Positions 1-64,000 of a DNA stretch of 64,000 bases are shown piece by piece. The translations under genes were made by a program, and so were the position numbers. Source of the DNA: Gammaproteobacteria bacterium (GTDB lineage: Bacteria; Pseudomonadota; Gammaproteobacteria; UBA6429; Thiohalophilaceae); assembly GCA_029881995.1 (NCBI GenBank), contig JAOULO010000001.1, positions 62,001 to 126,000 on the forward strand, given 5' to 3'. How positions within the stretch are numbered: position 1 is the stretch's first letter; every line of letters begins with the position of its first letter. The notes beneath the pieces were generated by a model. It ran no database searches and had not been told where the DNA came from. It saw nothing but the letters and a program-made list of their open reading frames with translations.

Positions 1-984
1 CAATCATTGCGTCGTGACAAAGGCTTGGTTTCATTTGAATCTGAGCTAGTTAATTGTCCAAATGATGTAGTAACAAATTCAATTCATATAATAGAGTTCC
101 TTTTAGAGGTCGTTCCAACAGGTGAACCGGAAATCTGGCTAAAAAAGCAAATGCTTATTATGGAGGGTAAGCCTACTGTTACTGCAGTCTTACTTTTCGC
201 GGAAGAACCACAGGCAGCATTACCAAAACGAAGCGGAATAAAAATATACAGATACAAAACCTCGGATGAGGAAGGAACACGGGATACATTAGATTTTGAT
301 CCTATGTCTATAGAAGGGAATGTTTATAACCAAATTAAAGCAGCAGTTACTGAAACAACTAGGATAATAGAATCTGTTCGCCTTAGAACTAGTAAAGGCA
401 TGGTTCCTGTAAACTACCCAATTGAAGCAATACATGAGATCATAACAAATGCTGCAATACATAGAGACTATGCAGTTACAGATGATATACATATTCGTAT
501 ATTTGATAATCGCGTTGAAGTATTAAGTCCCGGGACTCTACCCGGCCACATTACAGCAGAAAATATTCTCACTGAGCGCTTCGCAAGAAACCCTAGCTTA
601 GTAAGACTCATAAATAAATTTCCGGACCCCCCCAATAAAGATGTCGGAGAGGGGTTGAATACAGCATTTGAATCAATGAGGCAGTTAAAACTAAAACCTC
701 CAGTAATTGAACAAGAAGGAGGTTATGTGAAAGTAGTTTTGAAACATGAAGCTCTAGCAACGCCTGAGGAGGCTATCTTAGAGTACTTAACTGAAAATAA
801 TGAAATTGCTAACAGACATGCAAGAGAAATATGCTTTATAGACTCTGAAAATAAGATGAAAAGAATTTTGCAGGTTATGGTGCAAAATGGGCTTTTAGAG
901 CCAGTACCAGGAAGAACAAGATATACGGCGGCGTATCAACTTACAGATAAAGGGCGAGAGGCGGCTTCCGGTAAACGTGCCTAA
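1..984 (+). CDS. AlbA_2/HATPase_c_4-type ATP-binding regulator, 5' end missing
   Basis: The reading frame is open to the first base of the window, so the N-terminal part (normally an AlbA_2/Schlafen-like DNA-binding domain) lies outside. The visible part contains the family's ATPase signature: EIITNAAIHRDY (the GHKL N box), followed by a G1-like segment VEVLSPGTLPG, then GEGLNTAFESMRQ. The last 70 residues look like a winged-helix domain. Proteins of this architecture are annotated as transcriptional regulators or RecG-related putative DNA-binding proteins and often sit in defence or accessory regions. The exact role is unknown. A TTG at position 7 could be called a start but falls in the middle of the conserved region. 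Confidence 0.75.
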   Translation, partial: QSLRRDKGLVSFESELVNCPNDVVTNSIHIIEFLLEVVPTGEPEIWLKKQMLIMEGKPTVTAVLLFAEEPQAALPKRSGIKIYRYKTSDEEGTRDTLDFDPMSIEGNVYNQIKAAVTETTRIIESVRLRTSKGMVPVNYPIEAIHEIITNAAIHRDYAVTDDIHIRIFDNRVEVLSPGTLPGHITAENILTERFARNPSLVRLINKFPDPPNKDVGEGLNTAFESMRQLKLKPPVIEQEGGYVKVVLKHEALATPEEAILEYLTENNEIANRHAREICFIDSENKMKRILQVMVQNGLLEPVPGRTRYTAAYQLTDKGREAASGKRA

Positions 985-1067
985 CAAGCGACTGTGATCC
1001 CCCGTCAAGCCATTAAACCAATTTTTCATTCCAGTTTGTACCGTCTCTTAACATCGAAATAAAACAG

Positions 1068-1117
1068 GATCAGAGAATAATTGTTTCTAATATTAGAGAG
1101 AAATGTGCTATGACTCC
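1068..1117. repeat. dispersed REP-like imperfect palindrome, copy 1
   Basis: This is an imperfect palindrome centred on TAATATTA. Its left half (TCAGAGAATAATTGTTTCTA) matches the reverse complement of the sequence at 54707-54738 almost base for base. Its right half matches 46211-46255. The three sites form one dispersed intergenic repeat family. Short palindromes of this type often accompany Y1 (REP-associated) transposases, but no transposase is present in the window. Confidence 0.7.
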
Positions 1118-1164
1118 ATTTATTTAATAGTCGAATAACTGTAACATTTTATTGTTACGGAAAT

Positions 1165-2079
1165 TTGATAAAACAGTTAACCAAAATGCTTTGCTCAATA
1201 AACAACCACATATGCAGATTTTTTACATCAGCTGGCATATTTCTGATTTTAATAAGTCTCTCATTTAACATTTACGCCGATAACACTGAACGCTCATTTT
1301 ATAAACAACAAACGCTGGCACAGGCTTCAGCAACTCCTGCCAGTAGTTCATCGAACAATAATAATGTACAAAAGGATGGGTCTAAAACTCCAAAACCAAA
1401 AGAAGTTAGCCCCGGCGCCAGAGCTAAAAGAGTTATCGGAATATCACTTGGGGCACTACTGGGTGCAGCAGCAGGTGTTGTTGTTCTAAATGCAGTAATT
1501 GACTGTGAAGGTATGGAGTGTTTGTTACCATTAACTGCGGGAATAATTGGTGGTGGCGCGCTGGGTGGTTCGATGGGTTCAAAATTTGCCCAATCTGAAA
1601 CTGATCTTGGCCTCGGTGTCTATGTTGGTATGCTGAGACAAAACCTAAGCGTGCGCAATGATGATGACTCATTAGGAGTTAGTGGAAATTCTGGTGTGTT
1701 AATCGGTGTAACCTACGACTGGTGTTACACAAACGCCCAGTGTATCGGGCCTTTTTTTGAGTACAACTCGTTTTCACTTAGTGAGGATTTCTATGTAACA
1801 TCAAATGAATTAGGCTTACGTTATAAAATTGCAATCAATTTAGAACACATAACACTTCACCCAGGCTTTGGCATTTCCAGAGGACGTGGAAATATATCAG
1901 AGCAAGGTATTGTTGAACATGGAAACTCTAGAGCTGACTTCACATCCTATAGGATATTTTCAGGCACATGGGTTAAAGATATCTATGGCGAAGTAGGCTT
2001 ACAGTGGTATGAGAACAACAGAATTGGTGATTTTAAAGTATCACCCAATGCATATGTAAAGCTTGGGGTTGAATTTTAA
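1165..2079 (+). CDS. exported glycine-zipper / beta-barrel-like outer membrane protein
   Basis: No known gene was recognised. The protein (304 aa from a TTG start, or 297 aa from the ATG at 1186; neither has a clear ribosome site) has an N-terminal hydrophobic signal segment. A low-complexity Ser/Asn/Pro linker and a Lys-rich patch follow. Next comes a Gly/Ala-rich membrane segment (GALLGAAAGVVV, GIIGGGALGGSMGS) like a glycine zipper. The last 150 residues have alternating beta-strand character, ending in a terminal Phe after VKLGVEF, as outer-membrane barrels do. Two Cys pairs (CEGMEC and CYTNAQC) could form disulfides. It probably belongs with the next two genes on the same strand. Confidence 0.6.
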   Translation: MIKQLTKMLCSINNHICRFFTSAGIFLILISLSFNIYADNTERSFYKQQTLAQASATPASSSSNNNNVQKDGSKTPKPKEVSPGARAKRVIGISLGALLGAAAGVVVLNAVIDCEGMECLLPLTAGIIGGGALGGSMGSKFAQSETDLGLGVYVGMLRQNLSVRNDDDSLGVSGNSGVLIGVTYDWCYTNAQCIGPFFEYNSFSLSEDFYVTSNELGLRYKIAINLEHITLHPGFGISRGRGNISEQGIVEHGNSRADFTSYRIFSGTWVKDIYGEVGLQWYENNRIGDFKVSPNAYVKLGVEF

Positions 2080-2106
2080 GGCTGAAGAACCATGAAGTTG
2101 CGGAGT

Positions 2107-2126
2107 AAAAGGGACGGAGGGATTAA
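2107..2126 (+). repeat. GGGACGGAGGGATT dispersed motif supplying a ribosome-binding site
   Basis: The 14-mer GGGACGGAGGGATT at 2111-2124 recurs at 49442-49455. Here its GGAGGG lies 7 bases before the ATG at 2129, so the repeat appears to serve as the Shine-Dalgarno sequence of the next gene. Confidence 0.6.
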
Positions 2127-2128
2127 AT

Positions 2129-2764
2129 ATGTATACTTCATACAAGTGGTTTAAAATCAAGTTATCCACTCTCCTTATAAATCAAATACAGCATATTGTA
2201 TTTTTTATAACTCTATCGTTACCAGCACATGTATTCGCCACGCCCTTACTTGCATTTATTGAATTCGGTGGTCATTCAGGTGGTGATTCTCTGCCAAATG
2301 AAGAAATGGCCGGGCCGAGGGAGGACGAGGTTAAGGCAGGAGGTTTAGTCTCCTTTGGCGCAGGACTCTATGTGCCTGTCTCAGAAAGCATTGAGCTTAT
2401 CCCGTTTTTAGGACTAAAACGTGATTACAGTTTAATAAGAAATGCTTTTTTTGATGGTAAAGACCATGCCACCTGGTCTGTAACCGTACTAAACATGTCG
2501 GTGGCTTACAAAACAGAGAATTTCAAATATAGCGTAGGTGTCACACATCACAAAAGTCCAGAATTAGTCAGTAAAGGTGAAACTGAAACAACAACATGGA
2601 AATTTAATGACGCAACAGGTTCTATCTATCAAATAGACTATATCCTGAATGATAATAGTACTCTTGGTTTGCGTTATGAAAAAATCACATATGATGCAAC
2701 TGGCTTTCACCCGGTAAATGGTGATAATTTCGGTCTGATTCTAAGGATAGGCTTAGATATATAA
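2129..2764 (+). CDS. small outer-membrane beta-barrel-like protein
   Basis: The 211-residue protein was not recognised as a named family. It has a signal-like N-terminus (hydrophobic residues roughly 22-36, cleavage plausible after AHVFA). The body has regular amphipathic strands: LVSFGAGLYVPV, SVTVLNMSVAY, FKYSVGVTHH, YQIDYILN, LGLRYEKITY, FGLILRIGLDI. This pattern is typical of an 8-stranded outer-membrane barrel such as those called porin-family or acyloxyacyl-hydrolase-like, but no catalytic motif was identified. It starts 50 bases after the preceding exported protein, with a strong GGAGGG ribosome site. Confidence 0.6.
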   Translation: MYTSYKWFKIKLSTLLINQIQHIVFFITLSLPAHVFATPLLAFIEFGGHSGGDSLPNEEMAGPREDEVKAGGLVSFGAGLYVPVSESIELIPFLGLKRDYSLIRNAFFDGKDHATWSVTVLNMSVAYKTENFKYSVGVTHHKSPELVSKGETETTTWKFNDATGSIYQIDYILNDNSTLGLRYEKITYDATGFHPVNGDNFGLILRIGLDI

Positions 2765-2797
2765 TTTACCTGCTAACATTTAAGCTCAGAGAAAGAT

Positions 2798-2977
2798 ATG
2801 TATAAATTAATTATTATATTATCAGTAATCATTATCTTTTCAGGATGTCAAATTCAGACTGCACAAGTGAATTATCCTGTTCATAATGACAAAGGTAGAA
2901 AAGTGGCTGACTGCACTGCTGTAGTTTATAAAAAAGGTGGCAAGCAGGCTGAGTCTGATTGTAAAAAAACAAAATAA
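2798..2977 (+). CDS. small lipoprotein, 59 aa
   Basis: The short ORF starts at ATG 2798 with AGAGAAAG just upstream. Its signal peptide ends in the lipobox FSGC (Cys 17), followed by a hydrophilic Lys-rich mature part of about 43 residues that has two further Cys residues (Cys 39 and 54). It lies 33 bases after the barrel gene on the same strand, so the three genes at 1165-2977 may form an envelope operon. No family was recognised. Confidence 0.6.
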   Translation: MYKLIIILSVIIIFSGCQIQTAQVNYPVHNDKGRKVADCTAVVYKKGGKQAESDCKKTK

Positions 2978-3053
2978 AATAATCTCAACCTAAGTTTTAA
3001 TATTCCCTTGTTTAAACAAGACCGCCAATTCGTTTTGGGGTTGTGCCGACTTT

Positions 3054-3256
3054 GATGGCGCGTGTTTGGGTTTTGGTTTTTTTAAAATATAGATAGGTGG
3101 CCGCAGGGATGCGGCCGCATTGGCAGAGGGCCAGGACGGTCCTTCTGCCAATGCTCAACAAAAAACCAAAGCCCAAACACACGTTTGCGCCATCACTGGA
3201 GGCAATGGTTTTGGGTACTTTTGCCGAAACAAAAGTACCTCGTCTGTCAGGACGAG
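3054..3256. repeat. nested-hairpin intergenic element
   Basis: A long imperfect inverted repeat pairs 3054-3082 with about 3160-3194. Inside lie a GCCGC...GCGGC hairpin (about 3099-3115) and a strong stem GCATTGGCAG...CTGCCAATGC (3117-3154). Just downstream are a perfect 10-bp stem, GGTACTTTTG at 3214-3223 with CAAAAGTACC at 3229-3238 and loop CCGAAA, and a 6-bp stem CTCGTC/GACGAG (3239-3256). No ORF is visible here. From memory the GGTACTTTTG-type hairpin resembles dispersed elements of other proteobacteria. It may be a mobile miniature element, a structured RNA or a transcription barrier. Confidence 0.7.
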
Positions 3257-3323
3257 ACCTGACTTAGATCCGGCATCGCGATAGCGATTCAATTTAAAAA
3301 GAAAAACAACAAGAACCCTAATT

Positions 3324-3362
3324 GATCACCACCCCCTACCCCCCTCCTGCGAGGAGGGGGAA
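3324..3362. repeat. C-rich dispersed hairpin repeat (GATCACCACCCCC family), copy 1
   Basis: The unit starts GATCACCACCCCCTACC and ends with a short CCCCTCCTGC/GAGGAGGGGG hairpin. Near-identical units lie at 6665-6703 and 60078-60115, and related C-rich palindromes at 6601-6640, 56675-56784 and 59905-59995. All are intergenic, so this is a repeat family of the chromosome rather than a single terminator. Confidence 0.75.
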
Positions 3363-3454
3363 CTAATACACTCCCTCAAACTCTACTTCAATAACTGCTA
3401 AGATAAGTGCAAAATACCCACCCAACATATGAACAAAAAACACCAACCCACACT

Positions 3455-6400
3455 ATGACCCCAGTCATCGCCTTCCTCGTCAATCGTCCTCTGATCGTGA
3501 ATCTGATCTCGGTGTTTTTTATTGCCCTTGGCATCTACACCATGACCCAGATTAATCGCGAGGCCTTCCCGAATGTGAACCTGGATACCATTCGCGTCAC
3601 CTTCCAGTATCCCGGTGCTTCGCCAGAGGAAATCGAGAACCTGGTGATCACCCCCATCGAACAGGAACTGAAGACCCTGGATGGGGTCGATAAGATGACG
3701 GCAACGGCCTTTCCAGGTTCAGGTAAGCTGGATCTGGAACTGGACCCCTATGCCCCTAACCGCGACCGAATTGCCAGTGAGGTGCAACTGGCCGTGGAAC
3801 GGGCGCGTATCCCCAGTGACCTGCCCGATGAACCCCTGGTGATCGAGGTGGATGGTCGCAAGTTTCCCATTATCCAACTGGCCGTCTCCCGCCCTGGCCC
3901 GGAGATCGAACTCAAGCGCATTGCCGACCGTATTGAGGATGATCTGATCTCCATTAAAGGGGTGGCCGATGTGCAGATCGAAGGGGACCGCCGTTCGGAG
4001 ATGCGGGTAATCCTCGATCCTATCAAACTGAAAAAACATGATTTGACCATCGGCCATGCCATCACCCTGTTGCGTAACTGGAACGTGAATGCTCCAGGCG
4101 GTGAGATCGACACGGCAGAAGGTCAGAAGGTCGTGCGCGTGGTGGGCGAGTTTCAAAACGCCAAAGATGTGGAGCAACTGGCCTTTTTTACCAATGAACT
4201 GGGCCATGAGATCAAACTAGGTGAAGTGGCTACCATCGAAGAAACCCTGGAAAAACCGCGCACCTACTTTGATATGAAAGGAGTCCCGGCCTTTAACCTG
4301 ATTGTGTTGAAGAGTGTGGATGGGGACATCATCGAGGTGGTGGATGCCGTTAAAAAATACGTCAAGACCATACCAGATAAATACGGTACCGATGTCAATG
4401 TCACTGCCTTCAAGGATTTCTCCCGCTTTACCCGTATGCGTCTTGGCGTGCTGACCAATAACGGCATTGTGGGGATCATCCTGGTGTTGATCACCCTGGC
4501 TGTATTTCTGCGCCCCTCGGTGGCCATCACCACGACCATCAGCCTGCCCATCGTGTTTTTTGCCGGGCTGTATACTTTATATATATTCGATATCACCCTG
4601 AACCTGGTCTCCATGCTGGGCTTTATCATGGTACTGGGTATGCTGGTGGATGATGCCATCATCATTGGTGAGAACATCACTTATCATTTGGAACAGGGTG
4701 AGCCACCCATTCGCGCCGCCATCAATGGCACCACGGAACTCATCGGGCCGGTCACCACGACTATTCTCACCACCATCGTGGCCTTTTTACCCCTGTTATT
4801 CATGTCTGGCATGATCGGTAAGTTTATCGTCGCGATTCCCACGGTGGTGATCACCCTGCTGGTGTTCTCCTGGCTGGAGGCCTTTTTGATCCTGCCCAGT
4901 CATATCAACCATTTTGCCAAAGCCAATGCTCACCCCGTCGAACGGCCCTGGTTGATCTGGCTGGAGAATACCTATGTCAAAGTACTTTCCCATGCCATTC
5001 GCCATTACTGGATCACCATAGGTTTATCCTTTCTGGTGTTGATTGGCAGCCTGGTGCTGGCCAAAACCGCCCTGCAATTTCAGTTATTCCCTTCGGTAGG
5101 CATTGATACCTACATCATGCGCATCACCGCCCCACAGGGCACCACCCTGGAAAAATTCCGTGAGCAAATGCTGGCTGTGGATAAAACCATTCGTGAACAT
5201 GCGGATCCCAAATACCTTGAGGCCACCCTGATCACCACGGGCCAGATTGCCCATGATCCCGGCGACCCCCTCATGCAACGCGGTAGTCGCTTTGGTCAGA
5301 TCCGGGTGATCTATATCCCGGCCGTGGCCCGTGAAGATCACAATGCCCTGGATGACATGCATGCCATGGCCAAACTCATGCCCGAAAAATACAGGCAACT
5401 GGAGTTTGCCTTTACGGAAGAAAAACCCGGCCCGCCCACAGGCCGCGCCCTGGAAGTGGAACTGACCGGCAATGACTATGCGGCCAATGAACAGGCGGCC
5501 AAACAATTAATCGACTACCTCAAAACCGTTGAAGGTGTGACGACTGTGGAAACCGGCTTACAGCCCGGTGATGATGAGCTGCACGTGGTGGTCGATCGAA
5601 CCATGGCTGCCTTTGTTGGAGTGGACCTACAAACCATTGCCACCCATATTCGTGCTGCCGTGGATGGCCTGCGGGTCTCTACCCTTCGACGGGGTGCGGA
5701 AGAAGTCGATGTCACCATTCGCTTTAGTCAGCAGGTTACCGATCCTGATAAGTTACTCGACCTGGTGATGGTGCCCAATAAGGGTGGCTATCTGACACCA
5801 CTATCCAAAATAGCCAAGCTGAAAAGACATGATGGCTATACGGCGATCCGCCATAAAGATGGTTTCCGAGTGGTCAGTGTTACCGCCAATATCGATGAGT
5901 CAAAGACCTCAAGCCTGAAATTGAATCAACAGGTCATGAAAGATGAGTCGAAGTGGCTGGGCGATCTGAAAGATAAGTTGAGAGTGAACTATGGCGGTGA
6001 GAATGAAAAGAACCAGCAGTCCTTCCGCGATCTCGTTTCGGCCTTCCTGTTTGCCCTGATTGCGATCTTTTTTATCTTTGCCTTCCAGTTCAATAAACTG
6101 AGTTACCCTTTGGCGGTCATGCTGGCCATCCCATTTGGTATTGTCGGCATCATTATCAGTTTCTTCCTGCATGATATCTTCTGGAAACCCATGCCCCTGT
6201 CCTTCTTTTCCACCATGGGCATGGTGGCCCTGACCGGGGTAGTCGTAAATAGCTCACTGGTGTTACTGGTCTTTGCGCAACGGATGATCGAACAGGGAAT
6301 GGAAATCAGTGAAGCGGTGTTTGCCGCTGGTAAGCGACGTTTGCGAGCTGTTATTTTAACGGCAAGTACGACTGTAGTCGGTCTGTTACCCACAGCCTAT

Positions 6401-6583
6401 GGTTGGGGAGGCATGGACCCCTTTGTTTCGCCGATGGCACTGGCACTGTCCTGGGGTCTGATTTTTTCCACCGTATTTACCTTGATCACAGTACCGGTGG
6501 TGTTCCTGGCCAGTAGTCGGGCCAAGGACAAAGTGCTTTTACACGTTGAAAAATTAAAAGCGCGTATCGCTCAAAACAAGTAA
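3455..6583 (+). CDS. RND-superfamily efflux permease (AcrB/HAE1-like), no adaptor nearby
   Basis: This proton-driven inner-membrane exporter has the full RND layout: one N-terminal helix, a large periplasmic loop, six helices, a second loop and a last helix bundle (1042 aa from ATG 3455). The TM4 proton-relay motif GMLVDDAIIIGENI is intact at about residue 395. Charged porter loops and the C-terminal TGVVVNSSLVLL segment also fit. An upstream in-frame GTG at 3407 would add 16 residues. A 9-codon ORF at 3429-3458 ends in TGA overlapping the ATG at 3455, which could couple translation. There is no membrane-fusion protein or TolC gene beside it, so partner and substrate are unknown. Confidence 0.9.
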   Translation: MTPVIAFLVNRPLIVNLISVFFIALGIYTMTQINREAFPNVNLDTIRVTFQYPGASPEEIENLVITPIEQELKTLDGVDKMTATAFPGSGKLDLELDPYAPNRDRIASEVQLAVERARIPSDLPDEPLVIEVDGRKFPIIQLAVSRPGPEIELKRIADRIEDDLISIKGVADVQIEGDRRSEMRVILDPIKLKKHDLTIGHAITLLRNWNVNAPGGEIDTAEGQKVVRVVGEFQNAKDVEQLAFFTNELGHEIKLGEVATIEETLEKPRTYFDMKGVPAFNLIVLKSVDGDIIEVVDAVKKYVKTIPDKYGTDVNVTAFKDFSRFTRMRLGVLTNNGIVGIILVLITLAVFLRPSVAITTTISLPIVFFAGLYTLYIFDITLNLVSMLGFIMVLGMLVDDAIIIGENITYHLEQGEPPIRAAINGTTELIGPVTTTILTTIVAFLPLLFMSGMIGKFIVAIPTVVITLLVFSWLEAFLILPSHINHFAKANAHPVERPWLIWLENTYVKVLSHAIRHYWITIGLSFLVLIGSLVLAKTALQFQLFPSVGIDTYIMRITAPQGTTLEKFREQMLAVDKTIREHADPKYLEATLITTGQIAHDPGDPLMQRGSRFGQIRVIYIPAVAREDHNALDDMHAMAKLMPEKYRQLEFAFTEEKPGPPTGRALEVELTGNDYAANEQAAKQLIDYLKTVEGVTTVETGLQPGDDELHVVVDRTMAAFVGVDLQTIATHIRAAVDGLRVSTLRRGAEEVDVTIRFSQQVTDPDKLLDLVMVPNKGGYLTPLSKIAKLKRHDGYTAIRHKDGFRVVSVTANIDESKTSSLKLNQQVMKDESKWLGDLKDKLRVNYGGENEKNQQSFRDLVSAFLFALIAIFFIFAFQFNKLSYPLAVMLAIPFGIVGIIISFFLHDIFWKPMPLSFFSTMGMVALTGVVVNSSLVLLVFAQRMIEQGMEISEAVFAAGKRRLRAVILTASTTVVGLLPTAYGWGGMDPFVSPMALALSWGLIFSTVFTLITVPVVFLASSRAKDKVLLHVEKLKARIAQNK

Positions 6584-6600
6584 CTAAACAAGTCGTACAT

Positions 6601-6703
6601 AATCCCCTCCCCCTCAGGGGGAGGGTTAGGGTGGGGGGATATAACTTAGTTTGCTGTTGTTATTGATCACCACCCCCCTACCCCCTCCTGCCAGGAGGGG
6701 GTA
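6601..6703. repeat. pair of C-rich dispersed palindromes
   Basis: Two G/C-homopolymer palindromes follow the RND gene: CCCCTCCCCCTCAGGGGGAG at about 6604-6625, and a GATCACCACCCCCC unit at 6665-6703 ending in CTCCTGCCAGGAG. The second matches the copies at 3324 and 60078. They lie in opposite orientation to each other. Confidence 0.7.
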
Positions 6704-6724
6704 ACTTTACAATGATTTGTCCAC

Positions 6725-6749
6725 AAAAAAGCCCGCATGTAGCGGGCTT
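6725..6749 (-). terminator. rho-independent terminator of the methyltransferase gene
   Basis: Read on the minus strand, the 8-bp stem AAGCCCGC/GCGGGCTT with a 5-base loop is followed directly by a run of T residues. It lies 23 bases after the minus-strand methyltransferase stop codon. Confidence 0.85.
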
Positions 6750-6771
6750 GAATCAGTTTCTGAATTAATAA

Positions 6772-7608
6772 TTACTTTTCAGCAACAATGTAAACCATCC
6801 AGGATTCCTGGTTTTCCACTTCTGTGGCTTCAAAGTATTCACCAGTCCCTTCCATGAATTCATCATCATCTTCGTCTTCTTCAAACTCTTCCCAGAAGAC
6901 ACGCACCTTGCTGAAACCGGCCTCTTCCAGTAGTTCACGAATTTCGATCAGTGACCAGAAGCGCCAGACATAGGTAAAGGCATTGTCCATGCGTGAACCA
7001 TCGGGGAATTCAAAATGGATGGCACATTCGACATGGTTGTTGATGGGGTTGAAAGAAACGTGTTCCCAGATATAGGTGGCATCGTTTTCTTCCAACTCGG
7101 TCTCTTCTTCCAGTTCGTCATAGCACTCGGTACCGCCGAACATATCGAGGATCAACATACCATCATCTTTCAGGCCTTCACGGGCCTTTTCAAAATAACC
7201 ACGCAGTTCATCACGGGTTTCAAAAATGCAGTAACTGAAATTCAGGCCGCAGGTGATGTCGACCTTGGGTTCGGTGATATCACGCACATCGGCCTTGATG
7301 AGTTTGACGCGACTGGCCACATCGGCACCGGCGGCTTCCACATTGTTCTTTTGTCCCCAGTCGATGGTCTCGGCATCGTAATCCACACCGATTGAAGTGC
7401 GCTCGGGATCGCTCTTGACCCATTCCGCCGCCAGATAACCTGTACCACAGTAATCTTCTTTCATACTAAGCGGTTTCTTGCCACGGATATCGGTATAAAA
7501 CTTGGTAAAGTTTTCGACTTCGGTTTCCGGATCCTGCACGGCCTCCTGATAGAGGGTATGGCGGTCAGCCTGTTCGGCCAGGGTTGGGGCTTTTTGTGCT
7601 TGCGTCAT
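6772..7608 (-). CDS. class I SAM-dependent methyltransferase, substrate unknown
   Basis: The Rossmann methyltransferase fold is visible. Motif I is degenerate (EDYCGTGYLAAEW in place of the usual DxGxGxG), followed by the acidic SAM-ribose residue in SIGVDYDAETI, motif II around VKLIKADVRDI, and a post-motif GMLILDMFGG. The C-terminal 30 residues are very acidic (EEFEEDEDDDEFMEG). The 278-residue protein stands alone between two genes on the other strand, has a GAGAG ribosome site and a good terminator. Similar proteins are annotated only as methyltransferase-domain proteins, so no substrate is proposed. Confidence 0.8.
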   Translation of the reverse strand: MTQAQKAPTLAEQADRHTLYQEAVQDPETEVENFTKFYTDIRGKKPLSMKEDYCGTGYLAAEWVKSDPERTSIGVDYDAETIDWGQKNNVEAAGADVASRVKLIKADVRDITEPKVDITCGLNFSYCIFETRDELRGYFEKAREGLKDDGMLILDMFGGTECYDELEEETELEENDATYIWEHVSFNPINNHVECAIHFEFPDGSRMDNAFTYVWRFWSLIEIRELLEEAGFSKVRVFWEEFEEDEDDDEFMEGTGEYFEATEVENQESWMVYIVAEK

Positions 7609-7815
7609 GGATTCAGTCTCTCTCGCTTATTATTTATAAATAGAATCTTTTTGAATGGGGCTCATTATACGCAGTTTAGACGGCGTGTTTCATGTTGGTG
7701 ACACATTTTTTAACCCGACAAGTAAACCGTGATTATGGATTAGTCATTGTACAGGATCGTGAATTGCCAAAAGCAGTGCTACAATGCGCGGCCATAGAAT
7801 GATTAGCCGTCCACG

Positions 7816-9045
7816 ATGAACCTACCTAATAATCCAAATCGTCATACCACCCAGACCGTACAAGTTGGTCATGTCCTGGTGGGTGGCTCTGCCCCGGTTG
7901 TGGTCCAGTCCATGACCAATACCGATACCGCCGACGTGGCCGCCACGGTCAAACAGGTCATGCAACTGGCCCAGGCCGGTTCTGAAATGGTACGCATCAC
8001 AGTGAATACGGCCGAGGCGGCAGCGGCGGTGGCAAAGATTCGTGAGCAACTGGATGCCCAGGGCTGCCAGGTACCCCTGATAGGTGACTTTCACTTCAAT
8101 GGTCACAAGCTGCTGAGCAGTTACCCGGACTGTGCCACTGCCCTGGCCAAATATCGCATCAATCCCGGCAACGTGGGCAAGGGCTCCAAACGGGATGAAC
8201 AATTTGCCCGCATGATCGAAATCGCCTGTGAGCACGACAAACCGGTGCGTATCGGCGTCAACTGGGGCAGCCTGGATCAGGCCCTGCTGGCCCGACTGAT
8301 GGATGAAAATGCCAAACGACCAGCTCCAAAGGAACCCACCGAATTGATGCATGAGGCCGTGGTCACCTCGGCCCTGGAGAGTGCCGCCGAGGCCGAAAAA
8401 CTGGGCCTGGCCAAAGACAAGATTATCCTCTCCTGCAAAATGAGCGGCGTACAGGATCTGATCTCGGTCTACCAGGATCTGGCCTCAAAAAGTGAGTACC
8501 CACTTCACCTTGGCCTGACCGAGGCCGGCATGGGCTCCAAGGGTATTGTTGCCTCCACGGCGGCCCTGGCCGTCCTGCTGCAGGAAGGCATTGGCGACAC
8601 CATTCGTATTTCTCTCACCCCGGAACCCCATGGTGATCGTTGTAAGGAAGTGGTTGTTGCCCAGGAGATCCTGCAGTCCATGGGGCTCAGGGCTTTCACC
8701 CCCCAGGTGGTGGCCTGTCCCGGCTGCGGTCGTACTTCCAGTACCTACTTCCAGCAACTGGCCAAGGACATCCAGTCCTACCTGCGTGAGCAAATGCCCG
8801 CTTGGCGCGGCCAGTATCCTGGGGTAGAGAACATGAGCGTGGCCGTGATGGGCTGCGTGGTCAATGGCCCCGGTGAGAGCAAGCATGCCAATATCGGCAT
8901 CAGCCTGCCCGGCACCGGAGAAAAACCCGTCGCCCCGGTCTATATCGATGGCGAGAAGGATGTCACCTTAAAGGGCGACAATATTGCCAGTGAGTTTCAG
9001 CAAATCGTCGAGACCTATGTGAAGACCCACTACGGTCACCGCTAG
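7816..9045 (+). CDS. ispG: 4-hydroxy-3-methylbut-2-enyl diphosphate synthase (IspG/GcpE)
   Basis: IspG carries out the penultimate step of the MEP isoprenoid pathway, reducing methylerythritol cyclodiphosphate to HMBPP with a [4Fe-4S] cluster. The TIM-barrel half shows [15 protein letters not shown] and YRINPGNVG. The cluster-binding half has CPGCGR (Cys 301 and Cys 304) and [10 protein letters not shown] (Cys 347), the three expected ligands. Its 409-residue length and the [15 protein letters not shown] wording resemble the longer form found in many alpha- and betaproteobacteria rather than the 372-residue E. coli enzyme. The stop codon TAG overlaps the left end of the inverted-repeat element that follows. 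Confidence 0.97.
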
Positions 9046-9310
9046 GGTCTGTTGACGTTTCATTCTCGCCACTGTTGAGCCAGTAAAAGCGTCAATCAAG
9101 GCACGAGGAGCGCGGTTTGGTTATTCCAAATAAGCGACGAGTAACGCCGAGTGGCGCTTTTACTGGCTCAACCCCTTGGGCTGGGCCGCATTTTACGCCC
9201 AACCACCTTATCATTTCGCTCATGTAGAATAACTACACGACGCTCATGACGCCTTGTTGGGCAAAAAATGTGGCTCCAGCAGCGGTGAGAATGAAACATC
9301 AACAGACCCT
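9044..9310. mobile_element. 267-bp MITE-like inverted-repeat element
   Basis: The two ends, 9044-9067 and 9287-9310, are inverted repeats of 24 bp differing at one base, and weaker similarity extends about 15 bp further inward. A second, inner stem pairs about 9074-9088 (GAGCCAGTAAAAGCG) with about 9152-9169 (GGCGCTTTTACTGGCTC), and a third pairs TTGGGC-containing arms nearer the right end. It has no coding capacity. It sits exactly between two convergent genes and both of their TAG stop codons overlap its ends. A non-autonomous transposable element or a bidirectional structured terminator would both fit. Confidence 0.75.
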
Positions 9311-10211
9311 ACTCCTCCTGCATCGCCACCTGTGGTTTACGCTGAGGTAATAGCCGGTGACCCCACTGATAGATAGACATTCCACTGAGGATCATTGCTG
9401 TTCCAGTCCAGACCACATGTTGGATCACTTCATTGTTTAACAAGGCCCCAATGATCAGTGCCGACACAGGTGTCACCAGGGGAATCAGCCCCACCTTGCT
9501 GGCCTCTACATGTTTCAGTACATAGTAAAACGACACAAAACCCATCACCGAACCAAGCAGACCAAGGTAGACAATAGATAAACCCGCTTTCATGGGGATT
9601 GTCTCCGGGAGCTTCCCATCAAGCAGGAACCAGCTAAGCAGAAAGAAGGGTAGTGAAACTATCAGGCCGCCGGTTGTCATACTCAGTGCCGGCATGTCAT
9701 TACCCAGTTTTTTAATCCAGACCGTACTGCCCGAGTGCAGAATGACGGCAATGAAAACCACCAGCATGCCCATCAATGCTTCGTGACTGGCATTGGCCCC
9801 ATCACCAAAGATCAGTACCAGCCCAACAAAAGCCAGGCCCATACCGAATAACTTTAATGGGCTTAATCCCTGCTCACCAAGCCATAGGCTGGCCATTAGT
9901 CCTGTTAAAAGCGGTGTCAAACCGAAGATGACAGAAACCAGTCCAGAAGGAATAAATTGCGCCCCCCAGTACACACAACTCATCGCCCCAAAGATCGCTA
10001 TCCCTTCTGCCACATAGACCATAATCGCCCGTTTATGCCAGGGCAGTTTACCTCGCAAAATGGCCAGCAATAACAGGCAGCCCAAAGTACCAATGATCAT
10101 GCGAGAGCTGACCGCAAAAATAAAACTAAGGCCTTCGCTGCTCCACTTAATACCCAGCGGTGTGGTTGACCAGATCAATATGGTGCCCAAAAAGGCAAGT
10201 GGGACGGACAT
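9309..10211 (-). CDS. EamA-family (DMT superfamily) metabolite transporter
   Basis: The 300-residue protein has ten predicted membrane helices in two EamA repeats (roughly residues 3-135 and 150-285). Typical wording includes TILIWSTTPLGIKWSSEG at the start, YWGAQFIPSGLVSVIFGLTPL, and FVSFYYVLKHVEASKVGLIPL with PVSALIIGALLNNE near the end. Such proteins export or import small metabolites such as amino acids or cofactors; the substrate is not predictable. It has a strong AAGGAG ribosome site. Its stop codon overlaps the right end of the inverted-repeat element. Confidence 0.9.
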   Translation of the reverse strand: MSVPLAFLGTILIWSTTPLGIKWSSEGLSFIFAVSSRMIIGTLGCLLLLAILRGKLPWHKRAIMVYVAEGIAIFGAMSCVYWGAQFIPSGLVSVIFGLTPLLTGLMASLWLGEQGLSPLKLFGMGLAFVGLVLIFGDGANASHEALMGMLVVFIAVILHSGSTVWIKKLGNDMPALSMTTGGLIVSLPFFLLSWFLLDGKLPETIPMKAGLSIVYLGLLGSVMGFVSFYYVLKHVEASKVGLIPLVTPVSALIIGALLNNEVIQHVVWTGTAMILSGMSIYQWGHRLLPQRKPQVAMQEE

Positions 10212-10250
10212 GGTTTTACTCCTTCATCAAATTAGTAGCGTCCAGAAACG

Positions 10251-10282
10251 AAAAAGGCCGCAGTGTTTAAGCTGCGGCCTTT
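10251..10282 (-). terminator. strong hairpin terminator, minus strand
   Basis: The 11-bp perfect stem AAAGGCCGCAG/CTGCGGCCTTT has an 8-base loop and continues into TTTTT on the minus strand. It ends either the zinc-ribbon gene at 10457 or the possible small transcript that starts near 10405. Confidence 0.75.
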
Positions 10283-10412
10283 GGGTAATCCTCTAAAACT
10301 TCTTCTACAACAAACAGGGTTCCCTCCGGCCAACAGCATGGTGCCACAGCACTTTCACACAGCGGCGAGTCATTGGACAGAATTTGGAAATGTTGTAAGT
10401 CATAGTCTCTTG

Positions 10413-10441
10413 AGTTTGGGTGCTGTAAGCAAAACTGTCAA
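10413..10441 (-). promoter_or_regulatory. possible sigma-70 promoter of a small transcript
   Basis: On the minus strand a perfect -35 TTGACA (10441-10436) lies 17 bases before CAAACT (10418-10413), a poor -10. A transcript from about 10405 to the terminator at 10251 would be about 155 nt. It contains a 32-codon ORF from ATG at 10403 to 10305. Confidence 0.35.
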
Positions 10442-10456
10442 GACAAAATTTTATAA

Positions 10457-11047
10457 CTACATCGTGGTATAAAAATAATCCCATGATGAGCCACTGATGT
10501 TTTGTAATTCCTTTAACAAACCATCGGTGGGTACCACTTCGTGAGGATGTACATCGATAAGTTCAATGAAAAACTGACTGACACCGGCTTCGTGTTTCCA
10601 GTTAATGGCATCTATAGAACTGACTTGCTGACAAAGAGGGCAGGCCCAGTTGGCTTTGTTGAACAGTGGCTCAACTTGGGCCACGGTATCGGAAGGTTTT
10701 CGGCAATGAGGACAACGAGCTCGGCTCTCCTCCCGCAAATAACGGAATACTGCCTGCTCTTGTTCAGCAAACCGAAAATGACAAAAATGGATATCACCGT
10801 CCTTTTCGGGTTCCAGCTTGAGGGCCGGGGCACAACCCATAAAACTCAGTAACTGGTAAAAGCGCTCACCGAGTTTATAGCGGGTCTCGGCACCAAATTC
10901 GAAAGCCTCTCCCAATAATCCAAGCTTTACCAGTTCAGAGGGCAAGGCCCGGTAAGAGGCCATTTTTACCGCTCCTTCAGATGGGTAGAGACACAGGCAA
11001 TACTGGGGATTTGGGGTAATCATGAGCGGGCAGTCTGCCTGAAACAT
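10457..11047 (-). CDS. conserved protein with a zinc-ribbon-like Cys4 motif
   Basis: The 196-residue protein was not recognised. Its central part has CPHC (about residue 112) and CPLC (about residue 137), spaced 25 residues apart like a zinc ribbon. N-terminal Cys residues (C5, C17, C19) are also present, and no signal peptide or membrane segment is seen. The C-terminus is acidic and aromatic (SSWDYFYTT). Zinc ribbons usually bind nucleic acid or another protein. It may be monocistronic. Confidence 0.6.
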   Translation of the reverse strand: MFQADCPLMITPNPQYCLCLYPSEGAVKMASYRALPSELVKLGLLGEAFEFGAETRYKLGERFYQLLSFMGCAPALKLEPEKDGDIHFCHFRFAEQEQAVFRYLREESRARCPHCRKPSDTVAQVEPLFNKANWACPLCQQVSSIDAINWKHEAGVSQFFIELIDVHPHEVVPTDGLLKELQNISGSSWDYFYTTM

Positions 11048-11263
11048 AAAACCCTGTCACCTACCTGATCAGGACAGAATTTCCTAGGGATTCACTCAGG
11101 CAGAAAAATGATATTTATATATTTATCAAAATGTTACAACTTTCACAGCTGGTGTACCCACTAAATCTGACAGGTACATCAAACTCAAGATCGTACAAAA
11201 AATGTCGTTAAATAAATGACTCGTGGGGAGTCTTTTATATACATCAACATCGAGGACATCATA

Positions 11264-12139
11264 ATGGCGCTATGGAAGACACGCTCAATACAATTTCTCT
11301 GTCTGCTTTTACTCGGTTTAAACAACCCTGTCTGGGCAGCCAAAAGTGACCCCATCAAGCTGCCTGAGGGTGATGAAATCATAGGTGCAGGGGCCCACTT
11401 CTCATGGATCATTTTTAATCAGCTCAAACCGGAGCTGGAGAAAATCTCTGGCCGCAAAATCAGCCTGTATGGCAAAAACTCCATGCTGGGACAGGGTTGC
11501 AACGCCGGGATCAAGACCGCCAAGCTCAGTAATGACAAACGTGACACCTTTGGTTTTGTCTGCTGTACCCTGAGTGACGAAGAGGTCAAAAAGAAAAATA
11601 TCCAGGTTCATCCACTGGCCCTGGAACCCGTCATGATCCTGGTGAATAAATCCAACCCAATAAAGAACCTGAGTAAACAGCAGGTTCGTGACATATTTAA
11701 AGGCAAGATCAAGAACTGGAAAGACGTTGGTGGGAAGGATCAGGCCATTGTCGTAGTCACCCGTCTGCATTGTAAAAAGCGTCCCGGTCACTGGAAGCGC
11801 ATTCTGCCCGATGCCAAACACTTTCGGGCTGAACGGATTAATGTCAAAAGTGCCGATGAAATGAGCCAACGTGTGAGTGATTTCGATGGTGCCATTGGTC
11901 ATATCGGTTCCACCTGGATTTTTGAGGCCGGTGATAAAACCCGGGCCATTTCAGTTGATCATAAAAAACCAACTGCGACCAACTTAAAAAACAAAAGCTA
12001 TCCGTTTTATCGCAAGCTGTCTGCTGTGACTAACCCTAATCCTGCACCCGATGTTTTGAAAATCATCCGTGAAGCACAGACAGGTAAGGGCTTCCGTAAG
12101 ATGGCAAAACGTTTTGAACTGCTACCACTGGTGGAATAA
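11264..12139 (+). CDS. PstS/PBP-like periplasmic binding protein, partner of a diguanylate cyclase
   Basis: The ATG at 11264 follows CGAGGA and gives a clean signal peptide ending PVWA; an earlier in-frame start would hide it. The mature protein has the phosphate-binding-like (PBP_2) fold wording: GAGAHFSWIIFNQLKPEL, LVNKSNPIKNLSKQQVRDIF with GKIKNWKDVGG, the strongest part of the family signature, and IGHIGSTWIFEAG. It lies 3 bases from the cyclase gene at 12143 and no ABC transporter genes are near. A sensory role, presenting a ligand to the cyclase's periplasmic domain, is more likely than uptake. The ligand is not known; Cys-rich segments (FVCCTLS, LHCKKR) are unusual for PstS. Confidence 0.8.
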   Translation: MALWKTRSIQFLCLLLLGLNNPVWAAKSDPIKLPEGDEIIGAGAHFSWIIFNQLKPELEKISGRKISLYGKNSMLGQGCNAGIKTAKLSNDKRDTFGFVCCTLSDEEVKKKNIQVHPLALEPVMILVNKSNPIKNLSKQQVRDIFKGKIKNWKDVGGKDQAIVVVTRLHCKKRPGHWKRILPDAKHFRAERINVKSADEMSQRVSDFDGAIGHIGSTWIFEAGDKTRAISVDHKKPTATNLKNKSYPFYRKLSAVTNPNPAPDVLKIIREAQTGKGFRKMAKRFELLPLVE

Positions 12140-12142
12140 ATC

Positions 12143-13723
12143 TTGGCGGTTAGAAGTTTTTTGAACAGCTACCGTGGCCGGCTGATTATCTACAGCACGG
12201 CCCTGATGCTATGCCTGACAGGTAGCCTGTTGTACTCCTATCACCATGTCGATTCTATTATTAAAGGTGAGACCACCGAGCATATTGAAAGGGTCGCCCA
12301 GTTATCCCATAAACGCCTGGAAGATATCCAGAACTCACTAAAAGGTTATGTCGATACGATACGTAGTGATCTGCGCCTGCAGGAATACATGTTTGTGGTA
12401 ACAAATATTGGTAGTGAGGCCAAACCACTGCATGAGCTCTATAAAAAGCATTTTGGCTGGTTCTCGGTTGATCACTACCTGTTTTTCTCCAAAAGCGGTA
12501 AGAAACTCTTTGGTCAGGCCGAGGCCTCATTAGTTGAACAGGTCAAACCCATTTTAAAAGAAACTGAGAGTATCAGGTATCTGGATGCCCATGATGGCCT
12601 CGAGATCGTGGCCATCTCTCCCATAAAATATCGTGACAGTATTCTAGGTTACGTTGTGCTGAGTAAACATATTGGTCAAAAGTGGCTATCCGCCTATCAC
12701 GATGAAAGTGGTGTCATGGCCTTTTTTGTTAAGAATAATACTGTGCTGTCCAGTTGTACGGGAAAACTTACCGGGAAATCGTTCAACCCCTCCACGGCCA
12801 ACATGACTATGGGCGATGACAGTTACCATATTTATCATTCAAACCTGTCAACTACTGAATCAACACTGCCACAGCTCTGGTTTGCCATAAAAAATACTGA
12901 GGTTGTTTCCCGCCTGAATGAACATCGTAGAGCCACTCTATTAACTATTGGTTTTAGTATCGCAGCTATTACCCTGTTCGGCCTGTTATTGATTCGTAAT
13001 TTTACCCGACCACTCACTCAGCTAATACATCTAACTCGCTCCATCACCGATGGTAAGTTACCTGACGTCGACAGGACCAACAAACCTAACGAGATCGCTG
13101 CCCTGTCTAATCATTTTGCTGACATGGTCAAGGCTTTAAAAGATAAACAGGATGAAATCGACAAGGTACATGCCGCTCTGGAAAAATCAGCCATTACCGA
13201 TATGCTGACCGGTCTGTATAACCGGCGTTATTTACAGGTCGTGTTTCCCAAGCTGGTAGCCCAGGCCCAGCGTGATCTCCATAAGATTGCAGCCATACTC
13301 ATCGACCTTGATCACTTTAAGCAAGTCAATGATGAACACGGACATATTACGGGTGACATGGCCCTGAGCCATTTTTCTGATGAACTGAAAAAGCTGTCGC
13401 GAACCAATGATTACCTGTTTCGTATCGGGGGTGAAGAATTCCTGGTACTTTCGATCACGGATGACATTAACGGCATAGCCCAGTTTGCTGAAAAACTGAG
13501 AAGTGAAATCGCCAGTACGCCGGTGCAATATCAGGAACTGACCATTCCCCTCACTATCAGTTGTGGGATTAGCCTGGCTGACTCTAATGATCCGGATCAG
13601 TCCACTCTGACTCAGTTGCTTAATAAGGCTGATAAGGCCATGTATGAAGCCAAAGAAAAGGGGCGTAATTGCGTATGTCTGGCCCCGGGGCTTTCTACAT
13701 CCCCTCTGCTGCGCCAGGTTTGA
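12143..13723 (+). CDS. membrane diguanylate cyclase (Cache-HAMP-GGDEF)
   Basis: The protein makes c-di-GMP at the inner membrane. It has one N-terminal helix (about 14-32), a periplasmic Cache-type sensor region (about 33-265), a second helix (about 268-288), a HAMP linker (about 289-345, NFTRPLTQLIHLTRSI), and a GGDEF domain (about 350-520). That domain has DMLTGLYNRRY, LIDLDHFKQVND and the active-site variant RIGGEEF near residue 430, which is catalytically competent. The start is TTG with GGTGGA 6-7 bases upstream; no ATG precedes the first helix. It is translated right after the periplasmic binding protein, so ligand-dependent control is likely, by analogy with the V. cholerae NspS-MbaA pair. 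Confidence 0.92.
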   Translation: MAVRSFLNSYRGRLIIYSTALMLCLTGSLLYSYHHVDSIIKGETTEHIERVAQLSHKRLEDIQNSLKGYVDTIRSDLRLQEYMFVVTNIGSEAKPLHELYKKHFGWFSVDHYLFFSKSGKKLFGQAEASLVEQVKPILKETESIRYLDAHDGLEIVAISPIKYRDSILGYVVLSKHIGQKWLSAYHDESGVMAFFVKNNTVLSSCTGKLTGKSFNPSTANMTMGDDSYHIYHSNLSTTESTLPQLWFAIKNTEVVSRLNEHRRATLLTIGFSIAAITLFGLLLIRNFTRPLTQLIHLTRSITDGKLPDVDRTNKPNEIAALSNHFADMVKALKDKQDEIDKVHAALEKSAITDMLTGLYNRRYLQVVFPKLVAQAQRDLHKIAAILIDLDHFKQVNDEHGHITGDMALSHFSDELKKLSRTNDYLFRIGGEEFLVLSITDDINGIAQFAEKLRSEIASTPVQYQELTIPLTISCGISLADSNDPDQSTLTQLLNKADKAMYEAKEKGRNCVCLAPGLSTSPLLRQV

Positions 13724-13825
13724 CGGTCACTGAGCTGATTAATGGCATTGTCCATGCCTATATTAGAAAATTACTATACAATGCTATGTAACCCTAATTT
13801 TCCATATTATTTACAAGGTATCTTC

Positions 13826-14116
13826 ATGTCCGTAGAAACTGAATTGAGCAAGGAAGAACAGGTCCTCCAGATGATGAAAAAAGTCCTGACCGATGTCGCA
13901 AAAGAGACTTTTACCCGCCCTGGACTGAAACACCCCCTATCCGACTCGACTATACTGGGTATCCGCGATTGCCTGAGCCTGATTACCGCCCGAGAACGGG
14001 AACTGGCTGAAGAACAGGGGCGCCCTATGAATCAACGGCCTCGTTTTATCGACGAGCCCCAAACCAGTGTGGTTGTCTCCCTGGACAGCCTGAAATCGGA
14101 TAACAAAGAGGACTGA
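13826..14116 (+). CDS. small conserved cytoplasmic protein, 96 aa
   Basis: Start ATG 13826 has AAGGT upstream; an earlier in-frame ATG at 13742 would add 28 unlikely residues. The helical protein (QVLQMMKKVLTDVAKE, LGIRDCLSLITARERELAEEQG) ends with a conserved-looking RPRFIDEPQTSVVVSLDSL segment. I recall similar short gammaproteobacterial proteins, sometimes mislabelled as segregation and condensation protein A. No function is assigned. It lies 7 bases before the PDC-sensor gene and is probably co-transcribed with it. Confidence 0.6.
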   Translation: MSVETELSKEEQVLQMMKKVLTDVAKETFTRPGLKHPLSDSTILGIRDCLSLITARERELAEEQGRPMNQRPRFIDEPQTSVVVSLDSLKSDNKED

Positions 14117-14123
14117 AGGCTTA

Positions 14124-15083
14124 ATGTCATCTCTGCAGCAGGTTATTTCCACCAAAAAGGCCGCCCTGGCGGAAGCCGTTGAGAACCCACTGGAGGCCAT
14201 TGCTAACGCCCTGGCCGCCCTGTGGCCGGATATCGAGACCGCCAATACCCTGCTGGTGGATCAAAAGAAGAACGTGCCCTATAGCCACCTGCTCTATGTG
14301 ATGGATGTCAATGGTCGCCAGTTGTCCGCCAATATCAGCCATGAAGGTGCCGATGCCACCTGGTGTAACCAGGACCTGTCCCAACGGCCCTTTTTTACTA
14401 ATACCTCTTTACCATTTAAGGGCATGATCCTGTCCCGGGCCTATTTAAGCGATCGCAGCCTGCAATCCTGTATCACGGCAATCCATGCCATCAATCTCGG
14501 CGACCAGCTACTGGGCTTTCTAGCCGCCGATTTCAATATCACGGATTTGCCTGCCAATCCGCTCACTGCTGTACAGAGTAATAAGTGGCAGCAGTTTCGA
14601 GGTGATCCGGCAGTGCGCAATACCCTGTTTATGCAGGAGCGGGTTAATAGCCTGATGGACCAGCATCTTAATGAACTAAATATCCTGATGGACAACCTGA
14701 TCACCCAACACGGGGTTTTTCACACCAAGCTCCATTATTCCAGTGGACGCTGTAGCCTGTGGCTATATGATGACCCCTATCACTATCGCATCCACAGCGT
14801 TGAGGAAATCATTAATCCGGAAATCTGTCTGGCCTATCCCCAACGCGATTACCCGGAAGATGCCCTGGTACCCCAGGATCAGGTCCTGCTGGTTCTGGAA
14901 CACATGAAAAAGCTACGTTATGCCGATGAAACCATCTATCTTCGCTCCGGCTCCCTCAATATCATGAATGGTATGGTCGGGCTGACCTTCTCCTGTGATG
15001 GTTCCCACTATGTCTCTTTTGCTGAATTCCTCGACAAAAATGAGACTTTCTGGTTTGGAATCCCCCGGAAAGAGTTGGCCTGA
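14124..15083 (+). CDS. soluble PDC/Cache-like sensor domain protein
   Basis: The N-terminal half has the PDC (Cache) fold wording normally seen outside the membrane in receptors: LLYVMDVNGRQLSANIS, DLSQRPFF, LSRAYLSDRSLQSCITAIHAI, GFLAADFNI. No signal peptide or membrane segment is present, so the domain should act in the cytoplasm. The C-terminal half (about 185-319) is of unknown fold. It has a GAAGG ribosome site and is placed between a diguanylate cyclase and a GGDEF-EAL gene. A role in ligand sensing for c-di-GMP signalling is inferred from position only. Confidence 0.65.
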   Translation: MSSLQQVISTKKAALAEAVENPLEAIANALAALWPDIETANTLLVDQKKNVPYSHLLYVMDVNGRQLSANISHEGADATWCNQDLSQRPFFTNTSLPFKGMILSRAYLSDRSLQSCITAIHAINLGDQLLGFLAADFNITDLPANPLTAVQSNKWQQFRGDPAVRNTLFMQERVNSLMDQHLNELNILMDNLITQHGVFHTKLHYSSGRCSLWLYDDPYHYRIHSVEEIINPEICLAYPQRDYPEDALVPQDQVLLVLEHMKKLRYADETIYLRSGSLNIMNGMVGLTFSCDGSHYVSFAEFLDKNETFWFGIPRKELA

Positions 15084-15201
15084 TAAGCAATTTACGGTAC
15101 TGTCTGCTCAAGTATTGGGCAAATGATCTGACTATGTTCAGATAAATCTACATACATAAAAACGGGCTATGTCAGATCAAGCGGCATTGTGGTATTAGGC
15201 G

Positions 15202-17745
15202 ATGATCAAACCACGTAATAAGCAGTACCTGTATAGTCTGCGCATTCGCTACGCAGTGGTTGCCATTCTGTTTGCCATGATCATTCTGGCTAGCGCCAGT
15301 CTCGCCTATCAAACACTCAAAACGGCCCGGCACAGTACCACGGACAGCATCGAAAGCCGTCAGCAATTACAACAACGTACCCGACATATACGTGATGCAA
15401 TCTGGCAGGCCCATGAGTCCCTGCAAATGTTTCTGTTTAATCCGCAAAAAGATATTTACCAGCACAAAATCCATAACGGTATAAACGCTGCTATTTTGAA
15501 CACGAAATTTCTAGTAGAGAGAAACCAGAATCTACCAAACGAACCTGCTGAAAAGGTCCGGGATCTGATTCAGCTGTTATATAAGCTGGACACTTCGGTG
15601 GTCCGTCTGATCGATATCCGAACCAATGCAATAGAACAATACCCTTCTCTTGCTTATGCACGCGGAAGTATGCTTGGGTTCAACAGTAATTTCGTGACTG
15701 CTGCCTCACTGGCAATCGAAGAATCATTGTCTGAAAGTGATCAGGTCTATCCAAGAGATATATATCATATTCTTGTTCAGTTACGTCATCACTGGACTCA
15801 GATCATTTCAAATTTTCGTATGTACCTGGCCAACCGACTGGGGACATTTGACAACAGTGTTTTTGATTCTCAGATCAACGACATTGAAAGCCAGTATGAA
15901 ACACTTAGATCCTTATTAGTTCGGCTGAAGGAATTTGATAAAGAGGGATTATTAGACCTGCAGGCCTCAAGCTCCCTTGAAATCATGAAGGAAACCTCCG
16001 CTGCATGGTATGAAGACTATCTTAAGGTCAAAAAAATTAATCAGTCTGATACGTGGCGTACCGATGCTCTATTGGTAGCAGATGAAATCGAACCACTGCT
16101 GGAAAAAATCTGGTCACACCTGCTGGATATTGAACTGGCCATTGAGAGTACTGCAGAAGCCGATGTAGGTTTGCTGACGCGCATTGCTCAGTATCATGTA
16201 AATGCCCTCTGGCTCGCAGCAGGTCTTGCCATCCTGTTTGTGATTCTCAGTTACTGGCTACTGGATAAATCGGTGCTGCGTCCCCTTTCCGCCCTGACAA
16301 GCGCCATCAAGGCCGAGGCCCATGGAAAAGACACGCATACGCTACCAAATGTCAAAACTCTGGAAACACAGAATCTGGTGGATGCCTTTGCGGAAATGCG
16401 TAAACAGATACATAGCCGTCAAAACGCTCTGGAATATCAGGCCCTGCATGACTCTCTGACCGGTCTGGCCAACCGCACCCTGCTGATGGACAGACTACAG
16501 CAAGGCATTCAACAATGTGCCCGGCATCAAACCGCCCTGTCTTTACTACTCATCGACCTGGATAGTTTTAAAGAAGTGAATGATACCCTGGGTCATCAGG
16601 TTGGTGACAAACTGCTGGAAGAAGTGGGCAACCGACTCAAACAATCCCTACGCGAAATTGATACCGTGGCCCGGCTGGGTGGAGATGAGTTTGCCATCCT
16701 GTTACCTGAAAACAATTCTATTGAAGCTTCTGAAGTGGCACGTAAAATCCAGCATCTTCTAGAAGATGATTTTCTTATCAATGAGATGCAGCTCTATGTC
16801 AGTGCCAGTATCGGTATTGCTTCATACCCTCAACAAGCCAGTAATATTCAGGATCTGATCAAGTTCTCAGATATCGCCATGTATGTCGCTAAACGAAATC
16901 GGCTGGGTTATGCAATTTATGACCGAGAGCTGGATACCCACAGTATCAGCCAGCTATCACTGGGTTCTGATCTGCGCAATGCACTGGACAATGACAGTAT
17001 TCAACTGGTTTACCAACCAAAACTGACCTGCAATTCACTTGAGGTTTATGGTATTGAAGCCCTGCTCCGCTGGACACATCCGGAACTGGGGCCTATCCCT
17101 GCCTCTGAGGCCATTGACCTGGCTGAACAAACTGGTTTTATAAACCAGCTCACAATCTGGATTGCGGATGAGATTTCAAAACAAAATAAACTATGGCAAA
17201 AACAGGGTATTCATTTACCTATTGCCATTAACCTCTCGGTTTATAGTCTGCAAAGTAATGCCGTTATCGAACAAATACTATCCAGATTAAATGCAGATAA
17301 TACCCTTAAGAATAATTTCATTTTTGAGATAACAGAAAGTGCCATGATGGTTGACCCTCAGCATGCCATTGAAACCCTGAATCAAATCAGTGATGCAGGT
17401 GGCCAACTCAGTATTGATGATTTTGGCACTGGGTTCTCCTCACTGGCTTACCTCAAACAAATGCCGGTAGGGGAACTGAAAATCGACAAATCTTTTGTGA
17501 GTGATATGGTCAAAAGTGAGAACGACGCCATTATTGTTCGTTCGATTATTGATCTAGCTCACAATCTTGACCTAAAGGTGGTTGCTGAAGGTGTCGAAGA
17601 CAAGGCCACACTGCAGTTATTACAGATTCTTAACTGTGACATCGTGCAGGGTAATTATTTCTGTCAGCCTGTGTCTGTCAGCCAGTTTCAGGATTGGTAT
17701 AGCCAACGCATCAGTGCTGGTAATGTACTCGAGTCGGTATCCTGA
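15202..17745 (+). CDS. membrane GGDEF-EAL c-di-GMP turnover protein
   Basis: The 847-residue protein has a helix at about 13-33, a long helical periplasmic sensor region (about 34-330), a second helix (about 335-353) and a HAMP-like linker. The GGDEF domain has DSLTGLANRTLL, LIDLDSFKEVND and intact GGDEF near 494. The EAL domain has intact EALLRW near 619, DDFGTGFSSLAYLKQMP, LKIDKSFV and VVAEGVED. Both catalytic signatures look intact, so it could make or degrade c-di-GMP, and phosphodiesterase activity is the usual outcome of such hybrids. The PilZ effector gene lies 83 bases downstream. Confidence 0.93.
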   Translation: MIKPRNKQYLYSLRIRYAVVAILFAMIILASASLAYQTLKTARHSTTDSIESRQQLQQRTRHIRDAIWQAHESLQMFLFNPQKDIYQHKIHNGINAAILNTKFLVERNQNLPNEPAEKVRDLIQLLYKLDTSVVRLIDIRTNAIEQYPSLAYARGSMLGFNSNFVTAASLAIEESLSESDQVYPRDIYHILVQLRHHWTQIISNFRMYLANRLGTFDNSVFDSQINDIESQYETLRSLLVRLKEFDKEGLLDLQASSSLEIMKETSAAWYEDYLKVKKINQSDTWRTDALLVADEIEPLLEKIWSHLLDIELAIESTAEADVGLLTRIAQYHVNALWLAAGLAILFVILSYWLLDKSVLRPLSALTSAIKAEAHGKDTHTLPNVKTLETQNLVDAFAEMRKQIHSRQNALEYQALHDSLTGLANRTLLMDRLQQGIQQCARHQTALSLLLIDLDSFKEVNDTLGHQVGDKLLEEVGNRLKQSLREIDTVARLGGDEFAILLPENNSIEASEVARKIQHLLEDDFLINEMQLYVSASIGIASYPQQASNIQDLIKFSDIAMYVAKRNRLGYAIYDRELDTHSISQLSLGSDLRNALDNDSIQLVYQPKLTCNSLEVYGIEALLRWTHPELGPIPASEAIDLAEQTGFINQLTIWIADEISKQNKLWQKQGIHLPIAINLSVYSLQSNAVIEQILSRLNADNTLKNNFIFEITESAMMVDPQHAIETLNQISDAGGQLSIDDFGTGFSSLAYLKQMPVGELKIDKSFVSDMVKSENDAIIVRSIIDLAHNLDLKVVAEGVEDKATLQLLQILNCDIVQGNYFCQPVSVSQFQDWYSQRISAGNVLESVS

Positions 17746-17828
17746 CTTGGCACTAACAGGCTGATATTAAAGACAAACTTGCACCTCTGGCCCCTGAAAG
17801 CTAGAGTTACCACTGAGAACCTGTCACT

Positions 17829-18131
17829 ATGCAATGTGCCGTGAGTAAGCAAAAGGACCCTAACAGACGATCCGATAACCGGCTGGATATTTGCCTGAAA
17901 GTACTTGTAACCTATACCGATGGCAACCAGTACTCCCTCTGTACCCAAAATATGAGTACTACAGGTCTATTTCTGGAGGTTGGGGATGGGGATATGCCAT
18001 TCCCTAAATTGGGCAGTACGATTACAGTTCAGGTTTCATCAGAACTAGGAATGCCGGATGCCCCGGAAGTTAAGGCCACGGTGGTCAGAATAACAGATGA
18101 AGGTTTTGGTATTATGTTCCTGCAAGAATAA
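17829..18131 (+). CDS. PilZ-domain c-di-GMP receptor, single domain
   Basis: The 100-residue protein is a stand-alone PilZ domain. The N-terminal arginine motif (NRRSDNR, fitting RxxxR) is at about residues 12-18 and the second ligand motif (NMSTTG, fitting D/N-x-S-x-x-G) is at about 42-47. Both are needed for c-di-GMP binding. It follows the GGDEF-EAL gene on the same strand. The output partner is not visible in this neighbourhood. Confidence 0.9.
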   Translation: MQCAVSKQKDPNRRSDNRLDICLKVLVTYTDGNQYSLCTQNMSTTGLFLEVGDGDMPFPKLGSTITVQVSSELGMPDAPEVKATVVRITDEGFGIMFLQE

Positions 18132-18223
18132 TCCAGACTAAATACTTCATTCACATCTGGACAAGATCCTTGTCTGGCTTTTATGATCGACCAACCTTTG
18201 TCTAGACACTTTGATTTATACAA

Positions 18224-18862
18224 ATGCCTTCATCCCCCATCGTCACCCTGGCCATCACCACTTCCTGCCCACATTGCCCATCCATGATGGAGGTACTCTC
18301 ACAACTGGTTAAAAAAGGCGAGATTGCTGATCTGCATATCGTTAACATTGGTTCCAATATCGAGTTCTCTAAACAGTATGAAGTTCGCTCGGTGCCCTGG
18401 CTACGTATTGGACCATTTGTTCTGCAGGGGCTGCATACCCAACAGGAAATTCAACGCTGGTTAACACTCAGCAAAACTGACGCAGGTATCACTGATTACT
18501 TCACGCAGCTTCTGACCGAAGGTGAATTGAATACTGTGATTCAGGCCATAAGATTTTCACCCACTATCATTCAAAAGCTTATTCCACTGATCGAAAGCGA
18601 TGAAACGAATATTAATGTCCGACTGGGATTAGGGGCCATTCTTGAAGATCTCGATGGTGATCCCATACTTGAATCTATTCTGGACGATTTAATTAGACTG
18701 TTAGAACACACAAATAGTCGTGTCCGTGGCGATGCCGCCCACTTTCTTTCCTTTATCCATTCAAACAGTGCCATCACTGCGCTCGAACAAATTCACGATG
18801 AAGCAGATTCGGAAGTTAAAGAGATCATTGCCGAATCTCTGGAAACCCTCAAAGATATCTAA
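18224..18862 (+). CDS. thioredoxin-fold protein fused to HEAT-like repeats
   Basis: The N-terminal 80 residues form a thioredoxin-like domain with the redox motif CPHC (Cys 15 and 18), the cis-Pro segment VRSVPWL and no signal peptide, so it is cytoplasmic. Residues from about 95 to 212 look like HEAT or armadillo repeats: LIPLIESDETNINVRLGLG, LDDLIRLLEHTNSRVRGDAA, ALEQIHDEADSEVKEIIAE. The combination suggests a redox enzyme targeted to a protein partner. The stop lies 2 bases from the convergent receiver-like gene. No named family was recognised. Confidence 0.7.
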   Translation: MPSSPIVTLAITTSCPHCPSMMEVLSQLVKKGEIADLHIVNIGSNIEFSKQYEVRSVPWLRIGPFVLQGLHTQQEIQRWLTLSKTDAGITDYFTQLLTEGELNTVIQAIRFSPTIIQKLIPLIESDETNINVRLGLGAILEDLDGDPILESILDDLIRLLEHTNSRVRGDAAHFLSFIHSNSAITALEQIHDEADSEVKEIIAESLETLKDI

Positions 18863-18864
18863 AA

Positions 18865-19230
18865 TTATAAAGCCGAGTTTAATTTCTCAGTATCGATGGG
18901 AAACGGAAGAGTGGCGTGAGGCTGGTACTGCTGACGGAGTCGCTCCAACTGATGTGCATAATCCTGTTCATAGAAAACAATCAACCTGCAGTCATCTTTA
19001 CGCTCGACAACGGCCAATAATGATTCAAGATTGCTGGTGCGATCCCGAAAATCTGACTGGAAATTAAATTCTGCAACAATCACTGCAGGTGATTCTGTTT
19101 TTAAAAACTGAATGGCCTTGCGCACTGAACGACAACTAACCACCCGATATCCAGCCTGCTCGTAAGTAGCCGTAAAATCGGGATAACCCCCTAATTCGAC
19201 AATAGCCAGTAATAACTTGTCGTTTGTCAT
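18865..19230 (-). CDS. degenerate response-regulator receiver-like protein
   Basis: The 121-residue protein is the size of a CheY-like receiver and has the alternating beta-alpha pattern (LLLAIVELGG, YRVVSCRSVRKAIQFL, SPAVIVAEFNF, CRLIVFYEQD, ATLPFPIDTEKLNSAL). The acidic pair near the first strand is replaced (VELGG) and the phospho-acceptor Asp is not found where expected. It would then be a pseudo-receiver used for protein contacts. The family call is tentative. Confidence 0.5.
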   Translation of the reverse strand: MTNDKLLLAIVELGGYPDFTATYEQAGYRVVSCRSVRKAIQFLKTESPAVIVAEFNFQSDFRDRTSNLESLLAVVERKDDCRLIVFYEQDYAHQLERLRQQYQPHATLPFPIDTEKLNSAL

Positions 19231-19302
19231 TTGACACCTGGAATAATTGAAATTTTATATGGTTATCTACTTAAAAAGTGCATTATTTACAAATTTCCAT
19301 AC

Positions 19303-19329
19303 ATGGTAAATACCATAAACTGGTATAAT
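19303..19329 (+). promoter_or_regulatory. promoter with an adjoining perfect operator-like palindrome
   Basis: A perfect palindrome ATGGTA-AA-TACCAT (19303-19316) lies 7 bases before a consensus -10 TATAAT (19324-19329). The palindrome covers the -35 and spacer area of the promoter for the genes at 19366 and 19633, and no good -35 is visible. This layout suits an activator or repressor site. Confidence 0.55.
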
Positions 19330-19365
19330 CTGTTTTGTTAATAGTTCATATGGAGTAGATAAAGC

Positions 19366-19605
19366 ATGCCGTATTTTATCTATAAAATAAATGCCGGTCC
19401 GACTGCATTAATCAAAAACCTGGAAAAAGTAGCTGAGCATGATGCCTATAAAACGGCTAAAAATCAGGCCAGGGAACTTCGTGCTGCACAGCCCTCAGGT
19501 GACCAATCTACCTACAAGGTTATTTTCGCCAATAATGCACTGGAGGCTGAGGAACAGTTAATGGAGCACCGTGAAGCCCCTATTGTTCGGGAATGGGAAA
19601 AATAA
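19366..19605 (+). CDS. small conserved protein, 79 aa
   Basis: The start has a strong GGAG site 10 bases upstream. The protein is soluble and helical, with a conserved-looking core (ELRAAQPSGDQSTYKVIFA, LEAEEQLMEHREAPIVREWEK). I recall close relatives in sulfur-oxidising gammaproteobacteria, always of unknown function. It is the first gene after the promoter and palindrome at 19303-19329 and probably forms a unit with the Cys-rich gene 27 bases downstream. Confidence 0.65.
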   Translation: MPYFIYKINAGPTALIKNLEKVAEHDAYKTAKNQARELRAAQPSGDQSTYKVIFANNALEAEEQLMEHREAPIVREWEK

Positions 19606-19632
19606 TCTGGCGGCTCTAATTTCCTGACTGAC

Positions 19633-20094
19633 ATGGAAGAAAATAACTATCGCGATACCTACCGCAGCATCAACCCTCTACGTTGTGTGTTTGAAAAATC
19701 TATAAACACACGCCGTTGTCACTGCTCTCTGTCTGAAAGATTTAACCTGGCCGATCGCGAGGGTGTTCGGTGTACCGTTGACCTGGCTCAAAAACGTTGC
19801 ACCACCTTACTGGAAACACTTCGTAGCAAGGCCATTTTTACCATGCAATTAACACGGATAGATGGCGCACTTCCTCATAATAAGGAAATAAAAGTCCAAA
19901 CAGGAGGACTGTTGGGATTACAAAACCTGATCGATCCTGCTTACGATGAGACTCTGGGTATCCAGGATATACATCAACTTATTAACCAGGCTATCGAGAT
20001 TTACAAATCTACCGATGAATTTCCCTATAATGAGATAGTCAGAAAAGTTGCGAAGTTTGAAGGTCGTAATAAGCGGGTTAAAACAGGGAAATAA
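19633..20094 (+). CDS. conserved protein with Cys-rich N-terminus
   Basis: Not a recognised family. The first 60 residues carry Cys residues at RCVFEK, RRCHCSL (a CxC), VRCTVD and KRCTT, which could bind a metal or an Fe-S cluster. The middle contains ALPHNKEIKVQTGGLLGLQNL and the C-terminus is basic (EGRNKRVKTGK). No signal peptide or membrane segment is seen. It lies 27 bases after the 79-residue gene. Confidence 0.6.
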   Translation: MEENNYRDTYRSINPLRCVFEKSINTRRCHCSLSERFNLADREGVRCTVDLAQKRCTTLLETLRSKAIFTMQLTRIDGALPHNKEIKVQTGGLLGLQNLIDPAYDETLGIQDIHQLINQAIEIYKSTDEFPYNEIVRKVAKFEGRNKRVKTGK

Positions 20095-20103
20095 GCCTGA
20101 GAT

Positions 20104-20511
20104 TTACTTCTGCTTATCCAGGTGCCAGTCATAAGAACAATCCAGGTGCATACGCACCTCTACCAGACCTTCCAGACCACCTTCTATTATTACTGACAGA
20201 GGTGCACGGTCTTCAAAACGATTATTACGTTGCTGTAACCACATGGTTCCCATGGCAGGGTTATGGGGGTAAGAAGTCCGCAAAGCATCCGCAATCCCAA
20301 CGATTTGTTCAAGTCTTTGCATCACCTCAGGATCTTCAGGAAAAGCCGTGTGCTCCCGAAATTTTCGCAGAGCCCGAGACGGTGTTCCCTTAGGAAGATT
20401 TAATACCAGCATTTGCGCGTTCGCTGAGAGACCCCACTCATCAAGAATCGCCATCACCGCCTGCGTCAATGCAAGCTGGTCTTCCTGGTTCATATCCGAC
20501 ATTTTACCCAT
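20104..20511 (-). CDS. orphan protein with MbcA/ParS/Xre-type toxin-binding C-terminal domain
   Basis: The C-terminal 55 residues match the antitoxin Xre/MbcA/ParS toxin-binding domain (formerly DUF2384): TSYPHNPAMGTMWLQQRNNRF followed by APLSVIIEGGLEGLVEVRMHLD. The N-terminal part resembles a helical Xre-like domain (LALTQAVMAILDEWGLS). In toxin-antitoxin systems the partner is a RES-domain NAD-degrading toxin, but no RES gene lies on either side. It may be an orphan antitoxin or a stand-alone regulator. Start choice between ATG 20511, GTG 20523 and ATG 20502 is uncertain. Confidence 0.65.
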   Translation of the reverse strand: MGKMSDMNQEDQLALTQAVMAILDEWGLSANAQMLVLNLPKGTPSRALRKFREHTAFPEDPEVMQRLEQIVGIADALRTSYPHNPAMGTMWLQQRNNRFEDRAPLSVIIEGGLEGLVEVRMHLDCSYDWHLDKQK

Positions 20512-20609
20512 ACTATTTTCCACTCATGCCCTGCAAAAGCGCGCCAGTCTATCCGCAAACAGCTCGACTGGCAACAAAGTCCCTGTTTGATTCATGGTTA
20601 ATTAAAGGA

Positions 20610-21944
20610 TTAAAATTTGATAAAGGGCAGTGAATATTCAAATGTCATCATTTGCTGTTCATGGATAGCATCATAAACCACCTGTAAAAAAGCCGTATTG
20701 TGATCTATCGCCCGAGAATTTTTATATACGACATCGACAAGATAGTTACGAAACAGTTTTTTTTCATCTTCTTTAACTGAACCATCTCGATGTTTAATTT
20801 CCTGGGCCAATTGATAAATGTCAGGATGGCTATAAACAAGAAAACGCAGAATTGCCAAACGAATGATCAGCATATGAACATAGGTAAACAGATCAGGCAT
20901 GGTTATAAACCACTCGCGATACAGGCAATTAATAATATACCGACTAAAACAGTTTTCCAGCTCTTCACTAAACAACTCATCAATTGATACACGTTGCCTG
21001 GTAAACTGCTGCCATAACTCTTCTGCTGGTAATACCTCCTCTTTACCTGGAACCTGACTTTGTTTTGTCATTAACTCACCATAATGACTAAAAATCCGTT
21101 TAATAACCTGGCTATATTTCTCATGTGAAAACTGTTGCATCCTGAGCTGCAATACCGCCTGAACAACAATAATGGCGACAGGTTCTGTTGAATCAAATTT
21201 ACTGACATAATCATCCATTCTTTCAAGCATGCTCAGGCTACTGGCCTGTTTCAGTTCATTCGCCAATAAATTATCCGCTGTTTCTGCCTCAAGGTGATAA
21301 AACAGTCCTAATCGATTGGCAAAACTGGCCATAAAATAGAGTCTCGAGATAAGGGGAAAACCTTCAAGCCCGGCGAATTTAATCAGAACATCTCTCACAT
21401 CAACAAAATTATCATAATAAAAGTTGTCAGCCGGTAAATTAAGCTCCCGTGTCAGGGGATAATCATCTGGCCTGGGTAGAATTGACGATTTAACTTCAAT
21501 AAGTTCAACATTATTTTCACCAAACAAGCACTGACGCACCATTTCCGGGCACGAAAGGGCACCAGAGAGCTCTATAGTATTTCCCTGGCGGGATAGAACT
21601 CTTGGAAAATATGCACAGACATTACTCAGCGGTTGCTCACCAAACTCCCGATGTAACTCACACCAGCCATCATTCAATAAAAAAGGACAACTGCCATCCT
21701 TCTCGAGCTTTAATCGGGCATAACGTAGTTCAGAACCTGTCTCTTGATTGGAGTTATCGATGAGAATATGTGTGTTTATTTTTTTTGTCAGTTCACTGCC
21801 TTTTTGCTCGGCTGTATCAGCAAGCAACTGATAATGAGACTGATCAAACCAGATATCCCAGTCCTTGCAACAGGTATCTTCACAATCGCCACCAAGACAG
21901 GAAAAGCCAGGGAGATAATTAAATGATTTGAAGGTCAGGCCCAT
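20610..21944 (-). CDS. FliB-family lysine-N-methylase-like protein
   Basis: FliB proteins methylate lysines of flagellin. The signature is the N-terminal metal or Fe-S cluster motif: YLPGFSCLGGDCEDTCCKDW, with Cys 16, 21, 25 and 26. Then come CPFLLNDGWCELH and SNVCAYFPR, which complete the Cys-rich pocket. The rest (about 120-444) is helical. Length 444 is a little longer than typical FliB. No flagellin or other flagellar gene is in the window, so the substrate could be another protein. Confidence 0.8.
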   Translation of the reverse strand: MGLTFKSFNYLPGFSCLGGDCEDTCCKDWDIWFDQSHYQLLADTAEQKGSELTKKINTHILIDNSNQETGSELRYARLKLEKDGSCPFLLNDGWCELHREFGEQPLSNVCAYFPRVLSRQGNTIELSGALSCPEMVRQCLFGENNVELIEVKSSILPRPDDYPLTRELNLPADNFYYDNFVDVRDVLIKFAGLEGFPLISRLYFMASFANRLGLFYHLEAETADNLLANELKQASSLSMLERMDDYVSKFDSTEPVAIIVVQAVLQLRMQQFSHEKYSQVIKRIFSHYGELMTKQSQVPGKEEVLPAEELWQQFTRQRVSIDELFSEELENCFSRYIINCLYREWFITMPDLFTYVHMLIIRLAILRFLVYSHPDIYQLAQEIKHRDGSVKEDEKKLFRNYLVDVVYKNSRAIDHNTAFLQVVYDAIHEQQMMTFEYSLPFIKF

Positions 21945-22043
21945 TAAAAAATGCCATTAAACTGGTTTTAATATACCCAGTATATGACTTAATAAGCAGA
22001 AAACCAAATAGGATTTTATTATTAAATCTGAAACGGTATTGAG

Positions 22044-23405
22044 TTAACCGGAATCTCCGGTTGAAGCAAAATCCACACCCCTTTGTTTAATAAAGTTAAC
22101 CAGAATCATGCCGCAAAACTTACCTTCTCGATATAACTCAACACGATATTTACGTGAAGCACGATCGACTGAGTATCGTTTGCTAATCTGTTTGCGCTTG
22201 ACAATAACACCACTGTCATCTTTTATATTTTGACGTGCAAAACCAATGATATTGGTTCGATAATTCTCTAATGGTTCCACTTTAAAGGCATCTTTAACAT
22301 CCACAACCGTTCCAAATGGCACATCTTTTAATTCACCATCCACCCATAACTTAATAGTTGACAGGCTATCATCATATTCAAAATACTGGGGATGAAGCTG
22401 TGTTACAGAACGGTTGCCATAACGCACCTTATAACTTTTCTTGTTACCAATGACAGCAATCAATGGATTGCTGGCGGAAAAATGGATCTGTTCACCTTTT
22501 TTCATTGGTATATAGCTTAAGCGGCTTCTGGCCTTCGCCATATCCAGATATACTTTGTTATCAAACATCGCCAGTTTTACATTATTATCTATACGTTTCT
22601 TAATGGCCCTGAGGCTCATCTTAAATCCACGTTCGTATTCAATACCTAATTCTCCCATCATGGATTCGACAACGCGTAGATGATACAGAGCACGAGTGTG
22701 AGTACGAAAATCCTTACTGGCTTCAACCCCAAAAGCCGGTTTGTTGTTTCGAATGGCAAAATAGGTCAGGGTCTTTTCCATTTCAACATCACCATCACGA
22801 GTATTCGTATTCTTAACGTGATAATGTGTTTTAGAGTATTTGATATTGTTATTGACTGACTTACAAACACGCTCAGCCAGTTCCGCCAGATCACCATATT
22901 TTGGTGCCTCTATCATTGCCTGATCAATAATCACACTCTGCCCCCAGCGACGAGGGTTACGGCTCTTGTTGATATAAACGGGGTGATAAAAACCACTGCC
23001 ATCATGTAGATTGAGGATTACATCAACTTTCTTATCGAGGATGATCGATTTTATTTTTTCAACGGCTTCGTACTCTGGATCAGCCTTGGGCAGACTGAGA
23101 AATTTACGGTTCATATCGCCATGTACACCACGGGAGCGTTTGATAATACTTTTGAAGTTTAAATTTGGAACAACCCAGACACTGCCTTTTTTAACCTGAT
23201 AATCAGTTACTAGTAATGACGCTGCCGTAAATCCACCGGGTTCGTCACCCTGAATGCCTCCGATTACCAGTAGGGTTGGACCATCCTCACCAGAATCCAG
23301 CTTATGCAGGGTAAAATCCAGGTCATTGACCGATGTATTCGCCTGAAGGGAAAGACTAAAGCAACTGATTGTCAGCCAGATTAATGGCAGTACTACCTTA
23401 CTCAT
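22044..23405 (-). CDS. Csd4/Pgp1-like M14 DL-carboxypeptidase (cell-shape peptidoglycan trimming)
   Basis: The 453-residue protein has a signal peptide (MSKVVLPLIWLTISCFSLSLQA). Its M14 core has the unusual metal ligands of H. pylori Csd4 and C. jejuni Pgp1: Gln 52 and Glu 55 in GGIQGDEPGG in place of the usual His, and His 134 in LNLHDGSGFY. The likely general base Glu 229 lies in FGVEASKD. GDMNRKF and NPRRWGQSVIIDQ also match Csd4, and the C-terminal half (VEPLENYRTNIIGF, YRVELYREGKFCGMILVNF) follows Csd4 to the end. Those enzymes cut tripeptides to dipeptides in the periplasm and set helical cell shape. The ATG at 23405 is 4 bases after the M15 peptidase stop; an upstream start would hide the signal peptide. 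Confidence 0.88.
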   Translation of the reverse strand: MSKVVLPLIWLTISCFSLSLQANTSVNDLDFTLHKLDSGEDGPTLLVIGGIQGDEPGGFTAASLLVTDYQVKKGSVWVVPNLNFKSIIKRSRGVHGDMNRKFLSLPKADPEYEAVEKIKSIILDKKVDVILNLHDGSGFYHPVYINKSRNPRRWGQSVIIDQAMIEAPKYGDLAELAERVCKSVNNNIKYSKTHYHVKNTNTRDGDVEMEKTLTYFAIRNNKPAFGVEASKDFRTHTRALYHLRVVESMMGELGIEYERGFKMSLRAIKKRIDNNVKLAMFDNKVYLDMAKARSRLSYIPMKKGEQIHFSASNPLIAVIGNKKSYKVRYGNRSVTQLHPQYFEYDDSLSTIKLWVDGELKDVPFGTVVDVKDAFKVEPLENYRTNIIGFARQNIKDDSGVIVKRKQISKRYSVDRASRKYRVELYREGKFCGMILVNFIKQRGVDFASTGDSG

Positions 23406-23409
23406 AATA

Positions 23410-24279
23410 CTATACGACCTTAATATGCCAGGGCTCAAACCGAACACCATAGGGATTATCTTCGGTATAACGAATCATGACATAGCCTAGTTCCTTAAGT
23501 TTTTTGTATTCTCTGGTTTTAGAAAAGGCTTCAGTAAAATTACTTGCACCAAAACCAATCTTACCGACATCAAAATCACCAATACCGTGGTAAGAGTGAC
23601 CTGGGGGCGCAAGTGAGCGTGATGCCTGGGATAGATTCCCTTTAGTCTTGATTGCCTTGGCCAGGAATAAATGGATTTGTTTAACCACACCTCTAATACC
23701 TGATGTCAGAATGACGTTCCTACCAACGTCTTTTTTTATTTTGTTATACATATCCAGCGGTTGACCTTTAAAAAGGTAATGCCCTGTACGGGGCAGTTTA
23801 ATTGTTTCACGGCTGGAAATCTGGGTCGTTAAATCGGTAATTACCTTATTGCCCAAAAAACCATATCGAGTCGCGTCTTCAAAGAAGATTGACTCAATAA
23901 AATCCAGCTCCTGTTTGGTGAAGGCTCCCACTTTGGAATAACGACTGGCATATTTTATTGCTTCATCAAAGCCAAGTAGGTTGAAATTGGCATAACCGAC
24001 CAGACGTTGCAGGCGTGAAAATCGACCGACTGTTGACTTCAAAAGACCCATCATTTCCGGTCTGAGTAAAACATCATCCGTATAACTACGATCAAAATCT
24101 TTGACTTTATTGATTCCATCCTTGATGTGCTCATCCATACCAGGGCCAAACAATTCAAATTGTTTTTGTTGCGGCACCAGGAAAATATTTTCGTCTGCCA
24201 GAACCTCCAGCCACTGTCCGAGGCCACCTGAGACAAGTGCACCTGCTGTAAGATTTTTGAGGAATGTTCTTCTTTTCAT
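23410..24279 (-). CDS. Tat-exported M15-family (VanY-like) peptidoglycan carboxypeptidase
   Basis: Start ATG 24279 gives a twin-arginine signal (KRRTFLKNLTAGALVSGG). The C-terminal half is an LAS/M15 zinc peptidase: SGIRGVVKQIHLF, then HSYHGIGDFDVG (the SxHxxGxAxD-like metal motif), TEDNPYGVRFEPWHIKV (catalytic Glu region and the last metal His). Such enzymes remove the terminal D-Ala of peptidoglycan stems in the periplasm. It is translated directly upstream of the Csd4-like enzyme, so tetra- to tri- to dipeptide trimming by the pair is likely. Confidence 0.85.
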   Translation of the reverse strand: MKRRTFLKNLTAGALVSGGLGQWLEVLADENIFLVPQQKQFELFGPGMDEHIKDGINKVKDFDRSYTDDVLLRPEMMGLLKSTVGRFSRLQRLVGYANFNLLGFDEAIKYASRYSKVGAFTKQELDFIESIFFEDATRYGFLGNKVITDLTTQISSRETIKLPRTGHYLFKGQPLDMYNKIKKDVGRNVILTSGIRGVVKQIHLFLAKAIKTKGNLSQASRSLAPPGHSYHGIGDFDVGKIGFGASNFTEAFSKTREYKKLKELGYVMIRYTEDNPYGVRFEPWHIKVV

Positions 24280-24533
24280 AAGCAAAGCATCTACTTCAGT
24301 AATTACCATTATAGCCATACAAGTCTTTATATATAAACCATAATACAACCATGCTTTTTACTGGTAAATATCGGGATTTATTATATAAATATATGTAGGC
24401 TACCCCTTGTATATACCTCTCAATTTTATAGCTTTTTTATCGGTCTATTGCCAATTAAACTTGAGAAATAGTTAATTACACTATAAAGCCCTCTGTTCTA
24501 GTGTGTTTCACTGTATTAAGGACTAAACCTGAT

Positions 24534-26024
24534 ATGCCTAGATTACTTTCTCTCTCGCGCGCCGCAAGGCTGGTAGGTTCTACACGTGGAAAACTGCAAA
24601 AACAGGTACAGGATGGTGAAATAGCCAGCTTTGAAGGAAAAGTGAGGTTATCAGACCTACATAAATTATATCCTCAGGCTGAGGTCGAAGACACCGCCAT
24701 GCTGGATCGTGTGGAGGAAATCATCGAACGGGCCCGATTCAAGGCCAGGAGTCGTACACCTTTACCCACCGATAAGCAAAGTCTACTGGCAAGAGCGACG
24801 CTGTTAGGGGATGAACTGGCCCTGGCAAAACTGGATCTAAACAATTACGCCTTTTTCATTCACAAACTCAAGTCCAGAATCAATCAACTGGGTGAAACTT
24901 CACCAGCAGAAACCAGTGAAATACTAAATAAATTAACTCACTGGATAGAAAAAGAACTACCCAGGATAAATGACAATCCGCCCCAACCAAATCCTCTGCT
25001 GGTACAGGACACCATGTTACGACTCATCACTGCCCAGATTCACGTTTATCCGAGCGGCCATGAGTTCCTGCTAGAAGGCAATACCACCTTGCTTGAAGCT
25101 GGACTAAGCGCTGGCTTTGCCCTGAACTATGGCTGTAGTAATGGTAATTGTGGAAAATGTAAGGCCAAACTTGTTAGTGGACAGGTAAAAAAAACCCGCA
25201 ACCATGATTACAGTTTTTCAGAAGCAGAAAAACATCAAAACTATATCCTCATGTGCAGCCATACCGCTCTCACCGATCTGGTTATTGAAGCTGATGAGGC
25301 AGGTACCAGTGGTGATATTCCTCATCAAACCATAACGGCAAAGGTGAAAAAACTTGAGCCTATCGACTCAAACGTTGGCGTACTAAACCTGAAAACCCCT
25401 CGTACAAACAGACTGCGCTTCCTGGCAGGACAAAGGGCAAATTTAACCATCAACGGTTCACTTAGTGCTGAATTGCCGATCGCCAGTTGTCCCTGTGACG
25501 ATATGAATCTCCAGTTTCACGTTTCCATGAATGATGACTCTGCATTTATAAAACACCTGCTTTCAAACCTAAAAACCAATGATGAAGTCAGTATTGATGG
25601 CCCATCAGGTGATTTTATTCTGGATGATAATGCGTCCAACCCTGTCATCCTCCTGGCGATGAACACAGGTTTTGCTCCCATCAAGAGTCTGGCTGAGCAC
25701 GTATTGACCCTGGCACATGCTGAGAATATTGCCCTATACTGGTTTGTTTCTGAAGGACAGACACATTATCTCAGAAACCAGTGCCGTGCCTGGGTTGATG
25801 CCTTTGACAGCCTGCAATACTATGAATTCAGCTTGGCCGGAAAATTGAGTACTCAAAAAACACAAAACACTCTATCAGAACAATTAGCCACAATAAAGCA
25901 ACAACACCCCGCTCTGGATAACTGCCATGTTTATATTGCCGGGAATAGTGAGTTTGTCGATCAATGCGCTGAGTTTTTCAATACCGAGGCAGTTCCCAGA
26001 TTATTGACGGAAATTATCGACTAG
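24534..26024 (+). CDS. HTH-ferredoxin-FNR fusion protein
   Basis: Start ATG 24534 follows AAGGA. Residues 3-45 (LLSLSRAARLVGSTRGKLQKQVQDGEI...) resemble a MerR/excisionase-type helix-turn-helix. A helical linker (about 60-150) follows. A plant-type [2Fe-2S] ferredoxin domain has Cys 201, 206 and 209 in CSNGNCGKC and Cys 241 in ILMCSH. Then comes a ferredoxin-NADP-reductase-like flavin and nucleotide module: FLAGQRANLTI, GPSGDFIL, PVILLAMNTGFAPIKSL, YWFVSEGQTHYL, VYIAGNSEFVDQC. The RxYS flavin motif is poor (LPIASCPC). A redox-sensing DNA-binding protein or an electron-transfer enzyme with a borrowed HTH are both possible. Confidence 0.8.
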   Translation: MPRLLSLSRAARLVGSTRGKLQKQVQDGEIASFEGKVRLSDLHKLYPQAEVEDTAMLDRVEEIIERARFKARSRTPLPTDKQSLLARATLLGDELALAKLDLNNYAFFIHKLKSRINQLGETSPAETSEILNKLTHWIEKELPRINDNPPQPNPLLVQDTMLRLITAQIHVYPSGHEFLLEGNTTLLEAGLSAGFALNYGCSNGNCGKCKAKLVSGQVKKTRNHDYSFSEAEKHQNYILMCSHTALTDLVIEADEAGTSGDIPHQTITAKVKKLEPIDSNVGVLNLKTPRTNRLRFLAGQRANLTINGSLSAELPIASCPCDDMNLQFHVSMNDDSAFIKHLLSNLKTNDEVSIDGPSGDFILDDNASNPVILLAMNTGFAPIKSLAEHVLTLAHAENIALYWFVSEGQTHYLRNQCRAWVDAFDSLQYYEFSLAGKLSTQKTQNTLSEQLATIKQQHPALDNCHVYIAGNSEFVDQCAEFFNTEAVPRLLTEIID

Positions 26025-26033
26025 CTGAAAACG

Positions 26034-26327
26034 CTATTTGTCTTCTTCATCGATCCATTTCTGTAATGCTTCAATGACCTTTTTGGCCTGATCGACACTT
26101 GATACGGTGAATTTTGATTTGGGCTTATACTCACCCTCACGCTTCTGATAACGGCGAATAGTAAATTTGACAGGACCATACTCATTTTTTTGTCTATTCA
26201 AATCCTGATATTTGAATATAACCGTTGACCATGCTCCCTTGGTCAAAATCACTTTATCCAGCTCCTTGACTACCAGTGAGCCGTTTTCAGTATAGTTTAC
26301 TGTCAGTTCATCGACTGTTGTCGCCAT
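26034..26327 (-). CDS. small conserved protein, possibly PC4-like
   Basis: The 97-residue protein has a GAGGAAG ribosome site. It has four apparent beta strands (GSLVVKELDKVILTKG, WSTVIFKYQDL, PVKFTIRRYQKREGEY, SKFTVSSV) followed by one long helix (QAKKVIEALQKWIDEED). This order and the Lys/Arg-rich strand resemble PC4-type single-strand DNA-binding proteins, but the match is only by eye. No other clue to function is available. Confidence 0.55.
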   Translation of the reverse strand: MATTVDELTVNYTENGSLVVKELDKVILTKGAWSTVIFKYQDLNRQKNEYGPVKFTIRRYQKREGEYKPKSKFTVSSVDQAKKVIEALQKWIDEEDK

Positions 26328-26379
26328 TTTACTTCCTCATTAAATTACTTTGAAATACGTTAAATAGTCTAATCTGTTT

Positions 26380-26826
26380 TTATGGATTGGGGAATACCCT
26401 GGCAAACTTGGTGATCCACTCATTTGCTGCCTGGGCACTGGTTAGTTCACGTCCCTCTTTTTCATAAACCAGTTTTTTATAATGTTCTATATGGCAAACC
26501 TGCTCAACCATTCTTGCCAGAAAAGTATCTTCCTTATTTAAGAACTCCATGCCAATAATGTAATCACCATTTTTTTCTTCACACCAGACAACAACTCCAT
26601 CCGCTTCAAACACAGGGGTGACTGTGTCAATACAGATATGCAATCGAGTACCTTTTTCCAGCGCCTGATTGGAATTAAAAGACAGGCCCCCATATCCAAC
26701 ATTATTCATAACTCTGGATAATGTCCTGTGGTCTTCCTCAGCCGAGAACTGAATGGGGATACCAGAAGGATGTCGAATATAATTTCGCATTTCGGGATTG
26801 TGTGACTGTTTGTCCAGTAAACACAT
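26380..26826 (-). CDS. PilZ-domain protein
   Basis: The protein starts with a strong GGGAG site. The PilZ domain (about 12-105) begins with MRNYIRHPSGIPIQF, a reduced form of the arginine motif, and has NVGYGGLSF as the second motif, where the usual Ser is Tyr-Gly, so c-di-GMP affinity may be changed. VVVWCEEKNGDYIIGMEFL completes the barrel. The C-terminal 45 residues form a helical extension of unknown role. Confidence 0.8.
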   Translation of the reverse strand: MCLLDKQSHNPEMRNYIRHPSGIPIQFSAEEDHRTLSRVMNNVGYGGLSFNSNQALEKGTRLHICIDTVTPVFEADGVVVWCEEKNGDYIIGMEFLNKEDTFLARMVEQVCHIEHYKKLVYEKEGRELTSAQAANEWITKFARVFPNP

Positions 26827-26948
26827 CGGGACTCCCTATCCCAGGAGAACCCGATGAATAATAAGTTTCCTTATTTGAGTATGGACAAATTCAGTGAAAA
26901 TGCAAAAAGAAACAATAATCGAATTGTTACAGTATTTTAAGTAGTAAT

Positions 26949-27479
26949 TTAAGCGCTCTGGCGATAAACACTACACGGCTGTATATCCTGCCGCTCAGAG
27001 GGTTTGTCCCAGGCCTGCCCCGATGTATACAGATGAATATAACGGCAAGCATGCACACCAACCTCAAACCAGTAACACAGCTCACCTGGAATTTTGATCA
27101 TATCCCCCTGGCTACATTGAAATTCAAAAATCTGGCCTTTGACCTGAATAAATAATGAACACTTTCCATGGGTTATAAATCGAGTTTCAAACTTGTCACG
27201 AACTGGTTTATAGACATATGCCCCGGTTGTCTTGGAGTAATTCTTTAACTGAATCACCTCGATATTGGCATAGCCATCTTCATCCATAAGCTGTTCAATA
27301 AGCTCACGATATTCCTCGATCAGCTCATCATCAGGAGTATCATCTTCCGTGGGATTAACAGTAAGCGAGTTGTAACTAAAACCTGAAATTTGTAATTGTT
27401 GAAATATATCTTCGATATGTTGTGATGACTTTTCTTTTGCAAACTCCTTGAGTGGCAACTGTACATCAAAAACTCTCAT
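26949..27479 (-). CDS. acireductone-dioxygenase-like cupin lacking the metal ligands
   Basis: The overall length (176 aa) and order match acireductone dioxygenase of the methionine salvage pathway: an N-terminal helical half, then the cupin with ETRFITHGKCSLFIQV, FEFQCSQGDMIKIPGELCYWFEVG and a C-terminal Trp (SGQAW). In the active enzyme the metal is held by HxHxxxxE and a later His (the HWFD position). Here the two His are replaced around YKPVRDKFE, only the Glu of ETRF remains, and HWFD reads YWFE. It is therefore probably not a dioxygenase. No other methionine-salvage gene is nearby. Confidence 0.75.
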   Translation of the reverse strand: MRVFDVQLPLKEFAKEKSSQHIEDIFQQLQISGFSYNSLTVNPTEDDTPDDELIEEYRELIEQLMDEDGYANIEVIQLKNYSKTTGAYVYKPVRDKFETRFITHGKCSLFIQVKGQIFEFQCSQGDMIKIPGELCYWFEVGVHACRYIHLYTSGQAWDKPSERQDIQPCSVYRQSA

Positions 27480-27784
27480 TCACTGTCCCCTTTTTTATAT
27501 TTACTGCAAAAAAGTACTTCTTTTAGACAACTGTCTGAATACCCCGCCCAAATCGCAAATACAGCCTAGTACATTTTTATGACATGGCAACGAAATGTAA
27601 TTCAAAATTTTTAATCGGCGTGGAGTTTAACAGGCAATTAAATTTTTTTTATGATCCTGTTCTCGGTATGGCGTTAAACAGTTTTGTATTGAAAAAATAT
27701 TATTATAATAAAGTCAATACCATACCAACTGCTCCATTTCTGGAACAGCAATAAATCATTAGCTTTCTTAATTAAATTTTTTAA
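27480..27784. other. A/T-rich intergenic region with a palindromic 3' end for the cold-shock gene
   Basis: No ORF with coding character was seen on either strand. At 27768-27788 a long A/T palindrome (TTAATTAAA and TTTAATTAA arms) overlaps the stop region of the minus-strand cold-shock gene and could act as a weak terminator. Confidence 0.4.
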
Positions 27785-27988
27785 TTAATCAGTAACAACA
27801 TTCATGGCCTGCAATCCCTTGGGACCGGTTTCAGTCTCAAAAGACACTTCCTGGCCTTCTTTTAATGATTTGTATCCTTCAGACTTGATCGCTGAATAAT
27901 GGACAAAGACATCATCTCCCCCTTCAGCCGGTGCAATAAAACCGTAACCTTTGGCATTGTTAAACCATTTCACAGTACCATTTGACAT
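27785..27988 (-). CDS. CspA-family cold-shock protein
   Basis: The 67-residue single cold-shock domain has RNP1 KGYGFI and RNP2 VFVHYS and the usual start [11 protein letters not shown]. It binds single-stranded RNA or DNA and acts as an RNA chaperone. It is preceded by GAGGTAAT 6-7 bases before the ATG and by about 400 bases without a gene, which leaves room for the long regulatory leader typical of csp genes. Confidence 0.97.
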
Positions 27989-28394
27989 AACGACATTACC
28001 TCAATCATAAAAAAACTATATCCTAAAATAGTAACGCAGCTAGCTGACCAAACATTATCGATTATTGTAGGAAACTTGTCTGGCTTCTGCTGCTACTATA
28101 CAAGATAGTATAACTAGGTCTTTTCGGAGATAACAGACAATCACCATAAAAAAATTTTAATGACTTCGACCTACAAAAACTTTTATTTATAGTTGAGTGA
28201 AACAAGCACGAGTAGCTAACAGGGATCAGTGAAAATTAGATTTATTTTGTATAAATTTTATTCAATTTGTCATATATATCGTAGTAGATTAACAAAGTCT
28301 AATGTACATTTGTTACATAACCAAACTGATAAAGACTTATCGAATACATGGAATTTATATTTCTCGTTACTGACCATAAAAGAATCAAATCCCT
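27989..28394. other. divergent intergenic region between csp and the Lon-family gene
   Basis: The region is A/T-rich with no gene visible. It holds a perfect 6-bp inverted repeat TACTAT-ACAAG-ATAGTA at 28094-28110 that could be an operator for either divergent gene. No confident promoter hexamers were identified. Confidence 0.35.
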
Positions 28395-30884
28395 ATGAAT
28401 CATAAAACACCCCTAAACGTTGATCAGTTATATCGACACTGCGATATCACACAACTGAAGTTTAAAACAACGGAGGAACTACCTCGCCTCGAAGGAATGG
28501 TCGGTCAGGAACGGGCTCTTGATGCCCTGGAATTTGGCATTGGTATTCGACAACAGGGCTATAACCTGTTCGTATTAGGGCCTTCTGGTTCTGGCAAACA
28601 CACGATTACAGAACAACACCTGCAAATTCAATCCAGTCAGGAACCCACTCCCCCTGATTGTTGCTATGTAAATGACTTTAAACACCCACAACGCCCCTGG
28701 CTGGTTCAGCTTGCTCCTGGATTGGGTACAGTATTAAGCCAGGACATGGAGCAACTGCTTGAAGACCTGCGTAGCGCCATCCCCAATGCCTTTGAGGCTG
28801 AGGAATATCATGCGCGTCTGAACGAAATTGAAGATCAGTTAAAACAAAAGATCGAAAAAAGTTTTGCAGATCTGGGCAAGGATGCAGAACAACATGACGT
28901 CACACTGCTAAAGACACCCCATGGTTTTGCCTTTGCACCTGTTAAAAATGGTGAGGTACTCAAGCCAAAGGAATATCGTCTGCTGGCAGAGAAAGAACAA
29001 AACAAATATGAGGAAGTGATTTCCGTACTGGAAGAAAAACTCAATCTCATTCTTCGTCAACAATCTCAATGGCAACGTGAGGCCCGTCAGGAAGTCCATG
29101 CCCTGAACCGGGAAATTGCCCTGTTTGCTGCCGGGCATTTGATCGATGATCTTAAGGCTATATATAAGGATTATGAAAAACTGCAGGCCTATTTCGATGC
29201 CGTGCTGGAGGATGTCATCAGCCATCTTGATGACTTCCGTCGTGGCGAAGATGAATCCCAGGGTATGTTTGGGCTTAATGGGCATCCATCCTTTCATCGA
29301 TACCGGGTGAATGTATTTGTCGATAACAGTGACACGGATGGCAGCCCGGTCATTTATGAAAATAATCCCCTCTACCAGAACCTGTTAGGCCGGGTGGAAC
29401 ATAAGGCTCAGATGGGTACCCTGACTACGGACTTTACCCTGCTCAAGCCGGGTGCCCTGCACCTTGCCAACGGTGGCTATCTGATTCTGGATGCCACTAA
29501 ACTACTGCAACAGCCCTTTGCCTGGGAAGGCCTGAAACGGGCACTGACCTCCCGAGAGCTGAGTATTCAATCTCTGGCAGACCAATACAGCCTGATCAGC
29601 ACTGTCGGCCTGGAACCTGAGCCTGTCCCCCTGAACCTCAAAGTCATCCTGGTGGGAGAGCGACTCCTCTACTACCTCCTGCACGAGTACGACCCGGAAT
29701 TTGCCGAGCTGTTCAAGGTGGCCGCAGACTTTGAGAGCGAAATTGAGCACAACGAAGAAAATGTCGACCTTTTCGCCAAACTTATTGGCACGATCGTGAA
29801 AAATGAGCAACTTTTGCCCTTCCAGAATACTGCCGTTGGGCGGGTCATTGAATACTCATCTCGACTGATCGAGGATTCTCAAAAACTAAGTACCCATTTG
29901 CGAAGTATTGCCGACCTGCTTCGAGAAGCCGACTACTGGGCCGCCAAAGCGGGGCAAAAAGTCGTCAGCCCTGAGCATGTCCAGCATGCCATCGACCAGC
30001 AGGTTCGTCGTGCCGATCGCATCCAACAGGGTATCTATGAAGAAATTCGACGTGGCACGGTTCTCATCGATACTCAGGGTGAAAAAGTCGCCCAGGTCAA
30101 TGCCCTGTCCGTCATGGAACTGGGTGAACATGCCTTTGGTCAGCCCTCTCGTGTCACCGCCACCGCCCGGCTGGGTGAAGGTGAGGTGGTGGATATCGAA
30201 CGGGAAGTGGAAATGGGCGGGGCCATTCATTCCAAAGGGGTCTTTATTCTGGCCAATTTTCTCGGTGCCCGTTACGCCCAGGACCAGCCTCTCTCCCTGC
30301 ACGCCTCCCTGGTCTTTGAGCAATCCTATGGTGGTATCGAAGGAGACAGTGCCTCCATGGCCGAACTATGTGCCCTGCTCTCAGCCCTGTCGGACGTCGC
30401 CATCAAACAGTCCCTGGCCATCACCGGTTCAGTCAATCAGTTAGGTGAATCTCAGGCGATTGGTGGTGCCAATGAAAAAATTGAAGGCTTCTATGATGTC
30501 TGCAAGGCCATGGGCTTCAATGGAGAACAGGGTGTTTTAATTCCCAACTCCAACATACAGCACCTGATGTTAAGGGAAGACGTACGCCAGTCTACTGACA
30601 AGGGTGAATTTCATATCTATGCCTATGAAAATGTCGACCAGGCCATCGAGCTTCTTACAGGCTTACCCGCGGGTGAAAAAGATGATGAGGGAGAATATCC
30701 CGAAGGTTCAATCAACCGCCTGGTCTATGATCGTCTTGCCGAGCTGGAAGACATTAAGGAAAAGGCCAAGGCAGGTAAGGATGAGTCTGATAAAGAAGAC
30801 CATGATGATGAATCTGAAAATGAGTCAGACAAAGAAGACAAACAGGATAAAGAGTCAAAGGGTGATGCTACCAGCGATGAGTGA
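28395..30884 (+). CDS. Lon-family ATP-dependent protease (AAA_32/LonB-like)
   Basis: The protein degrades proteins using ATP. Walker A is GPSGSGKHT (about residues 61-69). A coiled-coil insertion spans about 130-270, and a Walker-B-like YLILDATKLL lies near 365. The C-terminal Lon peptidase domain has the catalytic Ser 652 in EGDSAS and Lys 695 in GGANEKIEGF, so the dyad is intact. The architecture matches the YcbZ/LrgB-type soluble Lon relatives, not classical Lon. A 40-residue Asp/Glu/Lys-rich tail ends the protein. The last 17 bases overlap the 3' end of the convergent barrel gene. Confidence 0.92.
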   Translation: MNHKTPLNVDQLYRHCDITQLKFKTTEELPRLEGMVGQERALDALEFGIGIRQQGYNLFVLGPSGSGKHTITEQHLQIQSSQEPTPPDCCYVNDFKHPQRPWLVQLAPGLGTVLSQDMEQLLEDLRSAIPNAFEAEEYHARLNEIEDQLKQKIEKSFADLGKDAEQHDVTLLKTPHGFAFAPVKNGEVLKPKEYRLLAEKEQNKYEEVISVLEEKLNLILRQQSQWQREARQEVHALNREIALFAAGHLIDDLKAIYKDYEKLQAYFDAVLEDVISHLDDFRRGEDESQGMFGLNGHPSFHRYRVNVFVDNSDTDGSPVIYENNPLYQNLLGRVEHKAQMGTLTTDFTLLKPGALHLANGGYLILDATKLLQQPFAWEGLKRALTSRELSIQSLADQYSLISTVGLEPEPVPLNLKVILVGERLLYYLLHEYDPEFAELFKVAADFESEIEHNEENVDLFAKLIGTIVKNEQLLPFQNTAVGRVIEYSSRLIEDSQKLSTHLRSIADLLREADYWAAKAGQKVVSPEHVQHAIDQQVRRADRIQQGIYEEIRRGTVLIDTQGEKVAQVNALSVMELGEHAFGQPSRVTATARLGEGEVVDIEREVEMGGAIHSKGVFILANFLGARYAQDQPLSLHASLVFEQSYGGIEGDSASMAELCALLSALSDVAIKQSLAITGSVNQLGESQAIGGANEKIEGFYDVCKAMGFNGEQGVLIPNSNIQHLMLREDVRQSTDKGEFHIYAYENVDQAIELLTGLPAGEKDDEGEYPEGSINRLVYDRLAELEDIKEKAKAGKDESDKEDHDDESENESDKEDKQDKESKGDATSDE

Positions 30885-31749
30885 TCCCAAGCCGTGCAAA
30901 ACGGACTGTCTCATCCGATGTATCTGTTCCCGATTCTCCCCAGGTGAAAGTGCTTGACCAGTTTTTATTGATATCCAGGATCAAATACAATGAGCCGGTA
31001 CTGGCAATACTCTCATCAACCACTGATTCACTTTGTGAACCACTGATACCAAATGTCCCCCACTCAAAACTATAGGAGATATCACCCGAACGCCGCCATG
31101 ATTCAAGGCCTGTGGTCATACTTAAGGTCGAAGCCGGAAAAAGTATCAAAAGAAAGTCAGGATGTTTTGCAACCGCAGTGAGATCCTTATCATAGTCGTA
31201 TTCCATATAACTAAGATTGATTGAAAATGGAAAAAAACCATAGAAGCTGATATCAAGGCCACGCCCATTGCTGTTGATATCTGCAGTATCAGGTAGATCA
31301 ACGACAACGCCACGTCGATTAATAAAACTGCCATTGGTTCTAAGACGTGTTACCCGGTCTTCATAAACCAGTTGCACATACCAGTCTTCCGTATTGGTAC
31401 CCAGTTTAAAACGGCGGGTACGGGTTTCAATGGTATCCGGATTACCCCAATAGTCGTAATCAAAACCCGCCACAACCTTTTTCCCATAGGGACTGCTTAT
31501 GCCAATGGAACGTGAACGGGTCTCAAAAATATCTGACTCTGCTGGCAAGCGGGTACCACCACTCATCCACTTAATGTGCACACCATTTTCTAACCCGGTA
31601 TCCACATTAAGATAGGCCTCCTGGCTATCATCGGTATCCTGACCTATTTCAAATGTGATGGCCGACGATCCCTCTTCAGTATCATCAGCATGTAATGAGC
31701 TCATTGAAAAGACTAAACAAACCGTCAGGCAGTACTTCATTAACTGCAT
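30868..31749 (-). CDS. outer-membrane beta-barrel-like protein
   Basis: The 293-residue protein has a signal peptide ending SSLHA. It then shows many amphipathic strands (ITFEIGQDT, VHIKWMSGG, SIGISSPYG, KVVAGFDYDYWG, YVQLVYEDRVTRL, ISYSFEWGTFGISGS, SSTFTWGES) and ends RLGITHRW with an aromatic terminal residue, as barrel proteins do. No specific family was recognised. GGAG lies upstream of the ATG at 31749. Its 3' end overlaps the Lon-family gene by 17 bases. Confidence 0.7.
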   Translation of the reverse strand: MQLMKYCLTVCLVFSMSSLHADDTEEGSSAITFEIGQDTDDSQEAYLNVDTGLENGVHIKWMSGGTRLPAESDIFETRSRSIGISSPYGKKVVAGFDYDYWGNPDTIETRTRRFKLGTNTEDWYVQLVYEDRVTRLRTNGSFINRRGVVVDLPDTADINSNGRGLDISFYGFFPFSINLSYMEYDYDKDLTAVAKHPDFLLILFPASTLSMTTGLESWRRSGDISYSFEWGTFGISGSQSESVVDESIASTGSLYLILDINKNWSSTFTWGESGTDTSDETVRFARLGITHRW

Positions 31750-31767
31750 TGGTAAACTCCGTTGAAT

Positions 31768-32277
31768 TTATCGTGTACGTCGTTGCTGTTGATGACGACG
31801 CCATAATTCTCGTCTTTGCTGGGGTGTCATGCGACGTATCATGCGCTGACGAAACTGCTGGCGTTGTTGCGGAGTCATTTTACGCCACTTATCTCGCAAG
31901 GCTTCCCGCCGTTCGGCAGGTAATTGCCTGAACCAGTTATAACGCTTACGCAAATTATCACGATCTGACTTAGGTAGCTTTTTAAAATTATTGAACTGCT
32001 TGCGTAGTGCCTGACGTTGTTCCTGATTGAGGCCTCGCCATTTTTTAAGGCGTTGCTGGGCCTGTTTCCTTTGTTCAGGAGTCATACTTTTCCAACGCTG
32101 TGCCCCCTGACGCAAACGCTGTTGACGTTCCTTGGACATGGAACCCCATTGTGGCTCAAACTGCTTAAGCAACTTGCGTTCCTCAGCCGGCAGTTGATTC
32201 CAGGTATTGGCGTAAATATTTTTCATAGGTAATACCAAACCGGTTAACAGGATTAAATAAGTAATCTGTTTAATCAT
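31768..32277 (-). CDS. exported DUF3106 protein
   Basis: A signal peptide is followed by about seven repeats of a Trp/Leu-P-x-E-R-R pattern (QLPAEERKLL, SMTPEQRKQAQQRLKKW, GLNQEQRQALR, QLPAERREALRDKWRKMTPQQRQQFRQRM). This is the hallmark of DUF3106, a periplasmic basic protein of unknown function often encoded with an ECF sigma factor. It is very rich in Arg and Gln and the last repeats run to the C-terminus. It is the last gene of the sigma-factor operon; it overlaps the previous small gene by 8 bases. Confidence 0.85.
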   Translation of the reverse strand: MIKQITYLILLTGLVLPMKNIYANTWNQLPAEERKLLKQFEPQWGSMSKERQQRLRQGAQRWKSMTPEQRKQAQQRLKKWRGLNQEQRQALRKQFNNFKKLPKSDRDNLRKRYNWFRQLPAERREALRDKWRKMTPQQRQQFRQRMIRRMTPQQRRELWRRHQQQRRTR

Positions 32278-32491
32278 TTTCCTGATTCTCCTGTTGTCCG
32301 ATTAAGTTATCATTTTCCTGCATTTCAATCATATCCAGTGGGTCAAACCACTCACCATCCACCTGTTCAGAATCACCCAGGAATTCAAGCAATTCCATAC
32401 TGGGCAATTCTTCCTGCGCCTGTTCAGCACTGGCCTGTACAAACCAGAACAGCAGGCCGAGAAAATAAACGGCCTGACTAACTCTGCTCAC
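32270..32491 (-). CDS. small exported acidic protein, 73 aa
   Basis: GTG at 32491 overlaps the end of the DUF3619-like gene by 14 bases and gives a signal peptide (AVYFLGLLFWFVQASA); a longer start within that gene is less likely. The mature part is acidic (MELLEFLGDSEQVDGEWFDPLDMIEM) and ends in a Gln/Glu/Asn tail. Position between DUF3619 and DUF3106 genes is that of a small gene often seen in such operons. No function is known. Confidence 0.65.
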   Translation of the reverse strand: MSRVSQAVYFLGLLFWFVQASAEQAQEELPSMELLEFLGDSEQVDGEWFDPLDMIEMQENDNLIGQQENQEND

Positions 32492-32840
32492 TCTGGTATT
32501 CCAGCCATTGATAAAATTCCAGGTCACGATATAACTCAAGGTCTTCCGTAGCCGTCAGCATGTGTAAATCATCCATGGGAATATTCTGCAAAACTGGTTT
32601 CTGTATCACCCATACACCTGCCAATAAAATGACCGACATAGACGTTGCCAAAACCAGCCTGTTTTGCATAACAGTCGTTAAAATCGTATGTCGTGCCTCT
32701 GAATGTTTATGCTGACTTTCAAGGGCGGTCATGCGTACCGCCTTTAAACGGGCCAGGGTCACAGCATCCAGTTCATCCACTGATTGATTCAATGTCTGTC
32801 TGGTCTTGTCGACAAAATGCTGTTCTTTATCCTGACTCAT
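32478..32840 (-). CDS. DUF3619-like membrane protein, likely anti-sigma-like partner
   Basis: The 120-residue protein has a cytoplasmic N-terminus (FVDKTRQTLNQSVDELDAVTLARLKAVRMTAL), one membrane helix (LVLATSMSVILLAGVWVI, about 68-86) and a short acidic periplasmic tail. DUF3619 proteins are encoded directly after ECF sigma factors, as here with an ATGA overlap. A membrane anti-sigma role is inferred from position and topology. Confidence 0.75.
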   Translation of the reverse strand: MSQDKEQHFVDKTRQTLNQSVDELDAVTLARLKAVRMTALESQHKHSEARHTILTTVMQNRLVLATSMSVILLAGVWVIQKPVLQNIPMDDLHMLTATEDLELYRDLEFYQWLEYQSEQS

Positions 32841-33400
32841 ATAGAAAAACCTTCCAGTTGATCACGTAATGCCTGTATCGCGCGAGAATAATGGGTTTTG
32901 ACACTGCCCTGTGAACATCCCATGGCCTCGGCCGTTTGTTTCACATCCATGCCTTCCCAGGCCCTTAATAAAAACACCTGCTGCTGACGCAGGGACAAAC
33001 CCTGTAATGCCCTGTCCAGTGCCTCGATATCCTGTCGATTATCCAGCGTCCTTTCCGGTGTAAGCTCACGACTATCGGGCAAACTGTCGATAGGGTCCTG
33101 CTCATTATCCTGCCAGTTGAACAGATGCCGCAAGCCATTACGTATTTTGCTGCGTCGATACCAGTCCCGGATGGTGGTCTGCATGATCCTGTGAAACAGT
33201 GGTGGCCAGTCATCCGGGGTTTTATCCGCATACTTTGTCACCAGTTTGGTCATCGCATCCTGCACAATATCCAGCGCATCTTCCCGATTACCGGTTGCAA
33301 TGACTGCCATACGATAAGCGCGTTGCTCGATACTGATTAGAAACTGTTCGAGTGTCTGTGAAGTATTCAGACCTGCAACTCCTGTGCTTGGTATGGACAA
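32837..33400 (-). CDS. ECF-family RNA polymerase sigma factor
   Basis: Region 2 has AYRMAVIATGNREDALDIVQDAMTKL and WPPLFHRIMQTTIRDWYRR. Region 4 has ALDRALQGLSLRQQQVFLLRAWEGMDVKQTAEAMGCSQGSVKTHYSRA, a clear helix-turn-helix. The 187-residue protein starts with TTG (no better ATG precedes region 2). It is followed by an ATGA overlap to the DUF3619-like gene. The regulon is not known, but the operon codes for envelope proteins. Confidence 0.92.
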   Translation of the reverse strand: MSIPSTGVAGLNTSQTLEQFLISIEQRAYRMAVIATGNREDALDIVQDAMTKLVTKYADKTPDDWPPLFHRIMQTTIRDWYRRSKIRNGLRHLFNWQDNEQDPIDSLPDSRELTPERTLDNRQDIEALDRALQGLSLRQQQVFLLRAWEGMDVKQTAEAMGCSQGSVKTHYSRAIQALRDQLEGFSI

Positions 33401-33424
33401 TCATTGACCGGATATCTTAACTAA

Positions 33425-33892
33425 TTATTGACGTTGGTTCCGGTATTGTTGAATACGCTCACCACGTTTGTCCATTCGACGGTTTATTCGATCACCGCGT
33501 CGATCCATTCGAACGGCTACCCTGTCACCTCGACGATCAAGTCGATTTTCAATCCGATCGCCGCGTTTGTCAAAACGCTGCTTGAGCATATCACCACGGT
33601 GCTCCAGCTTATTGGCCAGTTCATCATTACCATTTTTCCTGGCATGCTCTGCTCGCAGTTCGAACCGATGCTCCAGCACCTCACCACGCCTGTCGAGTCG
33701 AGCATCGATAGCCGCTCCCTTGCGGTCAAGCCTTTCATCAATTTGATGACCGCGTTGATCCAGGCGTTTGTCGATTCTATCGCCACGCTGGTCCCAGCGA
33801 TTTTCTGGACCCGTGTTTGGATTTTCATTGGCCGATACGGACATTGCACCGATCGACAGTATTAATAAAGGAAATAGAGAAGTGATTTTCAT
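33425..33892 (-). CDS. exported hendecad (11-residue) repeat protein
   Basis: After a signal peptide (ending SVSA) almost the whole mature protein consists of 11-residue units with the consensus R-hydrophobic-D-R/Q/K-R/K-G-D/E/H-x-I/L/V-D/E/N-x. Four units lie before and four after a central linker (RAEHARKNGNDELANK), with a partial unit LEHRGDMLKQ. An 11-residue period with Leu/Ile at fixed positions suits an alpha-helical hendecad coiled coil with strongly mixed charge. It has an AGGAG site and lies 24 bases before the ECF sigma gene, so it may be the first gene of that operon. The long ORFs on the opposite strand are artefacts of the repeats. Confidence 0.75.
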   Translation of the reverse strand: MKITSLFPLLILSIGAMSVSANENPNTGPENRWDQRGDRIDKRLDQRGHQIDERLDRKGAAIDARLDRRGEVLEHRFELRAEHARKNGNDELANKLEHRGDMLKQRFDKRGDRIENRLDRRGDRVAVRMDRRGDRINRRMDKRGERIQQYRNQRQ

Positions 33893-33991
33893 TGTTTGCT
33901 CCTGATTTTCTGGCTGTCATCAATAACAACGCATCAGGAAGCCATCCGTTGACAATAAATTGAGATTATTTTTATATTTTAAATCAGTAAG

Positions 33992-35116
33992 TTATGATGA
34001 ATATATCGTCAACTGGCTGATTTCACTGGGTGCCAGTACCCGTAAAGGTGGTCCCCAGTAGCCTGTGCCACGACTGACAAAGATCTGCTGTTGCTCAGTA
34101 TGCTGATATAGACCCGCCAGATAGGGCTGCGCCGTCATCACCAGCAGGCCAAAGGGAAATATCTGACCACCATGGGTATGGCCACTTAACATCAGATCAC
34201 AGCGATAGTCTGCAAGTTCGGAAATCATGCGTGGTTGATGGGCCAGGACGATACAGGGCAGGTTCTGATCGACTCCTGTATAGGCCGCATCAACATCGGG
34301 TGGGTACAGGCCGGTACGATGACCTATGACATCATTGATGCCAATAAGATTAAATTGCTGGCCCGCTTCACCAATAACAACATGCTCATTCAGTAATGTC
34401 CGAATGCCCAGGCTTTGTAAATACGTAATGGCTTCACCCGGGCCATGAAAGTATTCATGATTACCCAGAATAAAATAAACCGGTGCTTCAAGATCTTTTA
34501 AGGGATACAGATCGTATTCAATCTCGCTGATGTGTTGATCAACCAGATCGCCTGTTATCACCACCAGGTCCGGCTTAAGCCGGTTGGTTTGTTTGACAAT
34601 ATGTTCAATAAAATCACGCTTGATGGTCCGACCTACATGGACATCGGTAAGCTGAACAATCTTGAAAGGGTTTTGTGGAAACCCCTTAATCTTGACATTG
34701 ACCGGATTTACCCCTGGAAACTTAACCCCTTGCGTTAAGCCCCTCAGTAAATACGAGAAGGCCATGATCAATATCGTGACATCAAAAATTACTTTTAAAG
34801 TACGACGCCGGGACTGATCAAACGGCACACGCCTTGAGACTGTTACCGACAGGTCATAAACCACGGCGACAACAAACAGCATAAAGGTGATTCCAACAAA
34901 GGAACTAGTGATCATATAGAGAAGCGGTGAATCGGGAATGACTGATGTGACTATTTCTACAACAAAAAAAACATTTCCCAACATAAGCACAATGGGAATA
35001 ATCACCAGGAAACGACCGATACCATGAGTCAGCTGGCGCAAAAATCGATGCCAGATATAAAAACTCATCAGCGCCATCACCAGCAGGAAGACGCTTGCAA
35101 AAAGATAAAAGCTCAT
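33992..35116 (-). CDS. membrane-anchored metallophosphoesterase (YkuE/YaeI-like)
   Basis: The N-terminal 145 residues contain four or five membrane helices. The calcineurin-like domain follows with all dimetal motifs: QLTDVHVGR, VVITGDLVD, FILGNHEYF, CIVLAHQPR and LSGHTHGGQIFPFG. Family members hydrolyse phosphodiesters, for example lipid A or UDP-diacylglucosamine-type substrates; the substrate here is unknown. The protein (374 aa) is on the same strand as the lipase gene, 22 bases from it. Confidence 0.88.
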   Translation of the reverse strand: MSFYLFASVFLLVMALMSFYIWHRFLRQLTHGIGRFLVIIPIVLMLGNVFFVVEIVTSVIPDSPLLYMITSSFVGITFMLFVVAVVYDLSVTVSRRVPFDQSRRRTLKVIFDVTILIMAFSYLLRGLTQGVKFPGVNPVNVKIKGFPQNPFKIVQLTDVHVGRTIKRDFIEHIVKQTNRLKPDLVVITGDLVDQHISEIEYDLYPLKDLEAPVYFILGNHEYFHGPGEAITYLQSLGIRTLLNEHVVIGEAGQQFNLIGINDVIGHRTGLYPPDVDAAYTGVDQNLPCIVLAHQPRMISELADYRCDLMLSGHTHGGQIFPFGLLVMTAQPYLAGLYQHTEQQQIFVSRGTGYWGPPLRVLAPSEISQLTIYSS

Positions 35117-35138
35117 AAGTGGGTGTCAGTCAGTGAAA

Positions 35139-36017
35139 TCAAAACCAGTCGTAAACAGATATCCCGGTTTTGTAAGGCACCTTCTTCGGGTCATTCAGTT
35201 TTTTATTAATGAGCTCAATATAGAGAGTCATAAAATGGTTCTGGATGTTGCGCTCATCCGGTGTTTCCTTAAAAAACTGTACGGTTCGTAACATGCTGGG
35301 GATACCACTGGCGGTACTGTATTCTTTGCCCTCGAGCAGGATCAATTCTTCTCCGGTATGCCAGTAGAGATCCGCATTTTTTATATCGATAGGATCGAAT
35401 GGGGGGACCAGAGGAACCACATCTTTTGGCGTTACCACACGGGTGATATCCATGTAGTTGTAACGCTTTGCTCCGGTGATATTGGTGACCTTGGGTTGAC
35501 CAAAGGTAATGACCTTGCCCACTGTAAATTCATCCTGTTCCAGATACATGGCCAGCACCAGGGCAACGGCACCGCCCAGACTATGGCCGGTGGTATTAAT
35601 CGTATAGTCCCGTTTGAGTTTGGGCTTGACGGCTTTATAGATAGCCGCACCAGAGGCTGCAAAACCAGAGTGCAGCATATTGCTGGTATGTTTATCCAGC
35701 ATCAATTTGAAATCGGCATCAACATAAACATTATCTATATTGGCCGTACCCCGCACGGCAATGATCTGGGTTCGAGTCTTATGGTTCGTGCCCAGAAAAT
35801 AGGCCACCTCGACACCGGATGCCGTACCATACTGGCTGAATTCATAGCCCTGTCGTTTACTCTCATCCCTGGCCGATGACTCACCTTCATATGAAGCATT
35901 GGACAACAATGCATAGTTTTTAATAACAGAGAAATTTCTTTCTTCTGCCTGAACAGGGTATGCCATAAATAGACACACCAGAATTGAGACGAATAAACCC
36001 TGCTTGTTCATAATCAC
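35139..36017 (-). CDS. secreted class 3 lipase-like hydrolase
   Basis: A signal peptide ends YPVQA. The alpha/beta-hydrolase core has the nucleophile elbow TGHSLGGAVALVLAMYL, the strand after it KVITFGQPKVTN, a likely catalytic Asp in TPKDVVPLVPP and a likely His in IQNHFMTLY. Class 3 lipases act on triacylglycerols or lysophospholipids. The segment IIAVRGTANIDNVYVD matches the lipase_3 oxyanion loop. The gene lies next to the phosphoesterase, so both may act on envelope lipids. Confidence 0.85.
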   Translation of the reverse strand: MIMNKQGLFVSILVCLFMAYPVQAEERNFSVIKNYALLSNASYEGESSARDESKRQGYEFSQYGTASGVEVAYFLGTNHKTRTQIIAVRGTANIDNVYVDADFKLMLDKHTSNMLHSGFAASGAAIYKAVKPKLKRDYTINTTGHSLGGAVALVLAMYLEQDEFTVGKVITFGQPKVTNITGAKRYNYMDITRVVTPKDVVPLVPPFDPIDIKNADLYWHTGEELILLEGKEYSTASGIPSMLRTVQFFKETPDERNIQNHFMTLYIELINKKLNDPKKVPYKTGISVYDWF

Positions 36018-36169
36018 TCTCTCTTAAGTCGTCCTATATAATAGTATTAAAATCATAAAAATATCCAAACATCCTATGTCTGATTTCTCAGCTTAAATAT
36101 TGCGCTTAGGACAAACCAGGCTGGTAATCGTTCAGAAATTGGATATTTAATTACGTGGTTTGCTTAAAA

Positions 36170-37075
36170 CTAAGAGAGGTTATCTCCATACAGCCACTCC
36201 CTTGCTGTCTCAGTAATGGTCGCCACGGCGGGGTGGGAAATCTTTCTTTCAACAGAGATGGCATAGAACTGATCACGTACCTCACTGGTCTGTCCAATAC
36301 TTACCACGTCGTACTGTTTCTCCACTTCTTCTGCAATCGGTGTCGGGGCAATGAATACCCCAGTCCCTGCCCGACCAAAGGCCTTCATCAGGGCACTATC
36401 ATCAAACTCGCCAATAATTCTGGGGCGTAAACTATATTTATCGAACCAGCGAATAAGTTGGTGGTGTAACAAGCTAACTTCACCCGGAATCAGTAATGGG
36501 GCATTATTAAGGTTAAAGGGGAATTCTCCCTGTAGTTGGCTCGCCAATTCCGGCACAGAAAAGAAACTGATACCACACTCGCCCAATGGATGATTAAACC
36601 CTCGAACGTTTACATGAGAGGGAATGGGGCCATCTGCAATCACCATATCGATACGATGCACAGCCAGTTCGGCCAGCATGGACTCCAGATTCCCTTCACG
36701 GCAAACGATTCGTAGACGCCCAGACAATTTCAAGGCTGGAGCCAACAGACGATGCGTAATTGATTTAGGCACTACATCGACAATGCCTACCCGGAACGTG
36801 GTCGGTCTGCCTGCCGGTAACTGTCGTACCACTTCTTCCAGTTCACCTGTCAGGGAAAAGATTTCATCGGCATAACTTAATACCAGTCGCCCAAATTCAG
36901 TGAGTTGAAGGTTACGTCCAACCCGTTGAAACAGGGCCTCCCCCAGCTGATCTTCCAGTAAACCCAACTGACCACTGATAGTTTGTGGGGTGATATGTAA
37001 TTGTTCACTTGCCCGGGCGATGCTCCCCTGCCTGGCAACAACCCAAAAGTAGTGTAAATGCTTATTATTGATCAT
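36170..37075 (-). CDS. nhaR: LysR-type transcriptional activator NhaR
   Basis: The N-terminal winged helix (LHYFWVVARQGSIARASEQLHITPQTISGQLGLLEDQLG) is the NhaR version of the LysR HTH, with the PQTI signature. The effector half has VGIVDVVPKSI, IDMVIADGPI, LGECGISFF, NNAPLLIPGEVSLLHHQL, IIGEFDDSALMKAFG and VFIAPTPIAEEV, all close to E. coli NhaR. NhaR responds to Na+ and alkaline pH and can also control adhesin synthesis. No nhaA antiporter is present in the window. It is divergent from the hpf-like gene. Confidence 0.92.
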   Translation of the reverse strand: MINNKHLHYFWVVARQGSIARASEQLHITPQTISGQLGLLEDQLGEALFQRVGRNLQLTEFGRLVLSYADEIFSLTGELEEVVRQLPAGRPTTFRVGIVDVVPKSITHRLLAPALKLSGRLRIVCREGNLESMLAELAVHRIDMVIADGPIPSHVNVRGFNHPLGECGISFFSVPELASQLQGEFPFNLNNAPLLIPGEVSLLHHQLIRWFDKYSLRPRIIGEFDDSALMKAFGRAGTGVFIAPTPIAEEVEKQYDVVSIGQTSEVRDQFYAISVERKISHPAVATITETAREWLYGDNLS

Positions 37076-37195
37076 CTCGGTAATTCATCGTATTTTTCGA
37101 ATGAATGATAAATATTATTCGACTTTTTCTAAGTGTCAAGCCTGTTTAGGCTTGTTCCCTGTCAACTCCCCACATTTTGCCATGGAGCACACAAC

Positions 37196-37528
37196 ATGCA
37201 GATTGACATACAGGCTAGGGATTTTTCCCTCACCCCTGCACTACAGAAATACATCAGGCGTCGATTGGGTTATGCCCTGGGAAACCATGAAGAACGCATT
37301 CAATTTGTTCGTATCCGTTTGCTGGATATTAACGGTCCACGTGGTGGTAATGACAAACTCTGCCAGATCCAGGTTGTGTTGGCCTCTTTACCGGATGTGA
37401 TTATTGATGACATTGAAGCAGACATGTACGTCGCCATTGATCGGGCCTCAGACAGGGCTAGCCGAACAGTAGGACGTCGCCTCTCACGTCAACAGGATCT
37501 ATTACGTGGAATGTCATTACAAAGATAG
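37196..37528 (+). CDS. HPF/RaiA-family ribosome-associated protein
   Basis: The start at ATG 37196 follows GGAG by about 8 bases; earlier starts lack support. The sequence MQIDIQARDFSLTPALQKYIRRRLGYAL is the usual beginning of the ribosome-associated inhibitor family, with variations (HRLR basic patches: RRRLSRQQDLLRG). The 110-residue length is that of the short HPF. Its role is to hold ribosomes inactive in stress or stationary phase. It is divergent from nhaR and is followed 78 bases later by the Bax-inhibitor-1 gene, suggesting stress context. Confidence 0.85.
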   Translation: MQIDIQARDFSLTPALQKYIRRRLGYALGNHEERIQFVRIRLLDINGPRGGNDKLCQIQVVLASLPDVIIDDIEADMYVAIDRASDRASRTVGRRLSRQQDLLRGMSLQR

Positions 37529-37606
37529 TCCAAGCCGGAGATTGAATGGCATGGATGCCTTTTTTTGAATTATTAACGCGTTCATTCGCTCAAAGGAGAT
37601 AACATC

Positions 37607-38278
37607 ATGAACACGCCAATCAACCAGACACTGGACCGCAGTCAGTCTGTGATATTGAGTACCAACAAGGTTATTCGCAACACCTATACCCTGTTGTCTA
37701 TGACGTTGTTATTCAGTGCAGTAACAGCTGCCATTTCCATGTCCCTGAAACTACCCCACCCTGGCATATTACTTAGCCTGGTTGGATTTTTTGGCCTGTT
37801 GTTCCTGACCACAAAATTTCGTGACAGTGCAGTTGGTCTCGGCTTCGTTTTTGCACTAACAGGCTTCATGGGCTATACCCTTGGTCCCATTCTCAATACT
37901 TACCTGGCTATGAATAACGGTAGCCAGATTGTTATGACGGCTATGGGTGCAACCGGTGCGATCTTCCTTGGCCTGTCCATATATGCCCTGACGACACGCA
38001 AAGATTTCAGCTTTATGGGTGGCTTTCTCATGGTGGGAATCATCGTGGCCTTCCTGGCCGGGTTGGGTGCGGTGTTCTTTGAAATGCCCGGCCTATCGCT
38101 TGCCGTATCTGCGATGTTTGTCATGTTAATGGCTGGCCTCATTCTCTATGAAACAAGCAATATTATTCATGGTGGTGAGACCAATTACATTATGGCAACA
38201 GTGACGCTCTATGTATCTATCTTCAATTTATTCACCAGCCTGTTACACCTGCTGGGTTTCATGAATAACAATGAATAA
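37607..38278 (+). CDS. Bax inhibitor-1/YccA-family membrane protein (copy 1)
   Basis: The protein has seven predicted helices, SNKVIRNTY-like N-terminus (STNKVIRNTYTLLSMTLLFS), GFVFALTGFMGYTLGPILN in the middle and the conserved C-terminal block NIIHGGETNYIMATVTLYVSIFNLFTSLLHLLG. This is the BI-1/YccA family. E. coli YccA inhibits the FtsH membrane protease; other members leak Ca2+/H+. The first gene of module 1 has a strong AAAGGAG site. A diverged copy lies at 39666, each followed by an aldolase-like gene. Confidence 0.92.
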   Translation: MNTPINQTLDRSQSVILSTNKVIRNTYTLLSMTLLFSAVTAAISMSLKLPHPGILLSLVGFFGLLFLTTKFRDSAVGLGFVFALTGFMGYTLGPILNTYLAMNNGSQIVMTAMGATGAIFLGLSIYALTTRKDFSFMGGFLMVGIIVAFLAGLGAVFFEMPGLSLAVSAMFVMLMAGLILYETSNIIHGGETNYIMATVTLYVSIFNLFTSLLHLLGFMNNNE

Positions 38279-38302
38279 ACCTATGGCAAGGAGGACATAA
38301 CC

Positions 38303-39472
38303 ATGCCTATTATTGATATGAAGGATATGCTCAAACATGCCCGTTCTAACAAATATGCAGTATCTAGTTTTACTATCACCAACCTGGACATTCTCACTGC
38401 TGTCATTGATGCAGCAGAAGAAAATCATTCACCGGTCATACTGATCGTACCGTATCATCAGGTAGATGACAGAACACTAAAACTGCTCATGCCCGCAATT
38501 GAAGCCGCGGCGATAAATACTTCGGTTCCGGTTGCGATACAGGCTCGATGCAATCATGATTCACAGACCGCTATAAAGGGGATCAATGCAGGTTGTAATG
38601 CACTTATGCTTGACAACATCGACATTGATCATATTAAAAATATCACAAAAACAGCACATGATTGCGGAATAACTGTTGAAGGCAGGCTAAACAACAGACC
38701 CGATGTATTCGAAGCCATCCTCTTCGTTGAAGAAACAAATGTTGATTTACTTAATTTAACAATGGAAGGTACATCCGAGGGAAACATCACTGATCCGTAT
38801 CTGGCACGCTCTATCCTCAACGAGCTCCAGGTTTGTCAGCGAGCCGCACTCGTTTTAAACGTAAACAGCAATCTCAATGAAGAACATTGTCATCAGTATA
38901 TTGCACATGGGATCGTCAAAGTAAATTTTGACACACTACTACAAGATGTCATTGACACTCATTTATGTATTAGTCAAGAAGACACTTTCACTGGATATAG
39001 TAATCTCATGCTCGGTATTCACGCGATTGTTCGCAGTGAAGCAGCCGCCTGCATGCAACTGTGTCAAAGCAATGGTAAAGCGAAAGCTATGTTAAACCAC
39101 TGTACCCCCTGGCTTCCTATTGAACACCTGATTATCTTTAATGTTAGTGATATCGATGATGTACAGGCCAAGGCTATGATGACCGAGGGCAAAAAGTCAC
39201 TGAGCACTCTGCCCGGTGTAAGAAGTGTTGTAACCGCAACCGCCATAAAAGAAGATGCACAATTCCGCTTTAGCTGGCTGATTCGTTTCTGTCATCCGTC
39301 AGTAATCGATAGCTATCGTGATCACCCTGTTCATGTTGACTTTGCTGATCGCCTGTTCCGACCCGTGGCCGGAGATAGAATCAGTATCGATTACCAATGG
39401 AACAGTGATCAAGCACAGCAGGAAGAAGTAACAGGCTTACTACCCCCTCTTATGGTGGTAGAAAACGCATAG
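38303..39472 (+). CDS. degenerate class II aldolase fused to Dabb domain (copy 1)
   Basis: Residues 1-265 follow fructose-bisphosphate aldolase class II from the start (MPIIDMKDMLKHARSNKYAVSSFTITN) through GIVKVNFDT near 210. However the Asp-His zinc/catalytic motif LHLDH is replaced by IQARCNHD, TSHG by TSEG, and LHGGSG by LNVNSN. So all the metal ligands seem lost. Residues about 270-370 form a stress-responsive alpha/beta-barrel (Dabb) domain: PIEHLIIFNV, LSTLPGVRSVVTATA, FSWLIRFCHP, DHPVHVDF. The gene lies 24 bases after the BI-1 gene with an AAGGAGG site, so co-expression is near certain. A sensor or scaffold role is likelier than catalysis. Confidence 0.8.
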   Translation: MPIIDMKDMLKHARSNKYAVSSFTITNLDILTAVIDAAEENHSPVILIVPYHQVDDRTLKLLMPAIEAAAINTSVPVAIQARCNHDSQTAIKGINAGCNALMLDNIDIDHIKNITKTAHDCGITVEGRLNNRPDVFEAILFVEETNVDLLNLTMEGTSEGNITDPYLARSILNELQVCQRAALVLNVNSNLNEEHCHQYIAHGIVKVNFDTLLQDVIDTHLCISQEDTFTGYSNLMLGIHAIVRSEAAACMQLCQSNGKAKAMLNHCTPWLPIEHLIIFNVSDIDDVQAKAMMTEGKKSLSTLPGVRSVVTATAIKEDAQFRFSWLIRFCHPSVIDSYRDHPVHVDFADRLFRPVAGDRISIDYQWNSDQAQQEEVTGLLPPLMVVENA

Positions 39473-39665
39473 TCAGTCAAATCAAGGAATAGTTGGTACG
39501 AATATCTGGATTCTCGTAACCAGTATTCCTTTCCTGACCCGGTATATTACCGACTATATTGGTACATATAAGTAACTAGCAGTGTCTGGAAATGTATTGT
39601 CCAGCCGGTACTTGAAAAGCAAGGAAGCTTTATTTTTCGAGAACACCCTGAAGGAGACAGATGTC

Positions 39666-40301
39666 ATGCACATACCTGATACAAATTCATCTTCTGTAAG
39701 CAGAACATCACATATAAGCTCGAATAAGGTAATCAGAAACACCTTTGCCCTGTTATCCCTGTTCCTGTTTGTCGGAATGCTGGTGGCTAACCTGTCATTG
39801 TCCTTAACCCTCCCTTATTTTGTCATTATTTGTTGTTTGGTCACTTACCCTGTCATGCTGTTTCTTATAAGCAAATTCCAGAACTCTTCAAATTGTATAT
39901 GGCTGGTGTTTACCTTTAGCATTATTGCAGCTTTTACTATTGGGCCAATTTTCAATACCTTTCTGGCCTGGAACATAGCCAGTCAGTTGATGGTGAACAT
40001 CCTGTTTTCTGTCGGCTTAATTTTTATGTGTCTGTCACTTTATGCCCAGGTTTCATTAACACCGTTCAAATTTTATGGTAGCTATGGTGTAATCATGACT
40101 GTCGTCGCTTTTTTCTCTGGTCCACTTGCCCTGATTTCAGATAAATCTGCATTGTCATTGATATTATCTGTGATTATTATTCTACTAATAACTGGTCTGA
40201 CACTGTATAAAATCAGTAATTTTATTGATGCTGGTGAAACCAACCCGCGCCATATAATCACAAGACTGTTTGCATCTGTATTTAGGACTAAAGTTTTATA
40301 A
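39666..40301 (+). CDS. Bax inhibitor-1/YccA-family membrane protein (copy 2, diverged)
   Basis: Start ATG 39666 follows AAGGAGACAGATGTC. The protein shares the N-terminal SSNKVIRNTFALLSLFLF and TIGPIFNTFLAWNIASQL with copy 1, and the later GETN motif. Its C-terminus is altered: after GETN it reads PRHIITRLFASVFRTKVL and the final conserved helix (LYVSIFNLFTSLL in copy 1) is missing. It may be a functional variant or in decay. It is 211 residues against 223 for copy 1. Confidence 0.82.
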   Translation: MHIPDTNSSSVSRTSHISSNKVIRNTFALLSLFLFVGMLVANLSLSLTLPYFVIICCLVTYPVMLFLISKFQNSSNCIWLVFTFSIIAAFTIGPIFNTFLAWNIASQLMVNILFSVGLIFMCLSLYAQVSLTPFKFYGSYGVIMTVVAFFSGPLALISDKSALSLILSVIIILLITGLTLYKISNFIDAGETNPRHIITRLFASVFRTKVL

Positions 40302-40341
40302 AATAAATATTACCAACTGATACCTCATAAGAGAAAAAATA

Positions 40342-41427
40342 ATGCCAATTGTCAATTACCAGAACATGATGCTGCATGCCAAAAAACATCAATATGCAAT
40401 ACCTTCTTTTGAGATAAACTGCCTGAACACCCTGCATGGAGCCCTTTCTGCAGCCGAACAACATCAGTCACCTGTTATATTCATCATCCCGGAAGTTTCA
40501 TCAGAAAACCATACAACTGATCTTTTGTCACCTTCAGTTGAAGCAGCGGCATCAGCAGTCAATGTCCCCATTACCATCCAGTCACAAATTCGGTTCGATC
40601 AGGAATCAGCAATTCAAGCCATCAATACAGGCGGCAACTCACTCGTCATAAATTCACCTGGACAAAAATTCGATACCTGGATAAATGATCTAAACAAAAT
40701 CTCCCAGATATGTCATTCGTGTGGAGTACCAATAGAAGTTAATCTTACCAACTCACCAGACCTTGAGCTTAATCAGCTTAAACAAATAAATACAGATAGC
40801 ATGCATATTTCATCATTTTTTTTTAACAATCATATAAATGAACTAAAGAATGAAATCTCGGCCCCTTTGAGTATCGACCATGATGCCAGCTTGGAAAAAT
40901 TGCAGTACAAGCATTTACTCGAAAATGGTATAGCTAAAGTCAATTTCAAAGGGATACTACTCGATACTCTGGAAAACCAAATACGCCAGAACTGCAATAA
41001 CAACTTGCAAGGTTGTTCTGGATTGATGGAGCGTACCCATACTACCATCCAAGATATGGCGGCTCGCTGTATAGAATATTGCCAAAGCACGGGTAAAGCA
41101 GAAGACCAGCTTGAGAATTGCACACCATGGGCACCGATAGAACATCTCATTATATTTAACGTGAGTGGCATAGATGATCAACAGGCCCAGGCCATGATGG
41201 CTGAAGGGAAAGAATCATTGAGCACCCTGCCCGGTGTTAGAAGTGTGGTAACGGCCACTGCCGTAAAAGAAGATGCACAATTTCGATTCAGCTGGCTGAT
41301 CCGGTTCTGTCACCCGGCCGTGATTGATAGTTATCGTGATCACCCCGTGCATGTTGATTTTGCGGATCGCCTGTTTAGACCGGTTGCGGGAGATAGAATC
41401 AGCATCGATTACCAGTGGAATAGTTAA
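40342..41427 (+). CDS. degenerate class II aldolase fused to Dabb domain (copy 2)
   Basis: The N-terminal 255 residues are a much diverged aldolase-like barrel (MPIVNYQNMMLHAKKHQYAIP, later GIAKVNFKG). It has no metal-ligand motif: VPITIQSQIRFD and LSIDHDAS stand where the His motifs would be. In contrast the last 105 residues (PIEHLIIFNVSGIDD to IDYQWNS) are almost identical in protein to copy 1 while differing at many synonymous positions. The copy 1 extension (DQAQQEEVTGLLPP) is absent. The gene follows the second BI-1 gene by 40 bases. Confidence 0.8.
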   Translation: MPIVNYQNMMLHAKKHQYAIPSFEINCLNTLHGALSAAEQHQSPVIFIIPEVSSENHTTDLLSPSVEAAASAVNVPITIQSQIRFDQESAIQAINTGGNSLVINSPGQKFDTWINDLNKISQICHSCGVPIEVNLTNSPDLELNQLKQINTDSMHISSFFFNNHINELKNEISAPLSIDHDASLEKLQYKHLLENGIAKVNFKGILLDTLENQIRQNCNNNLQGCSGLMERTHTTIQDMAARCIEYCQSTGKAEDQLENCTPWAPIEHLIIFNVSGIDDQQAQAMMAEGKESLSTLPGVRSVVTATAVKEDAQFRFSWLIRFCHPAVIDSYRDHPVHVDFADRLFRPVAGDRISIDYQWNS

Positions 41428-41541
41428 TACCCACACGCCAAGCTATTTTTAAATTGTACTGGCCCCTTTAAGGATTTCAGCATACTATTTGACAGTTCTG
41501 AGGCCTTGCCCTGTTATGCTGGATAAATCCAATAAAACCTG

Positions 41542-44500
41542 ATGATTGCTCGATTTGTAGAATTCTTTGTTGACCGTCACCTGCTGACCAACCTGCTGTT
41601 CATTGCCATTATTATTGGTGGCCTGCAGGCATGGCAATCTATTAAAAAAGAAGAAAGACCCGATGTGACCTATGACATGGTCCGCATTACAGCCTTTTAT
41701 CCAGGTGCAACAGCAGAAGAAGTCGAATACTTCGTCACCCGTGAGCTGGAACAAGAACTCAAAGCTATTGATGGCATCCTGCACATCTATAGCAGCGTCA
41801 ATCGGGGCAGCACCATTGTTTCTGCTGAGCTGGAAAATGGCCTGCCCAATCGTGATGAAACCATTACCGAAATCCGCAATGCCGCCCTGACCACAGTCCT
41901 GCCCCCTGAAGTACGTGATAAACCCACCGTGCGGGTTTTCAAAAGCTCGAAAAAGGCCATTATCGATATCGCCCTGGTTCACACCAAGGCCCACCTGATG
42001 AACATCAAACAGCGGCTGGAACTACAAAAGACCGCCGCCGCCCTGGAACTGCAACTGGTCAACCTGCCCTATATAAATAGTGTCAATCGTTCTGGCTACC
42101 TGCAGCAGGAACTACAGGTCAATGCCGATCCCAAAAAACTGGCCCATTATCGCATTCCCCTCAGCACGGTAATCAACGAGGTCAGCAACAACCACATCCG
42201 CACCCCGGCAGGCAGTCTTGAGGTAAAGGATGAACCCAGTGTCACTATCGATGCCCAGCTCGACTCGGTAGAAAAACTCAACAAACTATATGTACAGGCG
42301 GATTTTCTAGGCAAGGCCATCTCACTCAAGGACATTGCCGAGGTACGTACCGAGTTTCGACGTGAAAAACAGATCACCAAGGTCAATGGCCATGAAGCGG
42401 TGATGTTTAACGTGGTGAAGAACAGCAGCTATGGCATTATCGAATCCCTCGAAGCGGTACAAAAGGTCGTGGATGATTTTCGCGCCAATAACCTGCTCGA
42501 CTCTGATATCCAGCTAGTGATCCTCGATGATGAATCCTATGATGTACGCAACCGCCTGTCGATCATTTCCATCAATGGTGCCATCGGTTTTGTCCTGATC
42601 CTGTTGACCCTGTTCCTGTTTCTCAATAAGCAATCCGGCATCTGGGTGGCCATGGGCATCCCCTTTACCATCTGCGCAACACTGATTGCCGCCATGCTGA
42701 TGGGGTATACCATTAATAATGTCACCCTGGCAGCGGTGATCATCGTAATGGGTATTGTGGTAGACGATGCCATTGTGGTAGCAGAAAACATAGGTCGTCA
42801 TCGTAGCCAGGGGCTCAGTTCTCATGAGGCCGCCATCAAAGGTACCTCCCAGGTCTTTATGCCGGTGATGGCCAGCATCGTAACCACCTGTGTAGCCTTT
42901 GTGCCACTGTTCTTCTTCTCAGGTCGCTTTGGATCTTTTGTCAGTTATATTCCACCGGTTGTGTTTCTCATGTTGCTGGCCAGTCTACTTGAATCCCTGG
43001 TGATTCTACCCGGCCACATGCACTTTCAGGCCCCGCGCATCTTTAAACGTGGTGAAGCAAAACAGAGTCTTGAAACCATTAAGGCCCACTGGTTCGATGT
43101 GTATGAAAACCGTTACGGTGATCTACTCATTAAACTCTTAAACAAACGTTATGCCATCCTGGCCGGGTTTGTTGCGCTATTTGCCGGTTCATTGTTATTA
43201 GCCAGCCAGACCATGAAGTTTGTTCTCTTCCCCCATACGGAAACACGCGAGATCGTGATGATTGGTTTTGCCGACAAAAAGGCCGATCGTTATGACACGG
43301 CCCAGGTCACCAAACCCATTGAAGACATAATCAAACCCTGGATAGGTAAAGAGGTGGTAGGCTTTCGCACCGAGATCGCCAAGAGCCGTTACGGTGGTGT
43401 GGCAAAAGAAAATCGATTCAGGATGATCATCGAGATCGTCCCACGGGAAGAGCGAGACAAGTCCGCCGATGAACTGGTCGCCCAGTGGAAACCCCTGGCC
43501 GAAAAAGTACCGGGTGTTAAAAAACTGCGCATCCAGAAGAGTCGCTGGGGTCATGCCTCCGGTGTGGCCATTGAAGTGCTGGTACTGCAAAACGATGACA
43601 AGCTACGTGATGCCGCTGCAAAAAAAATACTCGCTGCACTGGAACAACATCCACAGTTGATGAATGCCGAGATCGATGCCCCGATTCGCCTGCCCGAATA
43701 CAAGATCGATATTCTGCGTGATAAGGCCAAGCGCGTTTCCATCAGCCCGACCAACATCGCCACCACCTTCCGTGCCTCACTGGAAGGTGAGATCCTGTAT
43801 GAACTGCCCAATGGTAATGAACACATCGACCTGCGCCTGTCGGTCATTGATGATGCCAAACGTGATATTGAAAGTATCCTGAGAATCCCCGTTGAACACC
43901 GGGGTGACTACCTCGCTCAACTGGGTGAGTATGTCACCATCAACAAAGTTGAATCGCCCCTTTCCATTAACCGTCGTGACTCCCGCCGTGTAACCAAGGT
44001 GCTGGCAGGATTGAAACCCGATGCAACAATCACCCCACTGGAAGTTGCCGATCATCTGGAACAGGGTGTGTTCCGCGAAATCCTACGTGCCCAACCCTCC
44101 ACCAGCCTGAACTTCGATGGCGAGATCGCCGACACGCGGGAATCAAAAGGTGACCTGCGCAATGCCATCATACTGGTGATCTTCCTGATCTTTGTCATCC
44201 TGGCCATGCTGTTTAATTCCCTGACCCGCCCCATCCTGATCATGCTGGCCATTCCCTTTGGAGTGACCGGTGTCATCCTCGCCTTCTGGGCACACGGCCA
44301 GCACCTGTTCGGATTCTTCGCCGCTATCGGTACTCTGGGTATGGCCGGTGTGGTGATCAACGATGCCATCATCATGCTCACCAAACTGGATCAGGAATAT
44401 GACAATGGCAACAGCAACTCGATAAATGAAAAGATCGCCCGCATCGCCCAGACCCGACTCAAAGCTGTGAGCCTGACCACCTTAACCACCGTGGCCGGTG

Positions 44501-44670
44501 TCATGCCAACGGCTTATGGCCTGGCCGGTTTTGATGCCATGCTGTCAGAAATGATGATGGCCATGGCCTGGGGTCTGTTGTTTGGATCACTCATCACCCT
44601 GTTGATGGTGCCCTGTCTGTATCATGTCTTGCAGGACATGCGGGCGAGGTTTCATGCTGAACTGAAATAG
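41542..44670 (+). CDS. RND-superfamily efflux permease, second solo copy
   Basis: This is a full-length RND permease of 1042 residues. The start (MIARFVEFFVDRHLLTNLLF) is typical, the TM4 motif GIVVDDAIVVAENI is intact at about residue 400, and the C-terminal helix bundle contains GMAGVVINDAIIMLTKLDQE. It resembles the heavy-metal or hydrophobe (HAE1-like) permeases of the kind found in operons with an adaptor, yet no adaptor or outer-membrane partner is beside it. It differs widely from the pump at 3455. The start lacks a clear ribosome site. Confidence 0.9.
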   Translation: MIARFVEFFVDRHLLTNLLFIAIIIGGLQAWQSIKKEERPDVTYDMVRITAFYPGATAEEVEYFVTRELEQELKAIDGILHIYSSVNRGSTIVSAELENGLPNRDETITEIRNAALTTVLPPEVRDKPTVRVFKSSKKAIIDIALVHTKAHLMNIKQRLELQKTAAALELQLVNLPYINSVNRSGYLQQELQVNADPKKLAHYRIPLSTVINEVSNNHIRTPAGSLEVKDEPSVTIDAQLDSVEKLNKLYVQADFLGKAISLKDIAEVRTEFRREKQITKVNGHEAVMFNVVKNSSYGIIESLEAVQKVVDDFRANNLLDSDIQLVILDDESYDVRNRLSIISINGAIGFVLILLTLFLFLNKQSGIWVAMGIPFTICATLIAAMLMGYTINNVTLAAVIIVMGIVVDDAIVVAENIGRHRSQGLSSHEAAIKGTSQVFMPVMASIVTTCVAFVPLFFFSGRFGSFVSYIPPVVFLMLLASLLESLVILPGHMHFQAPRIFKRGEAKQSLETIKAHWFDVYENRYGDLLIKLLNKRYAILAGFVALFAGSLLLASQTMKFVLFPHTETREIVMIGFADKKADRYDTAQVTKPIEDIIKPWIGKEVVGFRTEIAKSRYGGVAKENRFRMIIEIVPREERDKSADELVAQWKPLAEKVPGVKKLRIQKSRWGHASGVAIEVLVLQNDDKLRDAAAKKILAALEQHPQLMNAEIDAPIRLPEYKIDILRDKAKRVSISPTNIATTFRASLEGEILYELPNGNEHIDLRLSVIDDAKRDIESILRIPVEHRGDYLAQLGEYVTINKVESPLSINRRDSRRVTKVLAGLKPDATITPLEVADHLEQGVFREILRAQPSTSLNFDGEIADTRESKGDLRNAIILVIFLIFVILAMLFNSLTRPILIMLAIPFGVTGVILAFWAHGQHLFGFFAAIGTLGMAGVVINDAIIMLTKLDQEYDNGNSNSINEKIARIAQTRLKAVSLTTLTTVAGVMPTAYGLAGFDAMLSEMMMAMAWGLLFGSLITLLMVPCLYHVLQDMRARFHAELK

Positions 44671-44891
44671 CTAAGGCTTGATATATTTTATAGGATCTAT
44701 GGTTCCCTTTCCCCATAACCTGTTGATATGTAACCCAGGCAAATACTGCTCACTATTTCATCACATATTATTATTTATTCCTAAATGCTGTTAATGTGAT
44801 CCACTTTTATGTATGCGCTACTATGATAATATATTGTTAAGCACTTGATTTCTTTGTCTATACAACAGGGATAATTTTAAAGGAGATAACC

Positions 44892-45506
44892 ATGCCACTG
44901 AAAACAACTGTTAAGCAAGGCCTGTATAAATCACTTGAACAGAGAGAAGGACGTTTCAGACACCTATATCTAGATACAAAAGGTAAAACAACTATTGGCG
45001 TGGGCCACCTGATTCCAAATCGTACTGCAATAATCTCTATCCCGATGTATACAGTAAAAAATAACCAGCCATTTCAACCAGCCACTACCAAACAAAAGAA
45101 GGATGAATACGACAAGATTATTAAATTACCCTGGGGTCAACGGTATGGTGCTGGTTGGTATAAACAACACACTAGCCTGACAATGAAAGACCCTGATATC
45201 AATCAACGTCTGGATAAACATCTAAGTTCTTTTTATTCAGAACTATCCAACATATATAAGAAAAGTTCAGGTTATCCAGATAATTTTGATAAATTACATG
45301 ATAATGTTCAGTTAGCCTTATTTGATATGATATTTAATATGGGTGCAACTACGTTAACCGGCACGTTTGTTAAATTTAATACCGCCCTGAAGGCTGGTGA
45401 CTGGAAAAAAGCTGCACTGGAATCTAATAGGCCAGATGTTTCGGCTGAAAGAAATGCATATGTCAAAAAGCTACTATCTACTACACCGGCACTCGTTAAA
45501 CAATAA
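44892..45506 (+). CDS. T4-lysozyme-like (GH24) protein without signal peptide
   Basis: The N-terminal motif has the catalytic triad spacing of T4 lysozyme: Glu 19 in EQREGRF, Asp 28 in YLDTKG and Thr 34 in TTIGVGH (T4: E11, D20, T26). The C-terminal half (ALFDMIFNMGATTLTGTF, FNTALKAGDWKKAALESNRPDVSAERNAY) matches muramidase domains seen in T6SS effectors such as TseP, by memory. The absence of a signal peptide or holin and the adjacent secreted protein suggest export by a specialised system. It has a strong AAAGGAG site. Confidence 0.85.
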   Translation: MPLKTTVKQGLYKSLEQREGRFRHLYLDTKGKTTIGVGHLIPNRTAIISIPMYTVKNNQPFQPATTKQKKDEYDKIIKLPWGQRYGAGWYKQHTSLTMKDPDINQRLDKHLSSFYSELSNIYKKSSGYPDNFDKLHDNVQLALFDMIFNMGATTLTGTFVKFNTALKAGDWKKAALESNRPDVSAERNAYVKKLLSTTPALVKQ

Positions 45507-45507
45507 T

Positions 45508-46182
45508 ATGTTTAAATTCTTCACAATAGTGCTAATCCTTTTATCCGCACTGCATGTTTATGCAAGTGAAATAAAACCAATATTGAATAATCAGGCTTTT
45601 GAAGGTTTTAAAATTGGCGATAAAAAGACAATCAGTGACATAAAGTTAACGGGTTATGAATATGCCGCCAAGAATAGTGAACAAATAATATTTGATGATT
45701 GTACCCAGGCAGTCATGTATGGAGAGTCAAAAGTACAGGAGTATGAAATATTTAGACTGAGATTACTCACAACTACATGTCAGGCCCTGGATAAATACCT
45801 ATCAGCCAATTCATCAAATATGACATTTTTTCCCGAAAAATTCGAAGTCAGCTTAATAGATCACTTCCCAGCTAAAACCATGCCCCTGCTATATAGAGCA
45901 CAGGGACGACATCGAGGCGACAAGACTATTAAACAGTATTATTCAAGCTTTAAGGCGAATATTGAAAAAAATGGTTCTATTAAGTTTCTGTCAGAAGAAG
46001 ATGAAATCTATTACACCCTGATGGCAAGGGGTGACTTTACAAACGACGGCGTCGAAGACCTTCTTGTTAAATCAGAATGGTTTGCCAGAAAGGCACGAGG
46101 CAAACACGTTGATCTACTTATACTCACCAGGGCAGGAAAAAACCAGCCAATTAATATTCATTGGCGGTTGATGAAGTTCTAG
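45508..46182 (+). CDS. exported protein adjacent to the lysozyme, candidate immunity protein
   Basis: The ATG at 45508 is one base after the lysozyme stop codon, so the genes are translationally coupled. The protein has a clean signal peptide (MFKFFTIVLILLSALHVYASE). The mature part (about 204 aa) has a C-terminal segment LMARGDFTNDGVEDLLVKSEW that resembles a D-x-N-x-D FG-GAP-like calcium loop. No family was recognised. A periplasmic inhibitor of the lysozyme next to it is the simplest reading. Confidence 0.65.
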   Translation: MFKFFTIVLILLSALHVYASEIKPILNNQAFEGFKIGDKKTISDIKLTGYEYAAKNSEQIIFDDCTQAVMYGESKVQEYEIFRLRLLTTTCQALDKYLSANSSNMTFFPEKFEVSLIDHFPAKTMPLLYRAQGRHRGDKTIKQYYSSFKANIEKNGSIKFLSEEDEIYYTLMARGDFTNDGVEDLLVKSEWFARKARGKHVDLLILTRAGKNQPINIHWRLMKF

Positions 46183-46210
46183 GTTTATATATCCCCAAAA
46201 GACAGTGTTA

Positions 46211-46255
46211 GACATCTGTTGTTTCCAATATTAGAGAAAACTGTGTTCCGACCCC
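46211..46255. repeat. dispersed REP-like palindrome, copy 2
   Basis: The sequence TTGTTTCCAATATTAGAGAA and its flanks match the repeat at 1068-1117 and the one at 54707-54738. It lies between two converging genes. Confidence 0.65.
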
Positions 46256-46284
46256 AGTTTATGGTGATTTTCTCCAGATTATGC

Positions 46285-49257
46285 TTATTGCAATTTGATA
46301 GCCACAAGACCTCCATTACTCTCCCTCATGCCAGTAGCAATAAATAAGGTTTTATTCTCTGAAATTGAGAGCATACCAGGCATTGGGTAAGTCCATACAG
46401 ACTGTTTTGTAGCAAGGTCTATTGCATGAACTTTTAGATTCGTACTAACAAAAAGAAGATTGTCTGTAACAATAACATTCCGATGCATCTGCGTTTCACT
46501 GACATCCGTTGGAATCCAGCTCCAAAGTATGTCACCGGTATTTATATCAATAGCGTCCAGGCGACCCAATGAACTACTCCCTATATACACGACCCCATCC
46601 TTTACTGCAGGCTGTGTCAGATAGAGATCTGTTGAATTCCAAAGATGCGTTTTACTTTCTATATCAAATGCAGAGAGGTTTCGTTCAGTATATTGCTCAA
46701 CATTAGCAGATGCCCTACCGCTGAAGGCTCCACCGGCGTATGCCAAGACAATATTATCGTACACAACTGGAGCTCCATGGTAAGCATGACTTGCATATAA
46801 ATTCAGGCCATCATCAATTGTAAACTCAAGCTCGCTAGTTTTGCGGTTTAACGCATTTAGTTTTTCCCCATTGTGATGGAACACATAATTACCAGAGACT
46901 GCAGGCGTGTACATGTCCCATGCACCACCTAATGACTTACTCCATTGTTCCTGGCCATCGATAGTATTAAATGAGTGAACGTAACCACCATAATAGCCTC
47001 CCCCCTGATAAATTGAGTTACCATAAGGTGTAGGCGCAAAGAAATGGGGCCACTGGCCACTAAAAGCTGAACTGTGTAGTACACTGCCAGTATTAAAATC
47101 AAAGGCATGTAGAAAGGTGTCCTGATGACCGGTGGTTGCGGCCCATACTTTGCCATCGCTTATAGCAGGTTGATTAAGGGCCGGCATATAACCTAAACTG
47201 GTCTCCCACACTTGATTACCCGTTGCTTCATCAAGCATAACTACTGAAGCGTCACCAAAATAAACATCGTAGCTGAGAACCACTTTACCATCCTGTGCAA
47301 CAACCGGATTAATACCTCCTATGGGCTCGCTACTTGAGGGCCTTGTCCATGTCCAACCTTCGATAAAGTTATTAGCATCCAGAGTAATGGGAATATACCC
47401 GGTATGTCCGGCATTTCGTTGATGGGTAGTCCAACCCGCCAACTGATTTATGTCATACGTAACTGCAACAGTACTGGTTGACGTTCCTATGACATGATCA
47501 CAGCTAAGTTCAAGACAGACCTTAAAGCTCACATCTGTTGAAACGCTACCTAGTTGCTTTTGTGGCAGCAGTTCCAATGGGAGGGTAAAGTTGCCTTGCT
47601 TAGGTAACAACACACCACCGTTTATGATAGCTCCGCCACTACTATCTGTTGTAACAAGGTATGCTGGCAGGTTTCCAATATCACTTACCAACCAGTTACC
47701 GCTCAGTTCTGTAAATGTTGGTGTACCATCTTTCCCTGTTACATTTATAGCAGTCTCATTTACAGTCAGTTCAGCACTTGGGTATAACACGCTTAGTGTG
47801 ACGTCGGTAGTTCCTGGTACGGAGCTTAAGACCGTATTGCAGGACGAATCTGCACATACCCTGGATTTAATTTGAAACGTACGCACATCGGCACTAATGG
47901 CATCGACAGGATATGTTTCTAATTGGACGTCGATTGGTGTATTAGAAAGTAAATTAGGACCAATCATTGTATTTTTTAAATAAACACCACTTGGATCGTA
48001 AATATTTATCCAAAAAGACGAGGCAACATCATCTCCACTGGCCAAATTAATTTCATATTGGAACGTACTAGACTCAAGAACAGTTTGAGAAAAAGACAAG
48101 GTTGAGTCTGTTGGCAAACTGGAGATAATTGGATGTCGCACCGTTAAGCTTACAGGAATTGTGACTGGTTCCTGAAGCTTTTCAACGCAATAAATATCCT
48201 TACAGAAACTAACAGACATAGTACTATTGTATACACCAGTAGCATGTAAATACAGCGTCTGCATTTCCAGTGTTACTTTCTGAGATACACTATACAATGT
48301 GTAAGTTTGTGTCTGAAAATTTATATTACTATCATTAATCAAAACATACAGAGGGTGGAAATAGTCATAACCCTCAGCATCAAAATCTATATCCAAATTT
48401 ACCCTATTCGATTGGCCGACAATTACTTCTTCTGTAATATTGTTTGTCAACACAGTGGCAGAGGTAAATCGTGGACTGGCATCAACATTAACCGTTACCG
48501 TTTTGTCTCCATAAACCTTATCTACACAGGTTACATCCTGACAAAATTCTATGTTTATTTGGGTTGAAACTGAGGTTGCCTCCGCAAAAACTCTAGAAGC
48601 CAGCGCTAATGAAACATCCGTTGAGAAATCAATAACATTATGTAATATTGTCGGGAAATACCCCTTACTATCAGACAATTTTATTACCAAAGGATTATCC
48701 GCATTGTATCCATATGAGGTAATTGCAAGACCGATATTTATATTTGCCGTGTCGCCGACAGTAATGCTTTGTGAAATTGGATTTGTAAGTAATTTAACAT
48801 ATGTAACCTCACCTATTGGAATCGGTGTGTCACCATCTGAGTTCACCGTTATACCGTTGCATATGTAGTGAGAACTGGAAACTTCTTCAGTATCAAGGAT
48901 TGAATTTCTATTGTTATCAGTACCAACTTCAAAAAGAACACCGCCATAAAGACAATTAATCCCAGGTGACTCTTCCGTCGTACGTACCAAAGCAGTTACA
49001 CCATTGATCCCATTGCAGACCTTTTCCGATTTGTCTACTTCGTCGGCATCTAAAATGCCATTGCGGTTCTCATCAATGCCCGTTTCTACCAGTATCCCAC
49101 CATTTGGGCAATCCGGATCATTCAATTCAATAATTGAACTCTTTACAGCAACAGAAGCTTCACTACGTGTTTCTGTATCGCCCCCACCACATGCAGACAA
49201 CATCAAAAATAGAAATAAACTCCCAACGTTACCAAAAGAACTTTTACGAAATAACAT
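46285..49257 (-). CDS. large lipoprotein with DUF7151-like repeats and PQQ-type beta-propeller
   Basis: Start ATG 49257 gives a lipoprotein signal (FLFLMLSACGGG, Cys 22). Two DUF7151-like repeats follow (NGGILVETGIDENRNGILD and GGVLFEVGTDNNRNSILD, each ending in VCNG or ICNG). Then come about 450 residues of beta-sandwich repeats (DIDFDAEGYDYFHPLYVLI type) and from about 615 a PQQ-like propeller: YGNSIYQGGGYYGGYVHSF, LDAIDINTGDILWSW, VHAIDLATKQSVWTYP. It is likely an outer-membrane-attached protein for adhesion or binding. The long poly-G tract just before the start may control expression. Confidence 0.75.
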   Translation of the reverse strand: MLFRKSSFGNVGSLFLFLMLSACGGGDTETRSEASVAVKSSIIELNDPDCPNGGILVETGIDENRNGILDADEVDKSEKVCNGINGVTALVRTTEESPGINCLYGGVLFEVGTDNNRNSILDTEEVSSSHYICNGITVNSDGDTPIPIGEVTYVKLLTNPISQSITVGDTANINIGLAITSYGYNADNPLVIKLSDSKGYFPTILHNVIDFSTDVSLALASRVFAEATSVSTQINIEFCQDVTCVDKVYGDKTVTVNVDASPRFTSATVLTNNITEEVIVGQSNRVNLDIDFDAEGYDYFHPLYVLINDSNINFQTQTYTLYSVSQKVTLEMQTLYLHATGVYNSTMSVSFCKDIYCVEKLQEPVTIPVSLTVRHPIISSLPTDSTLSFSQTVLESSTFQYEINLASGDDVASSFWINIYDPSGVYLKNTMIGPNLLSNTPIDVQLETYPVDAISADVRTFQIKSRVCADSSCNTVLSSVPGTTDVTLSVLYPSAELTVNETAINVTGKDGTPTFTELSGNWLVSDIGNLPAYLVTTDSSGGAIINGGVLLPKQGNFTLPLELLPQKQLGSVSTDVSFKVCLELSCDHVIGTSTSTVAVTYDINQLAGWTTHQRNAGHTGYIPITLDANNFIEGWTWTRPSSSEPIGGINPVVAQDGKVVLSYDVYFGDASVVMLDEATGNQVWETSLGYMPALNQPAISDGKVWAATTGHQDTFLHAFDFNTGSVLHSSAFSGQWPHFFAPTPYGNSIYQGGGYYGGYVHSFNTIDGQEQWSKSLGGAWDMYTPAVSGNYVFHHNGEKLNALNRKTSELEFTIDDGLNLYASHAYHGAPVVYDNIVLAYAGGAFSGRASANVEQYTERNLSAFDIESKTHLWNSTDLYLTQPAVKDGVVYIGSSSLGRLDAIDINTGDILWSWIPTDVSETQMHRNVIVTDNLLFVSTNLKVHAIDLATKQSVWTYPMPGMLSISENKTLFIATGMRESNGGLVAIKLQ

Positions 49258-49260
49258 ACT

Positions 49261-49269
49261 CCCCCCCCC
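49261..49269 (-). repeat. G9 homopolymer tract at the ribosome site of the propeller lipoprotein
   Basis: On the minus strand nine G residues followed by AGT precede the ATG at 49257. The tract provides the Shine-Dalgarno sequence and, as a mononucleotide run, is prone to slip-strand length change. Confidence 0.55.
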
Positions 49270-49417
49270 AAGATTAAATATAGGATTCTGAATTCCGACC
49301 ATTTAGTTACATGTAGCCATTCTAACCTAATAAATTTTATCATTAAACCAGGATAATCATATAACTGATATTTCGTTATAATTTTCCGATGAAACTTGGA
49401 TTTTTCTTTATATCTAT

Positions 49418-49456
49418 AATTAAATGGGGACGAATTAAATGGGGACGGAGGGATTA
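49418..49456 (+). repeat. tandem AATTAAATGGGGACG repeat with the GGGACGGAGGGATT motif
   Basis: The 15-mer AATTAAATGGGGACG occurs twice in direct tandem at 49418-49432 and 49433-49447, running into GAGGGATT. The same GGGACGGAGGGATT core lies at 2111. Such motifs are, from memory, seen near Y1 REP-associated transposase genes, but none is present. Confidence 0.6.
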
Positions 49457-49533
49457 TTTATTAACCAAAACCGGCTTCAGAACACCGTTTTCAGTAATAT
49501 TAGACACAATGGGTATCTGCCCCGGTTTTTTGC

Positions 49534-50036
49534 TTATCGGTATTGGGCTGCAGTAATGAATTGCCCAAAGGCCTCACACCAGATAATTACGCTGTTGTAT
49601 TTAGTTAGTTCAATACCCAGTGGTACTGCCACGACAAAATTATTAAAGGTCTTCACACCCCCAGCCTGAGCATCGACGATTTCAGGCGATTAAACTCGGC
49701 CTCAGTCTCAACAAAGTTTGGGGAAAGATAAAGTTTATAATCTGGACCTGGTGCAAGTTTTCCTTTCAAGCTGATGTAGCTGGAACTAATTGACACCGTC
49801 CCTTCGCCCCAGTGAAGTTAGTCACTGTCTTTTAGATCTCGTCGAAACTGGGCTTTGTACTGGGCCTGTTCAGCCATGGCTTTGACTTCATTATCATCAG
49901 GGGCGGGTGGTTCAATCATCAGCGGCAGCATATAGATACCCAGTACAAAGCCAAAGGCTCCTGTCGCAACGTGCGATGTTAGAAGTAAAAAAGGGAACGT
50001 GTTTTTATATATATGATTCTGGAATAGAAGAAACAT
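49534..50036 (-). pseudogene. broken DM13-domain protein gene (in-frame stop plus frameshift)
   Basis: The minus-strand product is a membrane-anchored DM13 (predicted electron-transfer) domain protein. The N-terminal part runs from ATG 50036 (SHVATGAFGFVLGIYMLP, then FRRDLKDSD) to a TAA at 49820-49818. In the same frame the homology continues (LHWGEGTVSISSSYISLKGK, GPDYKLYLSPNFVETEAEF). Near 49657-49663, in a run of C residues, a one-base shift is needed, after which VKTFNNFVVAVPLGI, YNSVIIWCEAFGQFITAAQYR continues to a stop at 49534. Two lesions make it a decayed gene; the full product would be about 168 residues. Confidence 0.82.
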
Positions 50037-50072
50037 AAATTATTATAGTAATAATTCACAATAAGCGACTGT

Positions 50073-50654
50073 TTACTCAATCTTGATTGACAGGTCCGAC
50101 ATTTGATCAATGTCGGTTATGGTCCCCGCATCATCACTTTCCAGCAACTCAAGCTGGTCCTGATGGTTTTGAATAATCTCTCTTGCGCCAATATCACTGT
50201 CTAAGTTCATCAGTTCATCTTTAAAACACTGCTTAAAGCCAACCGGGTGGCCGCGTTGTTGTTTATACAGGGGCGCGACGATGTCGGCGCCCTTTTGCAG
50301 TCGCTGACTAAGTTGCTGGATGGTTTGTGTTTTGACATAGGGCATATCGGCCAGGGCGATTAACCAGCCGGTGGCATCCGGGCTGGCGCGAACCCCACAG
50401 GCAATACTGCTGCCGATGCCCTGTTCGGCCTGTTCATTCAGTACGACATGCATACCCCGTTGTTCAAGCGAGTCTACATAAGGGATCAGTTGCGGATTGA
50501 TGACCAGCACGACCTCAGGCAACACATCCAGCATCTTTTCTGCCATAAGCTGGAACATGGGCAGCTCATCCTCGATGGGGTGTAAGAGTTTATTGCTGCC
50601 AAAGCGTTTGCCCTGGCCGGCGGCCAGCAACAGACCGACAGGCAAGTGGCTCAT
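50073..50654 (-). CDS. MocA-like molybdenum cofactor cytidylyltransferase
   Basis: The NTP-transferase fold starts with LLAAGQGKRFGSNKLLHPI (nucleotide loop) and has WLIALADMPYVK (metal-binding Asp), LYKQQRGHPVGF and DSDIGAREI. MocA makes the molybdopterin cytosine dinucleotide cofactor used by the xanthine oxidase family. The start overlaps the end of the XdhC gene by 4 bases (ATGA), completing the Mo-hydroxylase operon. Confidence 0.9.
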   Translation of the reverse strand: MSHLPVGLLLAAGQGKRFGSNKLLHPIEDELPMFQLMAEKMLDVLPEVVLVINPQLIPYVDSLEQRGMHVVLNEQAEQGIGSSIACGVRASPDATGWLIALADMPYVKTQTIQQLSQRLQKGADIVAPLYKQQRGHPVGFKQCFKDELMNLDSDIGAREIIQNHQDQLELLESDDAGTITDIDQMSDLSIKIE

Positions 50655-51631
50655 GCGAGACTGACCGCGGCTTTGGCTGACTGGCTGGCGGTGTTACGCA
50701 GCTGGGTGATTTCCGCCATGATAGACACGGCGATTTCCGGCGGGGTATGACTGCCAATCGCCAGCCCAATCGGGGCATGCAGGCGTTGTAGTTGTGCGGG
50801 GCTGATGCCCAGTTGCTTGAGTCGTTGACGGCGTGTCGCGCAGTTGCGTTGTGAACCGATGGCGCCCACGTAAAAGGCCGGTGAGCTTAATGCATCCAGC
50901 AGGGCCATGTCGTCCAGTTTGGGATCATGGGTCAGCGCCACGACCAGACTACGTGGTTGTTGGCAATAGTGTTGCACCGCCTCGTCCGGCATGCGGCCGG
51001 TGAGTTCCGTGCCTTCGAGCTGCCATTGTTGGGCATACTCCTCGCGCGGGTCACAGACGATGACGCGATAACCGAGCAGCAGGGCGAATTGCGCAACATA
51101 TTGCGAAAGATGACCGGCACCGATCAATAGCATGTGCCATTGCGGGCCGAAGACCTGGCGGACATATCCCTTGCTATAGACAAAGTTCTGTTCGGCACTG
51201 GCGGCTTGCAGGGAAACCTCACCAGTTTGCAGATCCACATGCCGGGCGATGAGTTGTTGTTGCCGGAGTGCCTTCAGTACAGGTTGCAGTTGAGCAGGCT
51301 GATCCAGCTGTTCAATGAGTAACTCGAGGCGTCCGCCACAGGGCAAGCCAAGGCGGCTTGCCTCTTCACGGTTGACGCCATAGTCGATGCGGGTTGGATA
51401 ACTGTCTGACAGCTGCTGCGAACAATAGCGTTGCAGCAGGTCTTCTTCCACACAGCCACCGGATACCGAGCCGCTTATCACACCATCACCTCGCATGATG
51501 AGCAGGGAACCGGGCGGCCGTGGTGAAGAGCCCCAGGTCTTTAACACGGTAACCAGCGCAACGGCATGCCCCTGTTCTAACCATGCATGGGCAGTTTGCA
51601 GTACGTCCTGATCGGTTCCGTAATGTGGCAT
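50651..51631 (-). CDS. XdhC/CoxI-family molybdenum-cofactor insertion protein
   Basis: The N-terminal XdhC domain has LVTVLKTWGSSPRPPGSLLIM and GVISGSVSGGCVEEDLL. The C-terminal Rossmann domain has MLLIGAGHLSQYVAQFALLLG and FYVGAIGSQRNCATRRQRL. XdhC binds the Mo cofactor, helps its sulfuration and delivers it to xanthine-oxidase-family enzymes. It is encoded 8 bases after the Mo subunit and overlaps mocA, so it very likely serves that enzyme. Confidence 0.92.
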   Translation of the reverse strand: MPHYGTDQDVLQTAHAWLEQGHAVALVTVLKTWGSSPRPPGSLLIMRGDGVISGSVSGGCVEEDLLQRYCSQQLSDSYPTRIDYGVNREEASRLGLPCGGRLELLIEQLDQPAQLQPVLKALRQQQLIARHVDLQTGEVSLQAASAEQNFVYSKGYVRQVFGPQWHMLLIGAGHLSQYVAQFALLLGYRVIVCDPREEYAQQWQLEGTELTGRMPDEAVQHYCQQPRSLVVALTHDPKLDDMALLDALSSPAFYVGAIGSQRNCATRRQRLKQLGISPAQLQRLHAPIGLAIGSHTPPEIAVSIMAEITQLRNTASQSAKAAVSLA

Positions 51632-51639
51632 CGGTCCGT

Positions 51640-53850
51640 TTACACCAGTTGCGGTTGGCTGGTCTTTAAGGGCAACTCACGAATGCGTTTGCCGGTGGCG
51701 GCGAAGATCGCATTCAGCACGGCCGGTGCCGCCACGGCGATGGTCGGTTCACCGATGCCGCCCCAGAAACCACCGGAAGGCATGACGATGACATCGACCT
51801 TGGGCATCTCTTTGATCAACATCGAGGGGTAATCATGAAAGTTGGACTGCTCGACGGCACCCCCTTTGACGGTACATTCCCCGTATAACAGTGCCGACAG
51901 ACCGAACACGAAGGAGCCTTCTACCTGGGCCTCGATCTGTTGCGGGTTGACTGCATGACCGGGGTCGGTGGCGGCCACGATGCGATGGATTTTGAGTTTG
52001 CCTTTGCTGTTGACCGAGACCTCGGCGCAGGCGGCGACATGACTGCCGAATGTCTTGACCACCGCCAGGCCACGGTGCACACCCTTTGCGGCGGGCTTGC
52101 CCCAGCCAGCCTTTTTGGCCACGGCATTGAGCACCGCCAGGCTCTTTGGATGCTCGGCCATTAACTGGCGGCGAAATGCCAGTGGATCCTTACCGGTGGC
52201 ATGGGCCAGTTCATCGATAAAGCATTCCATATATATAGCATTCTGATTGATGTTGACCCCGCGCCAGAAACCCGGGGGTACCGGCGGATTGCGCATGGCA
52301 TGATCCACCAGCAGGTTGGGGACGCTGTAGCTGATGGCATGGTCGCCCTCGGCATGGAAACCCTGGAAGGTGATCATGTCGACCCCGTTCTTCATCCACT
52401 GGGGACGGACCGAAGCGAGGATGGACTGGCCCGAGATGCGCACATGCAGACCGGTCAGATTGCCTTTTTTATCCAGCCCACCGACCAGTTTGCACTTGGT
52501 AAAGGGATGATAATGACCGTGGGCCATGTCTTCTTCCCGGGTCCACAGCAGTTTGATGGGCGTACCCGGCATTTGTTTTGCGATGGCCACAGCCTGTTCG
52601 ACAAAATCATGAAAGGCACCACGCCGACCAAAGCCGCCACCCAGATGGAGCTTGTAAACGTCACATTTGGTGATGGGCAGACCAGCCGCTTTGGCCGTGG
52701 CTTCCAGTGCCGCTTCGCCGTTCTGGGTTGGACACCAGACCTCACACTTGTCTTTGGTCCAGCGCGCGGTGGCATTCATGGGTTCCATGGTGGCGTGATG
52801 CTGGAAGGGATAACGATAGGTCGCCTCGATTTTTTTTACCGCACCGCGCAGGGCATTTTTGACGTTGCCCTGTTCATTACCGACAAACACCTTGTCGCTG
52901 GAGGTGAGCCCGGCATCGAGCATCTGTTCGATGGAGGCGGTGCTGACATTAGCATTGGCGCCTTCATCCCAGCTGATCGGCAGTGCATCCAGTGCCGTTT
53001 TGGCCTGCCACCAGGTATCGGCGACCACGGCAACGGCATAACCGTCTACCTCGACCACCTTGCGTACCCCGGGCATTTTTTTGACCTTGCTGTCATCAAA
53101 GGATTTGAGTTTGCCGCCGAACACCGGGCAGGCCTTGATGGCGGCGTTGAGCATGTCGGGCAGTTTGAGGTCGGTACCGAAGATCTGTTTGCCATTCAGT
53201 TTATCGTCGGTATCCAGGCGTTTGATCGGCTTGCCGATCAGTCGCCAGTCTTTTGGATCTTTGAGTTCCACCAATTCAGGTGGAAACAGCTCGGCAGCGG
53301 CCACGGCGACCTTGCCATAAGTGGTGCTGCGCCCGCTGGGGGTATGGGTGATCACACTGTTGGCGGCCTGGCACTCTCCTATTGGCACATCCCATTGTTC
53401 GGCCGCGGCCTGCACCAGCATGTGCCGGGCCACGGCGCCGGCCTTGCGTACATAGAGGTGACTGCCGCGAATCCCCTGGCTGCCGCCAGTGGAAAAACTG
53501 CGCCAGACCTTGTCGCGGGCCAGGTTCTGTCCCGGTGTCGGATACTCGGTGGTGACTTTCGACCAGTCACACTCCAGCTCCTCGGCCACCATTTGTGCCA
53601 GACCGGTGAGGGTGCCCTGCCCCATCTCGGAACGGGCAATGCGAATGATGACTGTATCATCCGGTTTGATCACCACCCAGGCATTCACTTCCGGCACATC
53701 TGGGGCGCTGATCTGCGCTGCACCTTGCTCGCCCTTGTTGTCACAACCCGTCAGCGGCAGATAGAGTCCAAGAGAAAGACCGGCTCCGAGGGTGGAACTT
53801 TGGATCAGGAAGTCGCGACGTGAGATATTGATGGGTTCTTTTTTCATCAT
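51640..53850 (-). CDS. xanthine-dehydrogenase-family Mo-binding subunit (IorB-like), Tat-exported
   Basis: The 736-residue protein matches the large subunit of two-subunit aldehyde or isoquinoline oxidoreductases. It starts with a Tat motif (SRRDFLIQSSTLGAG) followed by LPLTGC, a possible lipobox. Cofactor wording includes RSEMGQGTLTGLAQMVAEELE, GGFGRRGAFHDFVEQAVAIAKQ (Mo cofactor pocket) and PSGGFWGGIGEPTIAVAAPAVLNAI near the C-terminus. It should act in the periplasm, with the small 2Fe-2S subunit carried along. No cytochrome subunit is encoded here; the substrate is unknown. Confidence 0.92.
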   Translation of the reverse strand: MMKKEPINISRRDFLIQSSTLGAGLSLGLYLPLTGCDNKGEQGAAQISAPDVPEVNAWVVIKPDDTVIIRIARSEMGQGTLTGLAQMVAEELECDWSKVTTEYPTPGQNLARDKVWRSFSTGGSQGIRGSHLYVRKAGAVARHMLVQAAAEQWDVPIGECQAANSVITHTPSGRSTTYGKVAVAAAELFPPELVELKDPKDWRLIGKPIKRLDTDDKLNGKQIFGTDLKLPDMLNAAIKACPVFGGKLKSFDDSKVKKMPGVRKVVEVDGYAVAVVADTWWQAKTALDALPISWDEGANANVSTASIEQMLDAGLTSSDKVFVGNEQGNVKNALRGAVKKIEATYRYPFQHHATMEPMNATARWTKDKCEVWCPTQNGEAALEATAKAAGLPITKCDVYKLHLGGGFGRRGAFHDFVEQAVAIAKQMPGTPIKLLWTREEDMAHGHYHPFTKCKLVGGLDKKGNLTGLHVRISGQSILASVRPQWMKNGVDMITFQGFHAEGDHAISYSVPNLLVDHAMRNPPVPPGFWRGVNINQNAIYMECFIDELAHATGKDPLAFRRQLMAEHPKSLAVLNAVAKKAGWGKPAAKGVHRGLAVVKTFGSHVAACAEVSVNSKGKLKIHRIVAATDPGHAVNPQQIEAQVEGSFVFGLSALLYGECTVKGGAVEQSNFHDYPSMLIKEMPKVDVIVMPSGGFWGGIGEPTIAVAAPAVLNAIFAATGKRIRELPLKTSQPQLV

Positions 53851-54314
53851 GACCTCCCACGTTTGTTAATGTTGGCCGCGAGATGAATCCCTTTGCGTAC
53901 CCGGTTGAAGGTGCCGCAACGACAGATGTTGGTCACAGCGTTATCGATATCGCTATCGCTGGGATTGGGTTTCTTTTTTAACAAGACTGCCGCGGTCATG
54001 ATCATGCCTGACTGACAGTAACCGCATTGCGGCACATCCAGTTCTTTCCAGGCCTGTTGCAGGGGGTGGCTGTTATCGGTCGATAGCCCCTCGATGGTGA
54101 CAATGGCCTGCGCGGTATCGAGTGTAGAAACCGGTATGGTGCAGGCGCGCACGGCTTCACCATTGATATGCACCGTGCAGGCACCGCAGATGCCCGTACC
54201 ACAACTGTATTTGGTGCCGGTCAGGCCAAGCTGCTCACGCAGCACCCAGAGTAAAGGCGTTGAGCCATCCACCTCCACGTCGATGACTTTGCCATTGATG
54301 TTGAGTCTTGCCAT
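53847..54314 (-). CDS. (2Fe-2S)-binding small subunit of the Mo hydroxylase (IorA-like)
   Basis: The 155-residue protein has the N-terminal plant-type ferredoxin cluster (SCGTGICGACTVH, then AVRACTIPV) and the helical second cluster (CGYCQSGMIM, then NICRCGTFNRVR). It transfers electrons from the Mo centre. ATG 54314 is preceded by GGAGG; the stop overlaps the start of the large subunit. It lacks a signal peptide, so it presumably goes through Tat with the large subunit. Confidence 0.93.
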   Translation of the reverse strand: MARLNINGKVIDVEVDGSTPLLWVLREQLGLTGTKYSCGTGICGACTVHINGEAVRACTIPVSTLDTAQAIVTIEGLSTDNSHPLQQAWKELDVPQCGYCQSGMIMTAAVLLKKKPNPSDSDIDNAVTNICRCGTFNRVRKGIHLAANINKRGRS

Positions 54315-54748
54315 ATACAAACCTCCATACTGAACGCAGGTGCCACAATATAATGAGAAGTGTTGATCAAAAAGATCTGTTCTGCTTAAACGTTATGGCA
54401 TTCTAACGCTGGCTTGTAGGTATCACAATGAAACTTAAATCCACATTATTTTTGAAAGCTCGTAGACACATAGTTAAAGGGGGTGGTAGAGCGCTTAAGA
54501 ACCTCTGTGGGATTAAATTAAGAGTTATTCTGTCACCATATGAATAACGGTACCTTGCATAAAATCCGCGAGTCGCTTAATCATAAACTGGTTCTGGACC
54601 ATTCATAATTTAAAGATAAAATTAAATAAACGACCCAACGGCAAGTAAGAATATGTTTAGCAGAGAAGCCAGTAATTGAGGAAGAAAGGCTGTATTTAGT
54701 CGAGCATTAGTATATTAGAAACAATTGTTCTCTGACCCGGTTTTTTCA
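54315..54748. other. intergenic region with a REP-like repeat (copy 3 at 54707-54738)
   Basis: No credible gene was found in this 430-base stretch; a 39-codon ORF at 54428 has no support. The repeat at 54707-54738 (TTAGAAACAATTGTTCTCTGA core) is the inverse-oriented copy of the family at 1068 and 46211, and it directly abuts the truncated DUF4336 gene. Confidence 0.6.
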
Positions 54749-55024
54749 CTACGGGGCTGCATAGTTTTTCGCATCAGGAAAGGCTTTAAACCATTCACCA
54801 AGATACAGGTGATGAAGCACATTGGGAGAGATTAGATATTTTACCTCACCCAGCGAAGCCAGCTCAGTTAGTAATTCCGGGTTCAATTTTTCAGGGGAGT
54901 GTATCCATAGCTCGGAATCATTGATACGGATAACTGTCATACGCGTTGAATAGGGGTAACCATAGAACGAAACGACATCCCCCTCGTATGTCCATATATT
55001 TTCGTCAACAGATATTAGTTGCAT
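54749..55024 (-). pseudogene. truncated DUF4336 gene
   Basis: The 91-residue ORF matches only the N-terminal part of DUF4336 proteins, usually about 220-250 residues: ENIWTYEGDVVSFYGYPYSTRMTVIR, LWIHSPEKL, LGEVKYLISPNVLHHLYLGEWF and FPDAKNYAAP. The last residues are exactly where the family continues with GL-x-x-K-R. Here a stop (TAG TGA) follows, then directly the dispersed repeat at 54707-54738. The gene is best read as truncated by the repeat or by a deletion next to it. Confidence 0.65.
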
Positions 55025-55143
55025 TGTTTATTTTTTTCTCTTTATTATCGATAAATTCTCACTGATAGATTACTAAAAAGAGAATAGAGGGACAAATAAT
55101 CAAGAGTAGAGAAATCGAAACACTTACAATAACCACTAATTAA

Positions 55144-56556
55144 TCATACCATCCTAGCAATAACCTTAATCGACTTCCTCATCTGCTCTCCTTCCACCGA
55201 TCCACAACTTAGACGTATATGATTTTTATACTGCCCCTGGGCAGAGAACAAGATGCCGGGGGTAATAGCGATCTTTTTTTCCATGGCTTTGCGATACAGT
55301 TTCAGGCAATCGTATTTTTTGGGTAACTCCACCCACAGCAGGAAGCCACCCTTTGGGTTGGTAATGCGAGTTCCTTCGGGAAAGAATTCTGACACCCAGC
55401 GGCGTAGTTGTTCCATGCGTTGTTTATAGATACGGGCCGAGTGGCGTATAGAACGTCTATACCCGCCCTTTGATAAAAACTCGGCCAGGTTGAGTTGTGG
55501 ATAGATGGTGGTGCTGATGTTATCAAGAAACTTTTGATAGATGACCTGTTCATGAAACTTACCCGCCAGCATCCAGCCGATACGCAGGCCCGGTGCAATG
55601 GTTTTGGAAAAGGAGGAGCAATACAGCACGTTGCCGGTTTTATCATAGGCCGCCGCTGACTTTGGTCGTTTGGTTTCATAACTCAGTGCACCATACACAT
55701 CATCTTCGATCAGCGGGATATTGTTTTTGCCAAGCAATTCGACCACCTGTTGCTTGTGTGACTCCGGCATGCTGGAGCCAATGGGATTATTAAACGATGG
55801 CATGAGCACACAGGCAGAGACCTTGCGGGAGCGAATGGCCTTTGCTAGTGCAGCGGGGTCGATGCCGGTGCTGGCATGGGTCGGTATCTCAAGCACCTTC
55901 ATACCCAGTGATTCAATGACCTGTAGCACACCAAAATAGGTGGGCGATTCAATGGCAATGGTGTCCCCGGCCTTTGCCACGGTGCGCAAGGCCAGGCCCA
56001 TGGCCTCGAGACAGCCATTGGTGATAATGATGTCATCCGCCGTGCAACGCACCCCACTCTCTCGCATCAGGTAAACAATCTGTTTACGAAGCTCGACATT
56101 ACCCTGCGATGTTTCATAGGTGGCTGCGGCCCTGGGTTTACGGCGGGCAATGCCGGCAAGATTACGCGACAGACTGCCCAGTGGCAGTAGCTCAGCCTGG
56201 GGCACGGCGGCCCCCAGTCTTATCATGCCCGGTTGCCGGGCCTCATTGATCAGGGACATGGCCAGGTGCCCGACATTGACATGGGTGGGTGATGATTTGG
56301 GTTGGGTCAATACCGGCTCTTCCAGTTGTTCCTGCTGCCTGTCACTAACGATATAACCTGAGCGTGGTCGTGACTCGATCAGCCCTTTTAACTCCAACCC
56401 CTGATAGGCCTGTATCACCGTTGCCATACTGACATCGTATTGTTCGCTGATATAACGCAGGGATGGCAGCTTCTGCCCGGTTTCATAGACCCCTTTGGCA
56501 ATGGCCTTGCTCAGTTCCTCTGCGATCTGTTCATATAAATAGGTGTCGTGTGCCAT
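55144..56556 (-). CDS. MocR-type GntR/aminotransferase transcriptional regulator
   Basis: The 470-residue protein begins with a GntR winged helix (YLYEQIAEELSKAIAKGVYETGQKLPSLRYISEQYDVSMATVIQAY). A class I aminotransferase-like domain follows, with DIIITNGCLEAMGLAL, IPLIEDDVYGALSY and the PLP-lysine region YCSSFSKTIAPGLRIGW (Lys intact). MocR regulators use PLP to sense amino-acid-like metabolites. It is divergent from the aminotransferase-argC operon at 56888, its likely target. ATG 56556 has GGAAGGGG just upstream; a TTG 15 bases earlier is less likely. Confidence 0.9.
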   Translation of the reverse strand: MAHDTYLYEQIAEELSKAIAKGVYETGQKLPSLRYISEQYDVSMATVIQAYQGLELKGLIESRPRSGYIVSDRQQEQLEEPVLTQPKSSPTHVNVGHLAMSLINEARQPGMIRLGAAVPQAELLPLGSLSRNLAGIARRKPRAAATYETSQGNVELRKQIVYLMRESGVRCTADDIIITNGCLEAMGLALRTVAKAGDTIAIESPTYFGVLQVIESLGMKVLEIPTHASTGIDPAALAKAIRSRKVSACVLMPSFNNPIGSSMPESHKQQVVELLGKNNIPLIEDDVYGALSYETKRPKSAAAYDKTGNVLYCSSFSKTIAPGLRIGWMLAGKFHEQVIYQKFLDNISTTIYPQLNLAEFLSKGGYRRSIRHSARIYKQRMEQLRRWVSEFFPEGTRITNPKGGFLLWVELPKKYDCLKLYRKAMEKKIAITPGILFSAQGQYKNHIRLSCGSVEGEQMRKSIKVIARMV

Positions 56557-56674
56557 ATCCCCTTCCGACAATCTGTACTGGTCTTTTTAATCATATTCTG
56601 TATCTGTTATGGGTGCCAGTTTTTGACTATTTTAATTATAGGAATCTCTGAACAAGTCTTTTGCTTCGGAATAA

Positions 56675-56784
56675 GCCCCTTCTCCCATTCAGGGGAGAAG
56701 GTTGGGATGAGGGGTATTTAAAGGGATTGTTTATATTTTATTTACAACCCTCACCCTAACCCTCTCCCAGACTTGGGAGAGGGG
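56675..56784. repeat. two inverted copies of a C-rich dispersed repeat
   Basis: The left copy (56675-56716, CCCTTCTCCC...GGGGAGAAGG then GATGAGGGG) and the right copy (56746-56784, CCCTCACCCTAACCCTCTCCC...GGGAGAGGGG) are inverted relative to each other with 30 bases between. They lie in the MocR-aminotransferase promoter region. A third small palindrome CTCTCCCAATATTGGAGAG lies at 56800-56818. Confidence 0.7.
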
Positions 56785-56887
56785 ACTTATATATTAACGC
56801 TCTCCCAATATTGGAGAGAACCGGTATTTATTGAAAGTGCTGTTAATCCTTTGTTGAAGAACGATGAGCACTTAGTGGAGTAAAACA

Positions 56888-57775
56888 ATGTCTATCTGTT
56901 GGTTGAATGGCGACTTGTTGCCTGTTGAAAATGCAAAGATATCAGTTATGGATCATGGCCTGCTATATGGTGATGGCGTATTTGAAGGTATTCGCTTTTA
57001 CCATCAACAGGCGTTCCGCTTGCAGACACATCTTAAGCGTCTGTTTGATTCGGCCAGGGCCATTCAGCTTGATATCCCCTATTCGCTTTCACAACTGGAA
57101 AAGGCGGTGGATGACATTATTCAGGCCTCATCAGATGAAGCGGGATATTTGCGTTTGATTGTGACCCGGGGTGTTGGGCCATTGGGTATTAACCCGGAAC
57201 AGTGTGCAGCCGGTTCGGTTATTATTATTGCTGCCAGTAGTTCATTTGTTTCAGAGCGTGTTCTGAACGAAGGGGCCAGACTCATCATTGCCACGACGCG
57301 GCGTATTTCACCTGACTGTCTGGACCCGAGGATAAAGTCACTCAACTACCTGAACCATATTCTCGCCCGACAGGAGGCCAATGCCGTGAAGGCAGATGAG
57401 GCCATTCTGTTAAACAGCCGGGGTCATGTGACCGAAGGTTCGACGGATAATATCTTTATCGTAAAAAACCATTGCCTGTTAACGCCGCCTGTTACGGATG
57501 GTGCCCTGGAGGGTGTGACCCGTGGGGTGATCCTTGAGCTGGCGGAAAAACTTGGGCTTGCACATCGCATCCAGACATTATCGCCCTATGATCTTTATAA
57601 CGCGGATGAATGTTTCCTGACGGGGACGGCCATGGAATTAATCCCGGTGAATGAGATCGATGGACGTAGGCTTAAGCATTGTCCTGGCGAAATGTTTAAC
57701 ACATTGTCCATGGCGTTTAAAAACCAGATCGATCAGGAAACCCTTGCACCTGAACTGAAGAGGGCCAGCTCATGA
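56888..57775 (+). CDS. class IV PLP aminotransferase (IlvE/DAAT-like)
   Basis: The fold-type IV pattern is clear: WLNGDLLPVENAKISVMDHGLLYGDGVFEGIR, YLRLIVTRGVGPLG, then KSLNYLNHILARQEA (catalytic Lys), DEAILLNSRGHVTEGSTDNIFIV and ECFLTGTAMELIPVNEID. It could be branched-chain aminotransferase or D-alanine aminotransferase-like. It is the first gene of the operon with argC (ATGA overlap), divergent from the MocR gene. Whether it serves arginine, branched-chain or another pathway is open. Confidence 0.88.
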   Translation: MSICWLNGDLLPVENAKISVMDHGLLYGDGVFEGIRFYHQQAFRLQTHLKRLFDSARAIQLDIPYSLSQLEKAVDDIIQASSDEAGYLRLIVTRGVGPLGINPEQCAAGSVIIIAASSSFVSERVLNEGARLIIATTRRISPDCLDPRIKSLNYLNHILARQEANAVKADEAILLNSRGHVTEGSTDNIFIVKNHCLLTPPVTDGALEGVTRGVILELAEKLGLAHRIQTLSPYDLYNADECFLTGTAMELIPVNEIDGRRLKHCPGEMFNTLSMAFKNQIDQETLAPELKRASS

Positions 57776-58824
57776 TCCGTGCTGGAGTGTTGGGTGCCTC
57801 CGGTTATATGGGAGGTGAAGTCATTCGTGTCCTGTTGAATCACCCGGATGTGGAACTGGCCTGGGCCACCAGTCGTCAGCCAGGGGACATTGCCGAGGTG
57901 CATCCCAATTTATATGGACAGGGTATTAAAACCATTCACCCTGATGACATCACGCCATGCGATGTGGTGTTCATCGCCCTGCCCACGGCGGCGACCCTTG
58001 ATGTGATGCCTCACTTACTGGCCATGGACTGTCGTGTTATTGATCTGGGAGCAGCGTTTCGCCTGAAGTCACAGGACAGTTGGGAAAGTGTGTATGCACA
58101 ACCCCACTCCCAGTGGTCGGTGGCAGAAGAATCCGTATACGGAATTAATGAATTACACCTTTATGAAATAAGCCAGGCCAGGGTGATTGCCAATCCCGGT
58201 TGTTTTGCCTCGGCGGCCATCCTTGCCCTTGCGCCTTTGATAGAACAACAGTTAGTCGATACACAGACGCTTATTGTTAACGGACTCTCCGGCACAGCGG
58301 GCATGGGGGCAGAGTTGGCCAGGCCTGCCCATCACCCTGAGATAGGCAACAACCTCGTTCCCTATAATGTTGTCGATCATCGACACACTTATGAAATGGA
58401 ACAGGAGCTTGGCCTGCTCATCGATGATGCGGTACATGTTCACTTTACCCCGACCTATGTTCCGATCACACGAGGTATATTGAATATCTGCCACGCCTTT
58501 CCTGTCAGAGACATCAACAGAAAAGCGTTGCAGGAACTGTATAGGGATTATTATAACAGCCATCCTTTTGTCGATGTCTATGACTTACCAAAGGAAGCTG
58601 CCAGTAGCTGGCAATATAAACCCTATCCCTGGCTGAGTGCAGTGACTGGCACTAATCGTTGCCTGATAGGTTTTGATATTGACGAGAAACGAAATCGTGT
58701 TGTGTTGTTCAGTGTGTTAGACAGCCTTGGTAAAGGCGGTGCCCAGGTGGGTATCGAAAACATGAACCTGATGTTTGGCCTGGATAGAACCGCGGGCCTT
58801 AAGCAGTTTGCCTGTCATCCATAA
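57772..58824 (+). CDS. argC: N-acetyl-gamma-glutamyl-phosphate reductase (ArgC)
   Basis: The Rossmann start VLGASGYMGGEVIRVLLNHP binds NADPH. The catalytic Cys lies in VIANPGCFASAAILAL (about residue 148), followed by NGLSGTAGMGAE. FTPTYVPITRGIL and NRCLIGFDIDEKRNRVVLFSVLDSLGKGGA complete the family pattern. ArgC reduces N-acetyl-glutamyl phosphate in arginine synthesis; LysY of the amino-adipate route is a sister. Other arg genes are not nearby, and the neighbours are an aminotransferase and an acetyltransferase. So it may serve a dedicated pathway. Confidence 0.92.
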   Translation: MIRAGVLGASGYMGGEVIRVLLNHPDVELAWATSRQPGDIAEVHPNLYGQGIKTIHPDDITPCDVVFIALPTAATLDVMPHLLAMDCRVIDLGAAFRLKSQDSWESVYAQPHSQWSVAEESVYGINELHLYEISQARVIANPGCFASAAILALAPLIEQQLVDTQTLIVNGLSGTAGMGAELARPAHHPEIGNNLVPYNVVDHRHTYEMEQELGLLIDDAVHVHFTPTYVPITRGILNICHAFPVRDINRKALQELYRDYYNSHPFVDVYDLPKEAASSWQYKPYPWLSAVTGTNRCLIGFDIDEKRNRVVLFSVLDSLGKGGAQVGIENMNLMFGLDRTAGLKQFACHP

Positions 58825-58834
58825 GGTGAATGAG

Positions 58835-59293
58835 ATGCCTGAGTTATATATCAATCACTCACCGCACTATGCTGATTTCATTAGACTTAATGAAGCCTGG
58901 ATTGCTGAATACTTTTCGATTGAAGAGAGTGATCGAAAACTGGCCGCCAATCCAGGGGCCGTCATTAAACAGGGGGGATTTATTCTCTCCCTGGCTGATG
59001 AAATCGATGTACTCGGGGTGTGTGCTTTGTTTAGCATCGACGATAATCAATATGAACTGGCTCGACTGGCCGTCGACAAAACCCATCTTCGCAAAGGCTA
59101 TGCTGACAGGCTAGTGAGTGAGGCACTGGGTATTTTAAAAAAACAGGGTGCGACTAAAGTTAGTTTAATGAGTAATACGATTTTAAAGAGTGCCCTAGCT
59201 CTGTACCTGAAACATGGCTTTATGATTGTATCGGAAGGCCCGCACCCGGTTTATCAACGGACCAACATCGTCATGGAAAAGGAACTGATTTAA
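58835..59293 (+). CDS. GNAT-family N-acetyltransferase
   Basis: Start ATG 58835 follows AAGGTG; an earlier in-frame ATG lies within argC and gives out-of-character residues. The GNAT core has FILSLADEIDVLGVCALF, YELARLAVDKTHLRKGYADRLVSEAL (acetyl-CoA loop) and KSALALYLKHGFMIVSEG. The 152-residue protein follows argC by 10 bases. An acetylating role for the same pathway is plausible. Confidence 0.85.
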   Translation: MPELYINHSPHYADFIRLNEAWIAEYFSIEESDRKLAANPGAVIKQGGFILSLADEIDVLGVCALFSIDDNQYELARLAVDKTHLRKGYADRLVSEALGILKKQGATKVSLMSNTILKSALALYLKHGFMIVSEGPHPVYQRTNIVMEKELI

Positions 59294-59298
59294 TAACT

Positions 59299-59877
59299 AT
59301 GTATAAGGAAATCCTCAGCCTTGTTGCCATCGGCCTGACCTTTGCTGCCTTTATACCTTATATACGTTCAATTAAACATCAACAGACCCGGCCACATGTT
59401 TTTTCCTGGTTCATCTGGGGTTCAACCACCTTTGTGGTGTTTCTTGCGCAGTTGGCAGATAAAGGGGGTGTGGGTGCCTGGCCGATTGGTGTGTCGGGGA
59501 TTGTCACCCTTTATATCGCCTATCTTGCTTACTGTAGTAAGGCAGTTATCAGTATCACTCGGACTGACTGGTTATTCTTACTCATATCACTCAGTGCCCT
59601 GCCCTTCTGGTATGTCACCAGTGATCCATTGTGGGCAGTAATTATTTTAACAACGGTGGATTTGCTGGGCTTTGGTCCTACCTATAGAAAGGCATGGCAC
59701 CAACCCTATAGTGAGGTGTTGGTGCCCTACGCCATTATAATGGTACGTAACATATTGGCGGCGATAGCTCTTGAACATTATTCATTAACAACCTTGTTAT
59801 TCCCTGTTGCACTGGCTATTGCATGCGTTCTATTTATAGTGATGGTGAAGCTGCGGAGAATAAAGTTTACAGGTTAA
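59299..59877 (+). CDS. multi-pass membrane protein, PQ-loop/SWEET-like
   Basis: Six or seven helices are predicted in 192 residues. The N-terminal part, FAAFIPYIRSIKHQQTRPHVFSWFIWG, has the PQ-loop-like Pro-Tyr turn, and a second FGPTYRKAWHQPYSE turn lies further on. This internal symmetry resembles SemiSWEET/PQ-loop transporters. It starts 5 bases after the acetyltransferase stop, so a transport role for the pathway product is possible. Confidence 0.65.
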   Translation: MYKEILSLVAIGLTFAAFIPYIRSIKHQQTRPHVFSWFIWGSTTFVVFLAQLADKGGVGAWPIGVSGIVTLYIAYLAYCSKAVISITRTDWLFLLISLSALPFWYVTSDPLWAVIILTTVDLLGFGPTYRKAWHQPYSEVLVPYAIIMVRNILAAIALEHYSLTTLLFPVALAIACVLFIVMVKLRRIKFTG

Positions 59878-59904
59878 AACATTGTAAACATTTTTTCTTT
59901 TTGC

Positions 59905-60115
59905 ACTTCCCCCTCCTTGCAGGATGACGTGCAAGGATGCACTAATGTCGTGGGAGCCATGGATGGCGGAAACGACTGGGGTTAGGGGGTGGTGGTAAAT
60001 ATTATTGAATACAAATCGTATCTTGTTTTTAGTTTGTGATTGATGATAGCTGTTATTTCTGTATCGAAATTTGTTTTGATCACCACCCCCTCGCCCCCTC
60101 CTGCCAGGAGGGGGA
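59905..60115. repeat. C-rich dispersed repeats in inverted arrangement
   Basis: A GATCACCACCCCCTCGCCCC unit with CTCCTGCCAGGAG hairpin at 60078-60115 matches the copies at 3324 and 6665. An opposite-oriented partner lies at 59905-59995 (GGGGTTAGGGGGTGGTGG) and includes a CCTTGCA...TGCAAGG stem at 59914-59935. Confidence 0.7.
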
Positions 60116-60150
60116 ATGAGAGTGATAGATTGGCTGGTTAGGTATTCGGG

Positions 60151-61050
60151 TTAGCAGCAGCTATTCTGTTTTGCGGGTTTGATGGCTTCTATCGTTGCCG
60201 AAACAACATAGTCGGTAACGTTGTGATCTGGAGCCCAGTCACGAATAAATTCTTTTGATTCATCTTTTGGATCGATTCGAATACTCTCAAAGCCGGCGCT
60301 TTCCATCATGCCCTGTAATTCTTCAATGAGTGAGGCATTACCCATGCAACCGGCGATGAGGGCAGGATCATTTTTCATTGCATCTGGTAACTCAACGGTG
60401 GCCACCACATCAGAAATGGCCAGACGGCCACCGGGTTTTAAAATACGAAAGGCTTCCTGAAAAACACGAGGTTTATTGGGTGACAGATTAATCACGCAAT
60501 TGGAAATGATCACATTGGCGGTGTTATCGGCCACCGGCAGGTTTTCGATTTCACCCAGTCGAAACTCGACATTGGTGAATTTACCTTTCTCGGCATTATT
60601 GCGTGCCTTGCTCAACATATCGGGAGTCATATCGATGCCGATGACATGGCCAGCGGCTTTGACTTCAGCCGAGGCCAGGAAACAGTCGAAACCACCACCG
60701 GCTCCAAGGTCGACGACGACTTCACCTTCTTTGAGTGCTGCGATGGCCTTGGGGTTACCACAACCCAGTCCCATGTCAGCACCGTCAGGTACCTGGGCCA
60801 ACTCTTCTTCGCTATAACCCAGGCGAGTTGATATCAGGGTATTAATGGCTGCGTCATCTGACACCCCACAGCAGCTGCTTTCGATACCACAGGCATCCCC
60901 TTCCGTGTTACTTTTCGCCACCTGTGCATAGGCATCACGAATCTGCTGGCGGTGCGTATCGTGTTGTACCTGTGGCTGATCCTTGTCGGTACCTGGTACG
61001 CAACAACTCTCAGTTGAAGAATCCTGTGGAGGACAGCAGTCTGAACTCAT
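60151..61050 (-). CDS. arsM: arsenite methyltransferase (ArsM)
   Basis: The SAM fold has VVVDLGAGGGFDCFLAS, VIGIDMTPDML and GGRLAISDVVATVELP. The three conserved As(III)-binding Cys lie in ADMGLGCGNP, VIISNCVINLSP and IAGCMGNAS. The N-terminus and C-terminus carry extra Cys pairs (SDCCPP, ESCCVP, SSCCGV, NSCC), as in other bacterial ArsM. It methylates arsenite to volatile or excretable forms. No arsR/arsB is nearby. Confidence 0.93.
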   Translation of the reverse strand: MSSDCCPPQDSSTESCCVPGTDKDQPQVQHDTHRQQIRDAYAQVAKSNTEGDACGIESSCCGVSDDAAINTLISTRLGYSEEELAQVPDGADMGLGCGNPKAIAALKEGEVVVDLGAGGGFDCFLASAEVKAAGHVIGIDMTPDMLSKARNNAEKGKFTNVEFRLGEIENLPVADNTANVIISNCVINLSPNKPRVFQEAFRILKPGGRLAISDVVATVELPDAMKNDPALIAGCMGNASLIEELQGMMESAGFESIRIDPKDESKEFIRDWAPDHNVTDYVVSATIEAIKPAKQNSCC

Positions 61051-61140
61051 AATAATGCCCCTGGCAAATGCTTGATTACTTTTTTTCTAATTTGAGGGCG
61101 GAAGATTACCGTTTTCCCTTGCTGATTGCAAAAGCCTGAC

Positions 61141-61761
61141 TTACTCCTGGGGCCTACTCACGGTCAGCCATAGAAACGTTTCCCCACCAATGGTTCGGTA
61201 ATCTTTGGCATTAATGTAGAAACCGGCACGGCTAAGATCATCATTCAGATCTTCGATATTTTTATGGCTATAAAACAGCTGTTGATCCATAAATTCTTTA
61301 TAGCCCTCAAATTCCTCCTTACCGGTGTATTCACTTGTTGCATAGGTAAAGAGTGCTTTACCACCGGGCTGTAACCACCTGAAAAATTTATTGAACATGA
61401 CACCATGATCGCTGGCTGGAATATGGAACAGGCTATAGGAAGCCGTTATGGCAGCAAACTCTCCATCTGCAAAATCTACCTGACGTATATCGGAATGAAT
61501 AGAACTCATTTCGGGGACATATTTTTTTGCCAGCTCAAGCATTTGCTCGGAAAAATCGACCCCGGTGACTGACCAGCCATTATCGATAAAAAATCGGGCA
61601 AGGGGCTCCCCTGCACCACAACCAAGATCCAGCAGCTTACCGGGAGTGCCCTTGAACTGGCTAAGGAATGATTCCAGGACTTCGGTCATATCGAACTGAC
61701 CACGATTTTGTTCATAGGTATTTGCAAACTGATTATAAACATCTTGTAAAGAACTATTCAT
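61141..61761 (-). CDS. class I SAM-dependent methyltransferase
   Basis: ATG 61761 has GGAG 8 bases upstream. The motif LLDLGCGAGEPLARFFIDNGWSVTGVDFSEQML is a clean class I SAM site, and GEFAAITASYSLFHIP and WLQPGGKALFTYAT complete the fold. The 206-residue protein is like many methyltransferases with unassigned substrates. It is on the same strand as arsM, 91 bases away, but a functional link is not shown. Confidence 0.85.
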   Translation of the reverse strand: MNSSLQDVYNQFANTYEQNRGQFDMTEVLESFLSQFKGTPGKLLDLGCGAGEPLARFFIDNGWSVTGVDFSEQMLELAKKYVPEMSSIHSDIRQVDFADGEFAAITASYSLFHIPASDHGVMFNKFFRWLQPGGKALFTYATSEYTGKEEFEGYKEFMDQQLFYSHKNIEDLNDDLSRAGFYINAKDYRTIGGETFLWLTVSRPQE

Positions 61762-61896
61762 GGCGTGTTCTCCGACATTTGGCTTATTCATCAATCAGTA
61801 TATCTCATAAAAAAAGGCTTACCATGTCGATGAAATATTGATTAATAGTAAGGAGAAATCTTGCCCGGCATTCTTGTATTAATAAAGAGGCTTATA

Positions 61897-62472
61897 TTAT
61901 TTAAGGTTTGATTTATCTATCCAGAACCACTGAGGTACATTGTTGTGCTCGCTGTCTGGGATAGTGAGTTCAAAGCTTGATTCGCCATGACTATCAAACC
62001 AGTTTCTTACAGAAAGAGACTCATCATCTCCACCCGGATGGCCCGGATAGGCCACAACAGAAAGGATACCCGATGGTTTTAAAAGTTCTAAAGATTGTTG
62101 CAGGGCCAGTATAGTGGATGGTGTCTCTGTTTTAATTGCTTTATCACCACCTGGCAGGTAACCGAGATTAAACATGATTGCAGTAATCTGTCCCTTGTGT
62201 TCAAGTTTAATCACATTTTTCATTTTTTCATGGCTAGTCTCGAATAATCTGACTCTATGAGATAAGTCAGATTGTTCCAGCTTTAGTCTTGTTGATTCAA
62301 TAGCTTGTTTTTGAATATCAAAGCCATAAACGATTCCTTGTTCTCCAACACATTCAGATAAAAACAGGGTGTCATGACCATTTCCCACTGTTGCGTCAAC
62401 AACGATATCACCCTTGTTGATGATGGTTTTTAGTTTAAGATGAACCTGCTGGGTTAACGGAACTGCCATCAT
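61897..62472 (-). CDS. MnmM/YtqB-type tRNA methyltransferase
   Basis: The 191-residue protein has VVDATVGNGHDTLFLSE (SAM loop), YGFDIQKQAIE, the family signature AIMFNLGYLPGGDKAIKTET, TILALQQSLELLKPSGILSVVAYPGHPGGDDE and FWI near the end. This is the YtqB family, known in Gram-positives as MnmM, which methylates nm5(s2)U34 to mnm5(s2)U34 in tRNA. Its start overlaps the end of the FAD-oxidase gene (ATGATG), so the two form a unit. MnmM assignment is based on family wording only. Confidence 0.8.
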   Translation of the reverse strand: MMAVPLTQQVHLKLKTIINKGDIVVDATVGNGHDTLFLSECVGEQGIVYGFDIQKQAIESTRLKLEQSDLSHRVRLFETSHEKMKNVIKLEHKGQITAIMFNLGYLPGGDKAIKTETPSTILALQQSLELLKPSGILSVVAYPGHPGGDDESLSVRNWFDSHGESSFELTIPDSEHNNVPQWFWIDKSNLK

Positions 62473-63533
62473 TGCCTTATCCGTTGTATATCGACATCGC
62501 TTTCCAGGGTTTCATTGTTTAAAAGAACATTGACCATATGTTGAGAGTAATATGGAATTAACATTGAACCCCGGGAGCCAAAACCATTAAAGACAAAAAG
62601 ATTTGCGTGTTGAGGATGAGCCCCCAACAAGGGTCGCTTATCAAGGCTATTGGGTCTTATCCCGACCTTATGCTCAATGAGCCTGAAATTAACGGGATTG
62701 GGTAAAAGTTGTTGCAGTGAATTTAGTAATTCCTGCTGCCCCTCTGTGGTGGTTTTCTCATCCAGCGGCCTGTCCTTTTTTGGCCATTGATAGGTAGCAC
62801 CGGTTTTAAATTGCCCCTGTCCCGTGGGCAGTAACCATTTTCCACCGTTTATAATCCAGTCGGGTAGAGATTCATCTGTTTCCAGTGTCAGGATTTCACC
62901 CTGTGCGGGTTGCATGGGCAGGTAACTAAACCAGGGATTATTACTGACTTTTGCACCTTCACAAAAGATAATCCTGTTTGCTGAATAGTTTTGCCATTCG
63001 ATTTTGTTGGTGATGTTGATTTCACTGTAATCAATTTTACTAGCCTGATAGGCACTATTTATCTGTAACCAATCTTTTATCGCATCCAGCAAGCTTATAG
63101 TTGACAGATAGCCAGTCTGCTTCTGCAGGAAACCACCACTCTCATAACCGCACTCTGATTCTGAAAGCATCTGCCCAATATAAGATTGATACGCGGGATC
63201 GTCTACTCGCCTTTGCCATGATTGCTTTATGTCATCATTACTGAAGAGACGTAACATCTCTTTTTCATGGAATAACTTTTGATTGAATGTTTTTTCAAGA
63301 GCGCGATATGTTTCTCTGGTACTGTTTAGAAAGTCATCGGCCCTGGCTTCTTTCACCAGTCGTTTACCGGTTACAGGATTTATCAAACCTGCAGCAACTC
63401 TCGAAGCGGCTGTAGGGGCCGGATTATCGATGACTAGAACTTTTTGATCTGCACTAATAAGGCGCCAGGCCAGCAGTGAACCTGCGAGCCCCTGGCCAAG
63501 GATAAGAAAATCAAGATGTGTTGGTGCAGTCAT
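62469..63533 (-). CDS. FAD-dependent oxidase of the MnmC1/MnmL type
   Basis: The DAO fold begins with the Rossmann motif LILGQGLAGSLLAWRL, then VIDNPAPTAASRVAAGLINPVTGKR, which resembles the MnmC FAD domain. The C-terminal FAD loop GIRPNSLDKRPLLGAHPQH and FNGFGSRGSMLIPYYSQHM is typical of the MnmC1 end. In E. coli MnmC this domain turns cmnm5U to nm5U. Here it is a separate 354-residue protein overlapping the MnmM-type gene, as expected for a split pathway. Glycine or amino-acid oxidase activity is the alternative. Confidence 0.78.
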   Translation of the reverse strand: MTAPTHLDFLILGQGLAGSLLAWRLISADQKVLVIDNPAPTAASRVAAGLINPVTGKRLVKEARADDFLNSTRETYRALEKTFNQKLFHEKEMLRLFSNDDIKQSWQRRVDDPAYQSYIGQMLSESECGYESGGFLQKQTGYLSTISLLDAIKDWLQINSAYQASKIDYSEINITNKIEWQNYSANRIIFCEGAKVSNNPWFSYLPMQPAQGEILTLETDESLPDWIINGGKWLLPTGQGQFKTGATYQWPKKDRPLDEKTTTEGQQELLNSLQQLLPNPVNFRLIEHKVGIRPNSLDKRPLLGAHPQHANLFVFNGFGSRGSMLIPYYSQHMVNVLLNNETLESDVDIQRIRQ

Positions 63534-63631
63534 TTCTGCACCATTGTATACCGGAGTAATATTTAGACACTATCGAAAATATAAGGATAACGAATTACAT
63601 TTAGCCTGTTTTAACTTTGAAATTTCAGGAA

Positions 63632-64000
63632 CTAAAAAAAGTTATACGTAAGACCCAGTCTCGTGTGTGTAATATCCGCTTCAGCTGGACCAATTTTGGT
63701 GTACTTGGCAACTTCATAGCGGAGACTCCAGTTATCACCAAACAACCAGTCCAGTCCCAGTGAATAGGCCTCACCAGTGCCACTATACGCCTCGGTACCA
63801 TCTACCGTTATTTGATAATCAATGGAGCCTGCGCCTATATGTAACCAGGCTCTATCTGCAAGAGACGACCTGATCATAATTAGAGAAGTACTACCAGCAA
63901 CCTCTGTCTCACTGGTGACAGGAGGAGTTTTGTCTTCATTGACTGGCTCGACCATGCCAAAGCTACCATACTCAAGCCCAATCCAGCCCACGGCAATAAA
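63632..64000 (-). CDS. outer-membrane beta-barrel-like protein, 5' end outside window
   Basis: The minus-strand frame is open to the last base, so the N-terminus is missing. The visible 122 residues show amphipathic strands (IAVGWIGLEYGSF, TSLIMIRSSL, WLHIGAGSIDYQI, AYSLGLDWLFGDNWSLRYEVAKY, ITHTRLGLTYNFF) and a C-terminal Phe, as in porin-family barrels. A GTG at 63991 is not a supported start. Confidence 0.7.
   Translation of the reverse strand, partial: FIAVGWIGLEYGSFGMVEPVNEDKTPPVTSETEVAGSTSLIMIRSSLADRAWLHIGAGSIDYQITVDGTEAYSGTGEAYSLGLDWLFGDNWSLRYEVAKYTKIGPAEADITHTRLGLTYNFF

Follow-up and report, generated by a model that had tools for sequence, protein, structure and literature searches.

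A tandemly duplicated, degenerate aldolase-Dabb fusion at an HPF-YccA locus as an offshoot of a carbon-fixation-associated family in Gammaproteobacteria

The window, by which we mean the whole 64,000-nucleotide stretch of gammaproteobacterial DNA that was analysed, carries at positions 37607-41427 two adjacent gene pairs, each consisting of a BI-1/YccA protein gene followed by a class II aldolase-Dabb fusion gene. We give a probability of roughly 60% to the reading that these fusions are a relocated, tandemly duplicated and non-catalytic branch of a CbbA-like family, retained for its Dabb domain. They would then be a repurposed or decaying branch of the machinery for carbon fixation, not a stress switch of the membrane that was assembled de novo. 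The decayed variant linked to HPF and YccA is new; the carbon-fixation-associated fusion was already known but uncharacterised.

Gene organization at the HPF-YccA locus

The reading frames and the Pfam domains agree with the original prediction of two BI-1 plus aldolase-Dabb pairs, and all four frames are open on the same strand (Table 1). The mechanical open reading frame of BI-1 b starts at 39582, but the start originally proposed, 39666, is favoured by a ribosome-binding site (GAAGGAG) and by alignment. Ribosome-binding sites are good upstream of the first three frames (BI-1 a, fusion a and BI-1 b) and weak upstream of fusion b. Promoter and terminator scans of the region gave no excess over shuffled sequences, and an Rfam search gave no match in the region. 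The HPF gene and the divergent nhaR lie outside the span of the original prediction. The S30AE domain of the HPF-like protein scores above the Pfam cut-off and its TIGR00741 equivalog match below the cut-off; an HPF gene is found upstream of the YccA or the aldolase gene in six relatives.

Table 1 Genes of the cluster and its divergent regulator, with positions in the window.
Feature	Position	Strand	Remarks
NhaR-like LysR regulator	36170..37075	-	divergent from cluster; NCBIfam NhaR above cut-off, 5e-80; position conserved in relatives
HPF/YfiA-like ribosome-hibernation protein	37193..37528	+	cluster gene 1; Pfam Ribosomal_S30AE 6e-10
BI-1/YccA paralogue copy a	37607..38278	+	Pfam Bax1-I 9e-50
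Aldolase-Dabb fusion copy a	38303..39472	+	Pfam F_bP_aldolase 3e-29 and Dabb 4e-9
BI-1/YccA paralogue copy b	39666..40301	+	Pfam Bax1-I 2e-12; fast-evolving
Aldolase-Dabb fusion copy b	40342..41427	+	Pfam F_bP_aldolase 7e-21 and Dabb 6e-9

Both BI-1/YccA copies score above the Pfam gathering score for Bax1-I, and the best NCBIfam match of both is YccA, below the NF007765 cut-off of 353 (249.6 and 77.2 bits). Copy a is 76-86% identical to its same-locus orthologues, and a canonical YccA encoded elsewhere in the window genome is 55% identical (G000:C24). Copy b is only 36-38% identical to copy a and has lost conserved residues, including in helix 6, where a Lys stands in place of the acidic or amide residue of relatives (LYE to LYK). 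Alignment with orthologues shows that its C-terminus is truncated, so that the end of the last transmembrane helix is gone. The wide divergence first noted for the C-terminus of this protein and for the aldolase halves of the two fusions, which are 33% identical, was thus borne out.

A fusion family tied to CO2 fixation and its HPF-locus clade

Fusions of this kind form a common family in Gammaproteobacteria, with ties to CO2 fixation. Of 369 genomes drawn from across the class, 61 carried the fusion, and RuBisCO was present in 59 of these 61 genomes versus 128 of the 308 genomes without the fusion (Fisher p 1e-17, a value that ignores kinship and, through shared ancestry, overstates the evidence). 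Among 60 fetched neighbourhoods, comprising relatives and the class sample together, 32 had the fusion on the same strand as, and within 10 kb of, RuBisCO, CbbQ/O, CbbX or DabB-like genes. It is widespread at the ends of RuBisCO-CbbQO and RuBisCO-CbbX operons, and a frequent arrangement was cbbR beside rbcL-rbcS-cbbQ-cbbO-(120-aa protein)-fusion, the cbb names being those that we presume from matched sequences and our own reading. A 1043-aa neighbour of the fusion at one locus (L061) is DabA, and the gene directly downstream of the fusion at another (L108) is a carbonic anhydrase. Neither CO2-fixation genes nor HPF were found at 22 of the 60 loci, which makes the RuBisCO or CO2-uptake context usual and not defining. 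Outside the HPF locus, 38 of 52 members kept the Asp and all three His of the active site and 50 of 52 kept the Asp; in one mostly CbbQO-linked clade, Gln replaces the second zinc His.

The window fusions have the class II aldolase barrel and the C-terminal Dabb domain of this family and were placed among its members in the tree. They are not themselves near RuBisCO or CO2-uptake genes, being located at the HPF-YccA pair beside nhaR, and in the window genome the RuBisCO operon, divided between contigs C79 and C32, lacks a fusion gene downstream of cbbO. The arrangement of divergent nhaR, HPF, YccA and fusion occurs once each in four other genomes (G002, G010, G014 and G158), and these were the only genomes beyond that of the window in which YccA was next to the fusion. 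The same locus lacks YccA in G037 and G304, and it lacks the fusion in G018, G029 and G033, with the start of the latter arrangement in G057. A general BI-1/aldolase pairing was ruled out, since 54 of the 60 loci of relatives had no HPF or YccA neighbour of the window kind. The proposed genome search for the pair succeeded in four genomes, while most family members turned out to stand without YccA.

All eight fusions at the HPF locus group in a single clade (SH-aLRT 96) beside RuBisCO-linked copies. The active-site Asp is kept in one of these eight versus 50 of the 52 others, although the losses fall in one clade and the loss statistics are not independent events. Active sites in the clade are intact in G014, have the Asp replaced in G002, G158 and G037, and are all or nearly all lost in G010, G304 and the window. 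Because members grade from fully intact to fully lost, the HPF locus does not require a dead barrel. A RuBisCO-linked fusion copy is additionally carried by G002, G037 and G158 and not by the window genome. The assemblies of the window genome, G010 and G304 showed no intact family member, which excludes pairing with an active CbbA-like fusion as a general role.

These contexts bear on the original prediction of a membrane stress switch, in which YccA and the Dabb protein would jointly influence membrane proteolysis or ion leak and the two barrels would serve as sensors. The short gap of 24 bp that separates BI-1 a from fusion a, the order HPF-YccA-aldolase-Dabb conserved in the four genomes, and the stress-linked name of the HPF family would suit such a switch. 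Most of the fusion family nevertheless has no YccA neighbour, two clade members lack YccA between HPF and the fusion, and the HPF-YccA pair also exists without the fusion. In addition, YccA a evolves slowly while the aldolase half evolves fast, and YccA b is truncated. We regard the switch as quite improbable for the window, and as the meaning of the family it is not supported, since the family is RuBisCO-operon-linked and mostly zinc-intact, with a YccA neighbour in only four genomes besides that of the window.

Loss of the aldolase active site and constraint on the Dabb domain

The residues D82, H83, H181 and H209 of intact relatives, which serve catalysis (the Asp) and zinc binding (the three His) in class II aldolases, correspond to R82, C83, E159 and N186 in fusion a, and to Q82, I83, a gap and D179 in fusion b. 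This alignment with relatives and ordinary aldolases confirmed that the zinc and catalytic motifs are replaced in both copies: the HxDH, GTxH and HGG residues of an active zinc aldolase are absent, and the phosphate-loop glycines are also gone. Of the active-site positions invariant in intact members, each copy keeps two of nine, while the other invariant barrel positions are kept at 32 of 48 in fusion a and 19 of 48 in fusion b. Judging from these residues, the window fusions would be non-catalytic as aldolases. Calvin-cycle catalysis need not rely on them, because the window genome retains a separate intact class II fructose-bisphosphate aldolase (G000:C32).

The barrel of fusion a spans about residues 1-260 and its Dabb domain about 266-366, followed by a low-confidence tail of about 20 residues; fusion b stops where Dabb ends. 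AlphaFold modelled each fusion with a full barrel and a Dabb domain (mean pLDDT 89.4 for a and 92.2 for b), although these models draw on intact relatives in the alignment and show compatibility of sequence and fold, not fold stability. Class II aldolases were the best PDB folds for fusion a in Foldseek. The barrels could in principle have taken on another chemistry that needs no zinc, or another ligand, which would agree with the fold modelled as intact and with the retained Glu126 and Asn208 positions. We find this highly improbable, because the alignment holds no set of replacement residues common to both barrels and the phosphate-loop glycines were lost along with the zinc site. The related proposal that the two barrels sense different ligands finds no support, given the loss of substrate- and metal-binding residues and the fast evolution of the barrels.

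The Dabb domains of the two copies share 91-92% of their amino acids, but where they have a residue in common the codon differs in 41 of 92 cases (dN 0.05; maximum-likelihood dS about 1.5, likelihood range about 0.9-2.7; dN/dS about 0.03). Because the silent sites are heavily changed, the likeness reflects purifying selection and not recent copying, as was originally argued, and recent gene conversion of Dabb is ruled out. Both copies keep 10 of the 11 Dabb positions that are invariant in intact members. The first 60 codons of the fusions have a dS of about 0.6 with many amino-acid changes, and the last 65 codons a dS of about 1.1, lower than that of the barrel middle, whose very high value is unreliable at 33% identity and may be misalignment. 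The silent sites thus indicate a moderately old duplication at both ends of the fusion. An old gene conversion of the last 65 codons would account for the lower dS at the C-terminal end and for two Dabb domains far more alike than either is to its orthologues (55-69% identical). We consider it decidedly unlikely, since the N-terminal codons have a similar or lower dS without protein identity, a single duplication age fits both ends, the high middle dS may be an artefact of alignment, and the dN/dS of Dabb is very low.

Compared with a same-genus homologue (L050), the window Dabb domains are 61-65% identical, versus 92% with each other, which suggests a genome-specific constraint, for example pairing of a with b. 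Both keep the N-terminal His, that of EHLIIF, as well as the motif YxxHPxH, in which the Tyr and the final His align with the catalytic Tyr72 and His78 of olivetolic acid cyclase (numbers assigned from the alignment). As these residues are kept, it is possible that the Dabb domains of the window fusions are catalytic.

Half-protein trees further separate the two domains. The aldolase halves of a and b have end branches of 1.41 and 3.59, where the median of all rows is 0.26, and the Dabb domains have end branches of 0.06 in both copies, where the median is 0.22; the window aldolase half evolves several-fold faster than usual and Dabb does not. Copies a and b are sisters in the trees of both halves (support 90 and 100), so one duplication suffices, and the window genome has the only tandem duplicate found in the HPF-locus clade. 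In this clade, evolution has separated a barrel free to decay from a Dabb domain that is not, which argues that Dabb, and not the aldolase, is the indispensable part there. The split makes the role of Dabb in autotrophs directly testable.

A further explanation is mere decay, either of copy b (YccA b with its fusion) or of the barrel halves of the two copies, with carrying Dabb as the sole function. The high dN in the barrel and in YccA b, the truncation of the latter, the lost active sites and the weak ribosome-binding site of fusion b are all in keeping with decay. All frames are nevertheless open, the structural barrel invariants are partly kept, and Dabb b is constrained equally to Dabb a, which leaves simple decay unlikely, if still a serious possibility.

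The preferred reading, a non-catalytic CbbA-like branch retained for Dabb, runs as follows. A zinc-intact ancestral fusion came to sit behind the HPF-YccA pair, as the single clade shows. Its barrel lost the catalytic Asp and the zinc ligands, turning into a fast-evolving carrier that, from sequence and model, still fits the barrel fold, while the Dabb domain, which retains the Dabb-cyclase His and Tyr positions, stayed under strong purifying selection. In the window genome the YccA-aldolase pair was duplicated. The Dabb face is almost the same in the two proteins, and through it they probably associate with each other or with a common partner. Dabb may have a regulatory or ligand-binding role in carbon metabolism, perhaps being expressed alongside HPF and YccA as growth slows. 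We advance only as a doubtful extension that a carbon-fixation aldolase has become a non-catalytic regulatory subunit whose Dabb domain, near-constant in two copies that form heteromers, links CO2 fixation with ribosome hibernation and with membrane proteolysis under the control of YccA.

Comparison with known systems

A search of the genome contigs with one protein returned only aldolases of other groups. In the literature searched, we found no paper on the function of the aldolase-Dabb fusion, and combining Dabb and aldolase with RuBisCO or the carboxysome gave no match; the sole paper with Pfam07876 and RuBisCO was PMC2942843. The original prediction that no system of this layout had been described stands for the pairing with YccA, which was absent from that literature, and not for the fusion, which that paper already records as cbbA of A. 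ferrooxidans.

The window BI-1 proteins share their family with E. coli YccA and B. subtilis YetJ (PDB match to YetJ 2e-13). E. coli YccA is a modulator of FtsH and belongs to the BI-1 family. Unlike it, the window copies are a second paralogue beside a canonical YccA and score below the YccA cut-off, and part of the last helix is missing from copy b. The barrel is shared with class II tagatose/fructose-bisphosphate and sulfofructose-phosphate aldolases (PDB 1gvf, 6ofu and 8q57-8q59; Foldseek E down to 5e-20), but the window fusions have neither the zinc ligands nor the catalytic Asp and carry an extra Dabb domain. That domain is shared with Mll5499 (PDB 3bde) and plant olivetolic acid cyclase, with weak sequence matches (E 7e-6 and 0.09), and in the window it is joined to a barrel. 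By gene-table listing, cbbA of the A. ferrooxidans cbb1 operon (ACK80290.1; Pfam01116 and Pfam07876; PMC2942843) has the same class II aldolase and Dabb domains as the window fusions. It is annotated as a fructose-bisphosphate aldolase and its neighbours include RuBisCO, carboxysome, cbbQ1 and cbbO1 genes, whereas the window fusions are found downstream of HPF-YccA and no longer have the active site.

Active-site changes in RuBisCO-linked aldolase-Dabb fusions

Replacement of zinc-site residues was also observed in a second clade of the aldolase-Dabb fusion, mostly linked to CbbQO, in which the second zinc-binding His is changed to Gln (GTVQG) and the Glu of the VEGE motif is changed to Val or Ile. 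The members of this clade were found in ten neighbourhoods (L051, L059, L068, L069, L101, L105, L116, L132, L136 and L137), so that RuBisCO operons, too, contain fusions with a changed metal site. In genome G029, a degenerate fusion lies directly 3' of cbbO and a separate intact copy is also present (L055 and L056), which indicates that active-site loss is not limited to the HPF locus, the nhaR/HPF-YccA site.

Other features of the window

The TwoAYGGAY RNA motif was located upstream of an AcrB-type transporter gene. The position of the large RND-type transporter ORF after the HPF-YccA-fusion cluster was not conserved in relatives.

Features in the window and in RuBisCO operons
Feature	Location	Strand	Remarks
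TwoAYGGAY RNA motif	3053-3189	+	Rfam score 44.1, barely above the threshold of 43
LonB-like AAA protease	28395-30884	+	
Large RND-type transporter ORF	41542-44670	+	Directly downstream of the cluster
1005-aa protein	46285-49302	-	DUF7151 and PQQ_2 (BamB-like) domains
Small proteins	L051:5809-6177 and L051:9464-9775		No Pfam match; homologues e.g. L138:5122-5541
HtpX-like M48 peptidase	L063:8114-8989		Also in L100

Neighbours in carbon-fixation and carbon-uptake loci

Two small proteins of ~120 and 103 aa, without Pfam match, were recurrent in RuBisCO-CbbQO operons, the first being encoded directly 3' of cbbO and 5' of the aldolase-Dabb gene. Between the genes for the 120-aa protein and the fusion, the two RuBisCO operons of L063 and L100 carry an HtpX-like M48 peptidase gene. 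No RuBisCO match was found in two fusion-bearing genomes, G298 and G334, possibly owing to assembly gaps. NuoL-like/DabB genes of an inorganic-carbon uptake system were located near the fusion in L061, L064, L113, L118 and L128, and DabA was confirmed in L061.
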